A stretch of DNA of 64,000 bases, from the NCBI GenBank assembly GCA_028284585.1, contig JANQRK010000022.1:1-64000 (forward strand), read 5' to 3'. The stretch comes from Chromatiales bacterium. GTDB taxonomy: Bacteria; Pseudomonadota; Gammaproteobacteria; Chromatiales; Chromatiaceae. This document shows positions 1 through 64,000 of the stretch, in pieces. Every line of letters begins with the position of its first letter. Position 1 is the stretch's first letter. Position numbers and translations under genes: made by a program. The notes under the pieces are model-generated. The model made no database searches. It was not told the DNA's origin and was given only the letters and a program-made list of their open reading frames with translations.

Positions 1-97
1 TGCTCGCTCATGTGCGATAGGCACACCGCGCTCACAGCGCCTTGTTGGCCAGAAAAACGGCCGCCGTCGCTGCGTCTCACTTAGTGTGAACAGGCCC
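1..97 (-). repeat. Partial copy (cut by window edge) of a dispersed ~164-bp MITE-like inverted-repeat element
   Basis: Reverse complement gggcctgttcacactaagtgagacgcagcgacggcggccgtttttctggcc...catgagcgagca aligns nearly end to end with 41735..41831. Confidence 0.8.
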
Positions 98-116
98 TAG
101 TATACTTGCCCTGGCG

Positions 117-2639
117 TTGCTCATTGCATCGCCAGGTCCGATGAGGAGTTCCAATCAAATGCTGAGCCGGTCGGGTCGCGAAACGGATTCGCTGTTCGCC
201 AAACAAGTCGATGTGCTATTCGACCAGGCCAACGTGGCTCTCACCGCCAATGCCGCAGCAGCACTGGTTGTGGTGGCGATATTCTGGAACACCGCATCGC
301 ACTCTGCGCTACTGGTTTGGTTAGCATTGTTCGCGCTCGTCACCATAGCTCGATTCTACTTGGTACACAGGTACAAGCGTGAACCCGTGCCACCGGAAGA
401 CGCCCACCGGTGGTTCGCGCTGTTTCTGCCTGGGGTGATCCTGTCCGGCTCCATTTGGAGCGCGACCGTCCTAGTTCTGGCATCCGGCGCCTCCATCCTA
501 CACATCGGCTTCGCCGTGCTCTGGATCAGCGGCCTGGCTGCAGGCGCCGTAGCGGCGCTGTCTATCATCAAGAGTGCTTATTTCTGCTTTGCCGCACCAG
601 CGCTGGTCCCGTGCTTCATCTATCTACTGTCGCATCACGACGGCGCTTTCAATCTGGTGGGTGGCGCAGCCGCGCTGTTCTTGTGCTTTGTCTCCATGAA
701 CGCATTGCGCATGCATAAGACATTGCTCCATGGTCTGAGATTACAGCAAGAGAACACGAAGTTAATCGTTCGCCTGGACGACGAGAAGGCCAGGGTGGAA
801 CAACTCAATCGTGGTCTGGAACAGAGAGTTAAGGAGAGAACAAGGGAACTTGCTGTGGCCAATCAGCACTTGCAGGAGGACATTGTCGAGCGCAAGCAGA
901 TGCAAAAAGCATTGTATACCGAGAAAGAGCGCGCCGAAGTAACCCTTCATTCTATCGGCGACGCCGTTATCACCACGGATGCATCTGGCACAGTGGACTA
1001 CCTGAACCCTGCTGCCGAAGCACTCACCGGATGGTCTTTGAGGGACGCCGCTGGGCAGGCACTAAGCACGGTCTTTCGTGTCGTTAACGAAAATACGCGC
1101 GAGCCGATGTTCGTGCCGATTGAGCGATGTCTGGATGCCGGACACATCGCCACTCTGAATGAGGATGCAGTACTACTGAGTCGTGACGGCAGCGAGTATG
1201 CCGTTCAGGACTCGGTCGCCCCGATACGAAGCTATGACGGGACGATATCTGGCATCGTTTTGGTATTCAGCGATGTAACCGATGCAAGACGGATGGCCCA
1301 CGAACTCACTCATCAGGCAAACCATGATAGTTTGACCGGCTTGCTCAATCGACGTCAGTTCGAGGTCCGATTAAAACGGGTTCTGGAATCCACCCGTGCA
1401 CAACCTGATAGCCATGCCCTGTGCTATCTCGATCTCGATCAGTTTAAGATCATCAATGACACCTGCGGTCACGTCGCAGGGGATGAGCTACTTCGCCAAC
1501 TTGCAAATATCTTGCTGGAATGCGTTCGCAAGCGCGATACCCTGGCACGCCTTGGCGGGGACGAGTTTGGGGTGTTGATGGAGCATTGCACTCTGGAGCA
1601 GGGCCGGCGTGTTGCCGACTCCCTGCGCCAAGCGGTTCGTGAATTCCGGTTTTCATGGCAAGAAAAAAGTTTCAAGGTAGGCGTCAGTATTGGACTCGTC
1701 CCCATCACCGAGGCCAGCGAAGGAATTACGGCCGTCCTAAGGGCAGCAGATAGTGCCTGTTATGCGGCCAAGGAGGCAGGCCGTGATCGCATCCATGTCT
1801 ACATCGAGAATGACGAAGTGCTCGCGCGCCGTCGTGGCCAAATGCAATGGGTCAACCGCATCCAAAACGCGCTCGAAGAAGACCATTTCGTTCTCTACTG
1901 TCAGCCGATCGTTCCGCTAAGCCAAGGATCGGAGCACAAAAAGTGCTATGAACTCTTGCTGAGGCTGCAGGACGATACAGGCGTCGCTGCCTTGCCGAAA
2001 GACCTTCTTCCTTCAGCGGAGCGCTACGATCTCGCAGTGCAGATCGACTGCTGGGTGATAAAAAATGCCTTCGATTGGCTCACACAGCATCCAGCCATGA
2101 TGCAGGATACCGGCGTTTGTTTTATCAACATCTCCGGCCAATCGCTTGGCGATGTAGGCTTTCTCGAGTTCGTTTCGGATCAACTCGATAACAGTACCAT
2201 CGAGCCAAGTTGTATTTGCTTCGAAATCACCGAAACCGCAATGATTGCGAACCTCTCCAGCGGGCAACGCTTCATCAAGCTATTCAAGGCTAGGGGTTGT
2301 CAATTTGCACTCGACGACTTCGGGAGCGGCTTGTGTTCGTTTGCTTACTTGCGAAGCCTGGCCGTGGACTACTTAAAGATCGATGGCGTATTCGTTCAGA
2401 ACATGCTCGAAAGCGGCGTCGACCTAGCCATCGTGCGCTCGATCAACGAAATCGGAAAGATGATGGACAAGAAGACCATTGCGGAGTGGGTAGAGACGGA
2501 CACCGTGGCCAATCACCTACGCGAGCTTGGAATCGACCTCGCGCAAGGCGATGGGATCGCACGGCCCAAGCCGATCGAACTACTGCTCACCGATCCGGTC
2601 GATGAAACTCCGCTCAGATGTCCAGAACCCACTGGATAA
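117..2639 (+). CDS. Membrane-bound PAS-GGDEF-EAL cyclic-di-GMP protein
   Basis: N-terminal hydrophobic segments, PAS-like region, intact GGDEF (ARLGGDEFG) with RxxD I-site 5 residues upstream, EAL domain with DDFGSG and KIDGVFV but ELL in place of EAL. Confidence 0.93.
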   Translation: MLIASPGPMRSSNQMLSRSGRETDSLFAKQVDVLFDQANVALTANAAAALVVVAIFWNTASHSALLVWLALFALVTIARFYLVHRYKREPVPPEDAHRWFALFLPGVILSGSIWSATVLVLASGASILHIGFAVLWISGLAAGAVAALSIIKSAYFCFAAPALVPCFIYLLSHHDGAFNLVGGAAALFLCFVSMNALRMHKTLLHGLRLQQENTKLIVRLDDEKARVEQLNRGLEQRVKERTRELAVANQHLQEDIVERKQMQKALYTEKERAEVTLHSIGDAVITTDASGTVDYLNPAAEALTGWSLRDAAGQALSTVFRVVNENTREPMFVPIERCLDAGHIATLNEDAVLLSRDGSEYAVQDSVAPIRSYDGTISGIVLVFSDVTDARRMAHELTHQANHDSLTGLLNRRQFEVRLKRVLESTRAQPDSHALCYLDLDQFKIINDTCGHVAGDELLRQLANILLECVRKRDTLARLGGDEFGVLMEHCTLEQGRRVADSLRQAVREFRFSWQEKSFKVGVSIGLVPITEASEGITAVLRAADSACYAAKEAGRDRIHVYIENDEVLARRRGQMQWVNRIQNALEEDHFVLYCQPIVPLSQGSEHKKCYELLLRLQDDTGVAALPKDLLPSAERYDLAVQIDCWVIKNAFDWLTQHPAMMQDTGVCFINISGQSLGDVGFLEFVSDQLDNSTIEPSCICFEITETAMIANLSSGQRFIKLFKARGCQFALDDFGSGLCSFAYLRSLAVDYLKIDGVFVQNMLESGVDLAIVRSINEIGKMMDKKTIAEWVETDTVANHLRELGIDLAQGDGIARPKPIELLLTDPVDETPLRCPEPTG

Positions 2640-2823
2640 CCGCCTTGGCGGCAAAGCCGAGCATGCCGAAGGCCAACACGAAGAACAGCACGAAGGTGCC
2701 AAATTTCCCCGCCTTTGATTTGCGTGCCAGGTCCCAGATGATAAACAACATGAAGCCTATAAAAATGCTCAGGCCCCAGGTCATCCCGATCTCGGCTATT
2801 CTCTCCTCTGTCAAGCCGAGCAT
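2614..2823 (-). CDS. Small membrane protein, DUF2788-like (69 aa)
   Basis: Internal start of the ORF ending at 2614: MLGLTEERIAEIGMTWGLSIFIGFMLFIIWDLARKSKAGKFGTFVLFFVLAFGMLGFAAKAVIQWVLDI. Confidence 0.75.
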   Translation of the reverse strand: MLGLTEERIAEIGMTWGLSIFIGFMLFIIWDLARKSKAGKFGTFVLFFVLAFGMLGFAAKAVIQWVLDI

Positions 2824-2834
2824 GCTGCCCGCAC

Positions 2835-3635
2835 TCAAAAGCCGACCTCTCTCGCCGGTAGGACGCTCGCATCGACCAAGTCCCGATAGACATGCCATGA
2901 GGCATGGCCCATCAGTGGATAGAGCACAATAAAACCTAGCATCAAGGTCAGTATCGACAGGCCCGTGGCGACCAATAGAAGAATCGCCCAAAAACCCATC
3001 GCGACCGGATTCTCGCCAACCGCACGTATGCTCGTTAGAACAGCCGTCTTTGTGTCGACCTGACGGTCGAGCAACAGGGGCACTGATACGACGGTCATAC
3101 CGAATATCACTGCAGTGCCCATCCCACCCAGCACTGTCCACAACAGGAAGTGCACCTCGTTCTGGACGACCACATACTCGAGAAAGTCCCAGGGTTGGCG
3201 GATCTCCGTATCGACAAAGAAGCCGAACAGCAACACGCTCACACCTACCCAGGCGGCACCCGCCAGAATCAACAGCAGCCCGAAACGGATGAGACAATGT
3301 GAGCCGTGCCGCCACGCGGAGATGGCATCGCCCAATCGCGGCTTCCGCTGTCGCTCCAAACTGCGGCTCAAGGCATATAGGCCCGTTGCTAAAATCGGAC
3401 CGACCAGCACGAATCCCGACAAGGCACCCGGCAAGATGGGCCAGTACAACAAGGTGATTTGGACGATCGCGACACTGGCCGCGAACACAATCAATCCATG
3501 CAGAAGGCTCGGCCAGCCGGCAGCGCGCAGATCCTGCCAGCCGAGTTTCACCCAGCGAATGACCTGGCCAGGAGCGACCCGCCGAATCGGTGGCAAATCA
3601 GAAGGCCCCCGCGGGGTATCGACGGCCGAATTCAC
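2835..3635 (-). CDS. DUF2189-like integral membrane protein
   Basis: 266 aa, multiple TM segments, family-like GWQDLRAAGWPSLLHGLIVF / VGPILATGLYALSRSLERG-type region. Confidence 0.8.
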   Translation of the reverse strand: MNSAVDTPRGPSDLPPIRRVAPGQVIRWVKLGWQDLRAAGWPSLLHGLIVFAASVAIVQITLLYWPILPGALSGFVLVGPILATGLYALSRSLERQRKPRLGDAISAWRHGSHCLIRFGLLLILAGAAWVGVSVLLFGFFVDTEIRQPWDFLEYVVVQNEVHFLLWTVLGGMGTAVIFGMTVVSVPLLLDRQVDTKTAVLTSIRAVGENPVAMGFWAILLLVATGLSILTLMLGFIVLYPLMGHASWHVYRDLVDASVLPAREVGF

Positions 3636-3902
3636 AACGGCTTCTCTATCCGCTGCGGCTTGACTGGCCCAAACAACCGTCCAATCGATCTCTTATCTAG
3701 GCACTCCAGGTCTTCACCGCGGAGAAGTCGCCGCACACTAAGACTAAACCCGGTATCGGGGGGAACCGAGATCCAAACGTAGGAAGCCACAAGGTGCAGC
3801 AGAGACACCGCACAATGCGTCGCGCTCAGCGAGAACGGCGAGCAAAAGGCTTGGGTGAGGCGGCGCCACGATGAGGCGAGTTATTGTGGCACGGCCGAGT
3901 GG

Positions 3903-4661
3903 CTAGCCAGCAACGCCGCCTCGCGGCGCAACCCGCGACCGACGCCGCCGTAGCGAACTCGCCCAGAGCCCGATCAGGGCCACAGCCGCCAAAGCGACTG
4001 TCGGGGGTGCCGATACCGGCACATTGACCTCGACCAGACGCGCAAACAGGGTCGCGGAGTTGTTCTGCTCCTCAAGGGTAAAAAACTCGGGCGTAACGGA
4101 AGCACCGTCGTCTTGGCTGAAGCCAATGATCTCAAGTTGATACAAGATGCCGTCCAGGGTCACCGTCTCGGTCGATGCAGCATCTGGCAGGCTGACCTTG
4201 TCTCGACAAGGGGTGCCGCCACCTTCGGCGCACGGGCTGGCGTTGTTCGGGGTCTCGGTATGTTCGAAGAAAAAGTCGAAGGCCTGGGCCACCGGTCCAC
4301 CGCCGTCGGTGAACGTCAAATCCACGGTCAGATCGGCGCCGGTAATCGAGGGGAGGAAAATAGTAAAGTTGGCGTGGGTAAAAACGCCGAGCGCGAACAG
4401 GTCCGCATTGAGGGGCGCATCACCCATCGGGACGCCATCGAAAGTGTAGCCGCTACTGGGCCCTACATTTTCATCGGGGAACGGATCACCCCATGTCACC
4501 TCATTAGTACCGACCCCATCGATGTTGTCAACGACACCGTCGCCCTGCTCGAGACCTGTCCAGATGCCCTCACTCACGAAAGGGATGGCGCCGGCTTGAC
4601 ACGACCAAACCAGAATAAGCGCCGCACTCATGCGCAAGATACTTTTCATTGTTTTCATCAC
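3903..4661 (-). CDS. THxN-family exported protein with PEP-CTERM-like sorting signal
   Basis: Signal peptide, FTHANFTI motif, C-terminal APPTVALAAVALIGLWASSLRRRRS (short motif, TM, Arg-rich tail). Confidence 0.7.
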   Translation of the reverse strand: MMKTMKSILRMSAALILVWSCQAGAIPFVSEGIWTGLEQGDGVVDNIDGVGTNEVTWGDPFPDENVGPSSGYTFDGVPMGDAPLNADLFALGVFTHANFTIFLPSITGADLTVDLTFTDGGGPVAQAFDFFFEHTETPNNASPCAEGGGTPCRDKVSLPDAASTETVTLDGILYQLEIIGFSQDDGASVTPEFFTLEEQNNSATLFARLVEVNVPVSAPPTVALAAVALIGLWASSLRRRRSRVAPRGGVAG

Positions 4662-5319
4662 TCCCCTCTCATTCGTTATGCGAGGTCAATCGGGTTACGA
4701 ACTCATTGGCATCGTCATCCGTGAAGGTGTCAGGTCCCACTCTAGGAATTGTAAAAGCGCCTGTGAGTTATTCTTGCGCTGACCCGACTCCTGCCCTCGA
4801 AGAAAACGGCAGCAGGCGGATAGGTTAATGGCATAGTTTATGCGTTTAACGCCTATTACTCAAGAATCGACCTCGAATCTCCGAGAAACTGGCGAATCTG
4901 CTCAGACCTTGATGGCTCAGGATAGTGCGTTCTCCGTGACCGCACCCCTGGCTGGCGGTCTGCGGCCGTCGCCGGACACACCGCTGCCTTACCAGGTAAT
5001 ACCGACTGAGCCAAGCTTTGGGATGTAGCGGGCAAAACACCGGTTGGCGGGAATAGCCCGGCTAGAGGCAGCGCAAGTCACCACTGCGTTCGATAGATCC
5101 GTGTGGTTCTCGGAGCCTTGGCCCCATGCGGTCTTGATCTCCCTCGCGTCGGGCGACCTAGAAACGTCGGCCAGATCGCGGCCTGTCCCCTCGCACCCCT
5201 TCACCTTGACCGCACCAAGCCATCCGACTAGCCTAGCTCCAGCCGCCATTCAGGCATTGCGATCTCTGTATTCGGTCCTTCCAAGGCGACACGACCGAAG
5301 GCATTGGGGGGCCTACTCG

Positions 5320-5670
5320 ATGAGCGAAAAAAAAGTATACACCTACCTCTATCTCGTCCGTCCCAATGCCAAAATCGACACAATGGTGTACGCCAATGAT
5401 CTACCGTCGCTCACCGGCGACGCACTGGGGGTCGCGCTGCGCATCAATCCCAACCTCGGTGAAAACACACGGCGTGCCATTGCCAACCTGGAGATGCGGA
5501 GATACTTCGTCAACTCACCCGCCGTCTACGTCTACGAAAGCGAGGTCGAAATCACCCCTGTCGAATTACAGGAGCTGATCGATCAGCACAAGTCTGAAGG
5601 TACGCTGGGAACCTTTTTGGAAAACTCGCAGCTACACCATTTGGCCTCCAGGCACCAACAAGGCTCCTAG
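5320..5670 (+). CDS. Hypothetical protein (116 aa)
   Basis: ORF from internal ATG, MSEKKVYTYLYLVRPNAKIDTMVYANDLPSL... Confidence 0.45.
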   Translation: MSEKKVYTYLYLVRPNAKIDTMVYANDLPSLTGDALGVALRINPNLGENTRRAIANLEMRRYFVNSPAVYVYESEVEITPVELQELIDQHKSEGTLGTFLENSQLHHLASRHQQGS

Positions 5671-5699
5671 GCATCATGGTCATGAGCCACCCAGCCGCT

Positions 5700-8087
5700 T
5701 CATAGTCGGTCTACTGCAATAATCCCGATACCCGTGCCACCACCGCTGTCGCTCATATGCACCGTGTAGCGACCTGGCGCCAACGTCGTCAAGATGGCGG
5801 CCTCCCTACCGTGCTTCGGGGCATTCGGCAGTGCCGCGATCTCGTTCGCATTGGCGACCGATCGCCAATCGTCGTTTACCGAAAGCACGTTTGACCCTAT
5901 TCCTTCATTTCGCTTGTGCAGTTTCAGTTGCGGATCCACCAGATGGGCGGCAAGACCACGCTCTGCGAGGCTGGGACCCAGTCCGCGGATCAGCACCTTG
6001 ACCGGGCTGTCACCTTCGATGACGAAGCCACCGATCGCGATGTTCTGGTCACGGCCAATCCAGGTGCGACCGGACATGTTCACCCGCATCGAGTCCGTGG
6101 GTATCCGTCGGTCGACGTCAATCGCACAGATACCCACGCCGCTGTCGCCGAGTTCGCCTTTCACGTTCACCGTGTAGGCCCCAGGCTTAAGCCGTATCCG
6201 CAACGCCGCCTCTCTATCATGCGGCCTCCCCGGCCCGCCTGGTCCGATAGAGATGCCAGATTGTATAAGGTCGGTCACAGGGACAGGGTGGTCACGCCAA
6301 TCGTCGTTACTCGCGATCAACCTGCGCCCGGCATGCAGACGCAACCTGGGGTTCTGTAATTTTTTGGTGTCGATAGGACTTATGAACACCCCCGGGCCCA
6401 GTCCGCGCAGGATCACGGTCTGCGGCGATTCGCCTTTGATGACGAAGCCGCAGATCTGAACTGCGCCCGCGGTACCGACAAAGGAGTTCGTCGAGAAGTT
6501 GCGGATCGCACCCGGGCTACGTGCCAAGTTGATCTGAACACTCCCGTAATGGGTACTCACTAGATCTAGATCACCATCACCGTCCAGGTCGACGTTCGGG
6601 CCTCTCGTGATTGGACTGCGAAAGACACGGAAGGCGATCTGCCGCGCCGGGGCAAACACCATCGGTGCGATCTGTTCGAACAAGATGGAGTTTTGGTGAT
6701 TCCTCGGGTACACGATATCCAGATCACCATCCCCGTCCTCATCGAGGAAGAACGCGTTCAAGGACAACCCGTCGCGCTCCGCATAGTGCTCGAGTGCCAC
6801 GCTGTCGCTTTCCAAGATGAACTCCACCGGTTCGAACGCCCCATCGCGCAGCGTGACCAACTCCATCCGCAGCGGACGCTCCGAACGGCTCAGTGAATAG
6901 CTGCCCTTGAGCAATAACTCGGGCCTACCATCACCATCGAGGTCTGACCTATCCAACGACCCAAAGGTGTGATGGCGGAAAAAGTCGGCGGGCTTGCTCC
7001 GGTCGACTAAATCGAGCGGAAAGTTGTCCAGGATGACCGGGGCGGCAAAGCCAGGGGCCGGTCGTCGGCCTGCTCGTGTAAGGCGATTTTACTGGGTTGA
7101 TTCGGGACATAGGACAGCACATCCAAGTCACCGTCCGAGTCGAAATCGATGATCGCGAAGGGTTCACGTTCGGCTGGCTGCGCGTGGAAACTGCGTTGTC
7201 CCGCCGGGAAAGGAAAAAAGGGCGTGACAAAAACCGGCGCCTGATCCGTGCCTGCGCTCTCAAGGTAGTTGCCGAAATGCCTGGTGCTGAACAAGTCTCT
7301 GTCGCCATCCACATCGGCGAGCTGAACGCCATTTAAGATTGATTCAGCAGCAGCGCCACCGAATACCTCGAGCAACGCCGGCGGGAACTTGGCAGCGAAT
7401 ACCTCTTGCACCGCCGGCGGCAACTTGGCATTGATCGCTGCCATAACCTCCGCATAGTCTCGAGCGGTCTCAACGAAGACTGGAACTTCCCTAGTCCCGC
7501 GATTCTCAAAAAAAAAATCGGCTTCAAATACAGTACCTACAAGCGCATCGAGATCTCCATCCCCATCCAGGTCGTAGAAGCGGAGCCGCCAGGTTGCAAA
7601 GTTAATGTCGTCGTTATTACCAAACAGCGCATCGCTGAGAACAATGGGGGGGTCCTCCAGCGACAGGAGGGAATTGTTGACACTCAGCTCCGGTTCCCCG
7701 CCGCCGTTGAGGTCGACCAACTCACTGCGTGTACCAACATACTTGGGGACCCAAGATGCCGAGGGAACAACTCCCCCAAACCTGGCCGGAAGGACGAAGC
7801 GCTCCGAGCTCAGGATCAGGTCAGCCGGATCGTTTTGAGGGTCCAACAGCGCCTCGAGCGGCCCGACGATCATGTTGCGAAAGACGAGCTCCTCTTCCGT
7901 CGGTACGACCACTTGTAGATGGTTCACGCCATCGATCGATCTAACGAACGACCAGCCGTTATCGAAAACCCCTAAGGGATTTGGTCTGGAGAGCTGTGAT
8001 GGCGGCTCATGGGATAGCCAAGGCGGCCAGACAGAGGCCGACCGCGAAGGGATCTACGACAAGTACCGAACGCTGCGTGCGACGCAT
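5700..8087 (-). pseudogene. FG-GAP/VCBS-repeat exported protein gene, interrupted by apparent frameshifts
   Basis: ORFs 7007..7927 and 5700..6956 are two parts of one FG-GAP protein (DLDGDGDLD repeats) in different frames; a signal-peptide-like start MRRTQRSVLVVDPFAVGLCLAALAIP lies in another frame from 8087. The C-terminal part has two tandem GGFVI..GLGP repeat domains. Confidence 0.75.
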
Positions 8088-8187
8088 CGATCGATCTCCC
8101 TGTAGCCGGCTCGATAGTTGCCGGATTCCTCAAATGCCTGATGCTGTCTTCGGCCCGGCCAAATCTAAGCATCGATTGCCGACACTA

Positions 8188-9879
8188 TCATCGCGCCAAA
8201 GCGGCCCACAAAGCGCGATGCCGTTCTAGACTGGCGTCCCCATCCAAGACAACCCGCAGTATCTGCAGGCGCCGGCTGTTCGCTGCCTGGACCAATGCAC
8301 CCTGAAACTGCATCGCAAACTGGGCCGGCGATGCGTTACAGTAACCGAGCCCGAAGGCCTTGGCGGCGGCCTCGAGATCGACCGGACGTGGCGTCCTAAA
8401 CAACTCCATGTGTTCATCGAGCCGATGCTGGGGTAGGTGATCGAAGATCGCACCACCGCCATTTTCGAGCACGATCACCACCCCTGGGCAATCACCGGCC
8501 TCGGCCAAGGCGCCGATGTCATGTATCAGCGTCAGGTCGCCGAGCAATCCGACTAACACGCCCTCGCCTGTGCTACCCATGCCTAGCAATGTAGCCACAT
8601 TGCCGTCGATCCCCGAAGCACCGCGATTGCAAAGGATCCGCAACGGCGCATCGCGGCGTGCCAAGAACCAATCGAGCTGGCGAATCGGCAATGAGTTACC
8701 GCAGAATAAACGGCTGCCGGCCGGTAGCTGCTCACGCAGCGTCTCGATGATCTGCGCCTCTTCGGGCGCAGTATCGACGAGGATCTCGCGCACAATGGCT
8801 TCGCGCGTTTGCCAGGCCGCCAGGTAGCCATCGTCTGGCGCGCCGGTTACCGCATCATTAAGCGCCGTTGCGACATCCTCTGGATCTGCCTGCACCAGGT
8901 CGGTCGTAAGGTGCAGAGGGTCCGGCCAGCGCCCGCCCGGGTCCACGAGTATCTGGCGGCTGCTGCCGAGGCCGGACAAGAAAACCGCCAACTCCTTCGA
9001 CACCGGCGGCGCGCCGAAGCGCAGCACCCAGGCCGGCGCTGCGGCGCGTCGAAAGGCCGGCTGGCGCAGACAGGCATCGTAGTGCGCGATGATGTTGCCT
9101 TTACCGTGCGCCCCGCTGCGCAGATTGGACAAGGGATCGGCCAGGATCGGCACACGCAGCGCAGCGCCCAATCGGACGATCGCCTCGCTCGGCAACGGGT
9201 CACCGCACGCCGGACCACAGATGATCAGGCCTGGCCGGCCATCGATCGCCGCCGCAATGCAGGCGAGATGCGTAGGGTCGGCCACCAAGCAAGGTCGCGA
9301 GACCATCGGGCGCACCAGGTCGGGCAGTACCACCGAGGCGCTGGGTGTGAGGGGCTCGCGCAACGGCACATTCAAGTGCGCGGCACCGGGCAACGGCCAA
9401 CGCGCGGCCGCCACCGCCTGCGTGGCATAGCGACAGGCCACAGGGAACAACGCGGCATCCGGCACCGGGAGTTCGATGCACGCCCGTACCTTGGTGCCGA
9501 ATAGATCAGACTGATCGATGGTTTGGTTGGCCCCGCACTGGCGCAGCTCCGGTGGCCGGTCGGCAGAGAGCAGGATCAGTGGAACTCGACTGAGATCGGC
9601 CTCGGCGACCGCCGGCAACCACTCGCTGACCGCCGTGCCCGAAGTCGCCACCAATGCAGTGGGCGATCGATCCGCCTTGGCGGCCCCGAGCGCGAAGAAT
9701 GCCGCGGCCCGCTCGTCCAGGATCACCCGCGTCGTGAGCTCAGGATGCCGACTTGCCGCCAGCGCGAGCGGCGTAGAGCGCGAACCCGGTGAGACGACTA
9801 CGCGCTGCACACCTGAGGCGACCAGGCCCTCGCACAGCGCCCAAGCCCAAGCATAATTCAGATCGGCGGTATCCATCAT
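8188..9879 (-). CDS. menD: 2-succinyl-5-enolpyruvyl-6-hydroxy-3-cyclohexene-1-carboxylate synthase
   Basis: 563 aa ThDP enzyme; VVSPGSRSTPLALA, TSGTAVSEWLPAVAEA, NRGASGIDGNVATLLG, GDLTLIHDIGAL. Confidence 0.96.
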   Translation of the reverse strand: MMDTADLNYAWAWALCEGLVASGVQRVVVSPGSRSTPLALAASRHPELTTRVILDERAAAFFALGAAKADRSPTALVATSGTAVSEWLPAVAEADLSRVPLILLSADRPPELRQCGANQTIDQSDLFGTKVRACIELPVPDAALFPVACRYATQAVAAARWPLPGAAHLNVPLREPLTPSASVVLPDLVRPMVSRPCLVADPTHLACIAAAIDGRPGLIICGPACGDPLPSEAIVRLGAALRVPILADPLSNLRSGAHGKGNIIAHYDACLRQPAFRRAAAPAWVLRFGAPPVSKELAVFLSGLGSSRQILVDPGGRWPDPLHLTTDLVQADPEDVATALNDAVTGAPDDGYLAAWQTREAIVREILVDTAPEEAQIIETLREQLPAGSRLFCGNSLPIRQLDWFLARRDAPLRILCNRGASGIDGNVATLLGMGSTGEGVLVGLLGDLTLIHDIGALAEAGDCPGVVIVLENGGGAIFDHLPQHRLDEHMELFRTPRPVDLEAAAKAFGLGYCNASPAQFAMQFQGALVQAANSRRLQILRVVLDGDASLERHRALWAALAR

Positions 9880-9907
9880 CGATTCGACGACAGCGCCGCG
9901 CGCTGTC

Positions 9908-11230
9908 TCAGGCGGCCTTGAGTGCCTGGATCATACTGTCCAGCTTGATCTCCGTCTCATCCCACTCGGCCGCCGAGACCGAATCGGCCACCAACCCCGC
10001 CCCAGCATAGAGATCAATGCGGTCCCGCTGCAGATGGGCACAACGCAGCACGACATTGAGCGCCGCCCCGCCGGCCACATCGACCCAGCCACTCAGGCCG
10101 GTGAACCAGGCGCGGTCCATGGGCTCGTATTTCTGTAACCAGGTCCGCGCCTGTTGCCTGGGCGACCCACAGACCGCGGGACTCGGATGCAGGGCCTGCG
10201 CGATCTCCAGCGCTGGCGTGTCCTCTTTTAAAGTTGCCCGGATCGGCGTGTAGAGGTGTTGCAAGGTATGCAGCCTCAGCAGGCTGGGCTGGCGTGGGAT
10301 CGCCAGGCTGGCACTCAAGGGTTCGAGTACACTGCGTAACAAATCGACTACCAGTTGGTGCTCGTGGCGATTCTTCGCGTCGCGCAATAACCAGTCGCCC
10401 AGCTCTTGGTCGACCGACTGGTAGGGGTCGCGCCGCACGGTGCCCGCGACCGCCTCGCAGAACAGTTCCAATGCATGCCGATTCAACAAGACTTCGGGGG
10501 AGGCTCCCACCCAACAGCCCTCGTGAACATCGGCGGCAAAGATCGTGCAGTGGGCATGCTGACAGGCCAGTGTCCTGATCAGATGAGCGGCATCGACCGG
10601 ACGTTGACTGGTCAGGCTGACGCTGCGCGCCAGGACCACTTTCTGCAGCGCGCTATCGGCGAGGCTCTCTACCGCGCGTTCTGCGAGTGCGATCCATACC
10701 GAGGCATCCGGCACCTGGCGTTCGAGTGATAACAGCAGCGGACCAGGCGGCGGCTCGTAGGGGCGATCGATAGCGACCAGCAGGCGCTCCAGGGTGTCTA
10801 TCCAGGCATCCGGTTGCGCCGGGTCGGGTGTGACCGTGAGGTAGGTCGTCTGATTGCCGCTGCCCAGTTGGATCGACGGCAGCGTGATGCGACCACCGTG
10901 GCTGTCCGAGGCTAGGCTGAGTCGCGGCGGCACGCCACAGGCATCTGGGTCTATGTGGCAGAATCGCGAACTGAGGTCTTTCAGCGCCTCGGAAAGCCCC
11001 CCAAGGTGACCCTCGCCAGGTTGCTCGAAGCGCCACGCTCTGCCCAGGCCCAGCCATTGCTCGCCGCGATCCGGGCGCATCCAAAAATAGCGCTCATCCG
11101 GCACTTGCGGCAGACTGTGCAGCGTCGCACCGGGTAGCGGCAGCGTGACGCTGACCAGCGCATGGCCGTCGCGTTTGGCCTGCCGCAACGCCTGCTGTAT
11201 GGGCTTTTCTAGATTTCGGCTATCGATCAT
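9908..11230 (-). CDS. menF: Isochorismate synthase
   Basis: Chorismate-binding domain: KVVLARSVSL, GASPEVLLNR, AGTVRRD, HPSPAVCGSPRQQA, YAGAGLVADS. Confidence 0.95.
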   Translation of the reverse strand: MIDSRNLEKPIQQALRQAKRDGHALVSVTLPLPGATLHSLPQVPDERYFWMRPDRGEQWLGLGRAWRFEQPGEGHLGGLSEALKDLSSRFCHIDPDACGVPPRLSLASDSHGGRITLPSIQLGSGNQTTYLTVTPDPAQPDAWIDTLERLLVAIDRPYEPPPGPLLLSLERQVPDASVWIALAERAVESLADSALQKVVLARSVSLTSQRPVDAAHLIRTLACQHAHCTIFAADVHEGCWVGASPEVLLNRHALELFCEAVAGTVRRDPYQSVDQELGDWLLRDAKNRHEHQLVVDLLRSVLEPLSASLAIPRQPSLLRLHTLQHLYTPIRATLKEDTPALEIAQALHPSPAVCGSPRQQARTWLQKYEPMDRAWFTGLSGWVDVAGGAALNVVLRCAHLQRDRIDLYAGAGLVADSVSAAEWDETEIKLDSMIQALKAA

Positions 11231-11329
11231 GCGTGTTCAGGGTAGCGGCCTCTTGCCGGGGCCGGGGACACTGGCCTTATATATCAAGATAAGCGGGGTC
11301 GCGTTCTGATCCGGATCATAGGCGCATTA

Positions 11330-12403
11330 ATGCGCCCTTACCGTCTGAAGTTTAAACGGCCATGGGTCACGGCCCGAGGCACCCTTGCATACCGCGAGGG
11401 CCTGCTACTCGCCTTGCGCGGCGCGTCGGGCACGCTCGGCTGGGGTGACTGTGCGCCGCTACCGACGGCCGGAACCGAGACGCTAGCTGAGGCGGCCGGC
11501 ACACTGCAACGCCTGGTGTCTGGCCTTCCCGAACCGGCAATCGACCAAGACCTGGACAGGCTACCACCAGCGACGCGTTGCGCAATCGAAACCGCACTGC
11601 TCGACCTGCGCGCACGCGACTTGGGTTGCCCCTTGGCGGATCTGTTGGGGGGCAAACAGAGGTCGATCATTCGAGTCAACGCCGCCTGTGGTGAACTGGG
11701 CAAGGAAACCGCCGCCTGCGTCAACAGCGCCAGCAGCTCGGGGTTCGACGTCATCAAGCTCAAAGTCGGTCTCGCTGAACCCGAGACAGAGGCCGCCACA
11801 CTGCGGCGACTGGCTCGCCAAACGGGCCCGAGTGTGCGATTCAGGCTGGATGCCAACGGCGCCTGGACACCGCGCCAGGCCAGACGCTTTGTCGATGCGC
11901 TGGGCACCAACATGCCGATCGAGTCACTCGAAGAACCCCTGGCGCGACCGGACCATGCACAGCTGGCCGCGCTGCAACGCCGCTGCCTTTTTCCTCTGGC
12001 GCTGGACGAGTCGCTGGCGGGACGCCACCCCGAGTATCCGGGCAGACTGCCGCCGGTGCGGCGCATGGTCCTGAAACCCACGGTGCTGGGCGGTCCGCGC
12101 CATGCAATGGTCTGGGCCAGATGCGCCCAGCGTGCGGGGATGCAGGTCGTGGTAACCAGCACCCTGGAGTCCGCGGTCGGCTTGGCCATGGCGGCACAGG
12201 TCGCGGCAGCGCTCGCAACCGAGGGTGTGCATGGCCTGGCGACCGGTACTTGTTTCGCATCCGACACGGCCGATTTTCCGGCCGCGACCTCGGGTATCCT
12301 CAGCCTACCCGAGACACCGGGGCTCGGCGTCGAACCGGTGCAATCGGACAGCGACACGGACCCTGGTCACAGTACATCCGCCGGAGAAGCTGGTCGTGTT
12401 TGA
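11330..12403 (+). CDS. menC: o-Succinylbenzoate synthase (enolase superfamily)
   Basis: KLKVG, RLDANGAW, ESLEEP, ALDESL and KPTVLGG motifs; located between menF and menE. Confidence 0.93.
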   Translation: MRPYRLKFKRPWVTARGTLAYREGLLLALRGASGTLGWGDCAPLPTAGTETLAEAAGTLQRLVSGLPEPAIDQDLDRLPPATRCAIETALLDLRARDLGCPLADLLGGKQRSIIRVNAACGELGKETAACVNSASSSGFDVIKLKVGLAEPETEAATLRRLARQTGPSVRFRLDANGAWTPRQARRFVDALGTNMPIESLEEPLARPDHAQLAALQRRCLFPLALDESLAGRHPEYPGRLPPVRRMVLKPTVLGGPRHAMVWARCAQRAGMQVVVTSTLESAVGLAMAAQVAAALATEGVHGLATGTCFASDTADFPAATSGILSLPETPGLGVEPVQSDSDTDPGHSTSAGEAGRV

Positions 12404-12788
12404 AACGCAATTGGATATCGGTATGGCACAGGTCGACGCCGCCGGTGTGATCTTCGCGCCCCGTCTGCTGGAGCTGGCACATTCCGTCTATGAGGCCTTT
12501 CTTGCACAGCACGGTTGGTCGGTGGGGCGGATACTCGACGAAGGCTGGGCCTTGCCAGTTGTGCACATGGCAGCCGATTTCAAACAACCGCTGCGCCTCG
12601 GTGATCGCGTGAGCGTCACACTCAACGTCGAACGCCTGAGTGAGAGCAGCTTCACCCTCGGTTATCGCTTTTCGAAAGGAGGTGCGGTTGCCGCAGCAGC
12701 GACCAGCGTGCATGTCGCAACCGACGGCAGCACCAAGCAGGCACTGCCCGCCGATTTGGTTGCGCTACTCACTGCCATCGTCGACTAG
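12396..12788 (+). CDS. Hotdog-fold thioesterase, probable 1,4-dihydroxy-2-naphthoyl-CoA hydrolase
   Basis: GTG start overlapping menC end; QVDAAGVIFAPRLLELAHSVYEAFL resembles the 4HBT D-x-x-G-V/I-x-(F/Y) active-site region. Confidence 0.8.
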   Translation: MFETQLDIGMAQVDAAGVIFAPRLLELAHSVYEAFLAQHGWSVGRILDEGWALPVVHMAADFKQPLRLGDRVSVTLNVERLSESSFTLGYRFSKGGAVAAAATSVHVATDGSTKQALPADLVALLTAIVD

Positions 12789-14129
12789 CTCAGGGTCCTG
12801 GACGAGCTCGCGCAGACGCCGACGGTCGACCTTGCCAGTCGCACCTAGCGGCAATGCGTCACGGCGCACCACCCGCCGCGGCCGCAGAGCACTCGGCAAC
12901 TGCTCGCGGCACCATGCGAGCAACTCCTCGCCAGCGACGCCACCGACCACGATCGCGGTAACGATCTCGCCGTATACCGAGTCTGGCTGGCCGATAACCG
13001 CGACCTCTCGCACCGCCGGGTGTCCGCAAACGATGCGCTCAACGCTCGCCGGGTGGATATTGATCCCGCCGCTGATGATCATGTCATCAAACCGACCGAG
13101 TACGTGCAGGTGCCCGGCCTCGTCGATGCAACCGAGGTCGTTGGATACGAACCAACCATCGGCCGCAAGGCCCAATCCCGGCGCGAAGTCAGGATTCAGA
13201 TAACCGCACATCAACATGTCGCCGCGCAGCTTGATCCGGCCGTGGGCGTCGCCGGACGGCTCGATCGCAAGCTGCATGCCGGGTATCGGGCTGCCAACAT
13301 CCCCCGGCGTCCAGTCGTCGCCGGGATCGCACAAAGTAGCCGCCTGCGAACCCGCCTCACTTAGCCCGTAACTGACGCACAACGGCCAACCCTGCGCGGC
13401 GGCCTCGCACGCCAACGCCGGGGACAGCGCCCCGCCACCGATCAACACCTTGCGCAACTGGGCCGGTGGGCGCTGTCCGGCCGCTTGCTCGAGCAGGCGT
13501 GCCAGCATCGCAGGTACTAGCGACAGATGGCTCACCGGGTGACGGTGCAATCCGTCCCACACCCGGTCGGCCTCGAACTTCGGCAACACCAGGACCCGGG
13601 CCTTTCGGTAAAGGGCACGCTCGAGGATGGCGATGCCACCGATGTGCCAGGGCGCCAGACAGACCAACCAGAGATCATCGGCTGCAAACGCCAGGCGTTG
13701 GCAAGCGGCACGACTCGCCGCACGGAGACCATGCGCACCGTGCATCACACCGCGCGGCCGTCCCGCGCTGCCGCTGGTCTGTATGATCAGCCCGCCGCGC
13801 AGCGCGGTTGATATCGGGCGCCCCGGCACCGGGTCCCGCGCAAGCGCAAGCCCGGCGTGCTCCCCATCCAACAGCACCGCCCCACCGGCCTGCCCCAACA
13901 GCTCGTCCACGTCGGCCGCACTGAGCTGTGGTGCGAGTGGCATCAAGGGTTGTCCGGCGGCCCGTGCCAGTCCCCACAGCCACACCCAGCACGCCGGATC
14001 GCTGCTCTGCACGGCCAACACGCGAGATGCCGACACGCCCAGGCCGCGTAAGGCCGGTACCAGCCGCTGCGCCGCTTCGACCAATTCACGGACGGCCAAG
14101 GCTTGTGTAGCGAGGCGGAAAGGCGTCAT
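12765..14129 (-). CDS. menE: o-Succinylbenzoate-CoA ligase
   Basis: AMP-binding enzyme: IIQTSGSAGRPRGVMH, SYGLSEAGSQ, RFDDMIISGGINIHP, TGKVDRRRL. Confidence 0.92.
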   Translation of the reverse strand: MTPFRLATQALAVRELVEAAQRLVPALRGLGVSASRVLAVQSSDPACWVWLWGLARAAGQPLMPLAPQLSAADVDELLGQAGGAVLLDGEHAGLALARDPVPGRPISTALRGGLIIQTSGSAGRPRGVMHGAHGLRAASRAACQRLAFAADDLWLVCLAPWHIGGIAILERALYRKARVLVLPKFEADRVWDGLHRHPVSHLSLVPAMLARLLEQAAGQRPPAQLRKVLIGGGALSPALACEAAAQGWPLCVSYGLSEAGSQAATLCDPGDDWTPGDVGSPIPGMQLAIEPSGDAHGRIKLRGDMLMCGYLNPDFAPGLGLAADGWFVSNDLGCIDEAGHLHVLGRFDDMIISGGINIHPASVERIVCGHPAVREVAVIGQPDSVYGEIVTAIVVGGVAGEELLAWCREQLPSALRPRRVVRRDALPLGATGKVDRRRLRELVQDPELVDDGSE

Positions 14130-14311
14130 CGCAGGTCGGGACCTATGGTCGATGTCATCGACCTCGTGCGATTATTGTGCCTGGATCGCACGGCCGGCAC
14201 TGGCCATGTGAAAGCCGTCCACCCTATTGGGTATAACATCCCCACCCCGTTGCGCACCCGTGCCCCCACCGAGGGATGCCGCAACCGGACCGAGCATGCC
14301 GAGGAGAAATA

Positions 14312-15133
14312 ATGCACTGGCAGGATCTCACCCAGATTTCCTTCGACGATATCAGATGCGAATACGCCGAGGGCATCGCCAAGATCACGATCAATCGCCC
14401 GCAGGTCAGAAATGCCTTCCGGCCGGAGACGGTGCAAGAGCTGATCACGGCCTTCCATCATGCGCACCACCACCCGGACATCGGCGTGATCATCCTCACC
14501 GGCGAAGGCGACAAGGCGTTCTGCGCGGGTGGCGATCAAAAGATCCGTGGCGACGAGGGCGGCTACCGCGACCGCCAGGGGGTACAGCACCTCAATGTGC
14601 TGGACCTGCAGATGCAGATCCGACGCCTGCCCAAACCTGTGGTCGCGATGGTCGCCGGCTATGCAATCGGCGGCGGCCATGTGCTACACCTGGTGTGCGA
14701 CTTGACGATCGCGGCCGAGAACGCCCGTTTCGGCCAGACCGGACCTCGGGTCGGCAGCTTCGATGCAGGACTCGGAGCTGGGCTGATGGCGCGCACCGTC
14801 GGACTCAAGCGCGCCAAGGAGATCTGGTTTCTGTGTCGTCAGTACGACGCCCAAGAGGCGCTGGCCATGGGACTGGTCAACGCGGTCGTGCCACTCGACC
14901 GACTCGAACACGAGACCCTGAGCTGGTGCCGGCAGATGCTCACCCACTCGCCGACCGCGCTGCGCTTGATCAAGGCCGGCTTCAACGCCGATACCGATGG
15001 CCTGGCTGGGATTCAAGAATTGGCCGGCAACGCCACCGGCCTGTTCTACATGACACCGGAGGCCAACGAAGGCAAGCAGGCATTTCTCGAGAAACGGGCG
15101 CCGAATTTCACCAAGTTCCCGCGGCGTCCCTAA
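14312..15133 (+). CDS. menB: 1,4-Dihydroxy-2-naphthoyl-CoA synthase
   Basis: Crotonase family; [40 protein letters not shown]; gaggag RBS before ATG. Confidence 0.95.
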
Positions 15134-15347
15134 AGACTGGCACGGCTGGGCCGTGCTCCCCGATCCGCCCATGCGGCAAAAATCGCAAACCGCGGTCACC
15201 GATCTGCACGAAGGCGTGCCGGAACACTAGCCCGCTACGCAATGCCCGACGACGTAGCCGGCATCGGAGATCGGACGCAGCACATTGGCGCCGCCCAATG
15301 GAGTTCGATGTGCAAGGTCGCCTCATGCTCAAACAGGTGCCGAGCAT

Positions 15348-15386
15348 AAAAAAACCCCCAAGAGCCCGCTATCTCTGGGCTCTTGG
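15348..15386 (-). terminator. Rho-independent terminator downstream of porin gene
   Basis: ccaagagccc-gctatctct-gggctcttgg hairpin with A7 on + strand (T7 on - strand). Confidence 0.85.
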
Positions 15387-15406
15387 AGGCGATAGTGAGC
15401 GCTGCC

Positions 15407-16717
15407 TTAATACTTCACATTCACTTCGACAGTCCACATTTCCTTATCAAACGCACCCTGGGTCCCGCTCGGGCCGACACCGCCATCCGAGTCGTAGTTA
15501 CCATACTTAGCCAGTATGTTGGCGTGCTTGCTGAACTGGTATTTGGCAACCAAGTCCAGCTCGTCACCACCGTCGAACCCAGCAGCATCGTCTTCTGGAT
15601 CGTACCAGTGGTAGATGACCTTGAACGACAGACCGTTACCTAAGTTGTAGCCACCATATATGTAGTAGTCCTCCAATCCTTGCTGGAAGCCGGTGATCGG
15701 TAACAAGGCGTCAGCAAAACCGTGGAATTTGTGGAGGGTAGCGAGTGGTGTGCGGAAATCCGGTTCGAGGATCTCTAGACCAGCCCCAAAGGTCGCACCG
15801 GCGATACCTGCGGAGAGATCGGCCGCATAGTAATCAGCATCGAAATCCGCGCCGCTCGGCGAACCGCTGTTGTCTTCTTGGTTAGCATAAGACAACGCAT
15901 AACTAATTTTTGCTGCACCGGCACCTATGGCGCCGGTGGCGCGCACGCCATAGGTATCATTGGATATAGCGGCATTTGCACCGCCGTCCTCATCGCCCTC
16001 GATTTGGTAGCCAAAGCCCGTGAGCTTTAACCAATCGTCAAAAGAGAACGAACCATTGAGGCCGTAGCTATCGTGCTTGAGGTAGTCACCGGTAACGGAG
16101 TTTTGGGCATCGATGTAAAACCCTCTCACATCCAAGCCGTCAATCGCAGTGAAACCGGCGGTAACCGCATCGAAAGTCTGAATGTTCTGTCGCCAGCCAA
16201 CATGGCCGATGAAACGATGATCGTCGAGAGTGTAAAGTTGACGGCCGACTTTCACGTTGCCGAAGGCATCGTTGGCGTACTGAATCCAGAGCTGGTTAAG
16301 ATCTGTGCCATCTCCCAAGTCGTCGAGAGGATGAATGTCGTTTCCGTCGTTGAAAACGGCATTTAAAGTTTCACCCTCGACCATGGCGGAAAAGCCGTTG
16401 AAAGTCGGCGTGGTATATCCGTAACGCACGCGTATGGATGAACCATCCCGATCGACGTCCGGCGAACTATCGAGATCGAAGCTCTCGTAGCGCAACCGCG
16501 CGTCGAGGTTAAATTTCCCCACTCCCGCGCCGTTCAACGCCCCGAGAGACGCATCCAAAGCATTGGCGACAGGGTCAGCCAATGCCATCTGTGCTCCGCC
16601 AGCCATGGCGAAAGCGGTCAAGAAGGCGGTGGCCATGGCCGCCTTAGTCTTTGTGGTGCGTTTTAGGCCGAGTTGTATTTCTGTCGTACCAGTCGAGGCG
16701 ATTTTCGTCTTCTTCAT
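15407..16717 (-). CDS. Outer-membrane beta-barrel porin
   Basis: Long signal sequence, LRYESFDLDSSPDVDRDGSSIRVRYGYTTPTFNGFSAMVEGE, alternating beta-strand pattern, terminal aromatic/hydrophobic strand WTVEVNVKY. Confidence 0.8.
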   Translation of the reverse strand: MKKTKIASTGTTEIQLGLKRTTKTKAAMATAFLTAFAMAGGAQMALADPVANALDASLGALNGAGVGKFNLDARLRYESFDLDSSPDVDRDGSSIRVRYGYTTPTFNGFSAMVEGETLNAVFNDGNDIHPLDDLGDGTDLNQLWIQYANDAFGNVKVGRQLYTLDDHRFIGHVGWRQNIQTFDAVTAGFTAIDGLDVRGFYIDAQNSVTGDYLKHDSYGLNGSFSFDDWLKLTGFGYQIEGDEDGGANAAISNDTYGVRATGAIGAGAAKISYALSYANQEDNSGSPSGADFDADYYAADLSAGIAGATFGAGLEILEPDFRTPLATLHKFHGFADALLPITGFQQGLEDYYIYGGYNLGNGLSFKVIYHWYDPEDDAAGFDGGDELDLVAKYQFSKHANILAKYGNYDSDGGVGPSGTQGAFDKEMWTVEVNVKY

Positions 16718-17219
16718 GAAGGGCTCCCGGATTGGAGGGGGTGAGTACTTGCCAGTGAGCTAGGAATAGTCTTTATCTTATTTACCACTAGCGTTTGCTG
16801 CCCAGCGCAGTCAGCGTCTCGGACCACCCTACTATATGCGATATGAACAAAAATACTACAGTTATGCTGCATTTCAGACAGACAGCCTGCGCTGCAGCAG
16901 AGGGTTAACTGGCAGCTTCCGCCGAGCAACGCCGATCCTGAATTTGACTCGTGCGCTGCCCGCAAGCCTCTGGCAGTCAGCGAAAAAATGCCAGTTGGTG
17001 GCGTCAGAGCGACGCTCAACCAGGAAACAGAAAGTTACCCGCTGCGGGCAAATAAAGCATGATTTTTTGTGCTTTTAGCGTGTGACCGGCGCATTTACGA
17101 ACCAGATATCCAAAAACCGGCCGCTGCAATCATTGCGCCTCACCTCAATAAGTGGAAGGTTCTGCCACCCAATGTATAGGCGTATGCCAAACGACACAGA
17201 TGCCGCCACATCAGCGCCA

Positions 17220-18125
17220 CTAAGGGGTTGGGGCTGTCCCACTACCGGCTTTGACCTGTTCCCTCAGCCGCATCTCCAATCCAGACATCAGGCTCTGGGC
17301 AAGCCAGGTCTCGCGATCGGAGAGGACGGGCTGGGATAACAAGGCAATCCTGAACTCCGCACCCTGCTCGGTCGCCGGAGCGAGGGTGAGGCTACCCCCG
17401 TAGCGCCGAACCAACCCGTTGCTCACCGCCATCCCCAGCCCAGACCCCTTGCCGGCACCTTTGGTCGTGAAAAATGGTTTAAATATCTCCTCGGCGAGTT
17501 GCGGCGGCACCCCGGGGCCATTGTCACAGACGCTGATAAGGATTCCCTGCCCCTCCCAGTCACGCGACCTCAACTCGATCTGGCCACGATCCACCGTTTC
17601 CAGGGCATGTAAGGCGTTGACGAGTAGGTTGACGATCACCTGCTGCAGATCTTGGCAACCGATCGTAATGGGGGATGTGGCCTTCAGGTCGGTCCGAATC
17701 TCGACATCGATGAGTTTCGCCTGATCATCCACGAGCCGAATACTGTCCTGCACCAGCACCTGTACCTTGTCGGGCGTGAGCAGCTCGAGATCTCGCGCCG
17801 GCCCGGCAATGCACAACAGGCTGTCGATGATCTTCTGCACACGATGTATTTGCTGGACGACGATATCGACTTCGGAGCGCACTGACCAAGCGGCCGGCCC
17901 AAGCTCTCGAATGGCAAGGTTCACATGGCCCAGCATTACCGCGAGCGGGTTGTTGATCTCATGCGCAATGCTGGCAATGAGTTCGCCAACGGCCGCTAAT
18001 TTTTCGGCCTGTACCAGCTGCTGTTCACGTGCCTCGCGAAGCAGGATACGCAAGGTGGCATCATCTTTACCGACAAGTTCGTCTTCCTGACTAGGCTTCA
18101 CATCAGATCCATCGCGGTCAGGCAC
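17220..18125 (-). CDS. Sensor histidine kinase (HisKA-HATPase)
   Basis: SIAHEINNPLAVMLGH H-box, NLLVNALHAL N-box, VCDNGPGVP, GKGSGLGMAVSNGLVRRYGG. Confidence 0.92.
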   Translation of the reverse strand: MPDRDGSDVKPSQEDELVGKDDATLRILLREAREQQLVQAEKLAAVGELIASIAHEINNPLAVMLGHVNLAIRELGPAAWSVRSEVDIVVQQIHRVQKIIDSLLCIAGPARDLELLTPDKVQVLVQDSIRLVDDQAKLIDVEIRTDLKATSPITIGCQDLQQVIVNLLVNALHALETVDRGQIELRSRDWEGQGILISVCDNGPGVPPQLAEEIFKPFFTTKGAGKGSGLGMAVSNGLVRRYGGSLTLAPATEQGAEFRIALLSQPVLSDRETWLAQSLMSGLEMRLREQVKAGSGTAPTP

Positions 18126-18205
18126 TTGCTCTGGACGACCCTTTCATAGGATATCTGGTCGCGCACGCCAATGGCGTTCGGGGCAAATCACCCTCTACTC
18201 ACCAA

Positions 18206-19651
18206 CTAATCGGCGTCGCATTGCACACACCATTTCTTCAGCTTGCGCTCCACAGTCTTTCGAGAAACACCAAGTGCTCGTGCAGCGACCGATTTGTTAC
18301 CGCCAGCGGCATTCAGGGCACGCAAGATATGGGCACGCTCCACGGCCTCCAATGATAGGCCATCGGTGGCCGCTACGACCGTATCACCCTCACTGGCAAC
18401 TTCACTGGATGGGCACACGAAATGTCCAATGGGCTTGCCGAGCAATAGCGAACGCTCGATGACGTTGCGCAGCTCCCGGCAATTCCCCGGCCAATCGCAG
18501 CTCTTTAACAACTCCACATCCCAGCCGGTCAATCCCGGCTTCGGCACCGACAACTCAGCCGAAAGTACCTCGAGAAAGTGGTCCGCTAACCAAGGGATAT
18601 CACTCTTGCGCTCACGCAACGGCGGCAATTCAAGGTCCACCACGTTCAGGCGGTAGAACAGGTCTTTGCGAAAACGGCCGGCCGCGACTTCATCGGCGAG
18701 ATCACGATTGGTAGCAGCAATGACTCTGGCATTTACCGGGATCTCCTGACTGCTGCCGACCGGCCGGTAACGCCTTTCCTCTAGCACTCGTAGAAGCTTC
18801 GCCTGCATCGCAAAAGGCATCTCGCCGATCTCGTCCAAGAAAAGCGTCCCGCCATCGGCGTGTCGGAAAAGCCCATCGCGCGCCTGATGGGCGCCAGTGA
18901 AGGCACCCTTGAGATGCCCAAATAACTCGCCCTCGAACAACTCTGCAGATATGGCGCCGCAATTGATCGGGACATATTGGCCGCTGCAACCGCTCAAATC
19001 GTGCAGCGCACGCGCCAACACCTCTTTGCCGGTACCTGTCTCACCTTTCACCAAAACCGTGGATGGCATAGGCGCGATCCGCTGAACGGTATCCCAAACG
19101 GCTCGCATCTGCTCGCTGACACCCAGGGCCGTCGCGTTAGAAAACCATTCCGGCTTCCCGGTCTGCGCCCCGACAGTCTGCTCCACCGCCATGGCGTCCA
19201 ATTTGCGTGCATCTAATTTGCGCCGCTGCCGCGCGTGCTCGACCGCCTCGACCAACTCACCGATCTGAAACGGCTTGCGTAAAACATGCATCGAGGCCTC
19301 TTGGGAAGAAATCTCGACGAAGACGTCCGGGTAGCCGGTGACAAATATCACGTCAAAATCGGCTGGATACCGGTCACGAAACTCCGTCACCAATTCGCGC
19401 CCACCCACGGAGCCCGGCAGACGGACATCCACCACCAGTACCTGAAACCAGGCCGAGTCGGCGAGGACCCGCGCCTCATCAGCATTGGCAGCAGCCTCCA
19501 CGCGAGTAAACTTCGGCGCGAGGGCCCGTTCGAGAAAGGACCGCATCTCAGGCTCATCATCAATGATAAGAACGCCATCGCTCGCCTCCCCCTTGGGGCC
19601 ATGGTGGCGTGCAAAGGCGTCACGGCAAGTTTCGAGTGGTGAACGACGCAT
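18206..19651 (-). CDS. NtrC-family sigma54-dependent response regulator
   Basis: REC domain (LIIDDEPEM), AAA+ with GETGTGKEV, GAFTGA motif, GGTLFLDEIGEM, Fis-type HTH at C-terminus (SVAARALGVSRKTVERKL). Confidence 0.96.
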   Translation of the reverse strand: MRRSPLETCRDAFARHHGPKGEASDGVLIIDDEPEMRSFLERALAPKFTRVEAAANADEARVLADSAWFQVLVVDVRLPGSVGGRELVTEFRDRYPADFDVIFVTGYPDVFVEISSQEASMHVLRKPFQIGELVEAVEHARQRRKLDARKLDAMAVEQTVGAQTGKPEWFSNATALGVSEQMRAVWDTVQRIAPMPSTVLVKGETGTGKEVLARALHDLSGCSGQYVPINCGAISAELFEGELFGHLKGAFTGAHQARDGLFRHADGGTLFLDEIGEMPFAMQAKLLRVLEERRYRPVGSSQEIPVNARVIAATNRDLADEVAAGRFRKDLFYRLNVVDLELPPLRERKSDIPWLADHFLEVLSAELSVPKPGLTGWDVELLKSCDWPGNCRELRNVIERSLLLGKPIGHFVCPSSEVASEGDTVVAATDGLSLEAVERAHILRALNAAGGNKSVAARALGVSRKTVERKLKKWCVQCDAD

Positions 19652-20482
19652 GATCTCGGTCTCAGTAATCGTGGCTTCTTACGCGCATGCTCCGGAAACC
19701 CGGTAGATCACGCCTGACATGGACAGTCGACCGGTTTTGGTTGCGACTGCGCAGCGCCGACTTTAAGCAGCACCGCCTTAAAAATCTGCGGTCAGCCATT
19801 AGCCCTAGCGATGACTGCCTAGGGGCTTGGCTGAGACCGACAAGGAATCACGCGCGACCAACTTATGTCTACATCGTCCCATTGCGGCTCAGGACTGCCA
19901 ACATCGGCCTCGGCAGTGAAGGCGTTCGCCGGAAAATCCGATAGCCTACCGACTCTTACATCTTTCAAGGCGATCCGGTTTCTCCCGTCGAACTACCCAG
20001 GAGTATTGGCTTTCGCGCAGCACTGTATTAGACAAGCATCTCAAGCATGTCGTTATTTTGCATAAGCATATCTTCAGGCCTGATACCTGACAAACGGAAT
20101 CTATGGGACAATGATATCGGTGTTGCCGATACTAGGACAATCCGGTGGGTACTTTTGGACCAAGTGGGAGTCGTGCTTCTCTATAGAACCGGGCGGACCC
20201 GCTAGCTTGACAACCCCACCCGTGCGCTAGCAAAAGCCAATCGCGCGTGCCGCATAAAATTCCACAGCGGCTGACGCACTTGGAGGTTTGCATAGTCCCC
20301 CCGAATCTACCGGCGGATCCGGGGAGCAAACTGCCATGGCTCCACCCGGTGCAGATCCAAATTGCACCGCAGGACAACGGCGAGCGCGCATTGCCCGTTT
20401 GTGTAGCGTCAGCTGTGACCCCGCTAAGCGCGATACAGTGCCGCTCCCCCCAAACCAGGACGAGTTGAGGGTCACCCAGTCT

Positions 20483-21325
20483 CTACGCTTCACCTGCAAT
20501 GGCATCTGCATCGCCCGGTTGGCCGGTGTAGGCCCGGTGAAACGCAGTAACAAAGGGCCGGAAATCTTTGACCGTTCCATAAATCGCGACCACACCTTCC
20601 CGTCGACGATCGTAGACTACGTTCACACCCTCGGTGCGTCCCGCTGGATTGGGTCGCGCCTCGCCGTTGTAATAAATCCAATGCCTGGCCCGGACTGAGG
20701 CATAGACCAGGTCCTGGTCGGAATGAATAGCCCACACAACGACATAATTCCAACTGCCGATGCTCAGCTTGGCGCGGCCTGTTTCCTCCCCGGCCTCATC
20801 TGGATTGACCTGCCACTGGAAGACGGGAACTTGCCCTTTGTAGCCGGGATCCGAGTTGCCTTGCGGCTGGTCTGCTTCTGGTGGAGCGAAGGCATCTGGC
20901 ATTTCGGCCGGCGGCTCAGTCGCCGATTTCGACTTCTCTTTCTTCTTTTCTGCGCCTGGATCCAACAAATCCTTCAAGTTCGGACTCCCGCCGTGATCGG
21001 GATCCGGCACGGGATCGAGGCCATACTCCTGCAAATCGACATGCAAGGGATTCATGGCGGCGCCGCCGAGTAACATGGATTCGTCGTCATAGGGTGGCTC
21101 GGAATGGATCTCGATCTCCGTGAACGAGGCATTGCGCAGCAGCTCGCGCACCTCGTTCTCCATGGTCGCCACCTTCTCAGAATTGACCGAGTCCGGCGTC
21201 AATTCCACTTCGACGCGCGAGCCTTCCACCCCGACACTCTTGACAAAACCTAACGCCACCAGATCCCGCGAGCGGCCCGGAAAGCGGATTTGCCGCAACA
21301 TCTCTTTGACTTCCTCTGGCTCCAT
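20483..21325 (-). CDS. DUF59/MIP18-like N-terminal domain protein, paralogue of 35981..36877
   Basis: LLRQ-type start LRQIRFPGRSRDLVALGFV; C-terminal RTEGVNVVYDRRREGVVAIYGTVKDFRPFVTAF closely matches the nar-linked paralogue. Confidence 0.8.
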   Translation of the reverse strand: MEPEEVKEMLRQIRFPGRSRDLVALGFVKSVGVEGSRVEVELTPDSVNSEKVATMENEVRELLRNASFTEIEIHSEPPYDDESMLLGGAAMNPLHVDLQEYGLDPVPDPDHGGSPNLKDLLDPGAEKKKEKSKSATEPPAEMPDAFAPPEADQPQGNSDPGYKGQVPVFQWQVNPDEAGEETGRAKLSIGSWNYVVVWAIHSDQDLVYASVRARHWIYYNGEARPNPAGRTEGVNVVYDRRREGVVAIYGTVKDFRPFVTAFHRAYTGQPGDADAIAGEA

Positions 21326-21572
21326 TGAAAACCTCTCTACCTTATGTATTCGCCAAAATTGAGTACGTATTGTCGGCCCATCGATGCCAAACCGCGGCCG
21401 ACCCAGGCCGCGAATTACGCACTATCGCCGATCTTGGAAGGATGACAACCGGACAATTTAAGCAGAATGCAGGCCAAACCGAAACGTCTGCACGCTGCAC
21501 CGACTTTGCCGGCGGCTCGTATGTGCTGCGCCCGACATCTACGAATCAAACAACCTAATCACAAGCGCTGCT

Positions 21573-21842
21573 ATGGAGCTGCGCCAATTGCGCTCTCTGG
21601 TGACCGTTAGCGAGGTCCAGTTCAGGGTGACTCGAACAGCCAAACGACTGCACTTGGTGCAGTCTGCTGTTACTCAGTACCTGAGACAACTAGAAACAGA
21701 GATAGGCACCAGCCTATTCGTGCGCCATGGCAAACGTCTGATCGGATTGACGGCGGCAGGCGAAAAGGTATTGAGCCATGCCTGTGAGATATTAAGGTGG
21801 GACTTTGTCGCGCATCTTAGGCGGCCAGCCAGGAAAATTTGA
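21573..21842 (+). pseudogene. N-terminal fragment of a LysR-type regulator
   Basis: 89 aa covers only a LysR-like HTH (MELRQLRSLVTVSEV..FRVTRTAKRLHLVQSAVTQYLRQLETEIGTSLF); no effector domain follows. Confidence 0.65.
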
Positions 21843-22207
21843 TCCTTTCACATCCTCCGGAAACCCGCAAAGGTTGACGTACCAATCGCCTAGCAGGACC
21901 AAATTCGTAGACCTACTGACCACTAAAGTCTGCGACATTTGCCTAATTCTTGTGGGTTACGATCGTTTAACGTGGTGTTTGGGCGAGTTGAAGAGTAGCG
22001 GCGTATCTCGTTAGAAATTGTTGTTGAGAGACACCCAAATCAACTGTGGAGATACGTCACTGCGAAAGAGAATTGCGTGGTCTTTCTTGCGGGTCGAGAG
22101 ACCGGCTTTAATGCGCTGACCGGGCTGTTGCGCAACGGCGCCAGGACACTGATAGCGTAAAGCTGCTAGAGACGTTCAAAGGTTGTAAGGACGCCGAGGG
22201 TCATGCC

Positions 22208-23151
22208 TTGGCGGTCCGCTACGGTTACCAGCCAGAACGCGAGATCCAGACGGGCATCGGTCCTGTGACGGAGAAGGTGTCGAAGGTGCACGGTCGTGGC
22301 GGCGGTGAGCCGATCACGTTCCGCGCGGCCCTTGTACCGGCCTATGTGCGCAAGGCCGCTAGTCTAGAGGCGGCCCTGCCGTGGCCGTACCTGAAAGGGA
22401 TCTTGACGGGCGAGATGCAGACGGCCCTGGAAGCGCTGGTTGGCCCGGAAGCCAAGGGCTTATCGTCGAGCACCGTCTCACGACTGAAACAGCGCTGGAC
22501 AGGAGAATACTACGCTTGGCTGCAGCGCCCTGGGACAACGACCGCTGGGTTTATCTCTAGGCTGATGGGATTAATGCACCGCGGGCTGAAGGCGCCGAAG
22601 CTGGCTGTCGGTGACGGTGCGTTGGGATTCTGGGCCGCGCTGGACGAAGTCTTTGCACAGACACGTCAGCGCCGCTGCTTGATGCACAAGACCGGCAAGG
22701 TGCTCAATGCCCTGCCCAAGACCGTGCAGCCGAAGGCCAAGCGGGCCTTGATGACATCTGGCAGGCGCCCAAGTGGGAAGAGGCCGAAGTGGCCTTTTAT
22801 GCCTTTGTCGAGACCTATCAACCGAAGTATCCCAACACCAAGGCGGTGACGACACTGCTTAAGGGTCGTGAGGTGCTGATGACGTTTTACGATTTTCCGG
22901 CGACGCATTGGCAACACTTGCAAACGACGAATCCGATCGAATCCACGTTTGCGACCATTCGCCATCGCACGGCCCGAGCCAAGGGCTGCGTAACCCGAGA
23001 CAGCATGCTGCATATGCTGTTCAAACTCGGCGAATGTGCCGAGAAGACTTGGCGCAAGCTACGCGGCTTCGCCTATCTCGCCAAGGTCATTGACGGCGTC
23101 GAGTTCGACAATGGCAAAGGGGTGAAACGAACTGACCAGCTCGCCGCTTGA
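22208..23151 (+). pseudogene. Degenerate IS256-family (mutator-type) transposase
   Basis: KLAVGDGALGFWAALDEVF, LTFYDFPATHWQHLQTTNPIESTFATIRHRT, MLFKLGECAEKTWRKLRGF; frameshift near 22755 (..PKAKR / GLDDIWQAPKWEEAE..) and an apparent internal deletion near 22555. Confidence 0.85.
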
Positions 23152-23565
23152 TTTCAATTCGTACACCAGATTTGACGCAGCTCAAATTTTCGCCAGTTGC
23201 TGTAGCGTCCAATATAAACCGCGTAGCTTTCAGCGACTTCACGCCGTATCTTACGCGCGCCATCCTTTGGTTAAGTCGCCCCCTGCGAGCAGGATTGTGA
23301 ACACGAGTTCACAACCAGGGTTTAGTGTGTCTTGTGCTAAATCGTACTGCTGCGCAAACGATTTGGCTGTTTTGCAGCTCCCGAAGACGACGGCAGGACG
23401 CATGGCATATCGGGAAGACGCCTCTATACATGTTTGCGCGGCTTCAACCTGGAGGTCATATGTCTCGAGCCGCGTCTATTTTCCAGACCACTTCTGAATC
23501 ATGGCGCCGGAACCGAATCAAATCATCACAAAATCGTGTACGCACTCTAATAAGGAGATGAATTA

Positions 23566-24375
23566 ATGTCCTATCTAGACCCCTCAGAATTCGGCAAGAA
23601 GATGGTGGATGCCGGTGAATCCAAGATAAGAATGGCAACCAAAGATACCCTGATCAGGGCTTACATGGCCGGTGCTTTACTTGGACTCGCGGCGGCATTT
23701 GCAATAACTATCACCGTAAACACAGGTAACCCACTCGTCGGCGCGTTGCTGTTCCCCGTCGGCTTCTGCATGCTGTACCTCATGGGCTTCGACCTGCTGA
23801 CAGGTGTGTTTGTTCTCACGCCGCTGGCTTGGCTGGACAGACGTCCTGGCTGTACCTTTGCTAGGGTGCTCAAAAACTGGTTCCTCGTATTCTGTGGTAA
23901 CTTCGCTGGAGCTATCACCACGGCGGTCATGATGGTTTGGATCTTGACCTACGGCTTCAACACCGATCCAGGACCGGTTGGAGCAAAATTGGCCTCCATC
24001 GGTGAAGCCAGAACCTTGGGCTACAAGGAGCACGGCGCAGCGGGCTGGGCTACGATCTTTATTCGGGGCGCACTCTGTAACTGGATGGTCTCGCTGGGCG
24101 TTGTTGGCGCCATGATCTCGACCAGTGTCAGCGGTAAGGTCATCGCCATGTGGATGCCCATCTTGCTGTTCTTCTACATGACCTTCGAGCATTCGATCGT
24201 TAATATGTTCTTGTTCCCTATCGCGATGATGATGGGTGGCGACTTCGGTATCCCGGACTATCTGTTCTGGAACGAGGCACCGACCGCCCTTGGTAACCTG
24301 GTCGGTGGTCTTTCGCTGACCGGTCTGATTATCTATTCCACTCACGTCAGGACCGCACCTAAGCATATTTTCTAA
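23566..24375 (+). CDS. Formate/nitrite (FNT/NirC-type) transporter
   Basis: FNT features: LVGALLFPVGFCMLYLMGFDLLTGVF, NWFLVFCGNFAGA, GALCNWMVSLGV, FEHSIVNMF. Confidence 0.92.
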   Translation: MSYLDPSEFGKKMVDAGESKIRMATKDTLIRAYMAGALLGLAAAFAITITVNTGNPLVGALLFPVGFCMLYLMGFDLLTGVFVLTPLAWLDRRPGCTFARVLKNWFLVFCGNFAGAITTAVMMVWILTYGFNTDPGPVGAKLASIGEARTLGYKEHGAAGWATIFIRGALCNWMVSLGVVGAMISTSVSGKVIAMWMPILLFFYMTFEHSIVNMFLFPIAMMMGGDFGIPDYLFWNEAPTALGNLVGGLSLTGLIIYSTHVRTAPKHIF

Positions 24376-24409
24376 GGTAAGGTTCAAGGCAATTCAGTGG
24401 ATAGAGTTG

Positions 24410-24443
24410 AAAAGCCTCACCGCATATGCGGTGAGGCTTTTTT
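24410..24443 (+). terminator. Rho-independent terminator downstream of the FNT gene
   Basis: Perfect palindrome gcctcaccgcatatgcggtgaggc followed by tttttt. Confidence 0.92.
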
Positions 24444-24636
24444 ATTGGACTCGTGGGATAGGGTTGACGGTGCACCAAGGTTGGCACCACCCGTCTTCGA
24501 AGGCCGATTGGGCGAGGCAGCGTAGAAGTATTTGGATTGCGCTATTACTCGCCGCCGACAGTATTACAAATCCCGAAGCGCTTGGGCCGATTCATTGGTG
24601 GTGCAGAGATGCGGTGAGAATTCGCGCTTGGACGCC

Positions 24637-25056
24637 TCAGAGCAGATTCATCTGCAGTCTGGCGGCCTCTGACATTGTTTCCGGTGTCCACGGCGGGTCC
24701 CATACCAGACTCACATCTACGCAGCCGATGCCATCGACATTATTGACAATAGCGTTACGAACCATGATCGGCATCACGCCTGCAACTGGGCAACCGGGGG
24801 CAGTGAGCGTCATCTCAACGGCGATATCGCCATCTGCCGAAACATCCAGCCCATAGACCAAGCCGAGGTCGTAGATATTGACCGGTATCTCGGGATCGTA
24901 GACGGCGCGTAGGGCCTCAATAACCTGCTGCCGCAACCCCTCTATCGCTGGATCGTCCGTCGAACCCAGCCCAACGCGCCGATCCAGCTCGTCGGGGTCC
25001 ATGCCTTGCACTGAACCGAAATCGACGCCTTCTAGGTGGTCAGGTCGTTCCATCAC
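24637..25056 (-). CDS. SufT-like DUF59 iron-sulfur maturation protein
   Basis: ALRAVYDPEIPVNIYDLGLVYGL, MTLTAPGCPVAGVMP, VSLVWDPPWTPETMSEAARLQ. Confidence 0.9.
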   Translation of the reverse strand: MMERPDHLEGVDFGSVQGMDPDELDRRVGLGSTDDPAIEGLRQQVIEALRAVYDPEIPVNIYDLGLVYGLDVSADGDIAVEMTLTAPGCPVAGVMPIMVRNAIVNNVDGIGCVDVSLVWDPPWTPETMSEAARLQMNLL

Positions 25057-25170
25057 TTTTTACCGGAGTAATGTAATCATCGAATCAGCGCGGTTTTTTG
25101 CCAGCGCCGCAGCGATACGCAGCGCAGCAGGCCGAGGCGACACAAGCGGCTATCCCCGGGGCGCTATGAA

Positions 25171-25398
25171 TTACCTGATATCCCACGGATCTGGTGGCAG
25201 CGCATTCTTGCCGAGCACCGCCACTTCCGAGCGACGTCTCTTGGCCAACGCTCTCACTGTTCCGACGTGTACCTTTAGCTCTGAAGCGGCAGCGTAGGCT
25301 TCCTCGACCGTGGCCGTCTTTCGTGCCTGCTCCGGAGCCGACGCAAATTGCGGCTTGTGGGGCTCGTGTAATATATCTGGCTCAACACTTTTAGGCAT
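25171..25398 (-). CDS. Small hypothetical protein (75 aa)
   Basis: ORF with gagaa upstream of ATG; no recognised family. Confidence 0.35.
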   Translation of the reverse strand: MPKSVEPDILHEPHKPQFASAPEQARKTATVEEAYAAASELKVHVGTVRALAKRRRSEVAVLGKNALPPDPWDIR

Positions 25399-25897
25399 AA
25401 CAGTTCTCTAGGTTCCGTAGCTTTAGTGTGCTCATCTAAACAGCTTAGATGGGTCACACGGGATTTGATTCAAAGGCGCTCTAGGGGCCGCAAATTTCCA
25501 CCACAGCCCCGGGACGGAAAACTTGCGTCTGCGTCCCCTTAATTGGCTCTGCGCAGACTGACAAAGCGGTCCGATCATGACGTAATAATTGATTGTACCA
25601 GCGAATCGGCCTGCAGAATGCCCGCCAAGCACTAGATTCTGCAAAATATCGACCGCGGGCTTGCCAAACTGACTGTGGCAATCCCAGCGGCCCCTGCCCG
25701 AGTGAATAAGCATTGCCGAAACATCCACATACGACACGGGCAGCATCACTCAAACGCCGATGCTCTGAATGTCGTTCTGGCCTCTGCCGGCCCCAGAAAC
25801 CAAGTCGTGTCCCAGGTCATGCAAAGGATAAGGACTTTTTTAGCATAAAGAAAACGAATTTTTTTGGCCTTGATATCGAAGTCACCGATATATTATC

Positions 25898-26863
25898 GTG
25901 GCGCCCGTGGATGTTCAGCAAGTAAAGACCTTTCTAGCAGTGGTGGCCCACGGTAGTTTTCTCGAGGCGGCTGCCCAGGTCCATGTCACGCAATCCACGG
26001 TGAGCGCGCGTATCCAGAATCTGGAGCGATCCCTCGGCGCGCGCCTGTTCGTGCGCAACCGAACCGGTGCTACGCTCACTCCGGCTGGGCAGCGTCTGCT
26101 GCGGCACGCCAAGACCCTGTTGCTCACCTTCGAGCAGGCGAGGCACGACGTCGGGCTACCCAGCCGGTTTAGCACGTCCCTAACGATCGGTGCACGTACC
26201 GCGCTGTGGGATGACTTCCTACCACGTTGGGCGGGTCGGATGCGTGAAGTCGCAGGTGATATCTCGCTGAACATGGCGATCGGCTTCGAAGGCGACTTGA
26301 TGCGCCGCATTATCGCCGGCACGATGGACCTAGCGTTGATGTACAGCCCGCAGCAAGGCGCTGGCATCCAGGTTGAACACCTGTTCGACGAGACCCTAAT
26401 CCTGGTCGCTAGCGGCGCAGATCAGCTCCCTCCGAACGACGGCTACGTCTATGTGGACTGGGGCCCAACATTCTATGCCCAGCACCGAAAAGTCTACCCA
26501 GATCACGAGCGCCCCGCCCAAACCGCTAACATCGGCTGGCTTGGGCTGCAGCTGATACTGGCCAATGGTGGTAGCTGCTTTGTACCCGAAAGAGTCGCCG
26601 GCACCTATCTGCGCGACGGTTGTCTACATCGAGTTCCACATACACCCGCCCTGCTACTACCTGCCTATGTGGTGTACTCGACGGAGACCGAGTCGAGTGG
26701 CTTGGACACGGCGCTCAGTGTACTGCGAGCCCTGATCGACGAAGGCGCGGTATCAGCAGACGCTGGCCGGTCCCTCCAAACGGGTTTGTCCGGCCCAGAT
26801 AGCCCTGTCAGTCCTGGGGAGTCCTGGACTAATCCAGCGCGTGACGAACGTCTGGTGGAATAG
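25898..26863 (+). CDS. LysR-family transcriptional regulator
   Basis: GTG start; VQQVKTFLAVVAHGSFLEAAAQVHVTQSTVSARIQNLERSLGARLFVRNRTGATLTPAG HTH and full-length effector domain. Confidence 0.92.
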   Translation: MAPVDVQQVKTFLAVVAHGSFLEAAAQVHVTQSTVSARIQNLERSLGARLFVRNRTGATLTPAGQRLLRHAKTLLLTFEQARHDVGLPSRFSTSLTIGARTALWDDFLPRWAGRMREVAGDISLNMAIGFEGDLMRRIIAGTMDLALMYSPQQGAGIQVEHLFDETLILVASGADQLPPNDGYVYVDWGPTFYAQHRKVYPDHERPAQTANIGWLGLQLILANGGSCFVPERVAGTYLRDGCLHRVPHTPALLLPAYVVYSTETESSGLDTALSVLRALIDEGAVSADAGRSLQTGLSGPDSPVSPGESWTNPARDERLVE

Positions 26864-27022
26864 CCGTATCCCGATCACTCAGCGTTCGTAGCACGGACAT
26901 CGGATGGGCAGCAGCCCATCTTAGGCTTCTCTGCATGGGTACCGGGATGAGGTGCCCGTCCAGGAACGCCGCACCAGTTGTTTTGCAGGTATTCGAACGC
27001 GCCGCGGCCAAGCCGCTCGCCG

Positions 27023-28102
27023 TCAGCCGGGCGCGGAGACGTCGCGCATTGCGACCTTCAATGCCTGTACGACACGCTTGAACAGACCGAAGAAAGTGAG
27101 GCTCCAGGCCAAGAGCGCGACATAGACGGTTATCGCCGGTAGCCACAGCAAGCCGTCGTAATCCGTTGCGATCGCCAACTGATAGGTGCTTGCCGTGTAC
27201 ATGCCCAGGGGAAACACCGCGCTCCACAGCATTGGTGTGTAAACGACCCCACTCCGTCTTACAGTCCAGACCCAGAGGATGACGAGCAACGGTATCCACC
27301 AGCTCCCTGCCGCCCAGAAAAACAGGGTGAAGCCCTTCACGAAGGGCACTAGATCTGTCAGGAGCGGCGATCCGGCGGCGGCCAACAACAAACTCGACCC
27401 GGCCTGGGTGGCAATAGCCGTCGCCCCCATATTGATCCAATAAGGCGGCGTGATGCTGGCTGGCTCGACCGGCAAGAAGGTCAAGCGGTAAAAAATCAGC
27501 GCAATGATGTTCAGATACAACATGCAACCCATGCAGTAGAACAAAAAACATACAAAGAGAATCGCTTGTTGGTGTTCGGGGAACTCAGCGGCGACTCCAC
27601 ATCCGAGAACTGCAATCGACTGCGTGGCAACCGAGGCGACCAGCCACACCCCGCTGAACCCGTCGATCAGTGAAGGTTTCGTCGGTTGAGCAATCACGGC
27701 AGTGAACAGCGCATAGCTGATAACAAGCCATAGCGCCAAGGCCAGCATCCAAAGAGCCGCGGCAATACCTGTTTGGTCGGTCAACAATACAAACTGCCCG
27801 CCCAACACACTGGTTCCCGCGACTATCGTAAAGAAGCCGGGCGCCTTGGCATGGGTGCGCAAATCGTCCAGCAGCGCGGTGGGGAAGGCCATAGCGCGCA
27901 ACGCGAACATGGCCCACAGAACCACGAAGGTCACCAGGTTCACGGCAAACAACGGTACCGCGATCCAGTGCATCCCCAATAGCTCGCTCGCAATGGAGAC
28001 AATGCCTGTCGCCATCACCAAGGCGAACGACGCTGGTGGTAAAGCGGCGACCCATCCCTTGGCGACGTCGGACATACTCCGCGTCGAATTTTGATTATCC
28101 AT
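27023..28102 (-). CDS. TDT/SLAC1-family anion or C4-dicarboxylate transporter
   Basis: About 10 TM segments; PPASFALVMATGIVSIA, MWSAVFPLGMYTASTYQLA; internal ATG (MDNQNSTRS) preferred. Confidence 0.85.
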   Translation of the reverse strand: MDNQNSTRSMSDVAKGWVAALPPASFALVMATGIVSIASELLGMHWIAVPLFAVNLVTFVVLWAMFALRAMAFPTALLDDLRTHAKAPGFFTIVAGTSVLGGQFVLLTDQTGIAAALWMLALALWLVISYALFTAVIAQPTKPSLIDGFSGVWLVASVATQSIAVLGCGVAAEFPEHQQAILFVCFLFYCMGCMLYLNIIALIFYRLTFLPVEPASITPPYWINMGATAIATQAGSSLLLAAAGSPLLTDLVPFVKGFTLFFWAAGSWWIPLLVILWVWTVRRSGVVYTPMLWSAVFPLGMYTASTYQLAIATDYDGLLWLPAITVYVALLAWSLTFFGLFKRVVQALKVAMRDVSAPG

Positions 28103-28262
28103 CAAAGAGAACCCGTAGGAGGTGTAATCACCCAGGTAATGATATCCATGCAATCAAGAGCGGCACGGATTGGCGATGATGCGTCTTATCAACCCATTCA
28201 GGGGAACCCTGAAAGAAGCGTATCAGTATTTGTTGCGCCCCAGACGCGGACGACTTGGAGGG

Positions 28263-28290
28263 GAAAAGCGCCCCCGGCGAGGGGGGCGCT
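28263..28290 (-). terminator. Terminator at the end of the nar operon
   Basis: agcgccccc-ggcgag-gggggcgct hairpin with TTTT on - strand, just after the narI stop. Confidence 0.75.
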
Positions 28291-28299
28291 AAACGCTAT

Positions 28300-29877
28300 C
28301 TACTGATTACTTGCGATCGCCGCAGCAGCGGGTACCTGCCCCTGCTTGGCATCCGCAATCAGCGGGTCAGGCAGGATGCTCGACTCGAGATAAGCGACCA
28401 AAGCCCAGACCTGTTCTGCAGACAGGCTCTCACCGAAGCGCGGCATCAACCAGCCGCCGTTACCGGCAGGTATCCCTGCGGCAATCCGGTAAAACACCTG
28501 CTTTTGGCTCTGGCCGGCCTTGAGTGGCTCATCATTGAGGGCCCTTGGGCGGATAGCATTGCCTTCTGCGTCAACGATACCAGCGGCCGCCACACCGTCA
28601 CCAGAGCCGTCGGCGCCATGGCAGGTCGAGCACAGGTTGGCATACAGCTCCTTACCGGCTTCAACCAGCTCGGCACTCGATTCCGGTGATGCCGGGATCT
28701 GGATGGTCGGGCCTGCCGCCGGACGATCCTGCCACAGGTCCCCCACGACCTTGACCAACGAGTTCACCTGACTGTCGGATAGCGCCCTGAAACCGGGCAT
28801 CCCGCTGCCATTCAGGCCATGCACAATCGACCGCCTCAGGTCGGCATCCGAAGCAACACTGTTCAGCGTCGACACGAAACGATAATGGCCGGCCGTGAGA
28901 TCGCGCGGTACCGTGCTGAAGGTCGGCGAGTCCGCACCAGGTCCGTCGCCCGCACCTTCTAGGCCATGGCAGCGCGCGCATTGGCTCACGTACAACGGCA
29001 TGCCGTGCAAAGCCTCCTTCGGTGATTCGACCCCGGCTATCTCAGCAGGATCCACCCCGGCTTCGGCATCCTCGACGATACCAGTCGAGGAATCTGGCCC
29101 AGCAGCGGCGATCATCAAGAAGACCACGACCACGCCAGCCGCGAGATAGGTCATGTACGACTTGTCGGTGACCCCTTTGAACTCCCAGCTACCCAAGGTC
29201 CAGCCATTCTGGAACTTCTTGTTGGTCGTACGCAGCACCTGGTAGGGGCGCGCCAGGTAATTGACCGGAAGTGTCCAGGCATGGATCAGCTTGGTGAACG
29301 GGAAATAGGCGGCGAACAAAAAGGCAAGGAACACATGCACCTTGGTCAGCCACGGGGCCGATACCATTAGCTCGGGCTGTGGTGAAAACTGCCACAGACT
29401 CGCAAACCAGGGTGCCGCTGTGTAAGCCACACCCCAAATCTTGTGGGCCAAGGCCTGATAGATCGCCACGCCCATGATAAGGATCAGGAACGCGTGGACT
29501 GCATAATCGTCGTGGCTGCTCATCGCCCGCACCTCGGGCACCATCGCCCGACGCACCAACGCGACCACCGAGCCGGTAACCGCCATGAGACCGCCGATCG
29601 TGGCCATCCAGTAGAAGGCACCGACCCAGCTACCCCAACCCTGCAGCCCCCCGATCAACCCGAAGAGGTGACCGAAGAAGGCAAGGAAGATACCCCAGTG
29701 CAATAGGTGCGCGGCTGGGCCAAGGATGTCACGTCCCAGAAATATACCGCTGGCACGCGTCGACATCCCGAACGGCCGATAGAGCATCCGGAAAAACGGC
29801 ACGACGAAGAACAGCAATAGTGCAAAGTAGGGAAAGACACCCCAAATCAAATAACTTGAAGAGAGTAACTCACTCAT
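28300..29877 (-). CDS. narI: NarI-like membrane cytochrome b subunit fused to a di-heme cytochrome c domain
   Basis: N-terminal ~225 aa NarI-like TM domain, then CARCH and CSTCH c-type heme motifs in the C-terminal half (525 aa total). Confidence 0.9.
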   Translation of the reverse strand: MSELLSSSYLIWGVFPYFALLLFFVVPFFRMLYRPFGMSTRASGIFLGRDILGPAAHLLHWGIFLAFFGHLFGLIGGLQGWGSWVGAFYWMATIGGLMAVTGSVVALVRRAMVPEVRAMSSHDDYAVHAFLILIMGVAIYQALAHKIWGVAYTAAPWFASLWQFSPQPELMVSAPWLTKVHVFLAFLFAAYFPFTKLIHAWTLPVNYLARPYQVLRTTNKKFQNGWTLGSWEFKGVTDKSYMTYLAAGVVVVFLMIAAAGPDSSTGIVEDAEAGVDPAEIAGVESPKEALHGMPLYVSQCARCHGLEGAGDGPGADSPTFSTVPRDLTAGHYRFVSTLNSVASDADLRRSIVHGLNGSGMPGFRALSDSQVNSLVKVVGDLWQDRPAAGPTIQIPASPESSAELVEAGKELYANLCSTCHGADGSGDGVAAAGIVDAEGNAIRPRALNDEPLKAGQSQKQVFYRIAAGIPAGNGGWLMPRFGESLSAEQVWALVAYLESSILPDPLIADAKQGQVPAAAAIASNQ

Positions 29878-29894
29878 TATCGTCCCCTTATTCT

Positions 29895-30632
29895 CTAGGA
29901 CATTTTATCGGACGTCGCCTTGGGAGCGGCTGCGCTGCCAAAGGTGACCTGTGCCGGACCCGGGTCGGCGGCCGGGCTTCCCATGCTGACCGGTATCGTG
30001 GCCGCGGTTTCCGGCTCGACCCAAGCGGGTTCATCTGCCGAACGCCGCAGGTCTTCTTCGATAACGATCTCCAGCGCCTCAATCAAGCGTTCGTAAACAC
30101 TTTCATATCGGCGCATGGCTTTCCGCAGGTGAGGGAGCCCTGGCTGCATGTAAGTGCCAACGAAGCGTCTTCGTAGCCCTATGTTGTCTAGATCCCTGTG
30201 ATCAAGACTAACCGCCGAGAACTCGACCATCAGCGGAAGGAAGTCCGGTAACTCACCACCGTCCATCGCGACGCCGAAGTGCTCGTACACAGCCTTAAGC
30301 TCGATCATGTACTGATTTCGCCCGCACGCGCCGGCTCCCCGGCACGAGTTCGGCTCATCGTACATGTGTGCACCTAGGTAGAGCGGACAGGGCGGGGTGA
30401 GCTCTAAGGTCTGGGTATACTCCTCCACGTCTTGCGACCCGGGTGATTCCAGAAAAACCTCAATGCTCTCCCGTACAGGCGAGTCCGGCACCTTGCCGAG
30501 TAGGCTGTCAACCCGCTGCGCATCGCGCGCAGCCGGATTGATCAACAACTCGGCGATCAGACCGTACATCGCACCGAGGTCCCAGCCCGCTGATCCGGAG
30601 GATGCTTGCTGTTTCGGTCCTGCTGTACTCAT
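29895..30632 (-). CDS. narJ: Nitrate reductase molybdenum cofactor assembly chaperone
   Basis: NarJ position in operon; YTQTLELTPPCPLYLGAHMYDE, DHRDLDNIGLRRRFVGTY. Confidence 0.85.
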   Translation of the reverse strand: MSTAGPKQQASSGSAGWDLGAMYGLIAELLINPAARDAQRVDSLLGKVPDSPVRESIEVFLESPGSQDVEEYTQTLELTPPCPLYLGAHMYDEPNSCRGAGACGRNQYMIELKAVYEHFGVAMDGGELPDFLPLMVEFSAVSLDHRDLDNIGLRRRFVGTYMQPGLPHLRKAMRRYESVYERLIEALEIVIEEDLRRSADEPAWVEPETAATIPVSMGSPAADPGPAQVTFGSAAAPKATSDKMS

Positions 30633-30635
30633 TGG

Positions 30636-32201
30636 TCAGCTCCCTACCCCCATCTTCTTGCCGTGGAACTCGGTGCGACGCGACTGACCGCCGGTGCCTT
30701 CGCTCGGGCTCATGAGGTCGAATCCGGTGAATCCACGCTCAAGATACGGTGCGTTGTCGGTATCCTCGGAGCGCGCCGTCGCAATGACGAACCGCTCGTG
30801 GAAGTGCGCCAGGGAGAGCAAACGGTGCATATGCCGTGCCTGCGACTCGGTGAGCCCAACCGCCTCGAGGATGCTGGTATCGGTGCGCCCTTCCACCCGC
30901 TCTTGACGCCGGAACTCGCGCAGCGCGAGCTGACGCAACAGAGACCTTTCCACCACCTCGGTATTGCCACCACCCAGTAGGCGCGCCAGATACTCAATCG
31001 GAATCCGGAACTCCTTCAGGTTCGGCAGCACGGTGCCACCATCAACCATGTCGAGCGTTCCACGATCGTTCGGCAATGCCGTAGCAACCGGGCTTTCGGG
31101 CGGGATGTAGAACAGGCTGGGCAGCGTCCGGAACTCCGGATGCAGCGGCAGCGCGATCTCCCATTCGACGAACATTTTGTAGACCGGCGAGCGACGGCAA
31201 GCGTCTAACCACTGATCCGAGATACCCTGCTTCTTGGCCTCCGCGATCACTTCGGGATCGAAGGGATTGAGGATGATCTCACGGTGCTTCTCGACGAGTT
31301 GTTTTTCGTCCTTGGTGTTCGCCACCTCGGCAACACGATCGAGATCGTAGAGCAGCGGACCCAAGTAGCGGATTCGCCCGACACAGGCCTGAAAGCACAT
31401 CGGCGGTTGGCCGGTCTCGATACGCGGGAAGCAAAGAATACACTTCTCCGACTTACCGGTACGCCAGTTGTAATAAGTCTTCTTGTAGGGGCAGCCCGAT
31501 ACGCAGTAACGCCAACCACGGCAACGGTCCTGGTCGATCAGCACCACGCCGTCCTCTTCACGCTTGTAGTTGGCGCCCGAAGGACAGGACCCAACGCACG
31601 CCGGATTCAAGCAATGGTTACAGATCCGCGGTAGATACATCATGAACGAGTTCTCGAACTTCAACAGCGCCTTACGGGCCTCGTCCGACATGTCGCTAAA
31701 GTTGTAATCGAGCTTACCCGTGCCCTCTTCGTGGGTACCGGCACCATTGTCTTCCCAGTTCACGCCATAGGTGAGTTCAATGTCTTCCTCACCCGTGATC
31801 TGGGACTTGGGACGTGCAACCGGTTGGCTATATTTAGTCGGTTCCTCGGAATGCAAGTCTTCGTAGGTGAAGGTAAATGGCCCTTTTCCGTAATAGTCAT
31901 CCATCTGCGGCAGTACGGGATTGTAGAACAGGCTGATCATCTCCCAGAACTTCGAGGCCTGATTCAGCTTGGGCGCATCGGCGCCGGGCTCCGAGTTCTG
32001 CTTCCAACCACCACGGTACTTGTTCTGGTTCTCCCATTCTTTGGGGTAGCCAGCACCTGGCTTGGTCTCCACATTGTTCCAGAACATGTACTCCGCGCCT
32101 TCGCGGTTGGTCCACACGTTCTTGCACGCAATGGTGCAGGTTTGGCAACCCAGACATTTGTCCAGGTTAAAGGTGATTCCCATCTGTTGCTTGATACGCA
32201 T
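30636..32201 (-). CDS. narH: Nitrate reductase/nitrite oxidoreductase beta subunit
   Basis: Four Fe-S cluster Cys groups: CLGCQTCTIACK, CNHCLNPACVGSCP, CRGWRYCVSGCPYKK, CILCFPRIETGQPPMCFQACVGRIRYLG. Confidence 0.96.
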   Translation of the reverse strand: MRIKQQMGITFNLDKCLGCQTCTIACKNVWTNREGAEYMFWNNVETKPGAGYPKEWENQNKYRGGWKQNSEPGADAPKLNQASKFWEMISLFYNPVLPQMDDYYGKGPFTFTYEDLHSEEPTKYSQPVARPKSQITGEEDIELTYGVNWEDNGAGTHEEGTGKLDYNFSDMSDEARKALLKFENSFMMYLPRICNHCLNPACVGSCPSGANYKREEDGVVLIDQDRCRGWRYCVSGCPYKKTYYNWRTGKSEKCILCFPRIETGQPPMCFQACVGRIRYLGPLLYDLDRVAEVANTKDEKQLVEKHREIILNPFDPEVIAEAKKQGISDQWLDACRRSPVYKMFVEWEIALPLHPEFRTLPSLFYIPPESPVATALPNDRGTLDMVDGGTVLPNLKEFRIPIEYLARLLGGGNTEVVERSLLRQLALREFRRQERVEGRTDTSILEAVGLTESQARHMHRLLSLAHFHERFVIATARSEDTDNAPYLERGFTGFDLMSPSEGTGGQSRRTEFHGKKMGVGS

Positions 32202-32204
32202 GTT

Positions 32205-35200
32205 TTACGCCCCGACGTTCAGCTGTGACTCTTGATAAATGACCTTGCGACCGCGCGACTCCATCGGCTTCTTGCGGATCAGCACCACACAGTCCCGCTC
32301 TGACGGACTGGTGCCCTGGTAATTGATCCAGTAGGTCCAATTGGCATATCCCCCGACCATGGTCGCTGGGTTCATCATGATCCGCGTGGTGGCATTGTTG
32401 TTACCGCCGCGTAGGTCTGAACAGCCGCGTTCTCTCGCCATCGATGAGAAGGGTACGTTCACGTGCCGTTCACTCTGGTGATAGACGATCGACATATCAC
32501 GCGGCACTGTATGACTGACCACTGCACGCGCTACCTGGATGCCGTTCTCGTTAAAGATCTCGACCCAGTCGTTATCCTTAACGCTGATCTCCTTCGCGTC
32601 GTCATCATTGATCCATACCGTCGGACCACCACGGAACATGTTCTGCATCTGCCAGGAGTCACCGAACATGCTGTGGATGCCCCACTTTTGGTGTGGCGTG
32701 ATGAAGCGGAAAAGCTTGGCCCCATCCATCTTGATGTCGTCCGGGGCGACGTCGCCGATCGCGACCATGTCCACCGGCGGCTTATAGGTCGGCAGATCTT
32801 CGCCCAAGTCACGGAACATCACGTGATCGTAATAGACCTCCATGCGCCCTGTGAGCGTATGGAATGGCTTTAGGGTCTCGATATTCAGCGTCCACGGGCC
32901 ATAGGTCCGTCCCTTGTTCTCGATCGCCGACCAGTGTGGCGAGGTCAACGAACGACGCGGCTGCGAGATGGTATCCGGGTAGTGGTAAGCGATCTCACGC
33001 TCCGGCTCAACGATGTGCGCAAGCGGCACACCGCAACGCTTTTCGAGGTTCTTGAACAGCATGTAGGAGACCTCGCCATCACTTTCCGGCGAGATACGCA
33101 GAATCACCTCACAGACCTTCTCAGCCCGCTCAAGACTCGGCTTACCATTGGGTGCCTCGCCCACCAGGTAGCTTTCCTTCATCTCCTCGTACTGCTCAGC
33201 GAGACTGCCCCTGATGCCTTTGGCGCCGAAGCCGCTCTCCCCAGTGACCACATCACCCAAGCTGGTGTACATCTCATGGATCTTGGTGTAATCGCGCTTG
33301 ACGATCTTGACGTTCGGGAAGGACTTGCCGGCCACCGGCTCAGTTTCTCCGGTCCACCAATCTTTCAGCTCGCCAAATGGCTGCGCCAGCTCGTCTGGCG
33401 TATCCGTGCTCAACGCGGTCATCACCACGTCTTCGACAGGGTCCGGCAGATGCGTCTTGGCCAGCTCACTGAACTTCTCGGCGACGATCCTGAACGCCTC
33501 CCAGTCGTGCTTGCATTCCCAGGCCGGATCATGGGCCGGCGTGAACGGGTGCAGGAAGGAGTGCAGATCGGAACAGGTCAGATCAAACTTCTCGTACCAG
33601 TGTGCGGTGGGCAACACGATGTCCGAGTAGTTGGCCGATGAATCCATCCGCAGATTCACGTTATAGATCAAGTCCCACTTGCCAAGCGGAGCATCCCCGT
33701 TCCATTGGACCTCCTTCACCATGTCCTTGGAACGACCTTCACCGCCCAGCACATTATGGTGGGTTCCCAAGGCGTGCTTCAGGTTGATCTCATGGCCCCG
33801 CATACTGGTACCGATCAGGTTACCGCGGTAGATCCAAAGTACCTTCGGATGGTTCTTTTCCGCATCCACATTGGGCAGTGAGAACCTCAGCTCACGGTCT
33901 TTGAACCGCTGGCACACCCACTTCTGGACATCTTCGAGGCTGCTACAGCCGTCGTTGCGCGCATCCTTGATCACGTCCAGCGGGTTGCGTTCGTCGAACT
34001 GCGGGAAGAATGGCAGCCACCCGTTACGCACCGCCACCGCGTTCATATCGGCGGCGTGATTAGCTGCCGCTGGCATACGCTTGGCTTGTGGCGCCCATAG
34101 AGGATCGAGGCTCATACCATCGTAACGCCACTGATCGGTGTGGAAATACCAGTAGGACGTGGCGTTCATGTGTCGTGGAACATTGCCCCAGTCCAGACCG
34201 AAGCCCATGGTGCCAATGGCGGCGACGTTACGGATCTTCTCGGTGCCCACGTAGTGTGCGAAGCCGCCGCCGTTGACCCCCATACAGCCGGTCATGATCC
34301 CCATGATGGCCTCGGTACGGTAGGTCAGCGATCCACCATGGTACCAATGCAGGATGCCCGACCCCGTGATGAACAGGCACCCACCTTTGGTCTTCTCGGC
34401 GGTATCGGCCCATTCACGCGCCACGCGGATCGCGAGGTTACGGTCCACACCCGTCTCTTGCTCTTGCCATGCCGGCGTGTACGGATGATCCGCGTCGTCG
34501 TAGTCCTTCGGATAGCCAGAGCCGGAGAGACCACGGCGCACGCCGTAGTGCGACAGCATCAGGTCGTATGCGGTACAGACCCGCACCTTGCTGCCGTCGG
34601 CCTTGGTCAGCACCCGCGTCGGAACGCCACGCAGGGTTGGGTCGGCCTTTTTGCCTCGGGTCTCAGTGGTCCCGAACTCGACATTGTAGGTGTGTGTGAA
34701 GTCGGCGAACTGGACTTGCACTTCCTCGTAGTCGCCATCGATCATCGTCAACATCGGGTCGTAGGCCTCCCCGGTGACGATGTCCTCGTTCTTCATATTC
34801 CAGCGACCCATAGTGGATTCCCAACGGGTACCGACCGAGCCACCAGGCAGATGCATTTTGCCTTGCTTGTCGAAGAGCGGCATTTTCCACTCAGATAGCT
34901 CTTCGTTCTGGTACTCGGCCATATCGCTGGCGCGCAGGAAGCGGCCGCTAATGAAGTGATCACCGTCCTCTTCGAGGCAAACCAGGAACGGCAGGTTCGT
35001 GTACTGCCCCACATAGCTGTGGAAGTACTCCGAGCGCTTGTCGTAGTGAAACTCTTGCAGGATGACGTGGATACAGGCCATCAAGAAAGCTGCATCGGTC
35101 CCCGGCCGCACCGGAACCCAGAGGTCAGCGAACTTCGTGACGTCGGAATAGTCAGGCGAGAGGTTGACCAGCTTACCGCCGTTGTACTTGTGCTCGGAGG

Positions 35201-35984
35201 CGAAGTGAGCGTCAGCGGTGCGCGTCATCGGCAGGTTGGAGCCCATAACGATCCAGTACGTGCCTTGGTACCAGTCGGCCGACTCGTGTACGTCGGTCTG
35301 GTCGCCGAAGATCATCGGCATGATATGCGGCAGATCGTGATACCACTCGTAGAAGCTAAGCATCGCCCCACCGAGTAGGTTCGACAGGCGGTGGCCCGAC
35401 AGGAAGCTGACCATACTCATGGCCGGGATCGGCGAGAATGACGCCAGATGGTCTGGACCGTAGTTCTTGATGGTGTAAATCTTGGCAGCGGCTATCAGCT
35501 CGGTCGCCTCGTCCCAGGTGACGCGACGCCAGCCTGCCTTGCCGCGCGCGTTGCGGTAAGTCCGCTTGCGCTCGTCGTCTTCCACGATCGAAGCCCAAGC
35601 CTGTACTGGGTCTTTTCCGGACTCTAGCTCCTCGCGCCAGTACTTTAGTAGTACGCCCCGGACATAGGGGTATTTAGGTCTTACGGGGCTGTACGGGTAC
35701 CAAGAAGCTGAGATTCCGCGCTGGCAGCCGCGCGGCTCGTAGCTTGGGGTGTGGTCGTTGATTTGGGGCCAGTCGGTTTTTTGCAACTCCCAGGTGATCA
35801 TGCCGTTCTTTACGAACACTTCCCAGGAACAAGAACCCGAGCAGTTGACGCTGTGGCTGGTGCGCACAGTTTTGTCGTACTGCCAGCGGCGTCGGTAGAA
35901 GTCTTCCCATTTCCGCGGTTCGTCCAACTCGCGAAACCAACGAGAACCCTTGCCACCATTGCCGTTGCCTTTACTATCACTCAT
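32205..35984 (-). CDS. narG: Nitrate reductase/nitrite oxidoreductase alpha subunit (Mo-bisMGD)
   Basis: 1259 aa; HSVNCSGSCSW Fe-S motif, GDQTDVHESADWYQ Mo-ligand Asp region, HYVGTEKIRNVAAIG; no Tat signal seen. Confidence 0.96.
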   Translation of the reverse strand: MSDSKGNGNGGKGSRWFRELDEPRKWEDFYRRRWQYDKTVRTSHSVNCSGSCSWEVFVKNGMITWELQKTDWPQINDHTPSYEPRGCQRGISASWYPYSPVRPKYPYVRGVLLKYWREELESGKDPVQAWASIVEDDERKRTYRNARGKAGWRRVTWDEATELIAAAKIYTIKNYGPDHLASFSPIPAMSMVSFLSGHRLSNLLGGAMLSFYEWYHDLPHIMPMIFGDQTDVHESADWYQGTYWIVMGSNLPMTRTADAHFASEHKYNGGKLVNLSPDYSDVTKFADLWVPVRPGTDAAFLMACIHVILQEFHYDKRSEYFHSYVGQYTNLPFLVCLEEDGDHFISGRFLRASDMAEYQNEELSEWKMPLFDKQGKMHLPGGSVGTRWESTMGRWNMKNEDIVTGEAYDPMLTMIDGDYEEVQVQFADFTHTYNVEFGTTETRGKKADPTLRGVPTRVLTKADGSKVRVCTAYDLMLSHYGVRRGLSGSGYPKDYDDADHPYTPAWQEQETGVDRNLAIRVAREWADTAEKTKGGCLFITGSGILHWYHGGSLTYRTEAIMGIMTGCMGVNGGGFAHYVGTEKIRNVAAIGTMGFGLDWGNVPRHMNATSYWYFHTDQWRYDGMSLDPLWAPQAKRMPAAANHAADMNAVAVRNGWLPFFPQFDERNPLDVIKDARNDGCSSLEDVQKWVCQRFKDRELRFSLPNVDAEKNHPKVLWIYRGNLIGTSMRGHEINLKHALGTHHNVLGGEGRSKDMVKEVQWNGDAPLGKWDLIYNVNLRMDSSANYSDIVLPTAHWYEKFDLTCSDLHSFLHPFTPAHDPAWECKHDWEAFRIVAEKFSELAKTHLPDPVEDVVMTALSTDTPDELAQPFGELKDWWTGETEPVAGKSFPNVKIVKRDYTKIHEMYTSLGDVVTGESGFGAKGIRGSLAEQYEEMKESYLVGEAPNGKPSLERAEKVCEVILRISPESDGEVSYMLFKNLEKRCGVPLAHIVEPEREIAYHYPDTISQPRRSLTSPHWSAIENKGRTYGPWTLNIETLKPFHTLTGRMEVYYDHVMFRDLGEDLPTYKPPVDMVAIGDVAPDDIKMDGAKLFRFITPHQKWGIHSMFGDSWQMQNMFRGGPTVWINDDDAKEISVKDNDWVEIFNENGIQVARAVVSHTVPRDMSIVYHQSERHVNVPFSSMARERGCSDLRGGNNNATTRIMMNPATMVGGYANWTYWINYQGTSPSERDCVVLIRKKPMESRGRKVIYQESQLNVGA

Positions 35985-36877
35985 TGCTTTGCTGCCTCCT
36001 GGTTATCCGGCCCGCCTTGCGCACCAGTCTCGATGCCGTACGCCAGCTCGAAAGCCTTTACGAAAGGGCGGAAATCTCGAACTGTGCCGTAGATTGCCAC
36101 CACTGCATTGCGTTTCTCGTCGAAAACGAGGTTGACCGCCTCGGAGCGGCCGATCGGATGGGGGACCGCATTGTTACTGTGGTCTACCCAGTCCTCTTTC
36201 ATTGCTTGCATGGAGACGTAGTAGACATCGCCTGATTTATGAACCTGCCACCATACGCGGTAGTCCCAGTCATCCAGCTTGATCTCATGTTGACACGTCT
36301 TGGCGTCTGCGTTGTGAGGATCTATGTCCCACTGCAGGACAGGCAAGCTTACTTCATATTTTAAGTTTTCGCGCGGGCCCGATAGAGGATTGGGCCCACC
36401 AGGGCCATAGCCCGCCCCCGGCGCGACATCCAGACGCCCCAGCTCCTTCGCCAACGTATCAGGCTCCGGAACCTCTCCGTCTTCCAACATCTCCGCTTGC
36501 AGAGGAGTCATTGGCCGACTCGACGGAATTTCCTGTTTCTTGTCCGGCGCATTCCCGCCGGGCGGCCGGCTAGACCACTTCGCGGAATCGAGTTCCTTTG
36601 CGAGATCATCGGCACTACGCAGTGGAATATCGGTCGCGTACTTTAGCCGTCGGATTTCGATTTTTGAGTATCCCGCACCCTCTAGGACGGACCGCATCTC
36701 CCGCTCCATAGTGAGGATTTTTTCCGCGTTACTCGTCATTGGTTTGAATTGAAGTGATACCTCACCATCCGAGGCTTCGATGTCGCCGACAAATCCCGAC
36801 GCGACAATGTCCCGGGAGAACCCAGGGTATTTGACCTGTCGAAGCAGCTCGCGCACGTTTTGCGCCTCAGCACTCAT
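35981..36877 (-). CDS. DUF59/MIP18-like domain protein, first gene of the nar operon
   Basis: Overlaps the narG start by 4 bp (ATGA); paralogue of 20483..21325 (VVAIYGTVRDFRPFVKAF). Confidence 0.85.
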   Translation of the reverse strand: MSAEAQNVRELLRQVKYPGFSRDIVASGFVGDIEASDGEVSLQFKPMTSNAEKILTMEREMRSVLEGAGYSKIEIRRLKYATDIPLRSADDLAKELDSAKWSSRPPGGNAPDKKQEIPSSRPMTPLQAEMLEDGEVPEPDTLAKELGRLDVAPGAGYGPGGPNPLSGPRENLKYEVSLPVLQWDIDPHNADAKTCQHEIKLDDWDYRVWWQVHKSGDVYYVSMQAMKEDWVDHSNNAVPHPIGRSEAVNLVFDEKRNAVVAIYGTVRDFRPFVKAFELAYGIETGAQGGPDNQEAAKQ

Positions 36878-36995
36878 AATCAGCTCCGCTCCTGAAGTTC
36901 TTAAATGGTTTGGTTTTCTACAGCCGCGACATTAGGAAGCGGGGGACTCCCGGTGCGGCGCGCAGATGGTACCACTTCTCCAGCGCTTATAAGGG

Positions 36996-37010
36996 GCAAT
37001 GTGTGTGCCA
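36996..37010 (-). promoter_or_regulatory. Sigma54 (-24/-12) promoter upstream of the DUF59-narGHJI operon
   Basis: - strand TGGCAC-ACACA-TTGC matches TGGCAC-N5-TTGC exactly, about 120 nt upstream of the first ATG. Confidence 0.75.
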
Positions 37011-37681
37011 GGCTTTAAAGTAAAGCAGTTTTTGGTCGCTAAAGGTTAGCTGTATCTCGTATCCCCGCGTTTCGCCCCAATCACACCATAGATTCCGCCG
37101 ATCTCCAATGAATGCGCGGACTTGGCGTGATCTGAGACGTCATTTAAAGACGGACTGCTGACCCAGTCCCAGGCTGTCTGGAAACAGGCGTTCTAATCGA
37201 CTCGCGCCGGGGCAGCCCATTCGAACCATGGAGCGCAAATTGAGACAGTTTGTCTGGAGGGCAAAAATCCCCGCTGGTGCAACGTGTCTCAAACAGTCGA
37301 CCGCACTTAAACCCGTGAAATTGAAGCCGGAAATCCAAATTCACTCACGTCCAACGAGGTCCCAAAGCGGCTCCAAAAGCCGAACAAGCACCATGACTGA
37401 AGCCCTGGACAGTTCTGTCGCTCTGTGGCGGCCGATCCCGACATCGATAGCTAATCGACTTTGCTGGCGATGCCCGCCGCCCCGACTTCCTACTCGTCGC
37501 AAACCCGCGCCTGGTGGCGCGTGCGATTTTTCTCGAAGCTAGAAGAGAAGATACTGTTTATATAACTGATTTCCTGAAAAAAATTCCAACTCTACCAATC
37601 CACTTTGGCGCTGCTGCCGAATGCAGGCCCAGGTAACGACCGCCGGTGTAGCCAGCCCGAAACCTGGGAGTGAAAACCCTG

Positions 37682-39280
37682 CTAGCCGGACATCATCGGA
37701 AACACCACCGCCAGCGCCCAAGCGAAGGCGACCGCATTGGCGATGCCCGCAACAGCCGGGTGACCGGTGGCCCGGTAAATCCAAGCGCTGAACAGCCCAT
37801 ACAACAGAAAATACAAGAGAATCATCACCGCGATGATGAGTAGAAAGAACAGATCCTCGAATGACAAAACCACCGCGAAGGCCAGCGACAACAGGAAACA
37901 GGCGCGGGAAGCAATCTGGCTACCCCTTGGCCTGCCCGCGCCCCGCATCGACCATTCATGTGCGAGGAAATACGCCAGCGTACCCAGCAGCATGGTGCCG
38001 AACAGCGTCAAGCGCGGCGCGGTGATAGCGAAGGATGTAACGAAGCGATCGAGCACCAAGGCAATAACACCCGCTACGTAGGCCGTAGCTAAGACGGTCG
38101 CCGCGATACCCCTGCTGAGAACCGCGACGTTCAGCTCGTTCGTGTGCTGTTCAACAGGCGCGGCACGCATCGCCCACCAATGGCAGGCGGCTGTAATGAG
38201 ACCATAGACGCCAAAGTGCACAGCCAAGTAGCCACCCACCAGGACCGACAGAAAATCGCCTGGAAACCACCACAACAACAGGGGCGTCGCGAACGCGGGA
38301 ATCAGCATCACGGGCAGCAGGCGGCGCCATCCCAGCACTACGCCCGGGCGCCGGGTTACTGTCGGCAAGAAGCGTGACAACGGCCATCCCAACAGCGCGA
38401 CGCCGAGCAGTAACAAGACGATCGCCCCGCCCCGCCGGTCCAGATGGCCACTACTCGACCGCTGGTAAACCTGGTCGAGCCAGTCCACGGTTTCACGCAT
38501 GCTGTCGGTGCTGTACAACACCCCGACATGTTCAACGCCCTTGGCAAATGCGGCACGGCGCGCCGTGCCGTCAACGAAACTGCCAGAGGTGACACCAGGC
38601 TGCGGCTGCGCCGTGCGCATGCCCACGACACGCATCGCTTCCTGTTTCAGAAAACCTTCCAGACCACCTGCAATGATCAAGAGATTGCGTGGCGCGGTCG
38701 GTGTTACTGCTGGCGAAAACATCGATACCGCGATTGTCGCATCGACACGTTCATCGGACTGCGCATAGCGGACGACCACATCCGATGCCATGGAGTGCCC
38801 AAGCAGCGCCACCCTGCCATCAGCACCGGGCACCGCCAGTCCATACTCGACCATCTCGCGCATCTGACGCAGCAACAGCTGTGTCGAACCCTCCACCTTG
38901 GTCACGTCGCCGCCGAGCGGGAGCAGATTCCGACCGTGACCCAGGAAGTCGAAGGTCAGCGCTAGATAACCGTTACGCGCCAGGGTTACGGCGAACGATC
39001 GCATCAGCTGTTGTGAGCCGGCGAAGCCATGGGCGATCACGACGATGGGGGCAGATACCCCACTCGCCGCCCCCGCTTGTCTGAACACGGTTACCGGCGT
39101 AGGCCCCACTTGCGAGCGGACCGCCTCCACACCGGCATCGGCTTTGATCAGCAAGCGCAACGCCAGGCCAATCAATATCAGCGAGATAACAAAGACCAAG
39201 AGCACCCCGATCGTTAACCGCCTTGGCTGGGGTGTCGCCATGCCCGTCTGTTGTATCGCCATATTGCCGCTCGTCAACAT
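37682..39280 (-). CDS. Alpha/beta hydrolase with C-terminal membrane domain
   Basis: VVIAHGFAGSQQLMRSFAVTLARNGYLALTFDFLGHG and LLGHSMASDVV nucleophile elbow, then multiple TM helices. Confidence 0.8.
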   Translation of the reverse strand: MLTSGNMAIQQTGMATPQPRRLTIGVLLVFVISLILIGLALRLLIKADAGVEAVRSQVGPTPVTVFRQAGAASGVSAPIVVIAHGFAGSQQLMRSFAVTLARNGYLALTFDFLGHGRNLLPLGGDVTKVEGSTQLLLRQMREMVEYGLAVPGADGRVALLGHSMASDVVVRYAQSDERVDATIAVSMFSPAVTPTAPRNLLIIAGGLEGFLKQEAMRVVGMRTAQPQPGVTSGSFVDGTARRAAFAKGVEHVGVLYSTDSMRETVDWLDQVYQRSSSGHLDRRGGAIVLLLLGVALLGWPLSRFLPTVTRRPGVVLGWRRLLPVMLIPAFATPLLLWWFPGDFLSVLVGGYLAVHFGVYGLITAACHWWAMRAAPVEQHTNELNVAVLSRGIAATVLATAYVAGVIALVLDRFVTSFAITAPRLTLFGTMLLGTLAYFLAHEWSMRGAGRPRGSQIASRACFLLSLAFAVVLSFEDLFFLLIIAVMILLYFLLYGLFSAWIYRATGHPAVAGIANAVAFAWALAVVFPMMSG

Positions 39281-39664
39281 CTCGCAGCGCAGACCTTACC
39301 CGACAACAGCAAGGCGCGGCGACAGCAGAGCATGTGCAAAAAAATGTCGCCATCCCTGGCAACAAGCCGAGAGGCGGCTAAGGAGGAGGTGGGGGATTGA
39401 ACCAAAGCAAGAGCAATAGCAACCCCAAGAGCACGGCAAGCAGCAACGCGCCATTCATCGGCGACCGCAGCTCGTCTTTGTCACTGGTGGCTCCGCCAGA
39501 ACTCGGCACGAGTACCCGTCTTATGGAGGTGCTGTGCACAATCTGCGAGCGCCGTCGACAAGCAGCCTTAGCCGGCCCATGCATCTTATGCACGCAGCTC
39601 GGGCCTGCCGCCGGACGCCCACGTACAGCGGGCCGGAAACGTGCCCCACGATTCATGCAGCGGT

Positions 39665-41578
39665 TCATCGACGGCCGATCCGATGCACGCGGCCATCGAA
39701 GGTCGGGACTGACAGGACAAAGGGGTCTGTCGGATAGCCGAGCGCCTGTTCTTCCAAGATCCCCAGGGCAATCTGTTCGCCCATGCGCAAGCTGTCGGAG
39801 TAATCGCTGTAGTAGTGCACGCCGGCCATGTTGCGTCCAATGGAGATATTGGCCGCCAGCTTGTTCAGTTCACCCTCGAGTGTCAGGTAGCGATCGGGCT
39901 CGCCTGGTACCGGTGCGCCGACGACCAAGTCCCCTACCGGGGCGCCCTCACCGACGCCGGGCCCAGGTAGTGCCGGTGGGCGAAATGCGATCGGTGTATC
40001 ACTGCCTTCCAGATGCTTAAAACGCACCTCGCCGCTCGACGTCTGTGCTAAGACGGTACCGGTATCGAAGTAGGCCTTGAGGATGGTGACGCACGCACCG
40101 GCAACGGTCGCGTGGCCGGCCCCATAGGCCGGGTGCATCGGCGAGCCTTCAGGAAAGGCCATCGGCAGAAAATAGCTGCCCGCCCCAGGGCCGCCCGCGA
40201 CCGCACCCAGTGTGCTTTCGGCGCCACCACCGGTGTTACCTTCCAAGGCCTCACGGTAGGCCCGGACATGCGTGGTTACTACCTGCGGGACACTCCCCGC
40301 AGCAGCTGGGGAAAGCGCCCCAGTGGCATGCAAGCGATCCAACTCGATCCGTGCCGCCAAGGCCTCCGGGCGCAGACGGATATGGCTGTTGAACTTTTGA
40401 AAGCGTACGGCCTTGAGCGCCCGGGTCGCCACCTCGGTGACCAGGTTCAGGATGTGCGGCCCACCGTACAGCGCGAAACCACCGGCATTGCGTCGCGTAT
40501 CGCCCTGTTGCGCTGCCGCGCCTGCACCCGACAAGTGGTCAAAACTGGGGTCGGACGGAGCCCCCATGCCGAGCAGGATAATGCAGGCATTGAGGTAGGC
40601 CTCGTACAGCGCGTCATAGTGCACATAGGTCGCCAGGTCACGCGGCGTGGAGATGAATCGACGCGGTGCGCGGGTCGGCGCGCCTACCGGTGCACCGTTG
40701 CTCGCCCCGTAGGTCTCGCCTGCCGGACTTAGTCCGCGCTGGACTGCAACATAGTCGGCCATCGAGGTCATGTAATCCTTCCTCGGCTCAGCAATCGGCA
40801 CCCTCTGGTCGACCATCAACACGCCATAGCCGATCTTGCCTTCTGCGACATCACCGCCACCGTTGACGTCGGTGTTGCCGATTAGCATGAATTGCGAAAG
40901 ATAGGGCCCCACTTCGACTCCGGGTGACGAACCACGGAACAGCGTCTGCGCGGTCAGGTCGCCGCCGCTCCCGATCTTTCGAGCCCGCCCGGTGGGAGCC
41001 GACGCATAGCCCAGGGCGTTGAGGCGCCCCAACGAGCTGGTGATGTCAGGATTGCCGTTTCCTTCGAAGTCGACGAAGGCCTGATCACGTAGCACCGCGA
41101 GCTCATAGACCTCGGCGATCTCGAAGATCAGCTCAGGGTTTGGGATGCCCTCGACATCGGTCAACGCCGGCGCTGGGGGCATTGTGACCGCCTGGGCGTC
41201 CGGGCCTTGCAGGTCGAACACGACGCCCGCGGTCGGCGCCTCCCATTGCCGAAAGTTGGCCGGAGGCGTGTCCGGCTGTGCCGCGTAGACACCAACGTTC
41301 AAACTGACCTGGTAATGGGCGCCATGGCGGACTGCGTAGCTGAACGGGTCGATCAAACCATCATCGATGGCGCGCCGGAATTCGACAAAGTCCCGCGGAT
41401 CGTGCAGCAACCCGGTGTCCGGGTTGTGCGGCAATCCCTTGGTGAAGGACATCAAGTATTTGTCACCGGCATACCGCTGTTCATCGCCATTGGCATGGTG
41501 CGGTGGATGGGCGCGACTGCGTGCCAATTCGGCCGCCTCAAGGCGAACGGCATAAGCCTCCTGTCTGCGATCGGTCAT
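39665..41578 (-). CDS. Vanadium-dependent haloperoxidase (bromoperoxidase-like)
   Basis: RFQKFNSHIRLRPEALAA, SPMHPAYGAGHATVAGACV, NISIGRNMAGVHYYSDYSD correspond to the vanadate-binding/VHPO motifs. Confidence 0.88.
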   Translation of the reverse strand: MTDRRQEAYAVRLEAAELARSRAHPPHHANGDEQRYAGDKYLMSFTKGLPHNPDTGLLHDPRDFVEFRRAIDDGLIDPFSYAVRHGAHYQVSLNVGVYAAQPDTPPANFRQWEAPTAGVVFDLQGPDAQAVTMPPAPALTDVEGIPNPELIFEIAEVYELAVLRDQAFVDFEGNGNPDITSSLGRLNALGYASAPTGRARKIGSGGDLTAQTLFRGSSPGVEVGPYLSQFMLIGNTDVNGGGDVAEGKIGYGVLMVDQRVPIAEPRKDYMTSMADYVAVQRGLSPAGETYGASNGAPVGAPTRAPRRFISTPRDLATYVHYDALYEAYLNACIILLGMGAPSDPSFDHLSGAGAAAQQGDTRRNAGGFALYGGPHILNLVTEVATRALKAVRFQKFNSHIRLRPEALAARIELDRLHATGALSPAAAGSVPQVVTTHVRAYREALEGNTGGGAESTLGAVAGGPGAGSYFLPMAFPEGSPMHPAYGAGHATVAGACVTILKAYFDTGTVLAQTSSGEVRFKHLEGSDTPIAFRPPALPGPGVGEGAPVGDLVVGAPVPGEPDRYLTLEGELNKLAANISIGRNMAGVHYYSDYSDSLRMGEQIALGILEEQALGYPTDPFVLSVPTFDGRVHRIGRR

Positions 41579-41734
41579 CGTGGTTCTCCGAGCTCGGGCC
41601 GGAGCGGTCGCCTAAGCTGGGTATCTCGGTTTTTGTGCGCTCCGATTGCGACACTGAACCAATCGCCAATCGCCCGATGTGAGAAATCTCACGTTGCAAA
41701 AAAATCTACAGGGCTTGCCGGCGCACTGGCTACA

Positions 41735-41898
41735 GGGCTGTTCACACTACGCGAGGCGCAGCGACAGCGGCCGTTTTTTCGGCCAGCGAGACGCTGCGAG
41801 CGTGATGTGCTCACTGTACATGAGCGAGCAGCCACAAAGTTGGGCGGAAAAACGGCCCCGTCCCTTCGGGTTGCACCTCGCGTAGTGTTGAACAGCCC
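41735..41898 (+). repeat. Complete MITE-like inverted-repeat element
   Basis: Ends are imperfect inverted repeats gggctgttcacactacgcgagg ... cctcgcgtagtgttgaacagccc; left ~97 bp homologous to 1..97 (inverted). Confidence 0.8.
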
Positions 41899-42026
41899 CC
41901 AGTCAAGATCTCGCTGCACCACGCATAAATCGCAGATATCAGTGTGGTCTGTCGTTGCTCAATGTGCAGCGATATGAATAGTAAAAGAATCGATTAGGTG
42001 AAGAATGCCGTCGCTGTCTCGACAAA

Positions 42027-43331
42027 TTAGCCCGGTTTTCCGAAGGTCGCTAATGCGGCTCGCAACTCAGGGCATTGGCGTGCATGCTCGGCGACCGGCA
42101 CGCCGGCCTGGATCGCCTGCCAAGCCTGGCACAGGCTAGCCGCACCGCCACGCGGGCCCATCGGGTGGCTGAATACACCGCGCCCTGGCACGAAACCAAA
42201 GTCGACATGGCCGATCTTGCGGTACACCGCCTCGAGTGTGGCCGCCGAGTCGCTCCCCCCAGGAACCGGTAAACAGGGCGCAATATCACCGAACCCAGGG
42301 TCCAAGCAGGCTGAGATGTTCTCCAGAACTTCGGCCTCCGAGGTCATCATTCGATCGCCGAATCCCGGCATGATCACGACATCGAAGCCGGCCAGGCGCT
42401 GCAGCTTGGTGAATACCCGCGAATGCACGCCGTAGTTGGGTAACCGGCTACAGGCCGCGATAAAGGGAAAATGCGCGACCAAGGGCACTTGGGCATGGCG
42501 GCGCAACATGCGCACGGCACTGAGACCCACCGGCAGCGCATTGATCATCACCGCGTTGGCACCGCGCGCCACAGCCTGATCATGCAACTCAACGAGGCGA
42601 TCCACCTCGTCGGTGATATTGGCGAGATACATCTTGGGCATGCCAGTCGCGGCTTCGGCGCGGCGCCGCGCAGCGCCCAACAATTCGGCACGCCGCGCCA
42701 ACGGCGACCAGTCCACATCCGCCAGCATCTCGTCGTCCTTGGCGATATCCAGCCCACCCAGCCAAGCCTCATGGGCCAACTCGGCAAAGGGTTCGGGGTG
42801 CAAGCCGATGTTGGGTTTGATTACCCCGAACAGCAATGGCCGATCTTGCACCTGCAACAACTCGCGCAGCCCGACAACACCGAAACCTGGCCCTTGAAAA
42901 TGTGCAAGAAAACTGGCCGGAAACGCGATGTCGAGTAGCTTGACGATTGGGATACCCGGGGCAAAATAGGCCCCTTCACCGAGGACCGCGCTGATGAGAT
43001 TGGGCAGGCGCGGACCAAAGTTGCGGTGCGGATGTGCTATGCGCGCACGACATGCATGAACCGGCCCGCCGACCGGCGGATCGAGCGCATAGCTCGGCGT
43101 CTTAAGTTGGCTCTCGACGCAGAGATCAACAACCTTGGCGGCATGCCGTGGCCGGTAATCCTCGTCGACATCGACACGCTTCCATTGCGCGGTCGACTGC
43201 TCGCTGCAGAGATGCGCCGCGGCCTGCTCAGGTTCGCCGCTACACTCGAAATAGTACTCGAGCAGCAGGTAGTCCTCGGCGGCCAATTGCCGGATATCGG
43301 CGAAAAAGCCATCGATATCCGCAGCCTGCAC
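42027..43331 (-). CDS. RuBisCO-like protein (form IV)
   Basis: [10 protein letters not shown] and LDIAKDDE retained, but loop 6/other catalytic positions altered (FGDRMM where VGKLEG is expected; KPN for KPK). Confidence 0.9.
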
Positions 43332-43334
43332 AGA

Positions 43335-43778
43335 TCAGCCCTGCCCCATGAAGTGCAAGGTCAGACTGCGTTGCGCACGCGGACCATCAAGCTCGATGAA
43401 AAACACCGACTGCCAGGCACCGAGCAACAGCTCGCCATCGACGATCGGTATGCTCTCGGACGCGTTCATCAGCAATCCCAGCAGGTGGGCATGAGCATTG
43501 TCGCGGCCGTCCACCGGCGCAACATTGTGCAAATAGTCGCCATCGCGTGGCACCAAGCGCTTGAGCCAGGTCACCATATCGAGCTGCAACTGCCGCTCGG
43601 CTTCGTTGAGATTCACATAGGCCGTGGTATGTCGCGAGATCAGGGTCAGCACGCCGTCGCGCACACCGCTGGCAGCACACCGCGCGCGCAGCCGCTCAGT
43701 GATATCAATGATCTCGATCGGGCCTGTCGTAGCCAGTTCGATGTTATCGAGAACCACCTGCATGACGGTGTCATTCAA
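43335..43778 (-). CDS. YjbQ/UPF0047 family protein
   Basis: LISRHTTAYVNLNEAE, HNVAPVDGRDNAHAHLLGLLMNASESIPIVDGELLLGAWQSVFFIELDGPR. Confidence 0.93.
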   Translation of the reverse strand: MNDTVMQVVLDNIELATTGPIEIIDITERLRARCAASGVRDGVLTLISRHTTAYVNLNEAERQLQLDMVTWLKRLVPRDGDYLHNVAPVDGRDNAHAHLLGLLMNASESIPIVDGELLLGAWQSVFFIELDGPRAQRSLTLHFMGQG

Positions 43779-43797
43779 GAAGGAGGAAAGACCTGGA

Positions 43798-44076
43798 TCA
43801 GGCGGTCAACTGCTTTTCGATCGCATCGTCCAAGGTCTTCTCGATCATGCCCCTGAGGGGACTCAGCAGTCTCCCCAGTTTCACTTCGATTTCGAGTTTC
43901 TCGTCACCGACATCAATATGGCCGGAGGCACCACTGCGCGAGAACTGAAGAGTAGAGCCCTCCCAGCAATAATCCGCATCCAGGTCCGACTCGAGTTTTT
44001 TGGCGATCGCCTCGACTCGGGCACGCGCCTCGTGCGCGCCGAGTTCATGTTGCAACCTGCGTTTGATCACGGCCAT
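43798..44076 (-). CDS. Polyhydroxyalkanoic acid system family protein
   Basis: 92 aa, LGAHEARARVEAIAKKLESDLDADYCWEGSTLQFSRSGASGHIDV. Confidence 0.8.
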   Translation of the reverse strand: MAVIKRRLQHELGAHEARARVEAIAKKLESDLDADYCWEGSTLQFSRSGASGHIDVGDEKLEIEVKLGRLLSPLRGMIEKTLDDAIEKQLTA

Positions 44077-44307
44077 GGGGGTCCCTCGCTTGGGTTTCCT
44101 CAGTCGCCCGGCGTTTATTACCCGGGTTATTCTTTTCCTAGTACACGTACAAAGATCTTCGTCAGCGCCACTTTGCGCAACGTCAATTTACCTAGGGGAC
44201 ACGCATCATATCCTTGAATTAAGCTATCTGCTGATCGAGTTCCAGACAATTATTTAGACGATATCTCGCTCGATCGCCAGGGTCGATGAGACAAGGGTAC
44301 TTCCAGC

Positions 44308-44800
44308 ATGGCGCACAGCATATTGGAGGGCGTCTCCGCAGACCAGGTCCGGCATTCTCCCTTCTCGCACATCGTGATCAGGAACTGTTTGCCAGCACCT
44401 TACTACCAGGAGTTGGCAGCCACCTACCCCAACAACGATCAGATCCTCGAGTTCTGTCGAAACAAGCCAGAATCGAAAATTTGGCTTTGACGACGGTGCC
44501 GCAGGCGAGGATCTAAAGATCCTTCGCTAGCAAGATCCGCAACGTCGAAACCTCGTCGGGTCGAAGGCCGAAGAATGGGCCGCCGAATGGGTCGAGACCA
44601 TCGCCTATGAAGCCAGTACCCTGGTGCTATTCCTAAGCAACCCGGATTCCCTGTACGCCGTTACACCACGTGCGCCATCGCAACACACGCGCAGATTGGT
44701 CAACCCGGTTGGCGAAGTCGGTGATGCCTGTCCCAATGGGCTATTCTCGCGGCGGAACAAGAAAGACAAAGAGTATTTGCGAACAAGGCACGCGGCCTGA
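44308..44800 (+). pseudogene. Decayed 2OG-Fe(II) oxygenase-like gene
   Basis: N-terminal piece MAHSILEGVSADQVRHSPFSHIVIRNCLPAPYYQELAATYP and C-terminal piece STLVLFLSNPDSLYAVTPRAPSQHTRRLVNPVGEV in separated frames with missing middle. Confidence 0.55.
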
Positions 44801-44957
44801 TACGAAAGCTGCGCCCGCTATAGCCAATGCGTGCCGAGGACCCAACTGCGCCGCACGCCCGGATTGTTGGCAGGTCCAGGCCCCTCCGCACACGATTAAC
44901 GACGCCCGCTCGAACACCGCCCAATCCAGCAACCTGACCCCTGTCCGCGGGTTCCCA

Positions 44958-45563
44958 TCAGCCGTCACGCGATGCCTGGGCATCCCTGATGGCGGTGCCG
45001 ATCTCCTGACCTAGCCGGACGACTGCGTTGCTCAGCGCAGCGACCAAGCCGGCATGGTCCGAACTCGCGGTCACCTGCTCGATCTGGGTCAGCTCGCTCA
45101 GCAAGATCTGGCGGCCGTCACGGCCCAACAGAGTCCAACGGGCATGCAACACGACGTCCTGTCCGAGCGCACCGTCGAATCGAAACACATCGATGGCGAC
45201 TTGGTAATTGAGTTCGCGCTGCCGGCGCACTGGCAGCGCGTACACCTGGTTGCCGTCGAGTTCCCGACCCAAGGTGGTGACCAACACACGAGTGAATCCC
45301 GCCTGTAGCGGCTCGGCCCAATGGTGCCGTTCGGACAGCTGCAGACGGGTCGGCGAAGCACGGCTGACAATCTGATGACGGTCGAGATGCGGGGGTAGCT
45401 CGATCGGACCGACACCGACCGCGATGCCGTTCGTGGCCAAGCCGGGTCGCTCCGGCTCGGCCATCGCTAGCAGATAGAAGCTAGGTGGTGGTGACTTTGC
45501 GCAACCGAGAGTCAACAACAACAGCCCTGTGACTGCAGAGACCTGCGCAGCGAGTATCTTCAC
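44958..45563 (-). CDS. ABC-type transport auxiliary lipoprotein (PqiC/DUF330-like)
   Basis: Lipobox LTLGC; IELPPHLDRHQIVSR, HHWAEPLQAGFTRVL. Confidence 0.85.
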   Translation of the reverse strand: MKILAAQVSAVTGLLLLTLGCAKSPPPSFYLLAMAEPERPGLATNGIAVGVGPIELPPHLDRHQIVSRASPTRLQLSERHHWAEPLQAGFTRVLVTTLGRELDGNQVYALPVRRQRELNYQVAIDVFRFDGALGQDVVLHARWTLLGRDGRQILLSELTQIEQVTASSDHAGLVAALSNAVVRLGQEIGTAIRDAQASRDG

Positions 45564-45592
45564 ATCAAACTCCTAGTCCCTTGGCTCGGGTT

Positions 45593-46612
45593 CTATTTAC
45601 CCTTGATCAGCGCATCTGGGTGCTGTTGCAGGTAGTCAGCGAGGATACGCAGTGAACGCGCCGCGCCCGCCGCTTCCCTGATCAACAGTTCGAATTCATG
45701 ACGCATGCTGGAGCGCTCACCGACCAACTCCTCGACCGACCCGAAGGCCTCACTGGCAAGCTGGAAGGTGCCCTTCGCCGAGGTCGATACGGCAGCGATC
45801 TGTTGTTCCAGGTCATCTGACAACTGACGCAGCTGGGCGCTGTTCGCTTGCAGATTGCTTGCCAGCCCATTGACCTGGGTCTCGGTGCTGGCAGCAAGCG
45901 CAGAATAGTCGGCCAGGGTGTCATCTATCCGCTGCAACAAGGGCCGCAAGCCCGCATTGAGGGTAGTGAGCAGTTGCTGCATCTCACGCAGGGTGTCGCC
46001 ACCCTGCATCACCAGGCCTCGTAGATCATCGCTGGTTGCCAACGCATGGATGGCATCCATGGCGCCAGTCGCGCGGTTGACCAATTGATTGAGATCCAGA
46101 CTCTCGAGTGCCTGCTCGAGCCGGTCACGATCGGCCTCGATCGTCGGGATCTCGATGATGTCCTTGTCCGGTTCCAGTAAGCGAATCGCGCTATTGGGCT
46201 GCAGGCTCAGGGACACCATGTACTGCCCTGTCACCAGGCTGACGCTCTGCAGTTTGGCGCGGAGACCCTTCTCCTCGACCAGCATGCGGTAGGCCTGATC
46301 GATGTCGTCGATTCGGCCGCCGATGATCTTGGTGCTGTCGGCCCAGACTTCGTAGCGCACCGGGACGCGGAAACTACCTGCATCGGCGTCGTATTCCAGG
46401 GAGATGCTGGTCACCCGGCCGACTTGTACACCTTCGAACTCCACCCTCGCGCCCACGCCCAAGCCCTGCACGGTGCCCGGAAAATAGGATACGAACTGGC
46501 GTTTGTCCTGAAACAGGGCCCCGCTACTGAACACTAAGATAGCCATCACGAGAAGGATCAGGGCACCCAGCACAAAACCACCGATCATCATCGGATTCGC
46601 CTGCCTGCTCAT
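45593..46612 (-). CDS. MCE/MlaD family lipid-transport protein
   Basis: Internal ATG: MSRQANPMMIGGFVLGALILL; MCE domain FPGTVQGLGVGARVEFEGVQVGRVTSI. Confidence 0.92.
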   Translation of the reverse strand: MSRQANPMMIGGFVLGALILLVMAILVFSSGALFQDKRQFVSYFPGTVQGLGVGARVEFEGVQVGRVTSISLEYDADAGSFRVPVRYEVWADSTKIIGGRIDDIDQAYRMLVEEKGLRAKLQSVSLVTGQYMVSLSLQPNSAIRLLEPDKDIIEIPTIEADRDRLEQALESLDLNQLVNRATGAMDAIHALATSDDLRGLVMQGGDTLREMQQLLTTLNAGLRPLLQRIDDTLADYSALAASTETQVNGLASNLQANSAQLRQLSDDLEQQIAAVSTSAKGTFQLASEAFGSVEELVGERSSMRHEFELLIREAAGAARSLRILADYLQQHPDALIKGK

Positions 46613-47364
46613 GTCTCCCCCCTTCTCAGGAAGTTGCGTACCTGCACTATGTCGGCCTGATCGCGTAGCTCTCGCGGATTGCCCGTGGTCAACATGGTCT
46701 TGGTTTCTGCATCGAGGAACACGCAATCATCGGCGATCGCAAAAATGCTAGCCAAGTCATGTGTGACCATCACCATGGTCGTGCCTAGGCTATCGCGCAA
46801 TGCGAGAATCATTTCGTCGAGCAGGCGTCCACTGACCGGGTCGAGGCCTGCCGATGGCTCGTCGAAGAACAAGATCTGCGGGTCTAGCGCCATGGCGCGG
46901 GCAACGCCGACGCGCTTGCGCATCCCGCCGCTGATCTCCGACGGGTAATAATCGTCGAAGCCGTTGAGCCCCACCAGCGCGAGTTTGTAGGCCGCGATCT
47001 CCCGAATCTGCGCTCCGCTGAGGTCGGTGTACTGCTCCAGCGGTAGCTCGACATTCTCGCGCAGGGTCATCGAACTCCACAGGGCACCGCTCTGGTACAT
47101 CACACCAAAATGGCGCATACGGCGTTTGCGCTCTGACTCGGTCAGCTCCCAGAAGCTCGTCCCGTTGTAGCAAATGCGCCCCGACTGGGGTTCCAGCAAG
47201 CCGGTGAGGCTGCGCATCACAGTACTCTTGCCACAACCGCTACACCCCATGATGATGAACACATCACCGCGTCGAATCGTAAAACTCAGGTCCCGCTGGA
47301 TGACATTGCTACCGTAGGCCAATGCAACATCATCCAATTCAATATGGGGGTCACCGTGGACCAC
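46609..47364 (-). CDS. ABC transporter ATP-binding protein (MlaF-like)
   Basis: GCSGCGKST Walker A, SGGMRKRVGVARA signature, ILFFDEPSAGLDPVSG Walker B. Confidence 0.95.
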   Translation of the reverse strand: MVHGDPHIELDDVALAYGSNVIQRDLSFTIRRGDVFIIMGCSGCGKSTVMRSLTGLLEPQSGRICYNGTSFWELTESERKRRMRHFGVMYQSGALWSSMTLRENVELPLEQYTDLSGAQIREIAAYKLALVGLNGFDDYYPSEISGGMRKRVGVARAMALDPQILFFDEPSAGLDPVSGRLLDEMILALRDSLGTTMVMVTHDLASIFAIADDCVFLDAETKTMLTTGNPRELRDQADIVQVRNFLRRGET

Positions 47365-47367
47365 CTT

Positions 47368-48564
47368 CTAGAAGCCCACCGCATTGAAAACGACGGTCAG
47401 CACGGCGGCCGCAATCGTGATGAAGACGATCGCCGTCACCACCGCCGAGGTCGTCGCCAAACCCACCGATGCCGCGCTTCGTCCACACTGCATGCCGCGC
47501 AGACAACCGGAAATCGCAACGATCGCACCGTACACCGTCGCATTGATCAGACCCTGGGCGACATGATTGAAGCCGACGGCCTGCTGGGCCTGCGTAAAGT
47601 ATTCGGCAGCGGTCAAGCCACCGACTGTCATGGAGACCACAGAACCACCCAGGATGCCCATCAGATCGGCGTAAATCGCCAGCAGCGGCGTCATCAGGAT
47701 CAGGCCGATCAAGCGCGGCAGAACCAAAAACTCGATCGGCGAGATGCCCAGGGTGCGCAGGGCATCAATCTCCTCGTTGACCTGCATGGTACCGAGCTGT
47801 GCGGCATAGGCCGCGCCGGTACGCCCGGCCAATACGATCGCGGTAATCAAGGCGCCCATCTGGATCACCATCGCCAATGCCACCAAATTGGCCACATAGA
47901 TGTTCGCACCAAACTGCTCGAGCTGTTGATCGCCGATGTACGCCAGGATCAGACCGACCAAGAAGCTCACCAAGCTGACAATCGGCAGCGCATCCGCGCC
48001 AGTCTCCTGAATGATCAGCCACAGGTCGGTAGAACGAAACCGTGCCTGTCGCTTAACCAGCCTGCGCACGGCAAGCGCCGATTTACCGATGAACCCGATG
48101 ATTTCCCCAGTCGACCGCACAATGGCAACCGCCTCGCTACCAAGGCGTTCGAGAAAATGCTCGGGTTTGTCATCGTGCCGCGCGTCGGCGTGCTCTGACG
48201 CCTCTTCCGTCAAGCGCAGCAGGGCCTGCACGCCATCCGGTAAGCCGTCCCGCTCATCGTCAACGCCGCGACCACGGCACCAGTCGATAACGCCCATCAG
48301 ATGACCGAGCAGCGCAGAATCCCAGGCTTTGAGGGCACTGCTGTCGAACGCGACCGAGCGCAAATCGCTCACGTCGGTCAGCTGCTGCAACACATCGCCC
48401 AGCAACGGCAGGGTTTCGTCGATGCACCAGCGACCAGAAAACGCGAGGGTTACCCGACCGTCGCGGGCGACATGCAGCTCGACCAACGCCGATGACGCGG
48501 TCGTAGCAGGCTTGCTTGGCTTGGTCGCTGTCATGATCAGGCTCGGAGGCGTCGGCACATCCAC
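47368..48564 (-). CDS. MlaE-type permease with N-terminal STAS-like domain
   Basis: MlaE core GRTGAAYAAQLGTMQVNEEIDALRTLGISPIEFLVLPR; N-terminal ~100 aa STAS-like. Confidence 0.93.
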   Translation of the reverse strand: MDVPTPPSLIMTATKPSKPATTASSALVELHVARDGRVTLAFSGRWCIDETLPLLGDVLQQLTDVSDLRSVAFDSSALKAWDSALLGHLMGVIDWCRGRGVDDERDGLPDGVQALLRLTEEASEHADARHDDKPEHFLERLGSEAVAIVRSTGEIIGFIGKSALAVRRLVKRQARFRSTDLWLIIQETGADALPIVSLVSFLVGLILAYIGDQQLEQFGANIYVANLVALAMVIQMGALITAIVLAGRTGAAYAAQLGTMQVNEEIDALRTLGISPIEFLVLPRLIGLILMTPLLAIYADLMGILGGSVVSMTVGGLTAAEYFTQAQQAVGFNHVAQGLINATVYGAIVAISGCLRGMQCGRSAASVGLATTSAVVTAIVFITIAAAVLTVVFNAVGF

Positions 48565-48849
48565 CGGGTGGCTAGCGTGCGCGAGTTTAGCAACGTCGAG
48601 GGGCGTTATCTAAAGGCGGCAAAAGGCTCTGCAGCGCCAGCAAAAGCCGGCTTAGGGGATCTAGGGGGCCATGGAGGTACTGGGCCGATGGCGATTGGTG
48701 TAGCTTGCTACCCTGGGGTGGCGTCAGCTTCTCAGGTCAATCTAGAGGCCGATCCGCTATCGAGCATGTCGATGGTCGATGAAGAGAACAACGCCAGCAG
48801 CTCGGCCATTCGCGAGCTGCTGGCCACAAAAACAATCAAACGAAAAGCA

Positions 48850-48882
48850 GGGGGCGTCCCACGCATAGCACGGGACGCCCCC
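48850..48882 (-). terminator. Terminator downstream of the fasciclin gene
   Basis: gggggcgtccc-acgcatagcac-gggacgccccc hairpin; T-rich tract on - strand. Confidence 0.7.
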
Positions 48883-48913
48883 CAGTCTCACTAGATCCGC
48901 GATCGCGGGCCTT

Positions 48914-49495
48914 TTACAGGAGTCGATCTACGTAATGGATCACGCCATTTTGCGCCACCTCGGTGGCGATGACATTGGCATCGTTAACCTGGATCTCGGA
49001 ACCGACACTGGTAGCGATCTCATCACCAGCAAGTGAGACCACCGTCTTGTTGGTCATCAAATCCGTGGCGGAGACATGTCCGGGAACGATATAAGTTTCA
49101 ACGAATGACCGCAGCGAGTCCGAGTCGCTGAGCAGCGAGGACAATTGCTCACCTGTCATCGAGGAAAATGCCTCGTCGACTGGCATGAAAAGGGTGAAGG
49201 GCCCATCGACCCGGAGCAGATCAGCATCGTTGGCCGCCTGAATAACGCGGCCGAACACATCCAGCGACCCGGTGCTGGCAGCGATGTCTAGCAGCTGTTG
49301 GCCAGTGCCGTTTTGGGGAAGGTTCCTCGTCGTATCATGCGCTGCTAAGGGGTTGCTCGCCAGACCACTGCTGAGTTGCGAATCACTCCCACTTGGGCCA
49401 AACAGGGGTGCAGCCAGGGGCCCTAAGGTTATTGCAAGACCACCTATCAAAACCCAGCCGTACATCGAATCCGAGACTTTGTTGGATGCATTCAT
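48914..49495 (-). CDS. Exported fasciclin-domain protein
   Basis: GPFTLFMPVDEAFSSM, VIATEVAQNGVIHYVDRLL; N-terminal hydrophobic segment. Confidence 0.9.
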   Translation of the reverse strand: MNASNKVSDSMYGWVLIGGLAITLGPLAAPLFGPSGSDSQLSSGLASNPLAAHDTTRNLPQNGTGQQLLDIAASTGSLDVFGRVIQAANDADLLRVDGPFTLFMPVDEAFSSMTGEQLSSLLSDSDSLRSFVETYIVPGHVSATDLMTNKTVVSLAGDEIATSVGSEIQVNDANVIATEVAQNGVIHYVDRLL

Positions 49496-49855
49496 GAGAT
49501 CGCTCCTGAGGTTTCATTGAACATGTTTTGTAAACGTAGTGACCCAACATAAACATTTCAACCGTACACACATCGGAAAAGATAGCCCTATCGCTCGCTT
49601 TATTCCCTTGAAGCAACCAGTCAACATCGCGACATCTGTCCAAGATTTCACGCTAGTGCGCGCTGCACCCCCGGCGCGCTGTAAAAATTTCACAAAACCT
49701 TCATTTCAAATACACAGCAAGGATCGGCGATAGCAGGTTCGAAAAAAACGCGCTGCTCTCAAGCCTGGGTAGCCAAAACAGCACCGAGCATCCCATAGGT
49801 GACGACACCACGGGCCCCAGACCATGGCTACGCAAGGCTAAAAGCGATATGAGAT

Positions 49856-50734
49856 TCAGCGCATTGCTGCTACGAATGCGATCACCAGCAGCCCGCCCAA
49901 CAGCACTTGGCTCTGCGCCGTGCGTGCCAACTGCAAATTCATCTCGGGGTTTGGCCGCATCTGCCAGAAGCAACACACCAGCCACAGACACCACGGCAAA
50001 GCCAGCCACACCGGACCAAGCTCGGATGCACCCAGCACCACCGCCAAGATTGGAAACGGCGCCAGCATCATCACGCCGTATAGCCAATGCGCACTTTCCG
50101 TCGTGGTCAGTGTCGCCAGGGTACGACGGCCCGCACGGCGATCGCTTTCGAGATCACGGACGTTATTGACCAGCAGCACCGCAGCCGCCTGCAGACCGAG
50201 CGAAAAGCCTACAGCCACTGCCACAAACGAAAGCGAGGCATGCTGTAGATAGAAGCTTCCACCGACCGCGGCGAGCCCGAAGAAAATGATCACGAAGACC
50301 TCGCCCCAGGCCGTGTAGGACAGCGGCCTTGGTCCACCTGAATAGGCCCAGCCCGCCAACAAAGAGGCCAGGCCCAGGGCGAGAATTGGCCAGCCCCCAT
50401 GTAAGACTAGATACAGACCACCCAGCAAAGCCACCGCAAACAAGGCCCAGGCGGCCTGCTTCACCTGCGCGGCGGTCGCCAACCCCGCCGCCGTGATGCG
50501 CAGCGGCCCGACACGATCAGGGCCATCGTTACCACGCTCGGCGTCCGAGGCATCATTGAACAAATTGGTCCCGGCCTGGATCAGCAATGCACAAAGCGCC
50601 GCAACCAATAGCGGCGCCCAAGCAATCGCAGCACCTTCGTACCATGCCAGGGCGCTGCCCACTATCACCGGAGTAAGCGACAACGAAAGGGTGCGTGGGC
50701 GAACCGCTGTCCACCACAGACCCCAACTCAACAT
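49856..50734 (-). CDS. menA: 1,4-Dihydroxy-2-naphthoate polyprenyltransferase
   Basis: UbiA family: QAGTNLFNDASDAERGND, NNVRDLESDRRAGRRTLAT. Confidence 0.92.
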   Translation of the reverse strand: MLSWGLWWTAVRPRTLSLSLTPVIVGSALAWYEGAAIAWAPLLVAALCALLIQAGTNLFNDASDAERGNDGPDRVGPLRITAAGLATAAQVKQAAWALFAVALLGGLYLVLHGGWPILALGLASLLAGWAYSGGPRPLSYTAWGEVFVIIFFGLAAVGGSFYLQHASLSFVAVAVGFSLGLQAAAVLLVNNVRDLESDRRAGRRTLATLTTTESAHWLYGVMMLAPFPILAVVLGASELGPVWLALPWCLWLVCCFWQMRPNPEMNLQLARTAQSQVLLGGLLVIAFVAAMR

Positions 50735-51050
50735 GGATCCACCGGCAAGCCGAGCCCTTCCAAACTGGCGAGGGTGAGGCACGTGGCCCCCAAGGCGTTC
50801 GCGCGAACAGGGCTGAGCTGGATTGGGTGTGCACACGATGGACCCGTGTAATCGATCATCTCGCACACTTCATCAGGATAGTTATCAATCGTCGATTCAC
50901 GATTAAAAGGGCAGTACAATGATAACAGGGTGTGACCGACCTGCTGTCCCAAGCGCAACGCGGGCCATCGCAATAGTCGCCCAACGGCGACGGCTAGCCC
51001 GCCAGCGCCGTTGACCTGTATCAACGCCCAGGCGCGCCAAATGTGCGAGA

Positions 51051-51770
51051 GTGAAATTCGATCCGGCCGCCGATCTCCAATCCACAGCCTGCAGGATCCA
51101 TCCGTTGACTCCGGAACGCCCAACTGCCGAATCGAATGCAACCAAGGTCACCGATCAAACGGCTCGCATCGGCCCGAACGCCATCATTCGCCTCGCCGAG
51201 GCCATTGACTCCCTGCATGGCAAGGAAAGCACGCGGGCCGTGTTCGACGCGGCCGGGCAGTTGAGGCATCTAGACCAGCCGCCCGACCAGCTGGTGGACG
51301 AAGCCGACGTCATCGCGCTGTATCGCACCTGTGGCGATCAGCTCGGACCTGCACCTTTTGCAAAGGTCACCCGACTCGCCGGCCAACTGACTGGCGACTA
51401 TGTGCTACACCATCGTATCCCAGGCGTTGCCAGGGCGCTCCTGCCGCGGCTACCCAAGGCGATCGCAGCGCGCATACTGGCCAAAGCCATCTCTGCACAC
51501 GCCTGGACCTTCGTCGGTAGCGGCAGATTCTCGCATCAGTGCGTCGCCGGCGGCCTGACAATCACCATAGCGAACTCACCGCTGGCCCGCGGCCAACGCT
51601 CTGCTGCGCCGGTTTGCCATTTCTACGCAGCAACATTCGAACGTATTTTTCAGTCGCTGATCGACCGCCGCACCAGGGTTACCGAATCCGCATGTTGTGC
51701 GATGGGTGCCGAGGTCTGCCATTTCAGCGCCCGCTTCGACGGCGCCCTTGCTGCCCAACCCGCCGCCTAG
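51051..51770 (+). CDS. bchJ: V4R-domain protein, bacteriochlorophyll 4-vinyl reductase (BchJ)-like
   Basis: GPNAIIRLAEA, DYVLHHRIPGVARALLPRLP, HAWTFVGSGRFS, ITIANSPLARG, YAATFERIFQSLI, ESACCAMGAEVCHF. Confidence 0.8.
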   Translation: MKFDPAADLQSTACRIHPLTPERPTAESNATKVTDQTARIGPNAIIRLAEAIDSLHGKESTRAVFDAAGQLRHLDQPPDQLVDEADVIALYRTCGDQLGPAPFAKVTRLAGQLTGDYVLHHRIPGVARALLPRLPKAIAARILAKAISAHAWTFVGSGRFSHQCVAGGLTITIANSPLARGQRSAAPVCHFYAATFERIFQSLIDRRTRVTESACCAMGAEVCHFSARFDGALAAQPAA

Positions 51771-52183
51771 CCGCCGTTGCACGCGCCGGACTGGTGCTTC
51801 GCAATCCCGCATACTGATTTGCAGCACATAGCTGTCAAGATCGACGGGCTGTCGGGTCACAAGACGGCAAGGTCGCAAGCACAGCGCGTGTAGCAGGCCG
51901 CATCAAGCTCGCCCTAGAGGTCCTACGCCAATTCCATGGCTGTGTGCGTTTTCGCACTTTTGCACAGATCTGAGCGGGTGCAATTGGCTTGATGTTTCCA
52001 GGACAGACATCTAATACTTAAAGGACATCGAAACGGGGGATGACCCGCTGACTTCACCGGCCGTTGATTTAGTCGCAGGCGGTCGTGACAAGCAGTATTC
52101 TGTTGGCTGGTCTGCGATTGAGCTTCAAGAGACCGGCGATGGCCGCGAGCTGGCGCCAACGCAATCAGTGAGGAGAACGTGCG

Positions 52184-54628
52184 ATGAGCATCCGTGGTCT
52201 TTCGATCATTGGGGCAGCCATGCTGCTGCTCGGCTCCATCGGCCAATCGATTGCCGATCCCACACCAGTCACCTACAGCGATGCGGGCTTTCATGCTGGC
52301 GCAGCCGACTTGACGCCACAAGAGCGCGCCGGACGCGAAATCTGGTACAAGGCCACTGCCGGCAACGACCGGTTCCACACCTACGTGTTCCAACAGCGCA
52401 TGGGGGTGCTGATCGACTGGTGGCGCGTACTGCGCGCAGACAAACGCGACGAGCGCTTCAAGACATGGGGACTAGTGAACAATCCCGGCTGCTGCATGCC
52501 AGGCACCGCGGGTTGTCCAGCCAAGAGTCTCGACGAGACCTTCGGCTTCGAATGGTGCTATGGCGATGACGAGCTGTTGAAGTTCGTTGGTCGCAGCGGT
52601 TACCGCGACCCGGCCTGCGATTTCGTCGACCCACCCATGCCGGACGATCACCCGCACAAGGGTGACGGCCTGCGCGAAGACCCTTGCCATATGGCCTTCG
52701 GCACATCGACCGGCGCGATGGGGCTGAGAAAGTTTCCCAACCCTCGTTTCGATGCCGATGCCTGGTGCTAGGTCAATGATGGATCACTGGGTACCTGGGA
52801 GGGTTTTGCGCGCCGCATGTCGGACGACCCCAGTCAATCCGGCTACCAGGCCAAGAAACTGGCCGACGCCTCAGTGGAGCCGCCTTTCCTGATCGGCATG
52901 TCCTGTGGCAGCTGCCATATTGCGTTCGACCCGAATAACCCGCCGGACGATATCGCCAACCCCAAGTGGGAAAACCTGATCGGCGCCATCGGCAACCAAT
53001 ACTCTCGGATGTCCGAACTTATGGTCTCGGGGATGAGCGAAGACAGCCTGCAATGGCAAGTCTTCTCGCATACGCGTCCAGGCGCGGTTGACACCTCGGC
53101 CGTTCCGACCGACCAGGTCAACAACCCCGGCACCGTCAATGCACTTATCAATGTGCTGCAGCGGCCGCGCTTCGAAGACGAGCTGATCGATCGCTGGCGC
53201 CCGACTAACAGCTGCCCGGAGCAAGCTAATGCGCGCGAGTGCTGGTGCGAACCTGGCAAGACCGACAAGTGCTGGAATAAGAGCACCGAGCGCGAGACGG
53301 TGTTCCACATCCTCAAGGGCGGTGGCGACTCGGTCGGCGACCTGTTGGCGGTGCAACGCGTGTACATCAACATCGGCTCCTGCTCGGAGCAATGTTGGCT
53401 GAACCACCTGACCGATCTCTACCAGGTCGATCCTCAGCAACGCAATTTCGGACAAACACCGTTTGACATCGGCCAGTGCCGTCGTGACTGCCCGAGCTTC
53501 CGCGCGATCGAGGACCGCGCTCACGACGTGGTGAGTTTCCTGCTATCGAAGAAGGCCTACTCGACGCCCCTATGGAAGGCCAAAGGCCTGACCGATCTGG
53601 ACGACTGGGTGGATACCCTAGAAGCCGACTTTGGGGAGGGCACGTTTGATCGTGGCCGCCAAGTGTTCGCGCAGAATTGCGCACGCTGCCACTCGAGCCA
53701 GGACGGCCCAGTCGAGGCGCGGGATTTCCATAAGGCCTCTGATACTCCCGGGGTGCGTGAAGACTGGCTGGGCAACGACCAAGCCACGCCGGCGTCCGAG
53801 GTCGGCACCTACAATTGCCGATCGCTGCATTCCAATCACATGGCCGGGCACATCTATGAAGAGTTCGCCTCCGAGACCTATCGCTCGCGCGAACCCGATG
53901 TCAACCAGGCCGATGAAACCGGCGGTGGCCGCGGCTACTATCGCAACATCTCCTTGGTCGATCTCTGGGCCCATGCGCCCTTCATGCACAATAATGCGAT
54001 CGGCCCGGAGTTGTGCGGCAAGCCGAGTGATCCGAACGATGAGTTCTATCGCTCGCCCTATGTCGACGCCGATGGCAAGCGTTTATCCAATCCGCCGGAC
54101 TGCGTCGCCTACGATCCGTCGGTCGAGGGTCGCTATCAATTATTCCTCGAGTCGGTCCGCCTGCTGCTCAATCCCGACCAGCGGATCCCAAAGATCACAC
54201 AGCTCACCGACCCGATCCGGCGGGCCATCGGACCCAAGCTATATGACGGCGAGAAAGAGCGCCTGATGGGCATCGAGATCGAAGTGCCGGTTGGCACGCC
54301 GGTCGGTTGGTACGGCAGCTTCCAGCACAAGGAGCTACTGCGCGACATGGTGCTGTCTCGACTGGACAGCGCCCGCCTCCAAGAACGCATGGTGCAACGC
54401 GTCGGCCCCAGCGAGGCCAAGGCGGCCGCCAAAGAGATCGCGGCCCTGACCAATGCGGTGCTGGACCAACCCGATCAACTGGTGGCGATCGCCGGCGAAA
54501 AATTGCCATTGCTCGGTAGCCTGTATAGCACCTGCACAGCCAAGGTAGAAAACGCCGGCCACCGCTTCGGCGAAGACCTATCGACGGATGACAAGCGGGC
54601 ACTGACCGCATTTCTGGCGACGCTCTGA
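52184..54628 (+). CDS. Periplasmic di-heme c-type cytochrome interrupted by one in-frame TAG (52769..52771)
   Basis: ORFs 52184..52771 and 52817..54628 are in the same frame; the 15 codons between (VNDGSLGTWEGFARR) are sense and family-consistent. Signal peptide; heme motifs CGSCH and CARCH. Confidence 0.82.
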
Positions 54629-54640
54629 AGGAGAATCACT

Positions 54641-55534
54641 ATGCCCCACCGGTCGCTTCTCCCAGCACTGGCCATGTCGCTACTACTCGTCGGCTGCGGT
54701 GACGTAGCCCCACCGGACGTGCCCTTCCTGGGCTATGGCGACGAATATCAGACCAAGCCCGATCTCGCCCGGGTCGAGCATGAGCTCCCACTCGGGCCGG
54801 CCGATTTGATGAAATTGACGCCGGACAATCTGGCTGCGCTCGATCAGGAGCAGATCGACCAGATCTACGCCCGGCTGACCGCTGGCCCGATCCCAGATGG
54901 CGCCTACAACGGGACCTTTTTCTTCGCCGACGGTGGCGGCGCCCGACGCCTCGCCGAACTCATGGGCGGACTCAAGGGACTGGCGGTAAACTTCAAGCTG
55001 AGCAGCCTAGAGACGATCGGCCAGATGCTCTGGAAGGGTAAGGTCTTCTATCGCGACGAACGCCTGCTGCGCAACATGATCCAAGACCGGCAGCTACTCA
55101 AGTTGCTGGTCGATGATCCGAGTGCCTTGCCCAAGACCGATATTCCCGGGCGTAAGATCCTCGGCCTGTTCCAAGACGATGCCTGGTTACTGTTTCCAGC
55201 CAAGCTGTACTGTGGCCAGAGCCTGCTGGACTCGCGTCGTGAGTCGATCATCATCGACTATGCCTTCAACGACGAGATCGCCGGTTACCAAGAGCGACCG
55301 GACTTCCTGGCCGGACGTCGCGGACTGAAGATCCGCGATGAGATCCGCATGGTACGGCCTGGTTTCTACCTCGGGCGGGCCTACATGGGGCATGTCTTCT
55401 TGCTCAACTTCACGCTCTACAACAAGTCAGTGGCCGATGCCACCGCCAAGGATTTCGAGGCAACCGGGGAGGCCGCCGAGGACTGCTGGCCCGGCGGTCA
55501 GGGTCCCGGTCGACTCGTTGCACGCGGAGGTTGA
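54641..55534 (+). CDS. Putative lipoprotein, hypothetical, within cytochrome operon
   Basis: Lipobox LLLVGCGD; RBS ggag before ATG; 297 aa. Confidence 0.75.
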   Translation: MPHRSLLPALAMSLLLVGCGDVAPPDVPFLGYGDEYQTKPDLARVEHELPLGPADLMKLTPDNLAALDQEQIDQIYARLTAGPIPDGAYNGTFFFADGGGARRLAELMGGLKGLAVNFKLSSLETIGQMLWKGKVFYRDERLLRNMIQDRQLLKLLVDDPSALPKTDIPGRKILGLFQDDAWLLFPAKLYCGQSLLDSRRESIIIDYAFNDEIAGYQERPDFLAGRRGLKIRDEIRMVRPGFYLGRAYMGHVFLLNFTLYNKSVADATAKDFEATGEAAEDCWPGGQGPGRLVARGG

Positions 55535-55552
55535 GGGCGGAGGGATGTCGCG

Positions 55553-57661
55553 GTGGCTATCGGAAGCGCGCACTCTCTATTGCTTTGCTCCTTCCTGGTT
55601 TGCGGCACCGCCGCTGCCGGTCCGGCCTGGGTGGTGGAGCCGCACCCGCCCGGACCCGACCTTCCCCCCCAGGGACGCTCCCTGTTCGATCGACTGACGC
55701 TGCACAATGGCAAGCAGCGGGTGCCCTTCCCGTTGCAAGCCCTGCTCGATCAAATCACCGGTCAGCTGGACCAAGACCATGCCTACCTGGACCAGCCGTT
55801 GAAGGCCGTGCTGATCCCGCTCGGCCGCTCACTGCAACGCGAGGCCGCAGCGCCGAACTACTTCGCGTCGCCGCGCGCGGTGATCGCCGTCGACACCGAC
55901 CCGGCTGTCCGACCGGGTGAGGCCGGCCTGTTGCTGCGTGACCGACTGTTTTTGGGCTACCTCGAAACAGCCAACATACTCGAGGTGATCAGCTACAACG
56001 AAGACGCCGGGCGCTTTGAGTTTCAGATCGTGCACGACTACCGTGCCGGTGGTGAGGCGCAGGTCCGCTATGCGCGACGGGTGGTATGTCTGGCCTGCCA
56101 CCAGAACGCCGCGCCGCTGTTTGCTCGCCCTTTGTGGGATGAGACCAACGCCAATCCGGATATCGCCGCTGCACTGGACTCGGTTGGTGGCGACTTCTAT
56201 GGCCTGCACACCAAAATCGGCGTCGATCTCGCCTATGCCATCGACAACGCGACCGACCGGGCCAACGATTTCGCACTCACACAGTTACGTTGGGGCCAGG
56301 GTTGCGGCCTGGGTCAGCCGGGCGCCGACTGCCGGTCTGCCCTGCTGACCCGTGCACTGCACTATGCGCTGAGTGGTGAGCGTAGCTTCGAACATGATTC
56401 CGACGACTATCGCCAAACACTGCGCGCACCCATGCAGGAGATCCGCGTCTCTCTGTGGCCGGAAGGGCTTTGGTTGCCTAATCCCGATGTCCCGAACCGC
56501 AAGCCCTTGAGCCAAATTGGTCTGGCCGCCGCGGCGCGACCGGATCTGGCAGCAATCGATCTGGCTGCACGGGCGAATGTCACCGCCCAATTCGAACCCC
56601 TCGAGCCGCGCCCGCCGCTCGCGCTCTGGAACCCCGAGTCCGACGCCTGGGTGGAGCGCGCGATCGTCGGACTCAGACAGTTTCTCGCCACAAGCGACAT
56701 CCAACGTCTGGACCGGGCCTTGCAATCCAGCACCGCCGAGCTAGAACAGCTCGCCGCCGACTGCACCGCCAAAAGGCTACCGGGCGAGTCCTTCACCCGT
56801 ATCAAGCTCGACTGCCAAGGCCCAAGTGTTCGGCTTCAGGGCCGGCTGCGCCTGGCACAGGCCGACAAATCGATCAACGGCCGTCTGCGCCAGTTACAGG
56901 TGCGTGGGCAAGTGCTGAGCGGCGTTCGGCTGCGAGGTCAGGCCACTGCAGATGGTGCTTGGCAAGCCGAGCTGTATCGTCCGAGTTCGGCACTGCGTGT
57001 GCGCCTAGCAAACGGCGATGCATTAGACGGGTTACAGCTAAGACCCGCCGCATCAACCAGCGAGCGCGGCCAGATTAGGCTGCACATCAAGCATGACGCC
57101 GCGACGCTAACTGCAGCCGTCCTGCAACTTAAGAATTCGCCCGCACAGGTGCTCACCAATCAGCCTTTCTCGCGCACCCGCATGCTGCCACCGCTATTCG
57201 CCGCATTGAACCAGCCCGCGCTCAGCTGGTGCTGCAATGATGAAGGCCCATCCGCGGTCGGCACGCCGAAACTAGCGTCGCCAGATGGAGGCCCACACTT
57301 GGCCCCCTTCCTGAAATTCTGTGCCGCCTGCCATCGTTCCGATGATCCGTTTCCGCCGAACTTCCTGGCTGGCAACGCACATGAGGCGATGCGCCGTATC
57401 GCCCACTGCGCCGAGCGCATCCAGTATCGGCTGGCGATGTGGGATCTCGACACCGCGAGCCGACCCAAGACACCCATGCCGCCACGTGGATTCGTCGGAC
57501 TGGATAGCGTGACACTTGCCCATTGGACCCGTGAGTCGCTGACCCGACTGCGGCATGCGCTAGAGGACATCGCCGCGCAAAACGCCCAACCCTTGCCGGC
57601 CCGCGAGACCATCCGCAGTCGGTCCTATGTCGAACTCCGTCGCTGCCTCCCCACAGGTTGA
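55553..57661 (+). CDS. Large exported c-type cytochrome, two heme motifs (702 aa)
   Basis: GTG start, signal peptide, CLACH and CAACH. Confidence 0.8.
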   Translation: MAIGSAHSLLLCSFLVCGTAAAGPAWVVEPHPPGPDLPPQGRSLFDRLTLHNGKQRVPFPLQALLDQITGQLDQDHAYLDQPLKAVLIPLGRSLQREAAAPNYFASPRAVIAVDTDPAVRPGEAGLLLRDRLFLGYLETANILEVISYNEDAGRFEFQIVHDYRAGGEAQVRYARRVVCLACHQNAAPLFARPLWDETNANPDIAAALDSVGGDFYGLHTKIGVDLAYAIDNATDRANDFALTQLRWGQGCGLGQPGADCRSALLTRALHYALSGERSFEHDSDDYRQTLRAPMQEIRVSLWPEGLWLPNPDVPNRKPLSQIGLAAAARPDLAAIDLAARANVTAQFEPLEPRPPLALWNPESDAWVERAIVGLRQFLATSDIQRLDRALQSSTAELEQLAADCTAKRLPGESFTRIKLDCQGPSVRLQGRLRLAQADKSINGRLRQLQVRGQVLSGVRLRGQATADGAWQAELYRPSSALRVRLANGDALDGLQLRPAASTSERGQIRLHIKHDAATLTAAVLQLKNSPAQVLTNQPFSRTRMLPPLFAALNQPALSWCCNDEGPSAVGTPKLASPDGGPHLAPFLKFCAACHRSDDPFPPNFLAGNAHEAMRRIAHCAERIQYRLAMWDLDTASRPKTPMPPRGFVGLDSVTLAHWTRESLTRLRHALEDIAAQNAQPLPARETIRSRSYVELRRCLPTG

Positions 57662-57679
57662 TGCGCCGAGGAAAAAATC

Positions 57680-59179
57680 ATGACGACAGCCGCAGAGAAA
57701 AAATCCAAGAGGTCCCGGTTCTGCCCAATCCTCGTGTTCTTTTTGCTGATCCCGCTGGTGTTGGCCGGGATATTGACCATTTACCTGGCAAAACGCTTTC
57801 TGCCGGATGAGCCGGTCGCCTATGAGGACCCAGTCGAACACTTTAAATACGGCTCCACCGGCGGTGAGCGCAACCTGGGTTTCCCGTACTGGATCTGGCA
57901 AGTGTTGCCCCAAGTATGCGCAGAGCACCTGCCGGGTGACGGCTATGAGTCAGTCGGTTTCGTCTTCGAAGAGGGCAAAGACCTGCCCATCGGAATGTCT
58001 AAACGGCGCCAGTTTGGAATAGACCGGGTGTTTCTGAATTGCGCCGCCTGCCATGCCGCTACCGTGCGCACCGCACCGGATGCCGAACCCTTGATCGTGG
58101 TCGGTATGGGTGCCAACAACCTCGATCTGATGGCGTTCCAAAAGTTCATGTACAACTGTGTCGCCGACCGGCGCTTTACCCCGAAACAGATCGTTCCGCA
58201 TATCCAAGCGGCCGGTGCCGATCTGGACTTGCTCGACAAGTACGCGGTCTACCCGGCCGCGGTGCATCTGATGCGCGACGGGGTCGCCGGCTTGCTCGGG
58301 CGGCTGCGCTTTATCCATGCGCAGCCCGACTGGGGACCCGGCCGGGTCGATACGTTCAACTCGGCTAAGGCCCTGTTCAACTTTCCGATCGAAAAACTGC
58401 ACCCGGATGAGCTGCTTGGTGCGGCGGATTTTCCGACCATCTGGAACCAGGCCAAGAAGAAAGGGATGCAACTGCACTGGGACGGCAACAATGACAGCGT
58501 CGAGGAGCGTAACCTGAACGCCGCGTTCGGCACTGGAGCCACACCGCGCCTGATCGATCATGCCTCGATCGCCCGCATCCAGGCCTGGAACGCTACAGCC
58601 ACCCCACCCGCCTTTGGCGATCACTTCCCGATCGACCAGGAACTCGCCAAAAAAGGCGCACCGCTTTACAAACAATACTGCGCCGATTGCCATGGCCTCT
58701 CAGGTAGCGATTTCACCGGCCGCTTCGTCGGCCTGGTGGTATCTCTAATTTCAATCGGCACTGACCCTTACCGACTACACTCGTTCACCCCAGAGCTGGC
58801 CGCGAACCTGGGCACGCCGTATGCGGGCACCGAGTATCGGTTCAAGCACTTCAAGAAGACCTTCGGCTATGCCAATGCACCCATGGACGGTCTGTGGCTA
58901 CGCGCTCCCTATCTGCACAATGGTTCAGTGCCGACCCTATGGGACCTGCTACAGCCGGTCGATCAGCGACCCGCCAGCTTCTGGCGCGGCAACGACCGCT
59001 ATGACCCGGTCGAGCTTGGCTTCGTCGACGACGTGGCGGAAGAGAACGGCCGCAACTTCTTCTTGTATGACACCTCGATTCCCGGCAACGGCAATAGTGG
59101 GCATGAAGGCGCCGCCTACGGTACCGAACTGTCAGACGACCAGAAATGGGCGTTGATCGAATACCTGAAAAATTTCTGA
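57680..59179 (+). CDS. Membrane-anchored di-heme cytochrome, RoxA-like/di-heme peroxidase-like
   Basis: N-terminal TM; FKYGSTGGERNLGFPYWIWQVLP; CAACH and CADCH; LRAPYLHNGSVPTLWDLL. Confidence 0.85.
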   Translation: MTTAAEKKSKRSRFCPILVFFLLIPLVLAGILTIYLAKRFLPDEPVAYEDPVEHFKYGSTGGERNLGFPYWIWQVLPQVCAEHLPGDGYESVGFVFEEGKDLPIGMSKRRQFGIDRVFLNCAACHAATVRTAPDAEPLIVVGMGANNLDLMAFQKFMYNCVADRRFTPKQIVPHIQAAGADLDLLDKYAVYPAAVHLMRDGVAGLLGRLRFIHAQPDWGPGRVDTFNSAKALFNFPIEKLHPDELLGAADFPTIWNQAKKKGMQLHWDGNNDSVEERNLNAAFGTGATPRLIDHASIARIQAWNATATPPAFGDHFPIDQELAKKGAPLYKQYCADCHGLSGSDFTGRFVGLVVSLISIGTDPYRLHSFTPELAANLGTPYAGTEYRFKHFKKTFGYANAPMDGLWLRAPYLHNGSVPTLWDLLQPVDQRPASFWRGNDRYDPVELGFVDDVAEENGRNFFLYDTSIPGNGNSGHEGAAYGTELSDDQKWALIEYLKNF

Positions 59180-59191
59180 CAGGAGTTAGCG

Positions 59192-60649
59192 ATGAAACTG
59201 TTTAGGCGACTCTGGCGCTGGCTGAAAGTGACCGCTGTCCTACTGTTAATCCTAGGTGCCGTGGGCGCATACATCGGCTGGGACCGATTCATGCGCGTCC
59301 ATCCGGCACAGGCATTCGGTGACCCGGTTGAGCGCTTCAAATACGGCTCGATCGGTGCCGAACAAGACGCCGGCATCCCGTATTGGATCTTCTATGTGCT
59401 ACCCCGCGTTTTTCCCGACAAGTTGCCCGGGCCGGGTGGCTATGCCGCCTTCGGCGTCGCCTGGGAACCGGGCGAGGAACTGCCGATCGGTTTCTCGAAG
59501 CGCCGCATCGGCTTCGATCGCGTGGCCAATACCTGTGCGGTATGCCATACCGCCAGCTACCGGACGAAGCACGATAGCAATCCAGTATTGGTGCCTACCG
59601 GACCCAACCACACGCTCAACCTCGAGGCCTTCTTCCGCTTCCTGGTCGACTGCGCAAAGGACCCACGCTTCAACGCCGACACCTTGATGGAGGAGATCGA
59701 TCGCAGCGCCGATCTGGATTGGATCGATCGCCTCGCCTATCGCTTCCTGATTATCCCGATCACTCGCAAGCGCCTGATCGAACGCGAGCAACAGTTTGAA
59801 TGGATCTATCGTCACGACTTCCCGGAATGGGGCCGCGGGCGCGACGATGCCATGAATCTCACCAAGTACTTCATGATCGGCTGGCCGATGGACGATAGCT
59901 TCGGACCGACCGACATGCCATCGATTTGGAATCTAAAAAAATACCGCGCCGAGGACGGCCACCGCATGAACTTCGCCGGCGACAGCCACAATGCCTACTC
60001 GGTGATCATCGACTCGGCACTTGGGCTGATGGGCGCAGAGCCCAAGGACAAAGACGATTTTCTCGGCCATATCGACTGGCTGGTCGACTACCTATCGAAC
60101 AAACCAGCCCCCAGCTATCCGTTCCCCATAGATCAGACCAAGGCCGCCCAGGGTGAACAACTGTTCGCACAACGTTGCGCCAGCTGCCACGCCAGCAAGC
60201 GCACCGGGGCGGTGGTCCCAGTGGCCGAGGTCGGGACCGACCGCGAACGTCTCGATACCTGGAACGAGAAAGCCGCGCGTGAGGCCAATCAAGTGGCCGA
60301 GGACATGGGTATCGAACGCAAAGGGCTGGTCGAAGAACCGCTAACCGGCTATGTGGCGCAATTTCTCGACGGTATCTGGCTGGAAGCGCCCTATCTGCAC
60401 AATGGTTCGGTGCCGACCCTGTACGACCTGCTACTGCCGCCAGAGCAGCGACCGCAGCGCTTCTATCGCGGCTACGACGTCTACGACCCGATCAAGGTCG
60501 GTTTCGTGACCGAGGGGCCGCAGGCGGAACGCACCGGCACACTGCACGACACCAATGAGCGCGCCAACTCGTCCTAGGGTCACGACTTTGCGAGCGGCCT
60601 GTCCGAAGAAGAACGCTGGGCCTTGGTCGAGTATATGAAGACGCTGTGA
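59192..60649 (+). CDS. Membrane-anchored di-heme RoxA-like cytochrome interrupted by in-frame TAG (60575..60577)
   Basis: Paralogue of 57680..59179; CAVCH and CASCH. After the TAG the frame continues GHDFASGLSEEERWALVEYMKTL-stop, matching GHEGAAYGTELSDDQKWALIEYLKNF of the paralogue. Confidence 0.85.
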
Positions 60650-60727
60650 TTAGTTGCCAAATCTGGCCACCACCGAACAAACCCAAAAGCTCTGATTCGC
60701 TTCGCAAATCGGACAAAACTCACCAAA

Positions 60728-61525
60728 TCAGGAGATGCTATCGATATCGCGCGCAAGCCTCTCACACGCGTAGCTATAAAGCTGCGCATCAAGGCGATTA
60801 TAGTGAGATATACATTCTAGAGTCTCCTCGGATACCGGCGCGCTCGCACACTGCGGCGCCTGGTTTAGTTGCGGGATCTGGCCACCGGCGGGCCAATCCA
60901 GCCGGTCAGCCAAAACCTTCAGTGACTCATCGAACCTCTCTGTGACGCCCACGAAGACAAACCGCTCCTTCAAATTGCGCAAGGCTCGGTCTAACACTGC
61001 ATCATCATCGAGTATGCTGTTGTCTCGCGAACCCACTAGCATTCGCGTCATATTATTGTTCATCTCGGGCATTTGCCCAGCGCGCAGCAGGGCTACTAGC
61101 GATATGCCCTGCTTGAGCTGGTGATAGTGAGGGCTATCTGAGTGGCGCTCATTGTGCCGATAATAGGAAATTGCTCTCTCAATCGGATGCCGTAGAAAGG
61201 TGACATAGTCTGCGCTAACTCCCAAAGCTTGGTCGACACCAAAGGGTATATGCCCTACAAAAGCCTCGGCTACTCTGGCCCGCGCCCGAAGCCGCTGCGT
61301 AAGTTCATCGTCGAAGGGAAAGTGACAATAGAGACTGACTAACTTCGGACCAGGGTAATTGTGCTCAAGGATGCGTCGAAACGATGTCCCAGCGGTCTTC
61401 GGAATGTGCAAGAAAACGAGCTTGCGCCGCGATTCAGGCCCAACTGTATGCTTCGGCGGATCAGGGGATGAGTTACGCCTCCTTGCGCCAAACCGAAAAA
61501 TACTCGAAACCATTTTGATCTCCAT
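60728..61525 (-). CDS. Sulfotransferase family protein
   Basis: KLVFLHIPKTAGTSFRRIL (PAPS 5' loop), VTFLRHPIERAISYYRH. Confidence 0.88.
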   Translation of the reverse strand: MEIKMVSSIFRFGARRRNSSPDPPKHTVGPESRRKLVFLHIPKTAGTSFRRILEHNYPGPKLVSLYCHFPFDDELTQRLRARARVAEAFVGHIPFGVDQALGVSADYVTFLRHPIERAISYYRHNERHSDSPHYHQLKQGISLVALLRAGQMPEMNNNMTRMLVGSRDNSILDDDAVLDRALRNLKERFVFVGVTERFDESLKVLADRLDWPAGGQIPQLNQAPQCASAPVSEETLECISHYNRLDAQLYSYACERLARDIDSIS

Positions 61526-62201
61526 AATGCTCAAACAGCCGGGTCGCACGAATTCCTAAGAGTCTTAAGGCATGGTCCATGAACTCACGGAAACTGGTAC
61601 TGGACCACACATGGGCATGCTCACGACGACGTCGCACGTTAGCAATGTGCTGCGGTAGCAACCTATCGATGTCGGGATGCTCAAAGATTTCCGGGTGTAC
61701 GCCACGTAAAAAGTCCACGTAGTGATCGTCGGACACCTCTGTCACGCCATCGTGATACTCCCTTCGGAGATGCTCGAAAGGCGTGAGCGCACGATCGCGA
61801 TCGAAGGTGTAATCCTTATCGGGTGCCGAAATCAGCACCTGGCCAGACGGGCTGACCAATTCGAACAGGACTCCCACGGCCCGGATGGGATTCGCGAGAT
61901 GTTCGATGACGTGGTTGAGGATGACGAAGTCGAACGGCGCCTCAGCCAAGCTACCCGGATCGTCTCGGTCAAGATCAAAAATGATATCGACCTCAACCAT
62001 ACCTTTCGAGTCGATCTCGCCGAATACCGTGGCGCCTTCTTTTTTCGTGCAAATGTCCGAATAGACTACCGAACAGTTCTTTGGTAGCACCGCGGGTTGA
62101 TGCAGTGCGCCGATTTCGAGTCCATGGCCGTTCAAGAGTGCGTAACCTTGCTGCCGGTGGGACAAGTGTGGATTCATTCTTTTCGACAACCTCATGATCA
62201 C
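61473..62201 (-). CDS. SAM-dependent methyltransferase
   Basis: GLEIGALHQPA, DFVILNHVIEHLANPIRAVGVLFELVSPSGQVLISAPD. Confidence 0.85.
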   Translation of the reverse strand: MIMRLSKRMNPHLSHRQQGYALLNGHGLEIGALHQPAVLPKNCSVVYSDICTKKEGATVFGEIDSKGMVEVDIIFDLDRDDPGSLAEAPFDFVILNHVIEHLANPIRAVGVLFELVSPSGQVLISAPDKDYTFDRDRALTPFEHLRREYHDGVTEVSDDHYVDFLRGVHPEIFEHPDIDRLLPQHIANVRRRREHAHVWSSTSFREFMDHALRLLGIRATRLFEHYGDQNGFEYFSVWRKEA

Positions 62202-62307
62202 GTGGCTTCAAGTCACAACGTGGGCGAGCTTGACAACGCCATGTTAAACCGTGATTGGTGGCCAACCCGGTTTGAGTAAAACCTGTCGAGCCTTCCGCTC
62301 ACAGAGA

Positions 62308-63981
62308 TCAGGCTTCAAGCACTTCCAGTAGTGGATCAAGTTGCTCACGAAACTGTTCCCAGCTTGCAACAGAACTCTGATACATCGGCTGGCGCACCTG
62401 CAGCTTACTAGCGGTTCGAATACTTCGATCTTGTTGGTGAAACGCAAGACATGCCTCGTTCCACTCCAGATCGCAGAACGCCAAGATATCCCTAATCTGC
62501 TTCTGAGGTTCCGCTACTAACGATTCATAATCCAAATCTAACAACTCTCCCTCATACTGCATCTGCCAGTGCGTCATCAGATCCTGATACATTCTGTGAT
62601 ATTGGCCCAATTCCTTGAGGTCATATGCATAAGGGTGGTAGCCGGAAAAGTTTTGTTTGAAAATCGACCAACAATTATCTCGTGGATCGCGCCGGCAATG
62701 GATGATTTTAGCTGCTGGGAGGATTGCCCGAATCAAGCCAACCCGAAAAAAATTATGGGGCATCTTGTCAGTGATATAACGTGCCTGTGTAGAAAATCGA
62801 CGTAATCCTTCAACATAGTCTTTGCCCATCGCGTACCGCTCTACATCTGTCAATGACGCAACACCAGCAGGGAACCCTCCCCGGCTAGTCAGATGTTCGT
62901 GGACAACCTTGGGCAACAGCGTGAGTTCACCGGCACCAAACACCTCAGGGTGACTCGAAAGAATCTGTTCAACAAGGGTGGTACCGGAACGCGGCATGCC
63001 CAAAATGAAGATCGGTGTAGCATCCGCGAACCCACCGCTTTGCCAGCGTTTAATTTCTTCGGTACGAAATGTATCTTTGATCGCTTCGAAATGCTGATGA
63101 TCCCTAGCGGTGTCGTAATCGTACCCGCAACGCCGCAGCGCGTTGCCCTCGGACAGGTATCGGAAAGACTCTGCCGGTAACTTGAGCCGCTCATAAGCCC
63201 TGCCCAGCGCAAACGCCAAATGCAGTCGATTCATCTCGTCGTCGGTCTCGTCGGCGAGTGCTTGGTGAATGATCGGTAACACCTCTTGCAAATGTGTCTT
63301 CTCCATAGCCAGTACCGAATGAAACCACGCAATCCCAGAACTTGGATTGGCCGCCAACGCGGCCTGTAGCACCTCGTTCCCCTTCCCGATTCGGCCCAGC
63401 TCTTGAAGTGTGCTACCCACAGTCTCCAGCACCTTCGAGTCAGTGCTGCTCTCGAATCGGCTGTAGAGCGGCATGGCTTCTTCGCTACGACCCTCTTCGA
63501 GGTAGTACTCAGCCAACTCTCGAGCACATTCGAATGATTCAGGATGCTCGTCGACAAGCTGACAATAGATGGGCTCGGCGCGTTCCCTGTCACCCATATG
63601 GCGCCAATACCGCGCCAAATTACGTTGCGCCTCGCTGTAGGTGGGCGCCAGACGTAGCGCATGCTCATAGCACGACAACGCTTCAGCAGGATGGCCCAAT
63701 CGGTGTTGCACCACACCCAGGTTATTGTGGATCTTCGGATTCGTGGGGTCGAGCTTCGCGCTACGCTGCATGCATTCCCGCGCCTCCGTGAACTTCTCCA
63801 GCTCTTGCAGTACGGCACCTAGGTAGCCGTGCGTCAGTGCTGATCCAGGCACGGCCCTAGCCGCCTTGCGTAGGACTTTCTCCGCATCCTCCAGCCGCTG
63901 CTGCTTGCGCAGCATGTCTGCAAGATGCATGTAAGAAGCCGGCTGATCAGGTGCAGCCTTGATGGCCCTACGGAACCACAA
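62308..63981 (-). CDS. TPR-repeat sulfotransferase (may extend beyond the right edge)
   Basis: Multiple TPRs followed by ATPIFILGMPRSGTTLVEQILSSHPEVFGAGEL and HCRRDPRDNCWSIFKQNF. Confidence 0.92.
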   Translation of the reverse strand: MWFRRAIKAAPDQPASYMHLADMLRKQQRLEDAEKVLRKAARAVPGSALTHGYLGAVLQELEKFTEARECMQRSAKLDPTNPKIHNNLGVVQHRLGHPAEALSCYEHALRLAPTYSEAQRNLARYWRHMGDRERAEPIYCQLVDEHPESFECARELAEYYLEEGRSEEAMPLYSRFESSTDSKVLETVGSTLQELGRIGKGNEVLQAALAANPSSGIAWFHSVLAMEKTHLQEVLPIIHQALADETDDEMNRLHLAFALGRAYERLKLPAESFRYLSEGNALRRCGYDYDTARDHQHFEAIKDTFRTEEIKRWQSGGFADATPIFILGMPRSGTTLVEQILSSHPEVFGAGELTLLPKVVHEHLTSRGGFPAGVASLTDVERYAMGKDYVEGLRRFSTQARYITDKMPHNFFRVGLIRAILPAAKIIHCRRDPRDNCWSIFKQNFSGYHPYAYDLKELGQYHRMYQDLMTHWQMQYEGELLDLDYESLVAEPQKQIRDILAFCDLEWNEACLAFHQQDRSIRTASKLQVRQPMYQSSVASWEQFREQLDPLLEVLEA

Positions 63982-64000
63982 TTCGGCCTGGTCACATTCA

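Follow-up and report, generated by a model that had tools for sequence, protein, structure and literature searches.

Two in-frame TAG codons in a five-gene cytochrome operon of a Chromatiales bacterium: probable recent nonsense decay

According to a screen published in 2021 (PMC8629427), every bacterial change of the genetic code known until then reassigned UGA, so a bacterial recoding of TAG, if true, would have mattered; the same paper warns that pseudogenes can mimic the reassignment of a stop codon. In crAss-like phages using code 15 (TAG to Gln), TAG is recoded in many genes and suppressor tRNAs are predicted (PMC9523058). The locus described here resembles these phages in having TAG where homologues commonly have Gln, but no such tRNA was found in its genome, where TAG is a normal stop and release factor RF1 is intact. 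With bacteria that encode pyrrolysine, such as marine deltaproteobacteria (PMC8318568), it shares an in-frame TAG in a bacterial gene that is otherwise intact, but no PylS was found and the genes concerned encode cytochromes, not amine methyltransferases. The third comparison is with recent bacterial nonsense pseudogenes, which have in common with this locus an intact frame on either side of one stop and intact orthologues in sister genomes, as well as a patchy operon and other damaged genes in the genome. Nothing notably different sets the locus apart from these, and both lesions happen to be TAG.

The genome (4.06 Mb in 119 contigs, 94.75% complete) contains the window, that is the whole stretch of DNA analysed, as bases 1–64000 of contig 64. 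The operon spans 52184–60649 on the plus strand, and a literature search on this five-gene arrangement returned nothing specific. Gene 1 occupies the frame 52184–54628 and is interrupted by a premature TAG at codon 196 (52769–52771), with a part of 195 residues before it (52184–52768) that has no CxxCH motif, and a part after it (52772–54628) that carries both haem motifs, at residues 241 and 499. Gene 2 (54641–55534) encodes an intact lipoprotein-like product of 297 residues with no Pfam family, showing 81–82% identity to its counterparts in both sister genomes, G002 and G003. Gene 3 (55553–57661) encodes 702 residues with two CxxCH motifs, also with no Pfam family; it evolves much faster than its neighbours, with a pN/pS of about 0.5–0.67, though it is intact. 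Gene 4 (57680–59179) is an intact paralogue of gene 5, a di-heme CytoC_perox protein scoring above the NF040606 cut-off, and like genes 2 and 3 it is an open frame free of interruptions. Gene 5, as terminated (59192–60574), encodes a RoxA-like or CytoC_perox-like di-heme cytochrome c of 461 residues, with an N-terminal membrane anchor and CxxCH motifs at residues 115 and 329.

The premature stop of gene 5 is codon 462, a TAG at 60575–60577. It is in phase with the ATG at 59192, and this frame stays open past it, reading GHDFASGLSEEERWALVEYMKTL up to a TGA at 60647–60649. The lost tail thus has 23 codons plus the TGA (60578–60649), and aligns without gaps to the same-genus orthologues, GHDFGTALADDERWALVEYLKTL and GHAFADDLDDAQRWQLVEYLKTL, and to about 30 homologues. 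Judged by this alignment the tail is genuine coding sequence, and the proposal in the earlier note that the ancestral gene extended past the TAG is borne out. Over its full length gene 5 is about 81% identical to the orthologue in G002 and 79% to that in G003, and both have CAG (Gln) at the TAG site, each species being represented by one genome. Scanning named genomes turned up 28 homologous loci, most of them from Thiobacillus/Hydrogenophilales and from gammaproteobacterial metagenome-assembled genomes, and all homologues covering the position have a sense codon there, most commonly for Gln but also for Gly, Arg, Lys, Ile, Tyr, Ala and Asp. In the alignment, the tail has near-invariant residues at G463, H464, L470, L478 and K483, and the lost part holds a near-invariant GH motif as well as the C-terminal helix. 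In an AlphaFold model of the G003 orthologue, built from 27 homologues (mean pLDDT 84.2), the chain ends in a confident helix at residues 472–484 (pLDDT about 94–96), inside the part that is lost here.

By family, gene 5 belongs with the RoxA-like proteins, scoring 62.7 bits against PF21419 (gathering score 26.7) and having two CxxCH motifs. A Foldseek search with the model of the G003 orthologue agrees with this Pfam match, the best hit being the latex oxygenase RoxA (PDB 4b2n, E 3.1e-09). Gene 5 thus shares Pfam family and fold match with the RoxA/RoxB and CytoC_perox-like cytochromes (PF21419, NF040606, 4b2n), but it differs from RoxA, RoxB and RoxC in being shorter, membrane-anchored and part of a five-gene operon, and it lies far below their cut-offs, with 34.6 and 55.5 bits against the RoxA and RoxB NCBIfam models that require 1000 and 900.

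That a second TAG interrupts the same operon independently, as the earlier note had stated, was also found to be correct, and neither gene 1 nor gene 5 contains a frameshift. For gene 1 the sister compared was G003, since the G002 contig ends before the site; it has AAG (Lys) at the TAG position, and differs from the window at this codon and at the one preceding it. More distant homologues mostly have CAG (Gln), and the codons among alignable homologues are Gln CAG/CAA, Lys AAG/AAA and Ala, always sense. An internal reading frame starting at 52817, downstream of the gene 1 TAG, appears to lack an export signal. In both genes, as in nonsense pseudogenes, the truncation removes conserved sequence, and where the TAG stands intact orthologues have a sense codon.

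The earlier note held that two TAGs, with no frameshifts, are not what random decay would most simply give, and hinted at recoding. Among the one-step nonsense changes available to the five operon genes, about 51% yield TAG, 25–29% TAA and 20–25% TGA, shares that depend little on transition bias. Because about half of such changes give TAG, a pair of stops would both be TAG about one time in four (P about 0.26), and the argument from improbability does not hold. Selection was compared on either side of the stops. In gene 1, pN/pS against G003 is 0.22 before the TAG and 0.26 after it, and gene 5, compared with G002, has values of 0.16 upstream of the TAG and 0.17 in the tail, the latter coming from 23 codons only. 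Values between the intact sisters are similar to those for the interrupted genes. Selection thus shows no visible relaxation past the stops, indicating that these are either young or errors.

The translation machinery gives little room for TAG as a sense codon. No tRNA gene with a CUA anticodon is present among the 41 found with the Rfam tRNA model and decoded with ARAGORN in this 94.75% complete genome, and the gene for RF1 is intact at C93:9432 (529.9 bits), with both the GGQ motif and the PxT tripeptide. The best matches in a search for PylS scored 30.9 and 24.5 bits, where the cut-off is 178, a value that only one of the control genomes exceeded; a pyrrolysine system was rejected on these sub-threshold scores. 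Of the 166 genes that match an orthologue at their end, to within 3 residues of the C-terminus of the reference reading frame, 42 have TAG as their stop codon. No stop was found inside 116 domain matches (63 to ABC transporters and 53 to response regulators), in agreement with a normal code. Recoding of TAG, in the form of code 15 or of amber suppression, was discarded with the CUA tRNA missing from the inventory, RF1 intact and TAG a routine stop. Neither TAG is followed by unusual structure (z +0.98 and +0.60), and programmed readthrough was also set aside, as the TAGs are not conserved in the orthologues and no stimulatory structure lies downstream. The observation on the sequence and the extension of gene 5 in the earlier note accordingly stand, and its suggestion of something other than decay is not supported, given an intact RF1, the routine use of TAG as stop and the sense codons in the sisters. 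Three of the checks that it named, a CUA tRNA, retention of the TAG in sister genomes and the alignment of the gene 5 site with homologues, turned out against recoding.

Interrupted genes were searched for in stretches covering 1.56 Mb of the genome. At C8:31059 (minus strand) there is an in-frame TGA where the aligned G003 codon is CTG (leucine), in a gene with no Pfam match in the scanned part. At C75:26362 (minus strand) a conjugation-type gene of the TraG_N family has an in-frame TAG, and one Pfam match spans the stop. At C59:16845 a remnant named integrase from reading of the sequence contains TAG, TAA and TAA. Gene interruption in this genome is thus not limited to TAG, and the TGA at C8:31059 and the TAA at C59:16845 are interruptions of the kind that the earlier note had named as a mark of general pseudogenisation. 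The TraG_N lead came from a codon-usage scan, which is weak at 59% GC and gave many candidates that are normal neighbouring gene pairs. A comparison with sister reading frames was swamped by shadow frames and its true-frame hits were kept by eye, so that the number of interrupted genes is an approximate one. In-frame TAG is not widespread in conserved genes, the 1.56 Mb having yielded just a few that are interrupted, with mixed stop types among them. A footprint of a mobile element at the TAGs was considered because a repeat with CTAG flanks occurs in the genome, but the frame length is unchanged at either TAG.

We consider the probable explanation to be that a dispensable cytochrome operon has recently begun to decay by nonsense mutation, an ordinary one in the case of the Gln codon of gene 5, and hold this with good confidence. 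The TAG at 60575 would then have arisen recently from a Gln codon close to the 3' end of gene 5, and RF1 should terminate translation there, giving a protein without the last 24 residues, to which its GH motif and C-terminal helix belong. Gene 1 would have acquired a separate nonsense mutation to TAG, upstream of its two haem motifs, and the lineage, which can do without the operon, would have begun to lose it. Against this reading, two stops with neither a frameshift nor relaxed selection make an early and somewhat lucky stage to catch, and a suppressor tRNA gene could lie in the missing part of the genome, which is 94.75% complete. The TAGs might also be absent from the consensus of the living population, being sequencing or assembly errors or bases of a minority strain: an error would show the normal purifying selection seen around both TAGs, the assembly is fragmented (119 contigs) and the homologues found are deposited as metagenome-assembled genomes. 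Two independent nonsense substitution errors in one operon, with no indels, would however be improbable, and these genes have no frameshift; we regard error or a minority base as unlikely, and as less likely than real nonsense mutation. If real, both mutations would presumably be fixed in the population.

A truncated gene 5 that still works, with a dispensable 24-residue tail and the TAG as the new end of the gene, can be imagined because both CxxCH motifs lie upstream of the TAG. It is very unlikely, as the tail has near-invariant residues and a confidently predicted terminal helix, and it would leave unexplained why gene 1 has a TAG before its two haem motifs. Least expected of all are the readings in which TAG is decoded, in the organism or in this operon, as Gln through a suppressor or near-cognate tRNA or as pyrrolysine. 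CAG (Gln) is the commonest homologue codon at both sites, a pattern expected of Gln-type suppression, and purifying selection persists beyond both stops; but a single C-to-T mutation likewise turns CAG into TAG, RF1 is intact, neither a CUA tRNA nor PylS was found, TAG closes about a quarter of the matched genes, the sisters do not keep the TAGs, no structure lies 3' of the stops and the 116 domain matches are free of stops. We give such decoding hardly any credence, and equally little to low-level natural amber suppression, for example by a near-cognate tRNA-Gln, which would place Gln at the TAGs with little full-length cytochrome being made.

On the nonsense decay reading, the proteins of genes 1 and 5 would be non-functional, and the operon is probably inactive, since gene 5 lacks its conserved tail and gene 1 is stopped before its haem motifs. 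The operon is present in only 3 of the 9 genomes of the genus, and at C75:2479–5541 genes 4 and 5 have a pair of diverged but intact counterparts; this patchy distribution and the intact pair fit dispensability. Relatives of genes 1–3 were not seen in the part of the genome that was sampled. The consequences are mostly for annotation: genes 1 and 5 need flagging as interrupted, and the genome does not belong among the candidates for TAG recoding.

The window also contains a MITE-like repeat roughly 270 bases long, whose inverted ends measure some 36 bases, found at 1–103 and at 41735–41877, and on the same contig at C64:131439–131655. More than 15 further copies are present in the sampled genome, often at contig ends, and the repeat occurs at both ends of the contig to which the window belongs; it is probably a cause of assembly breaks.
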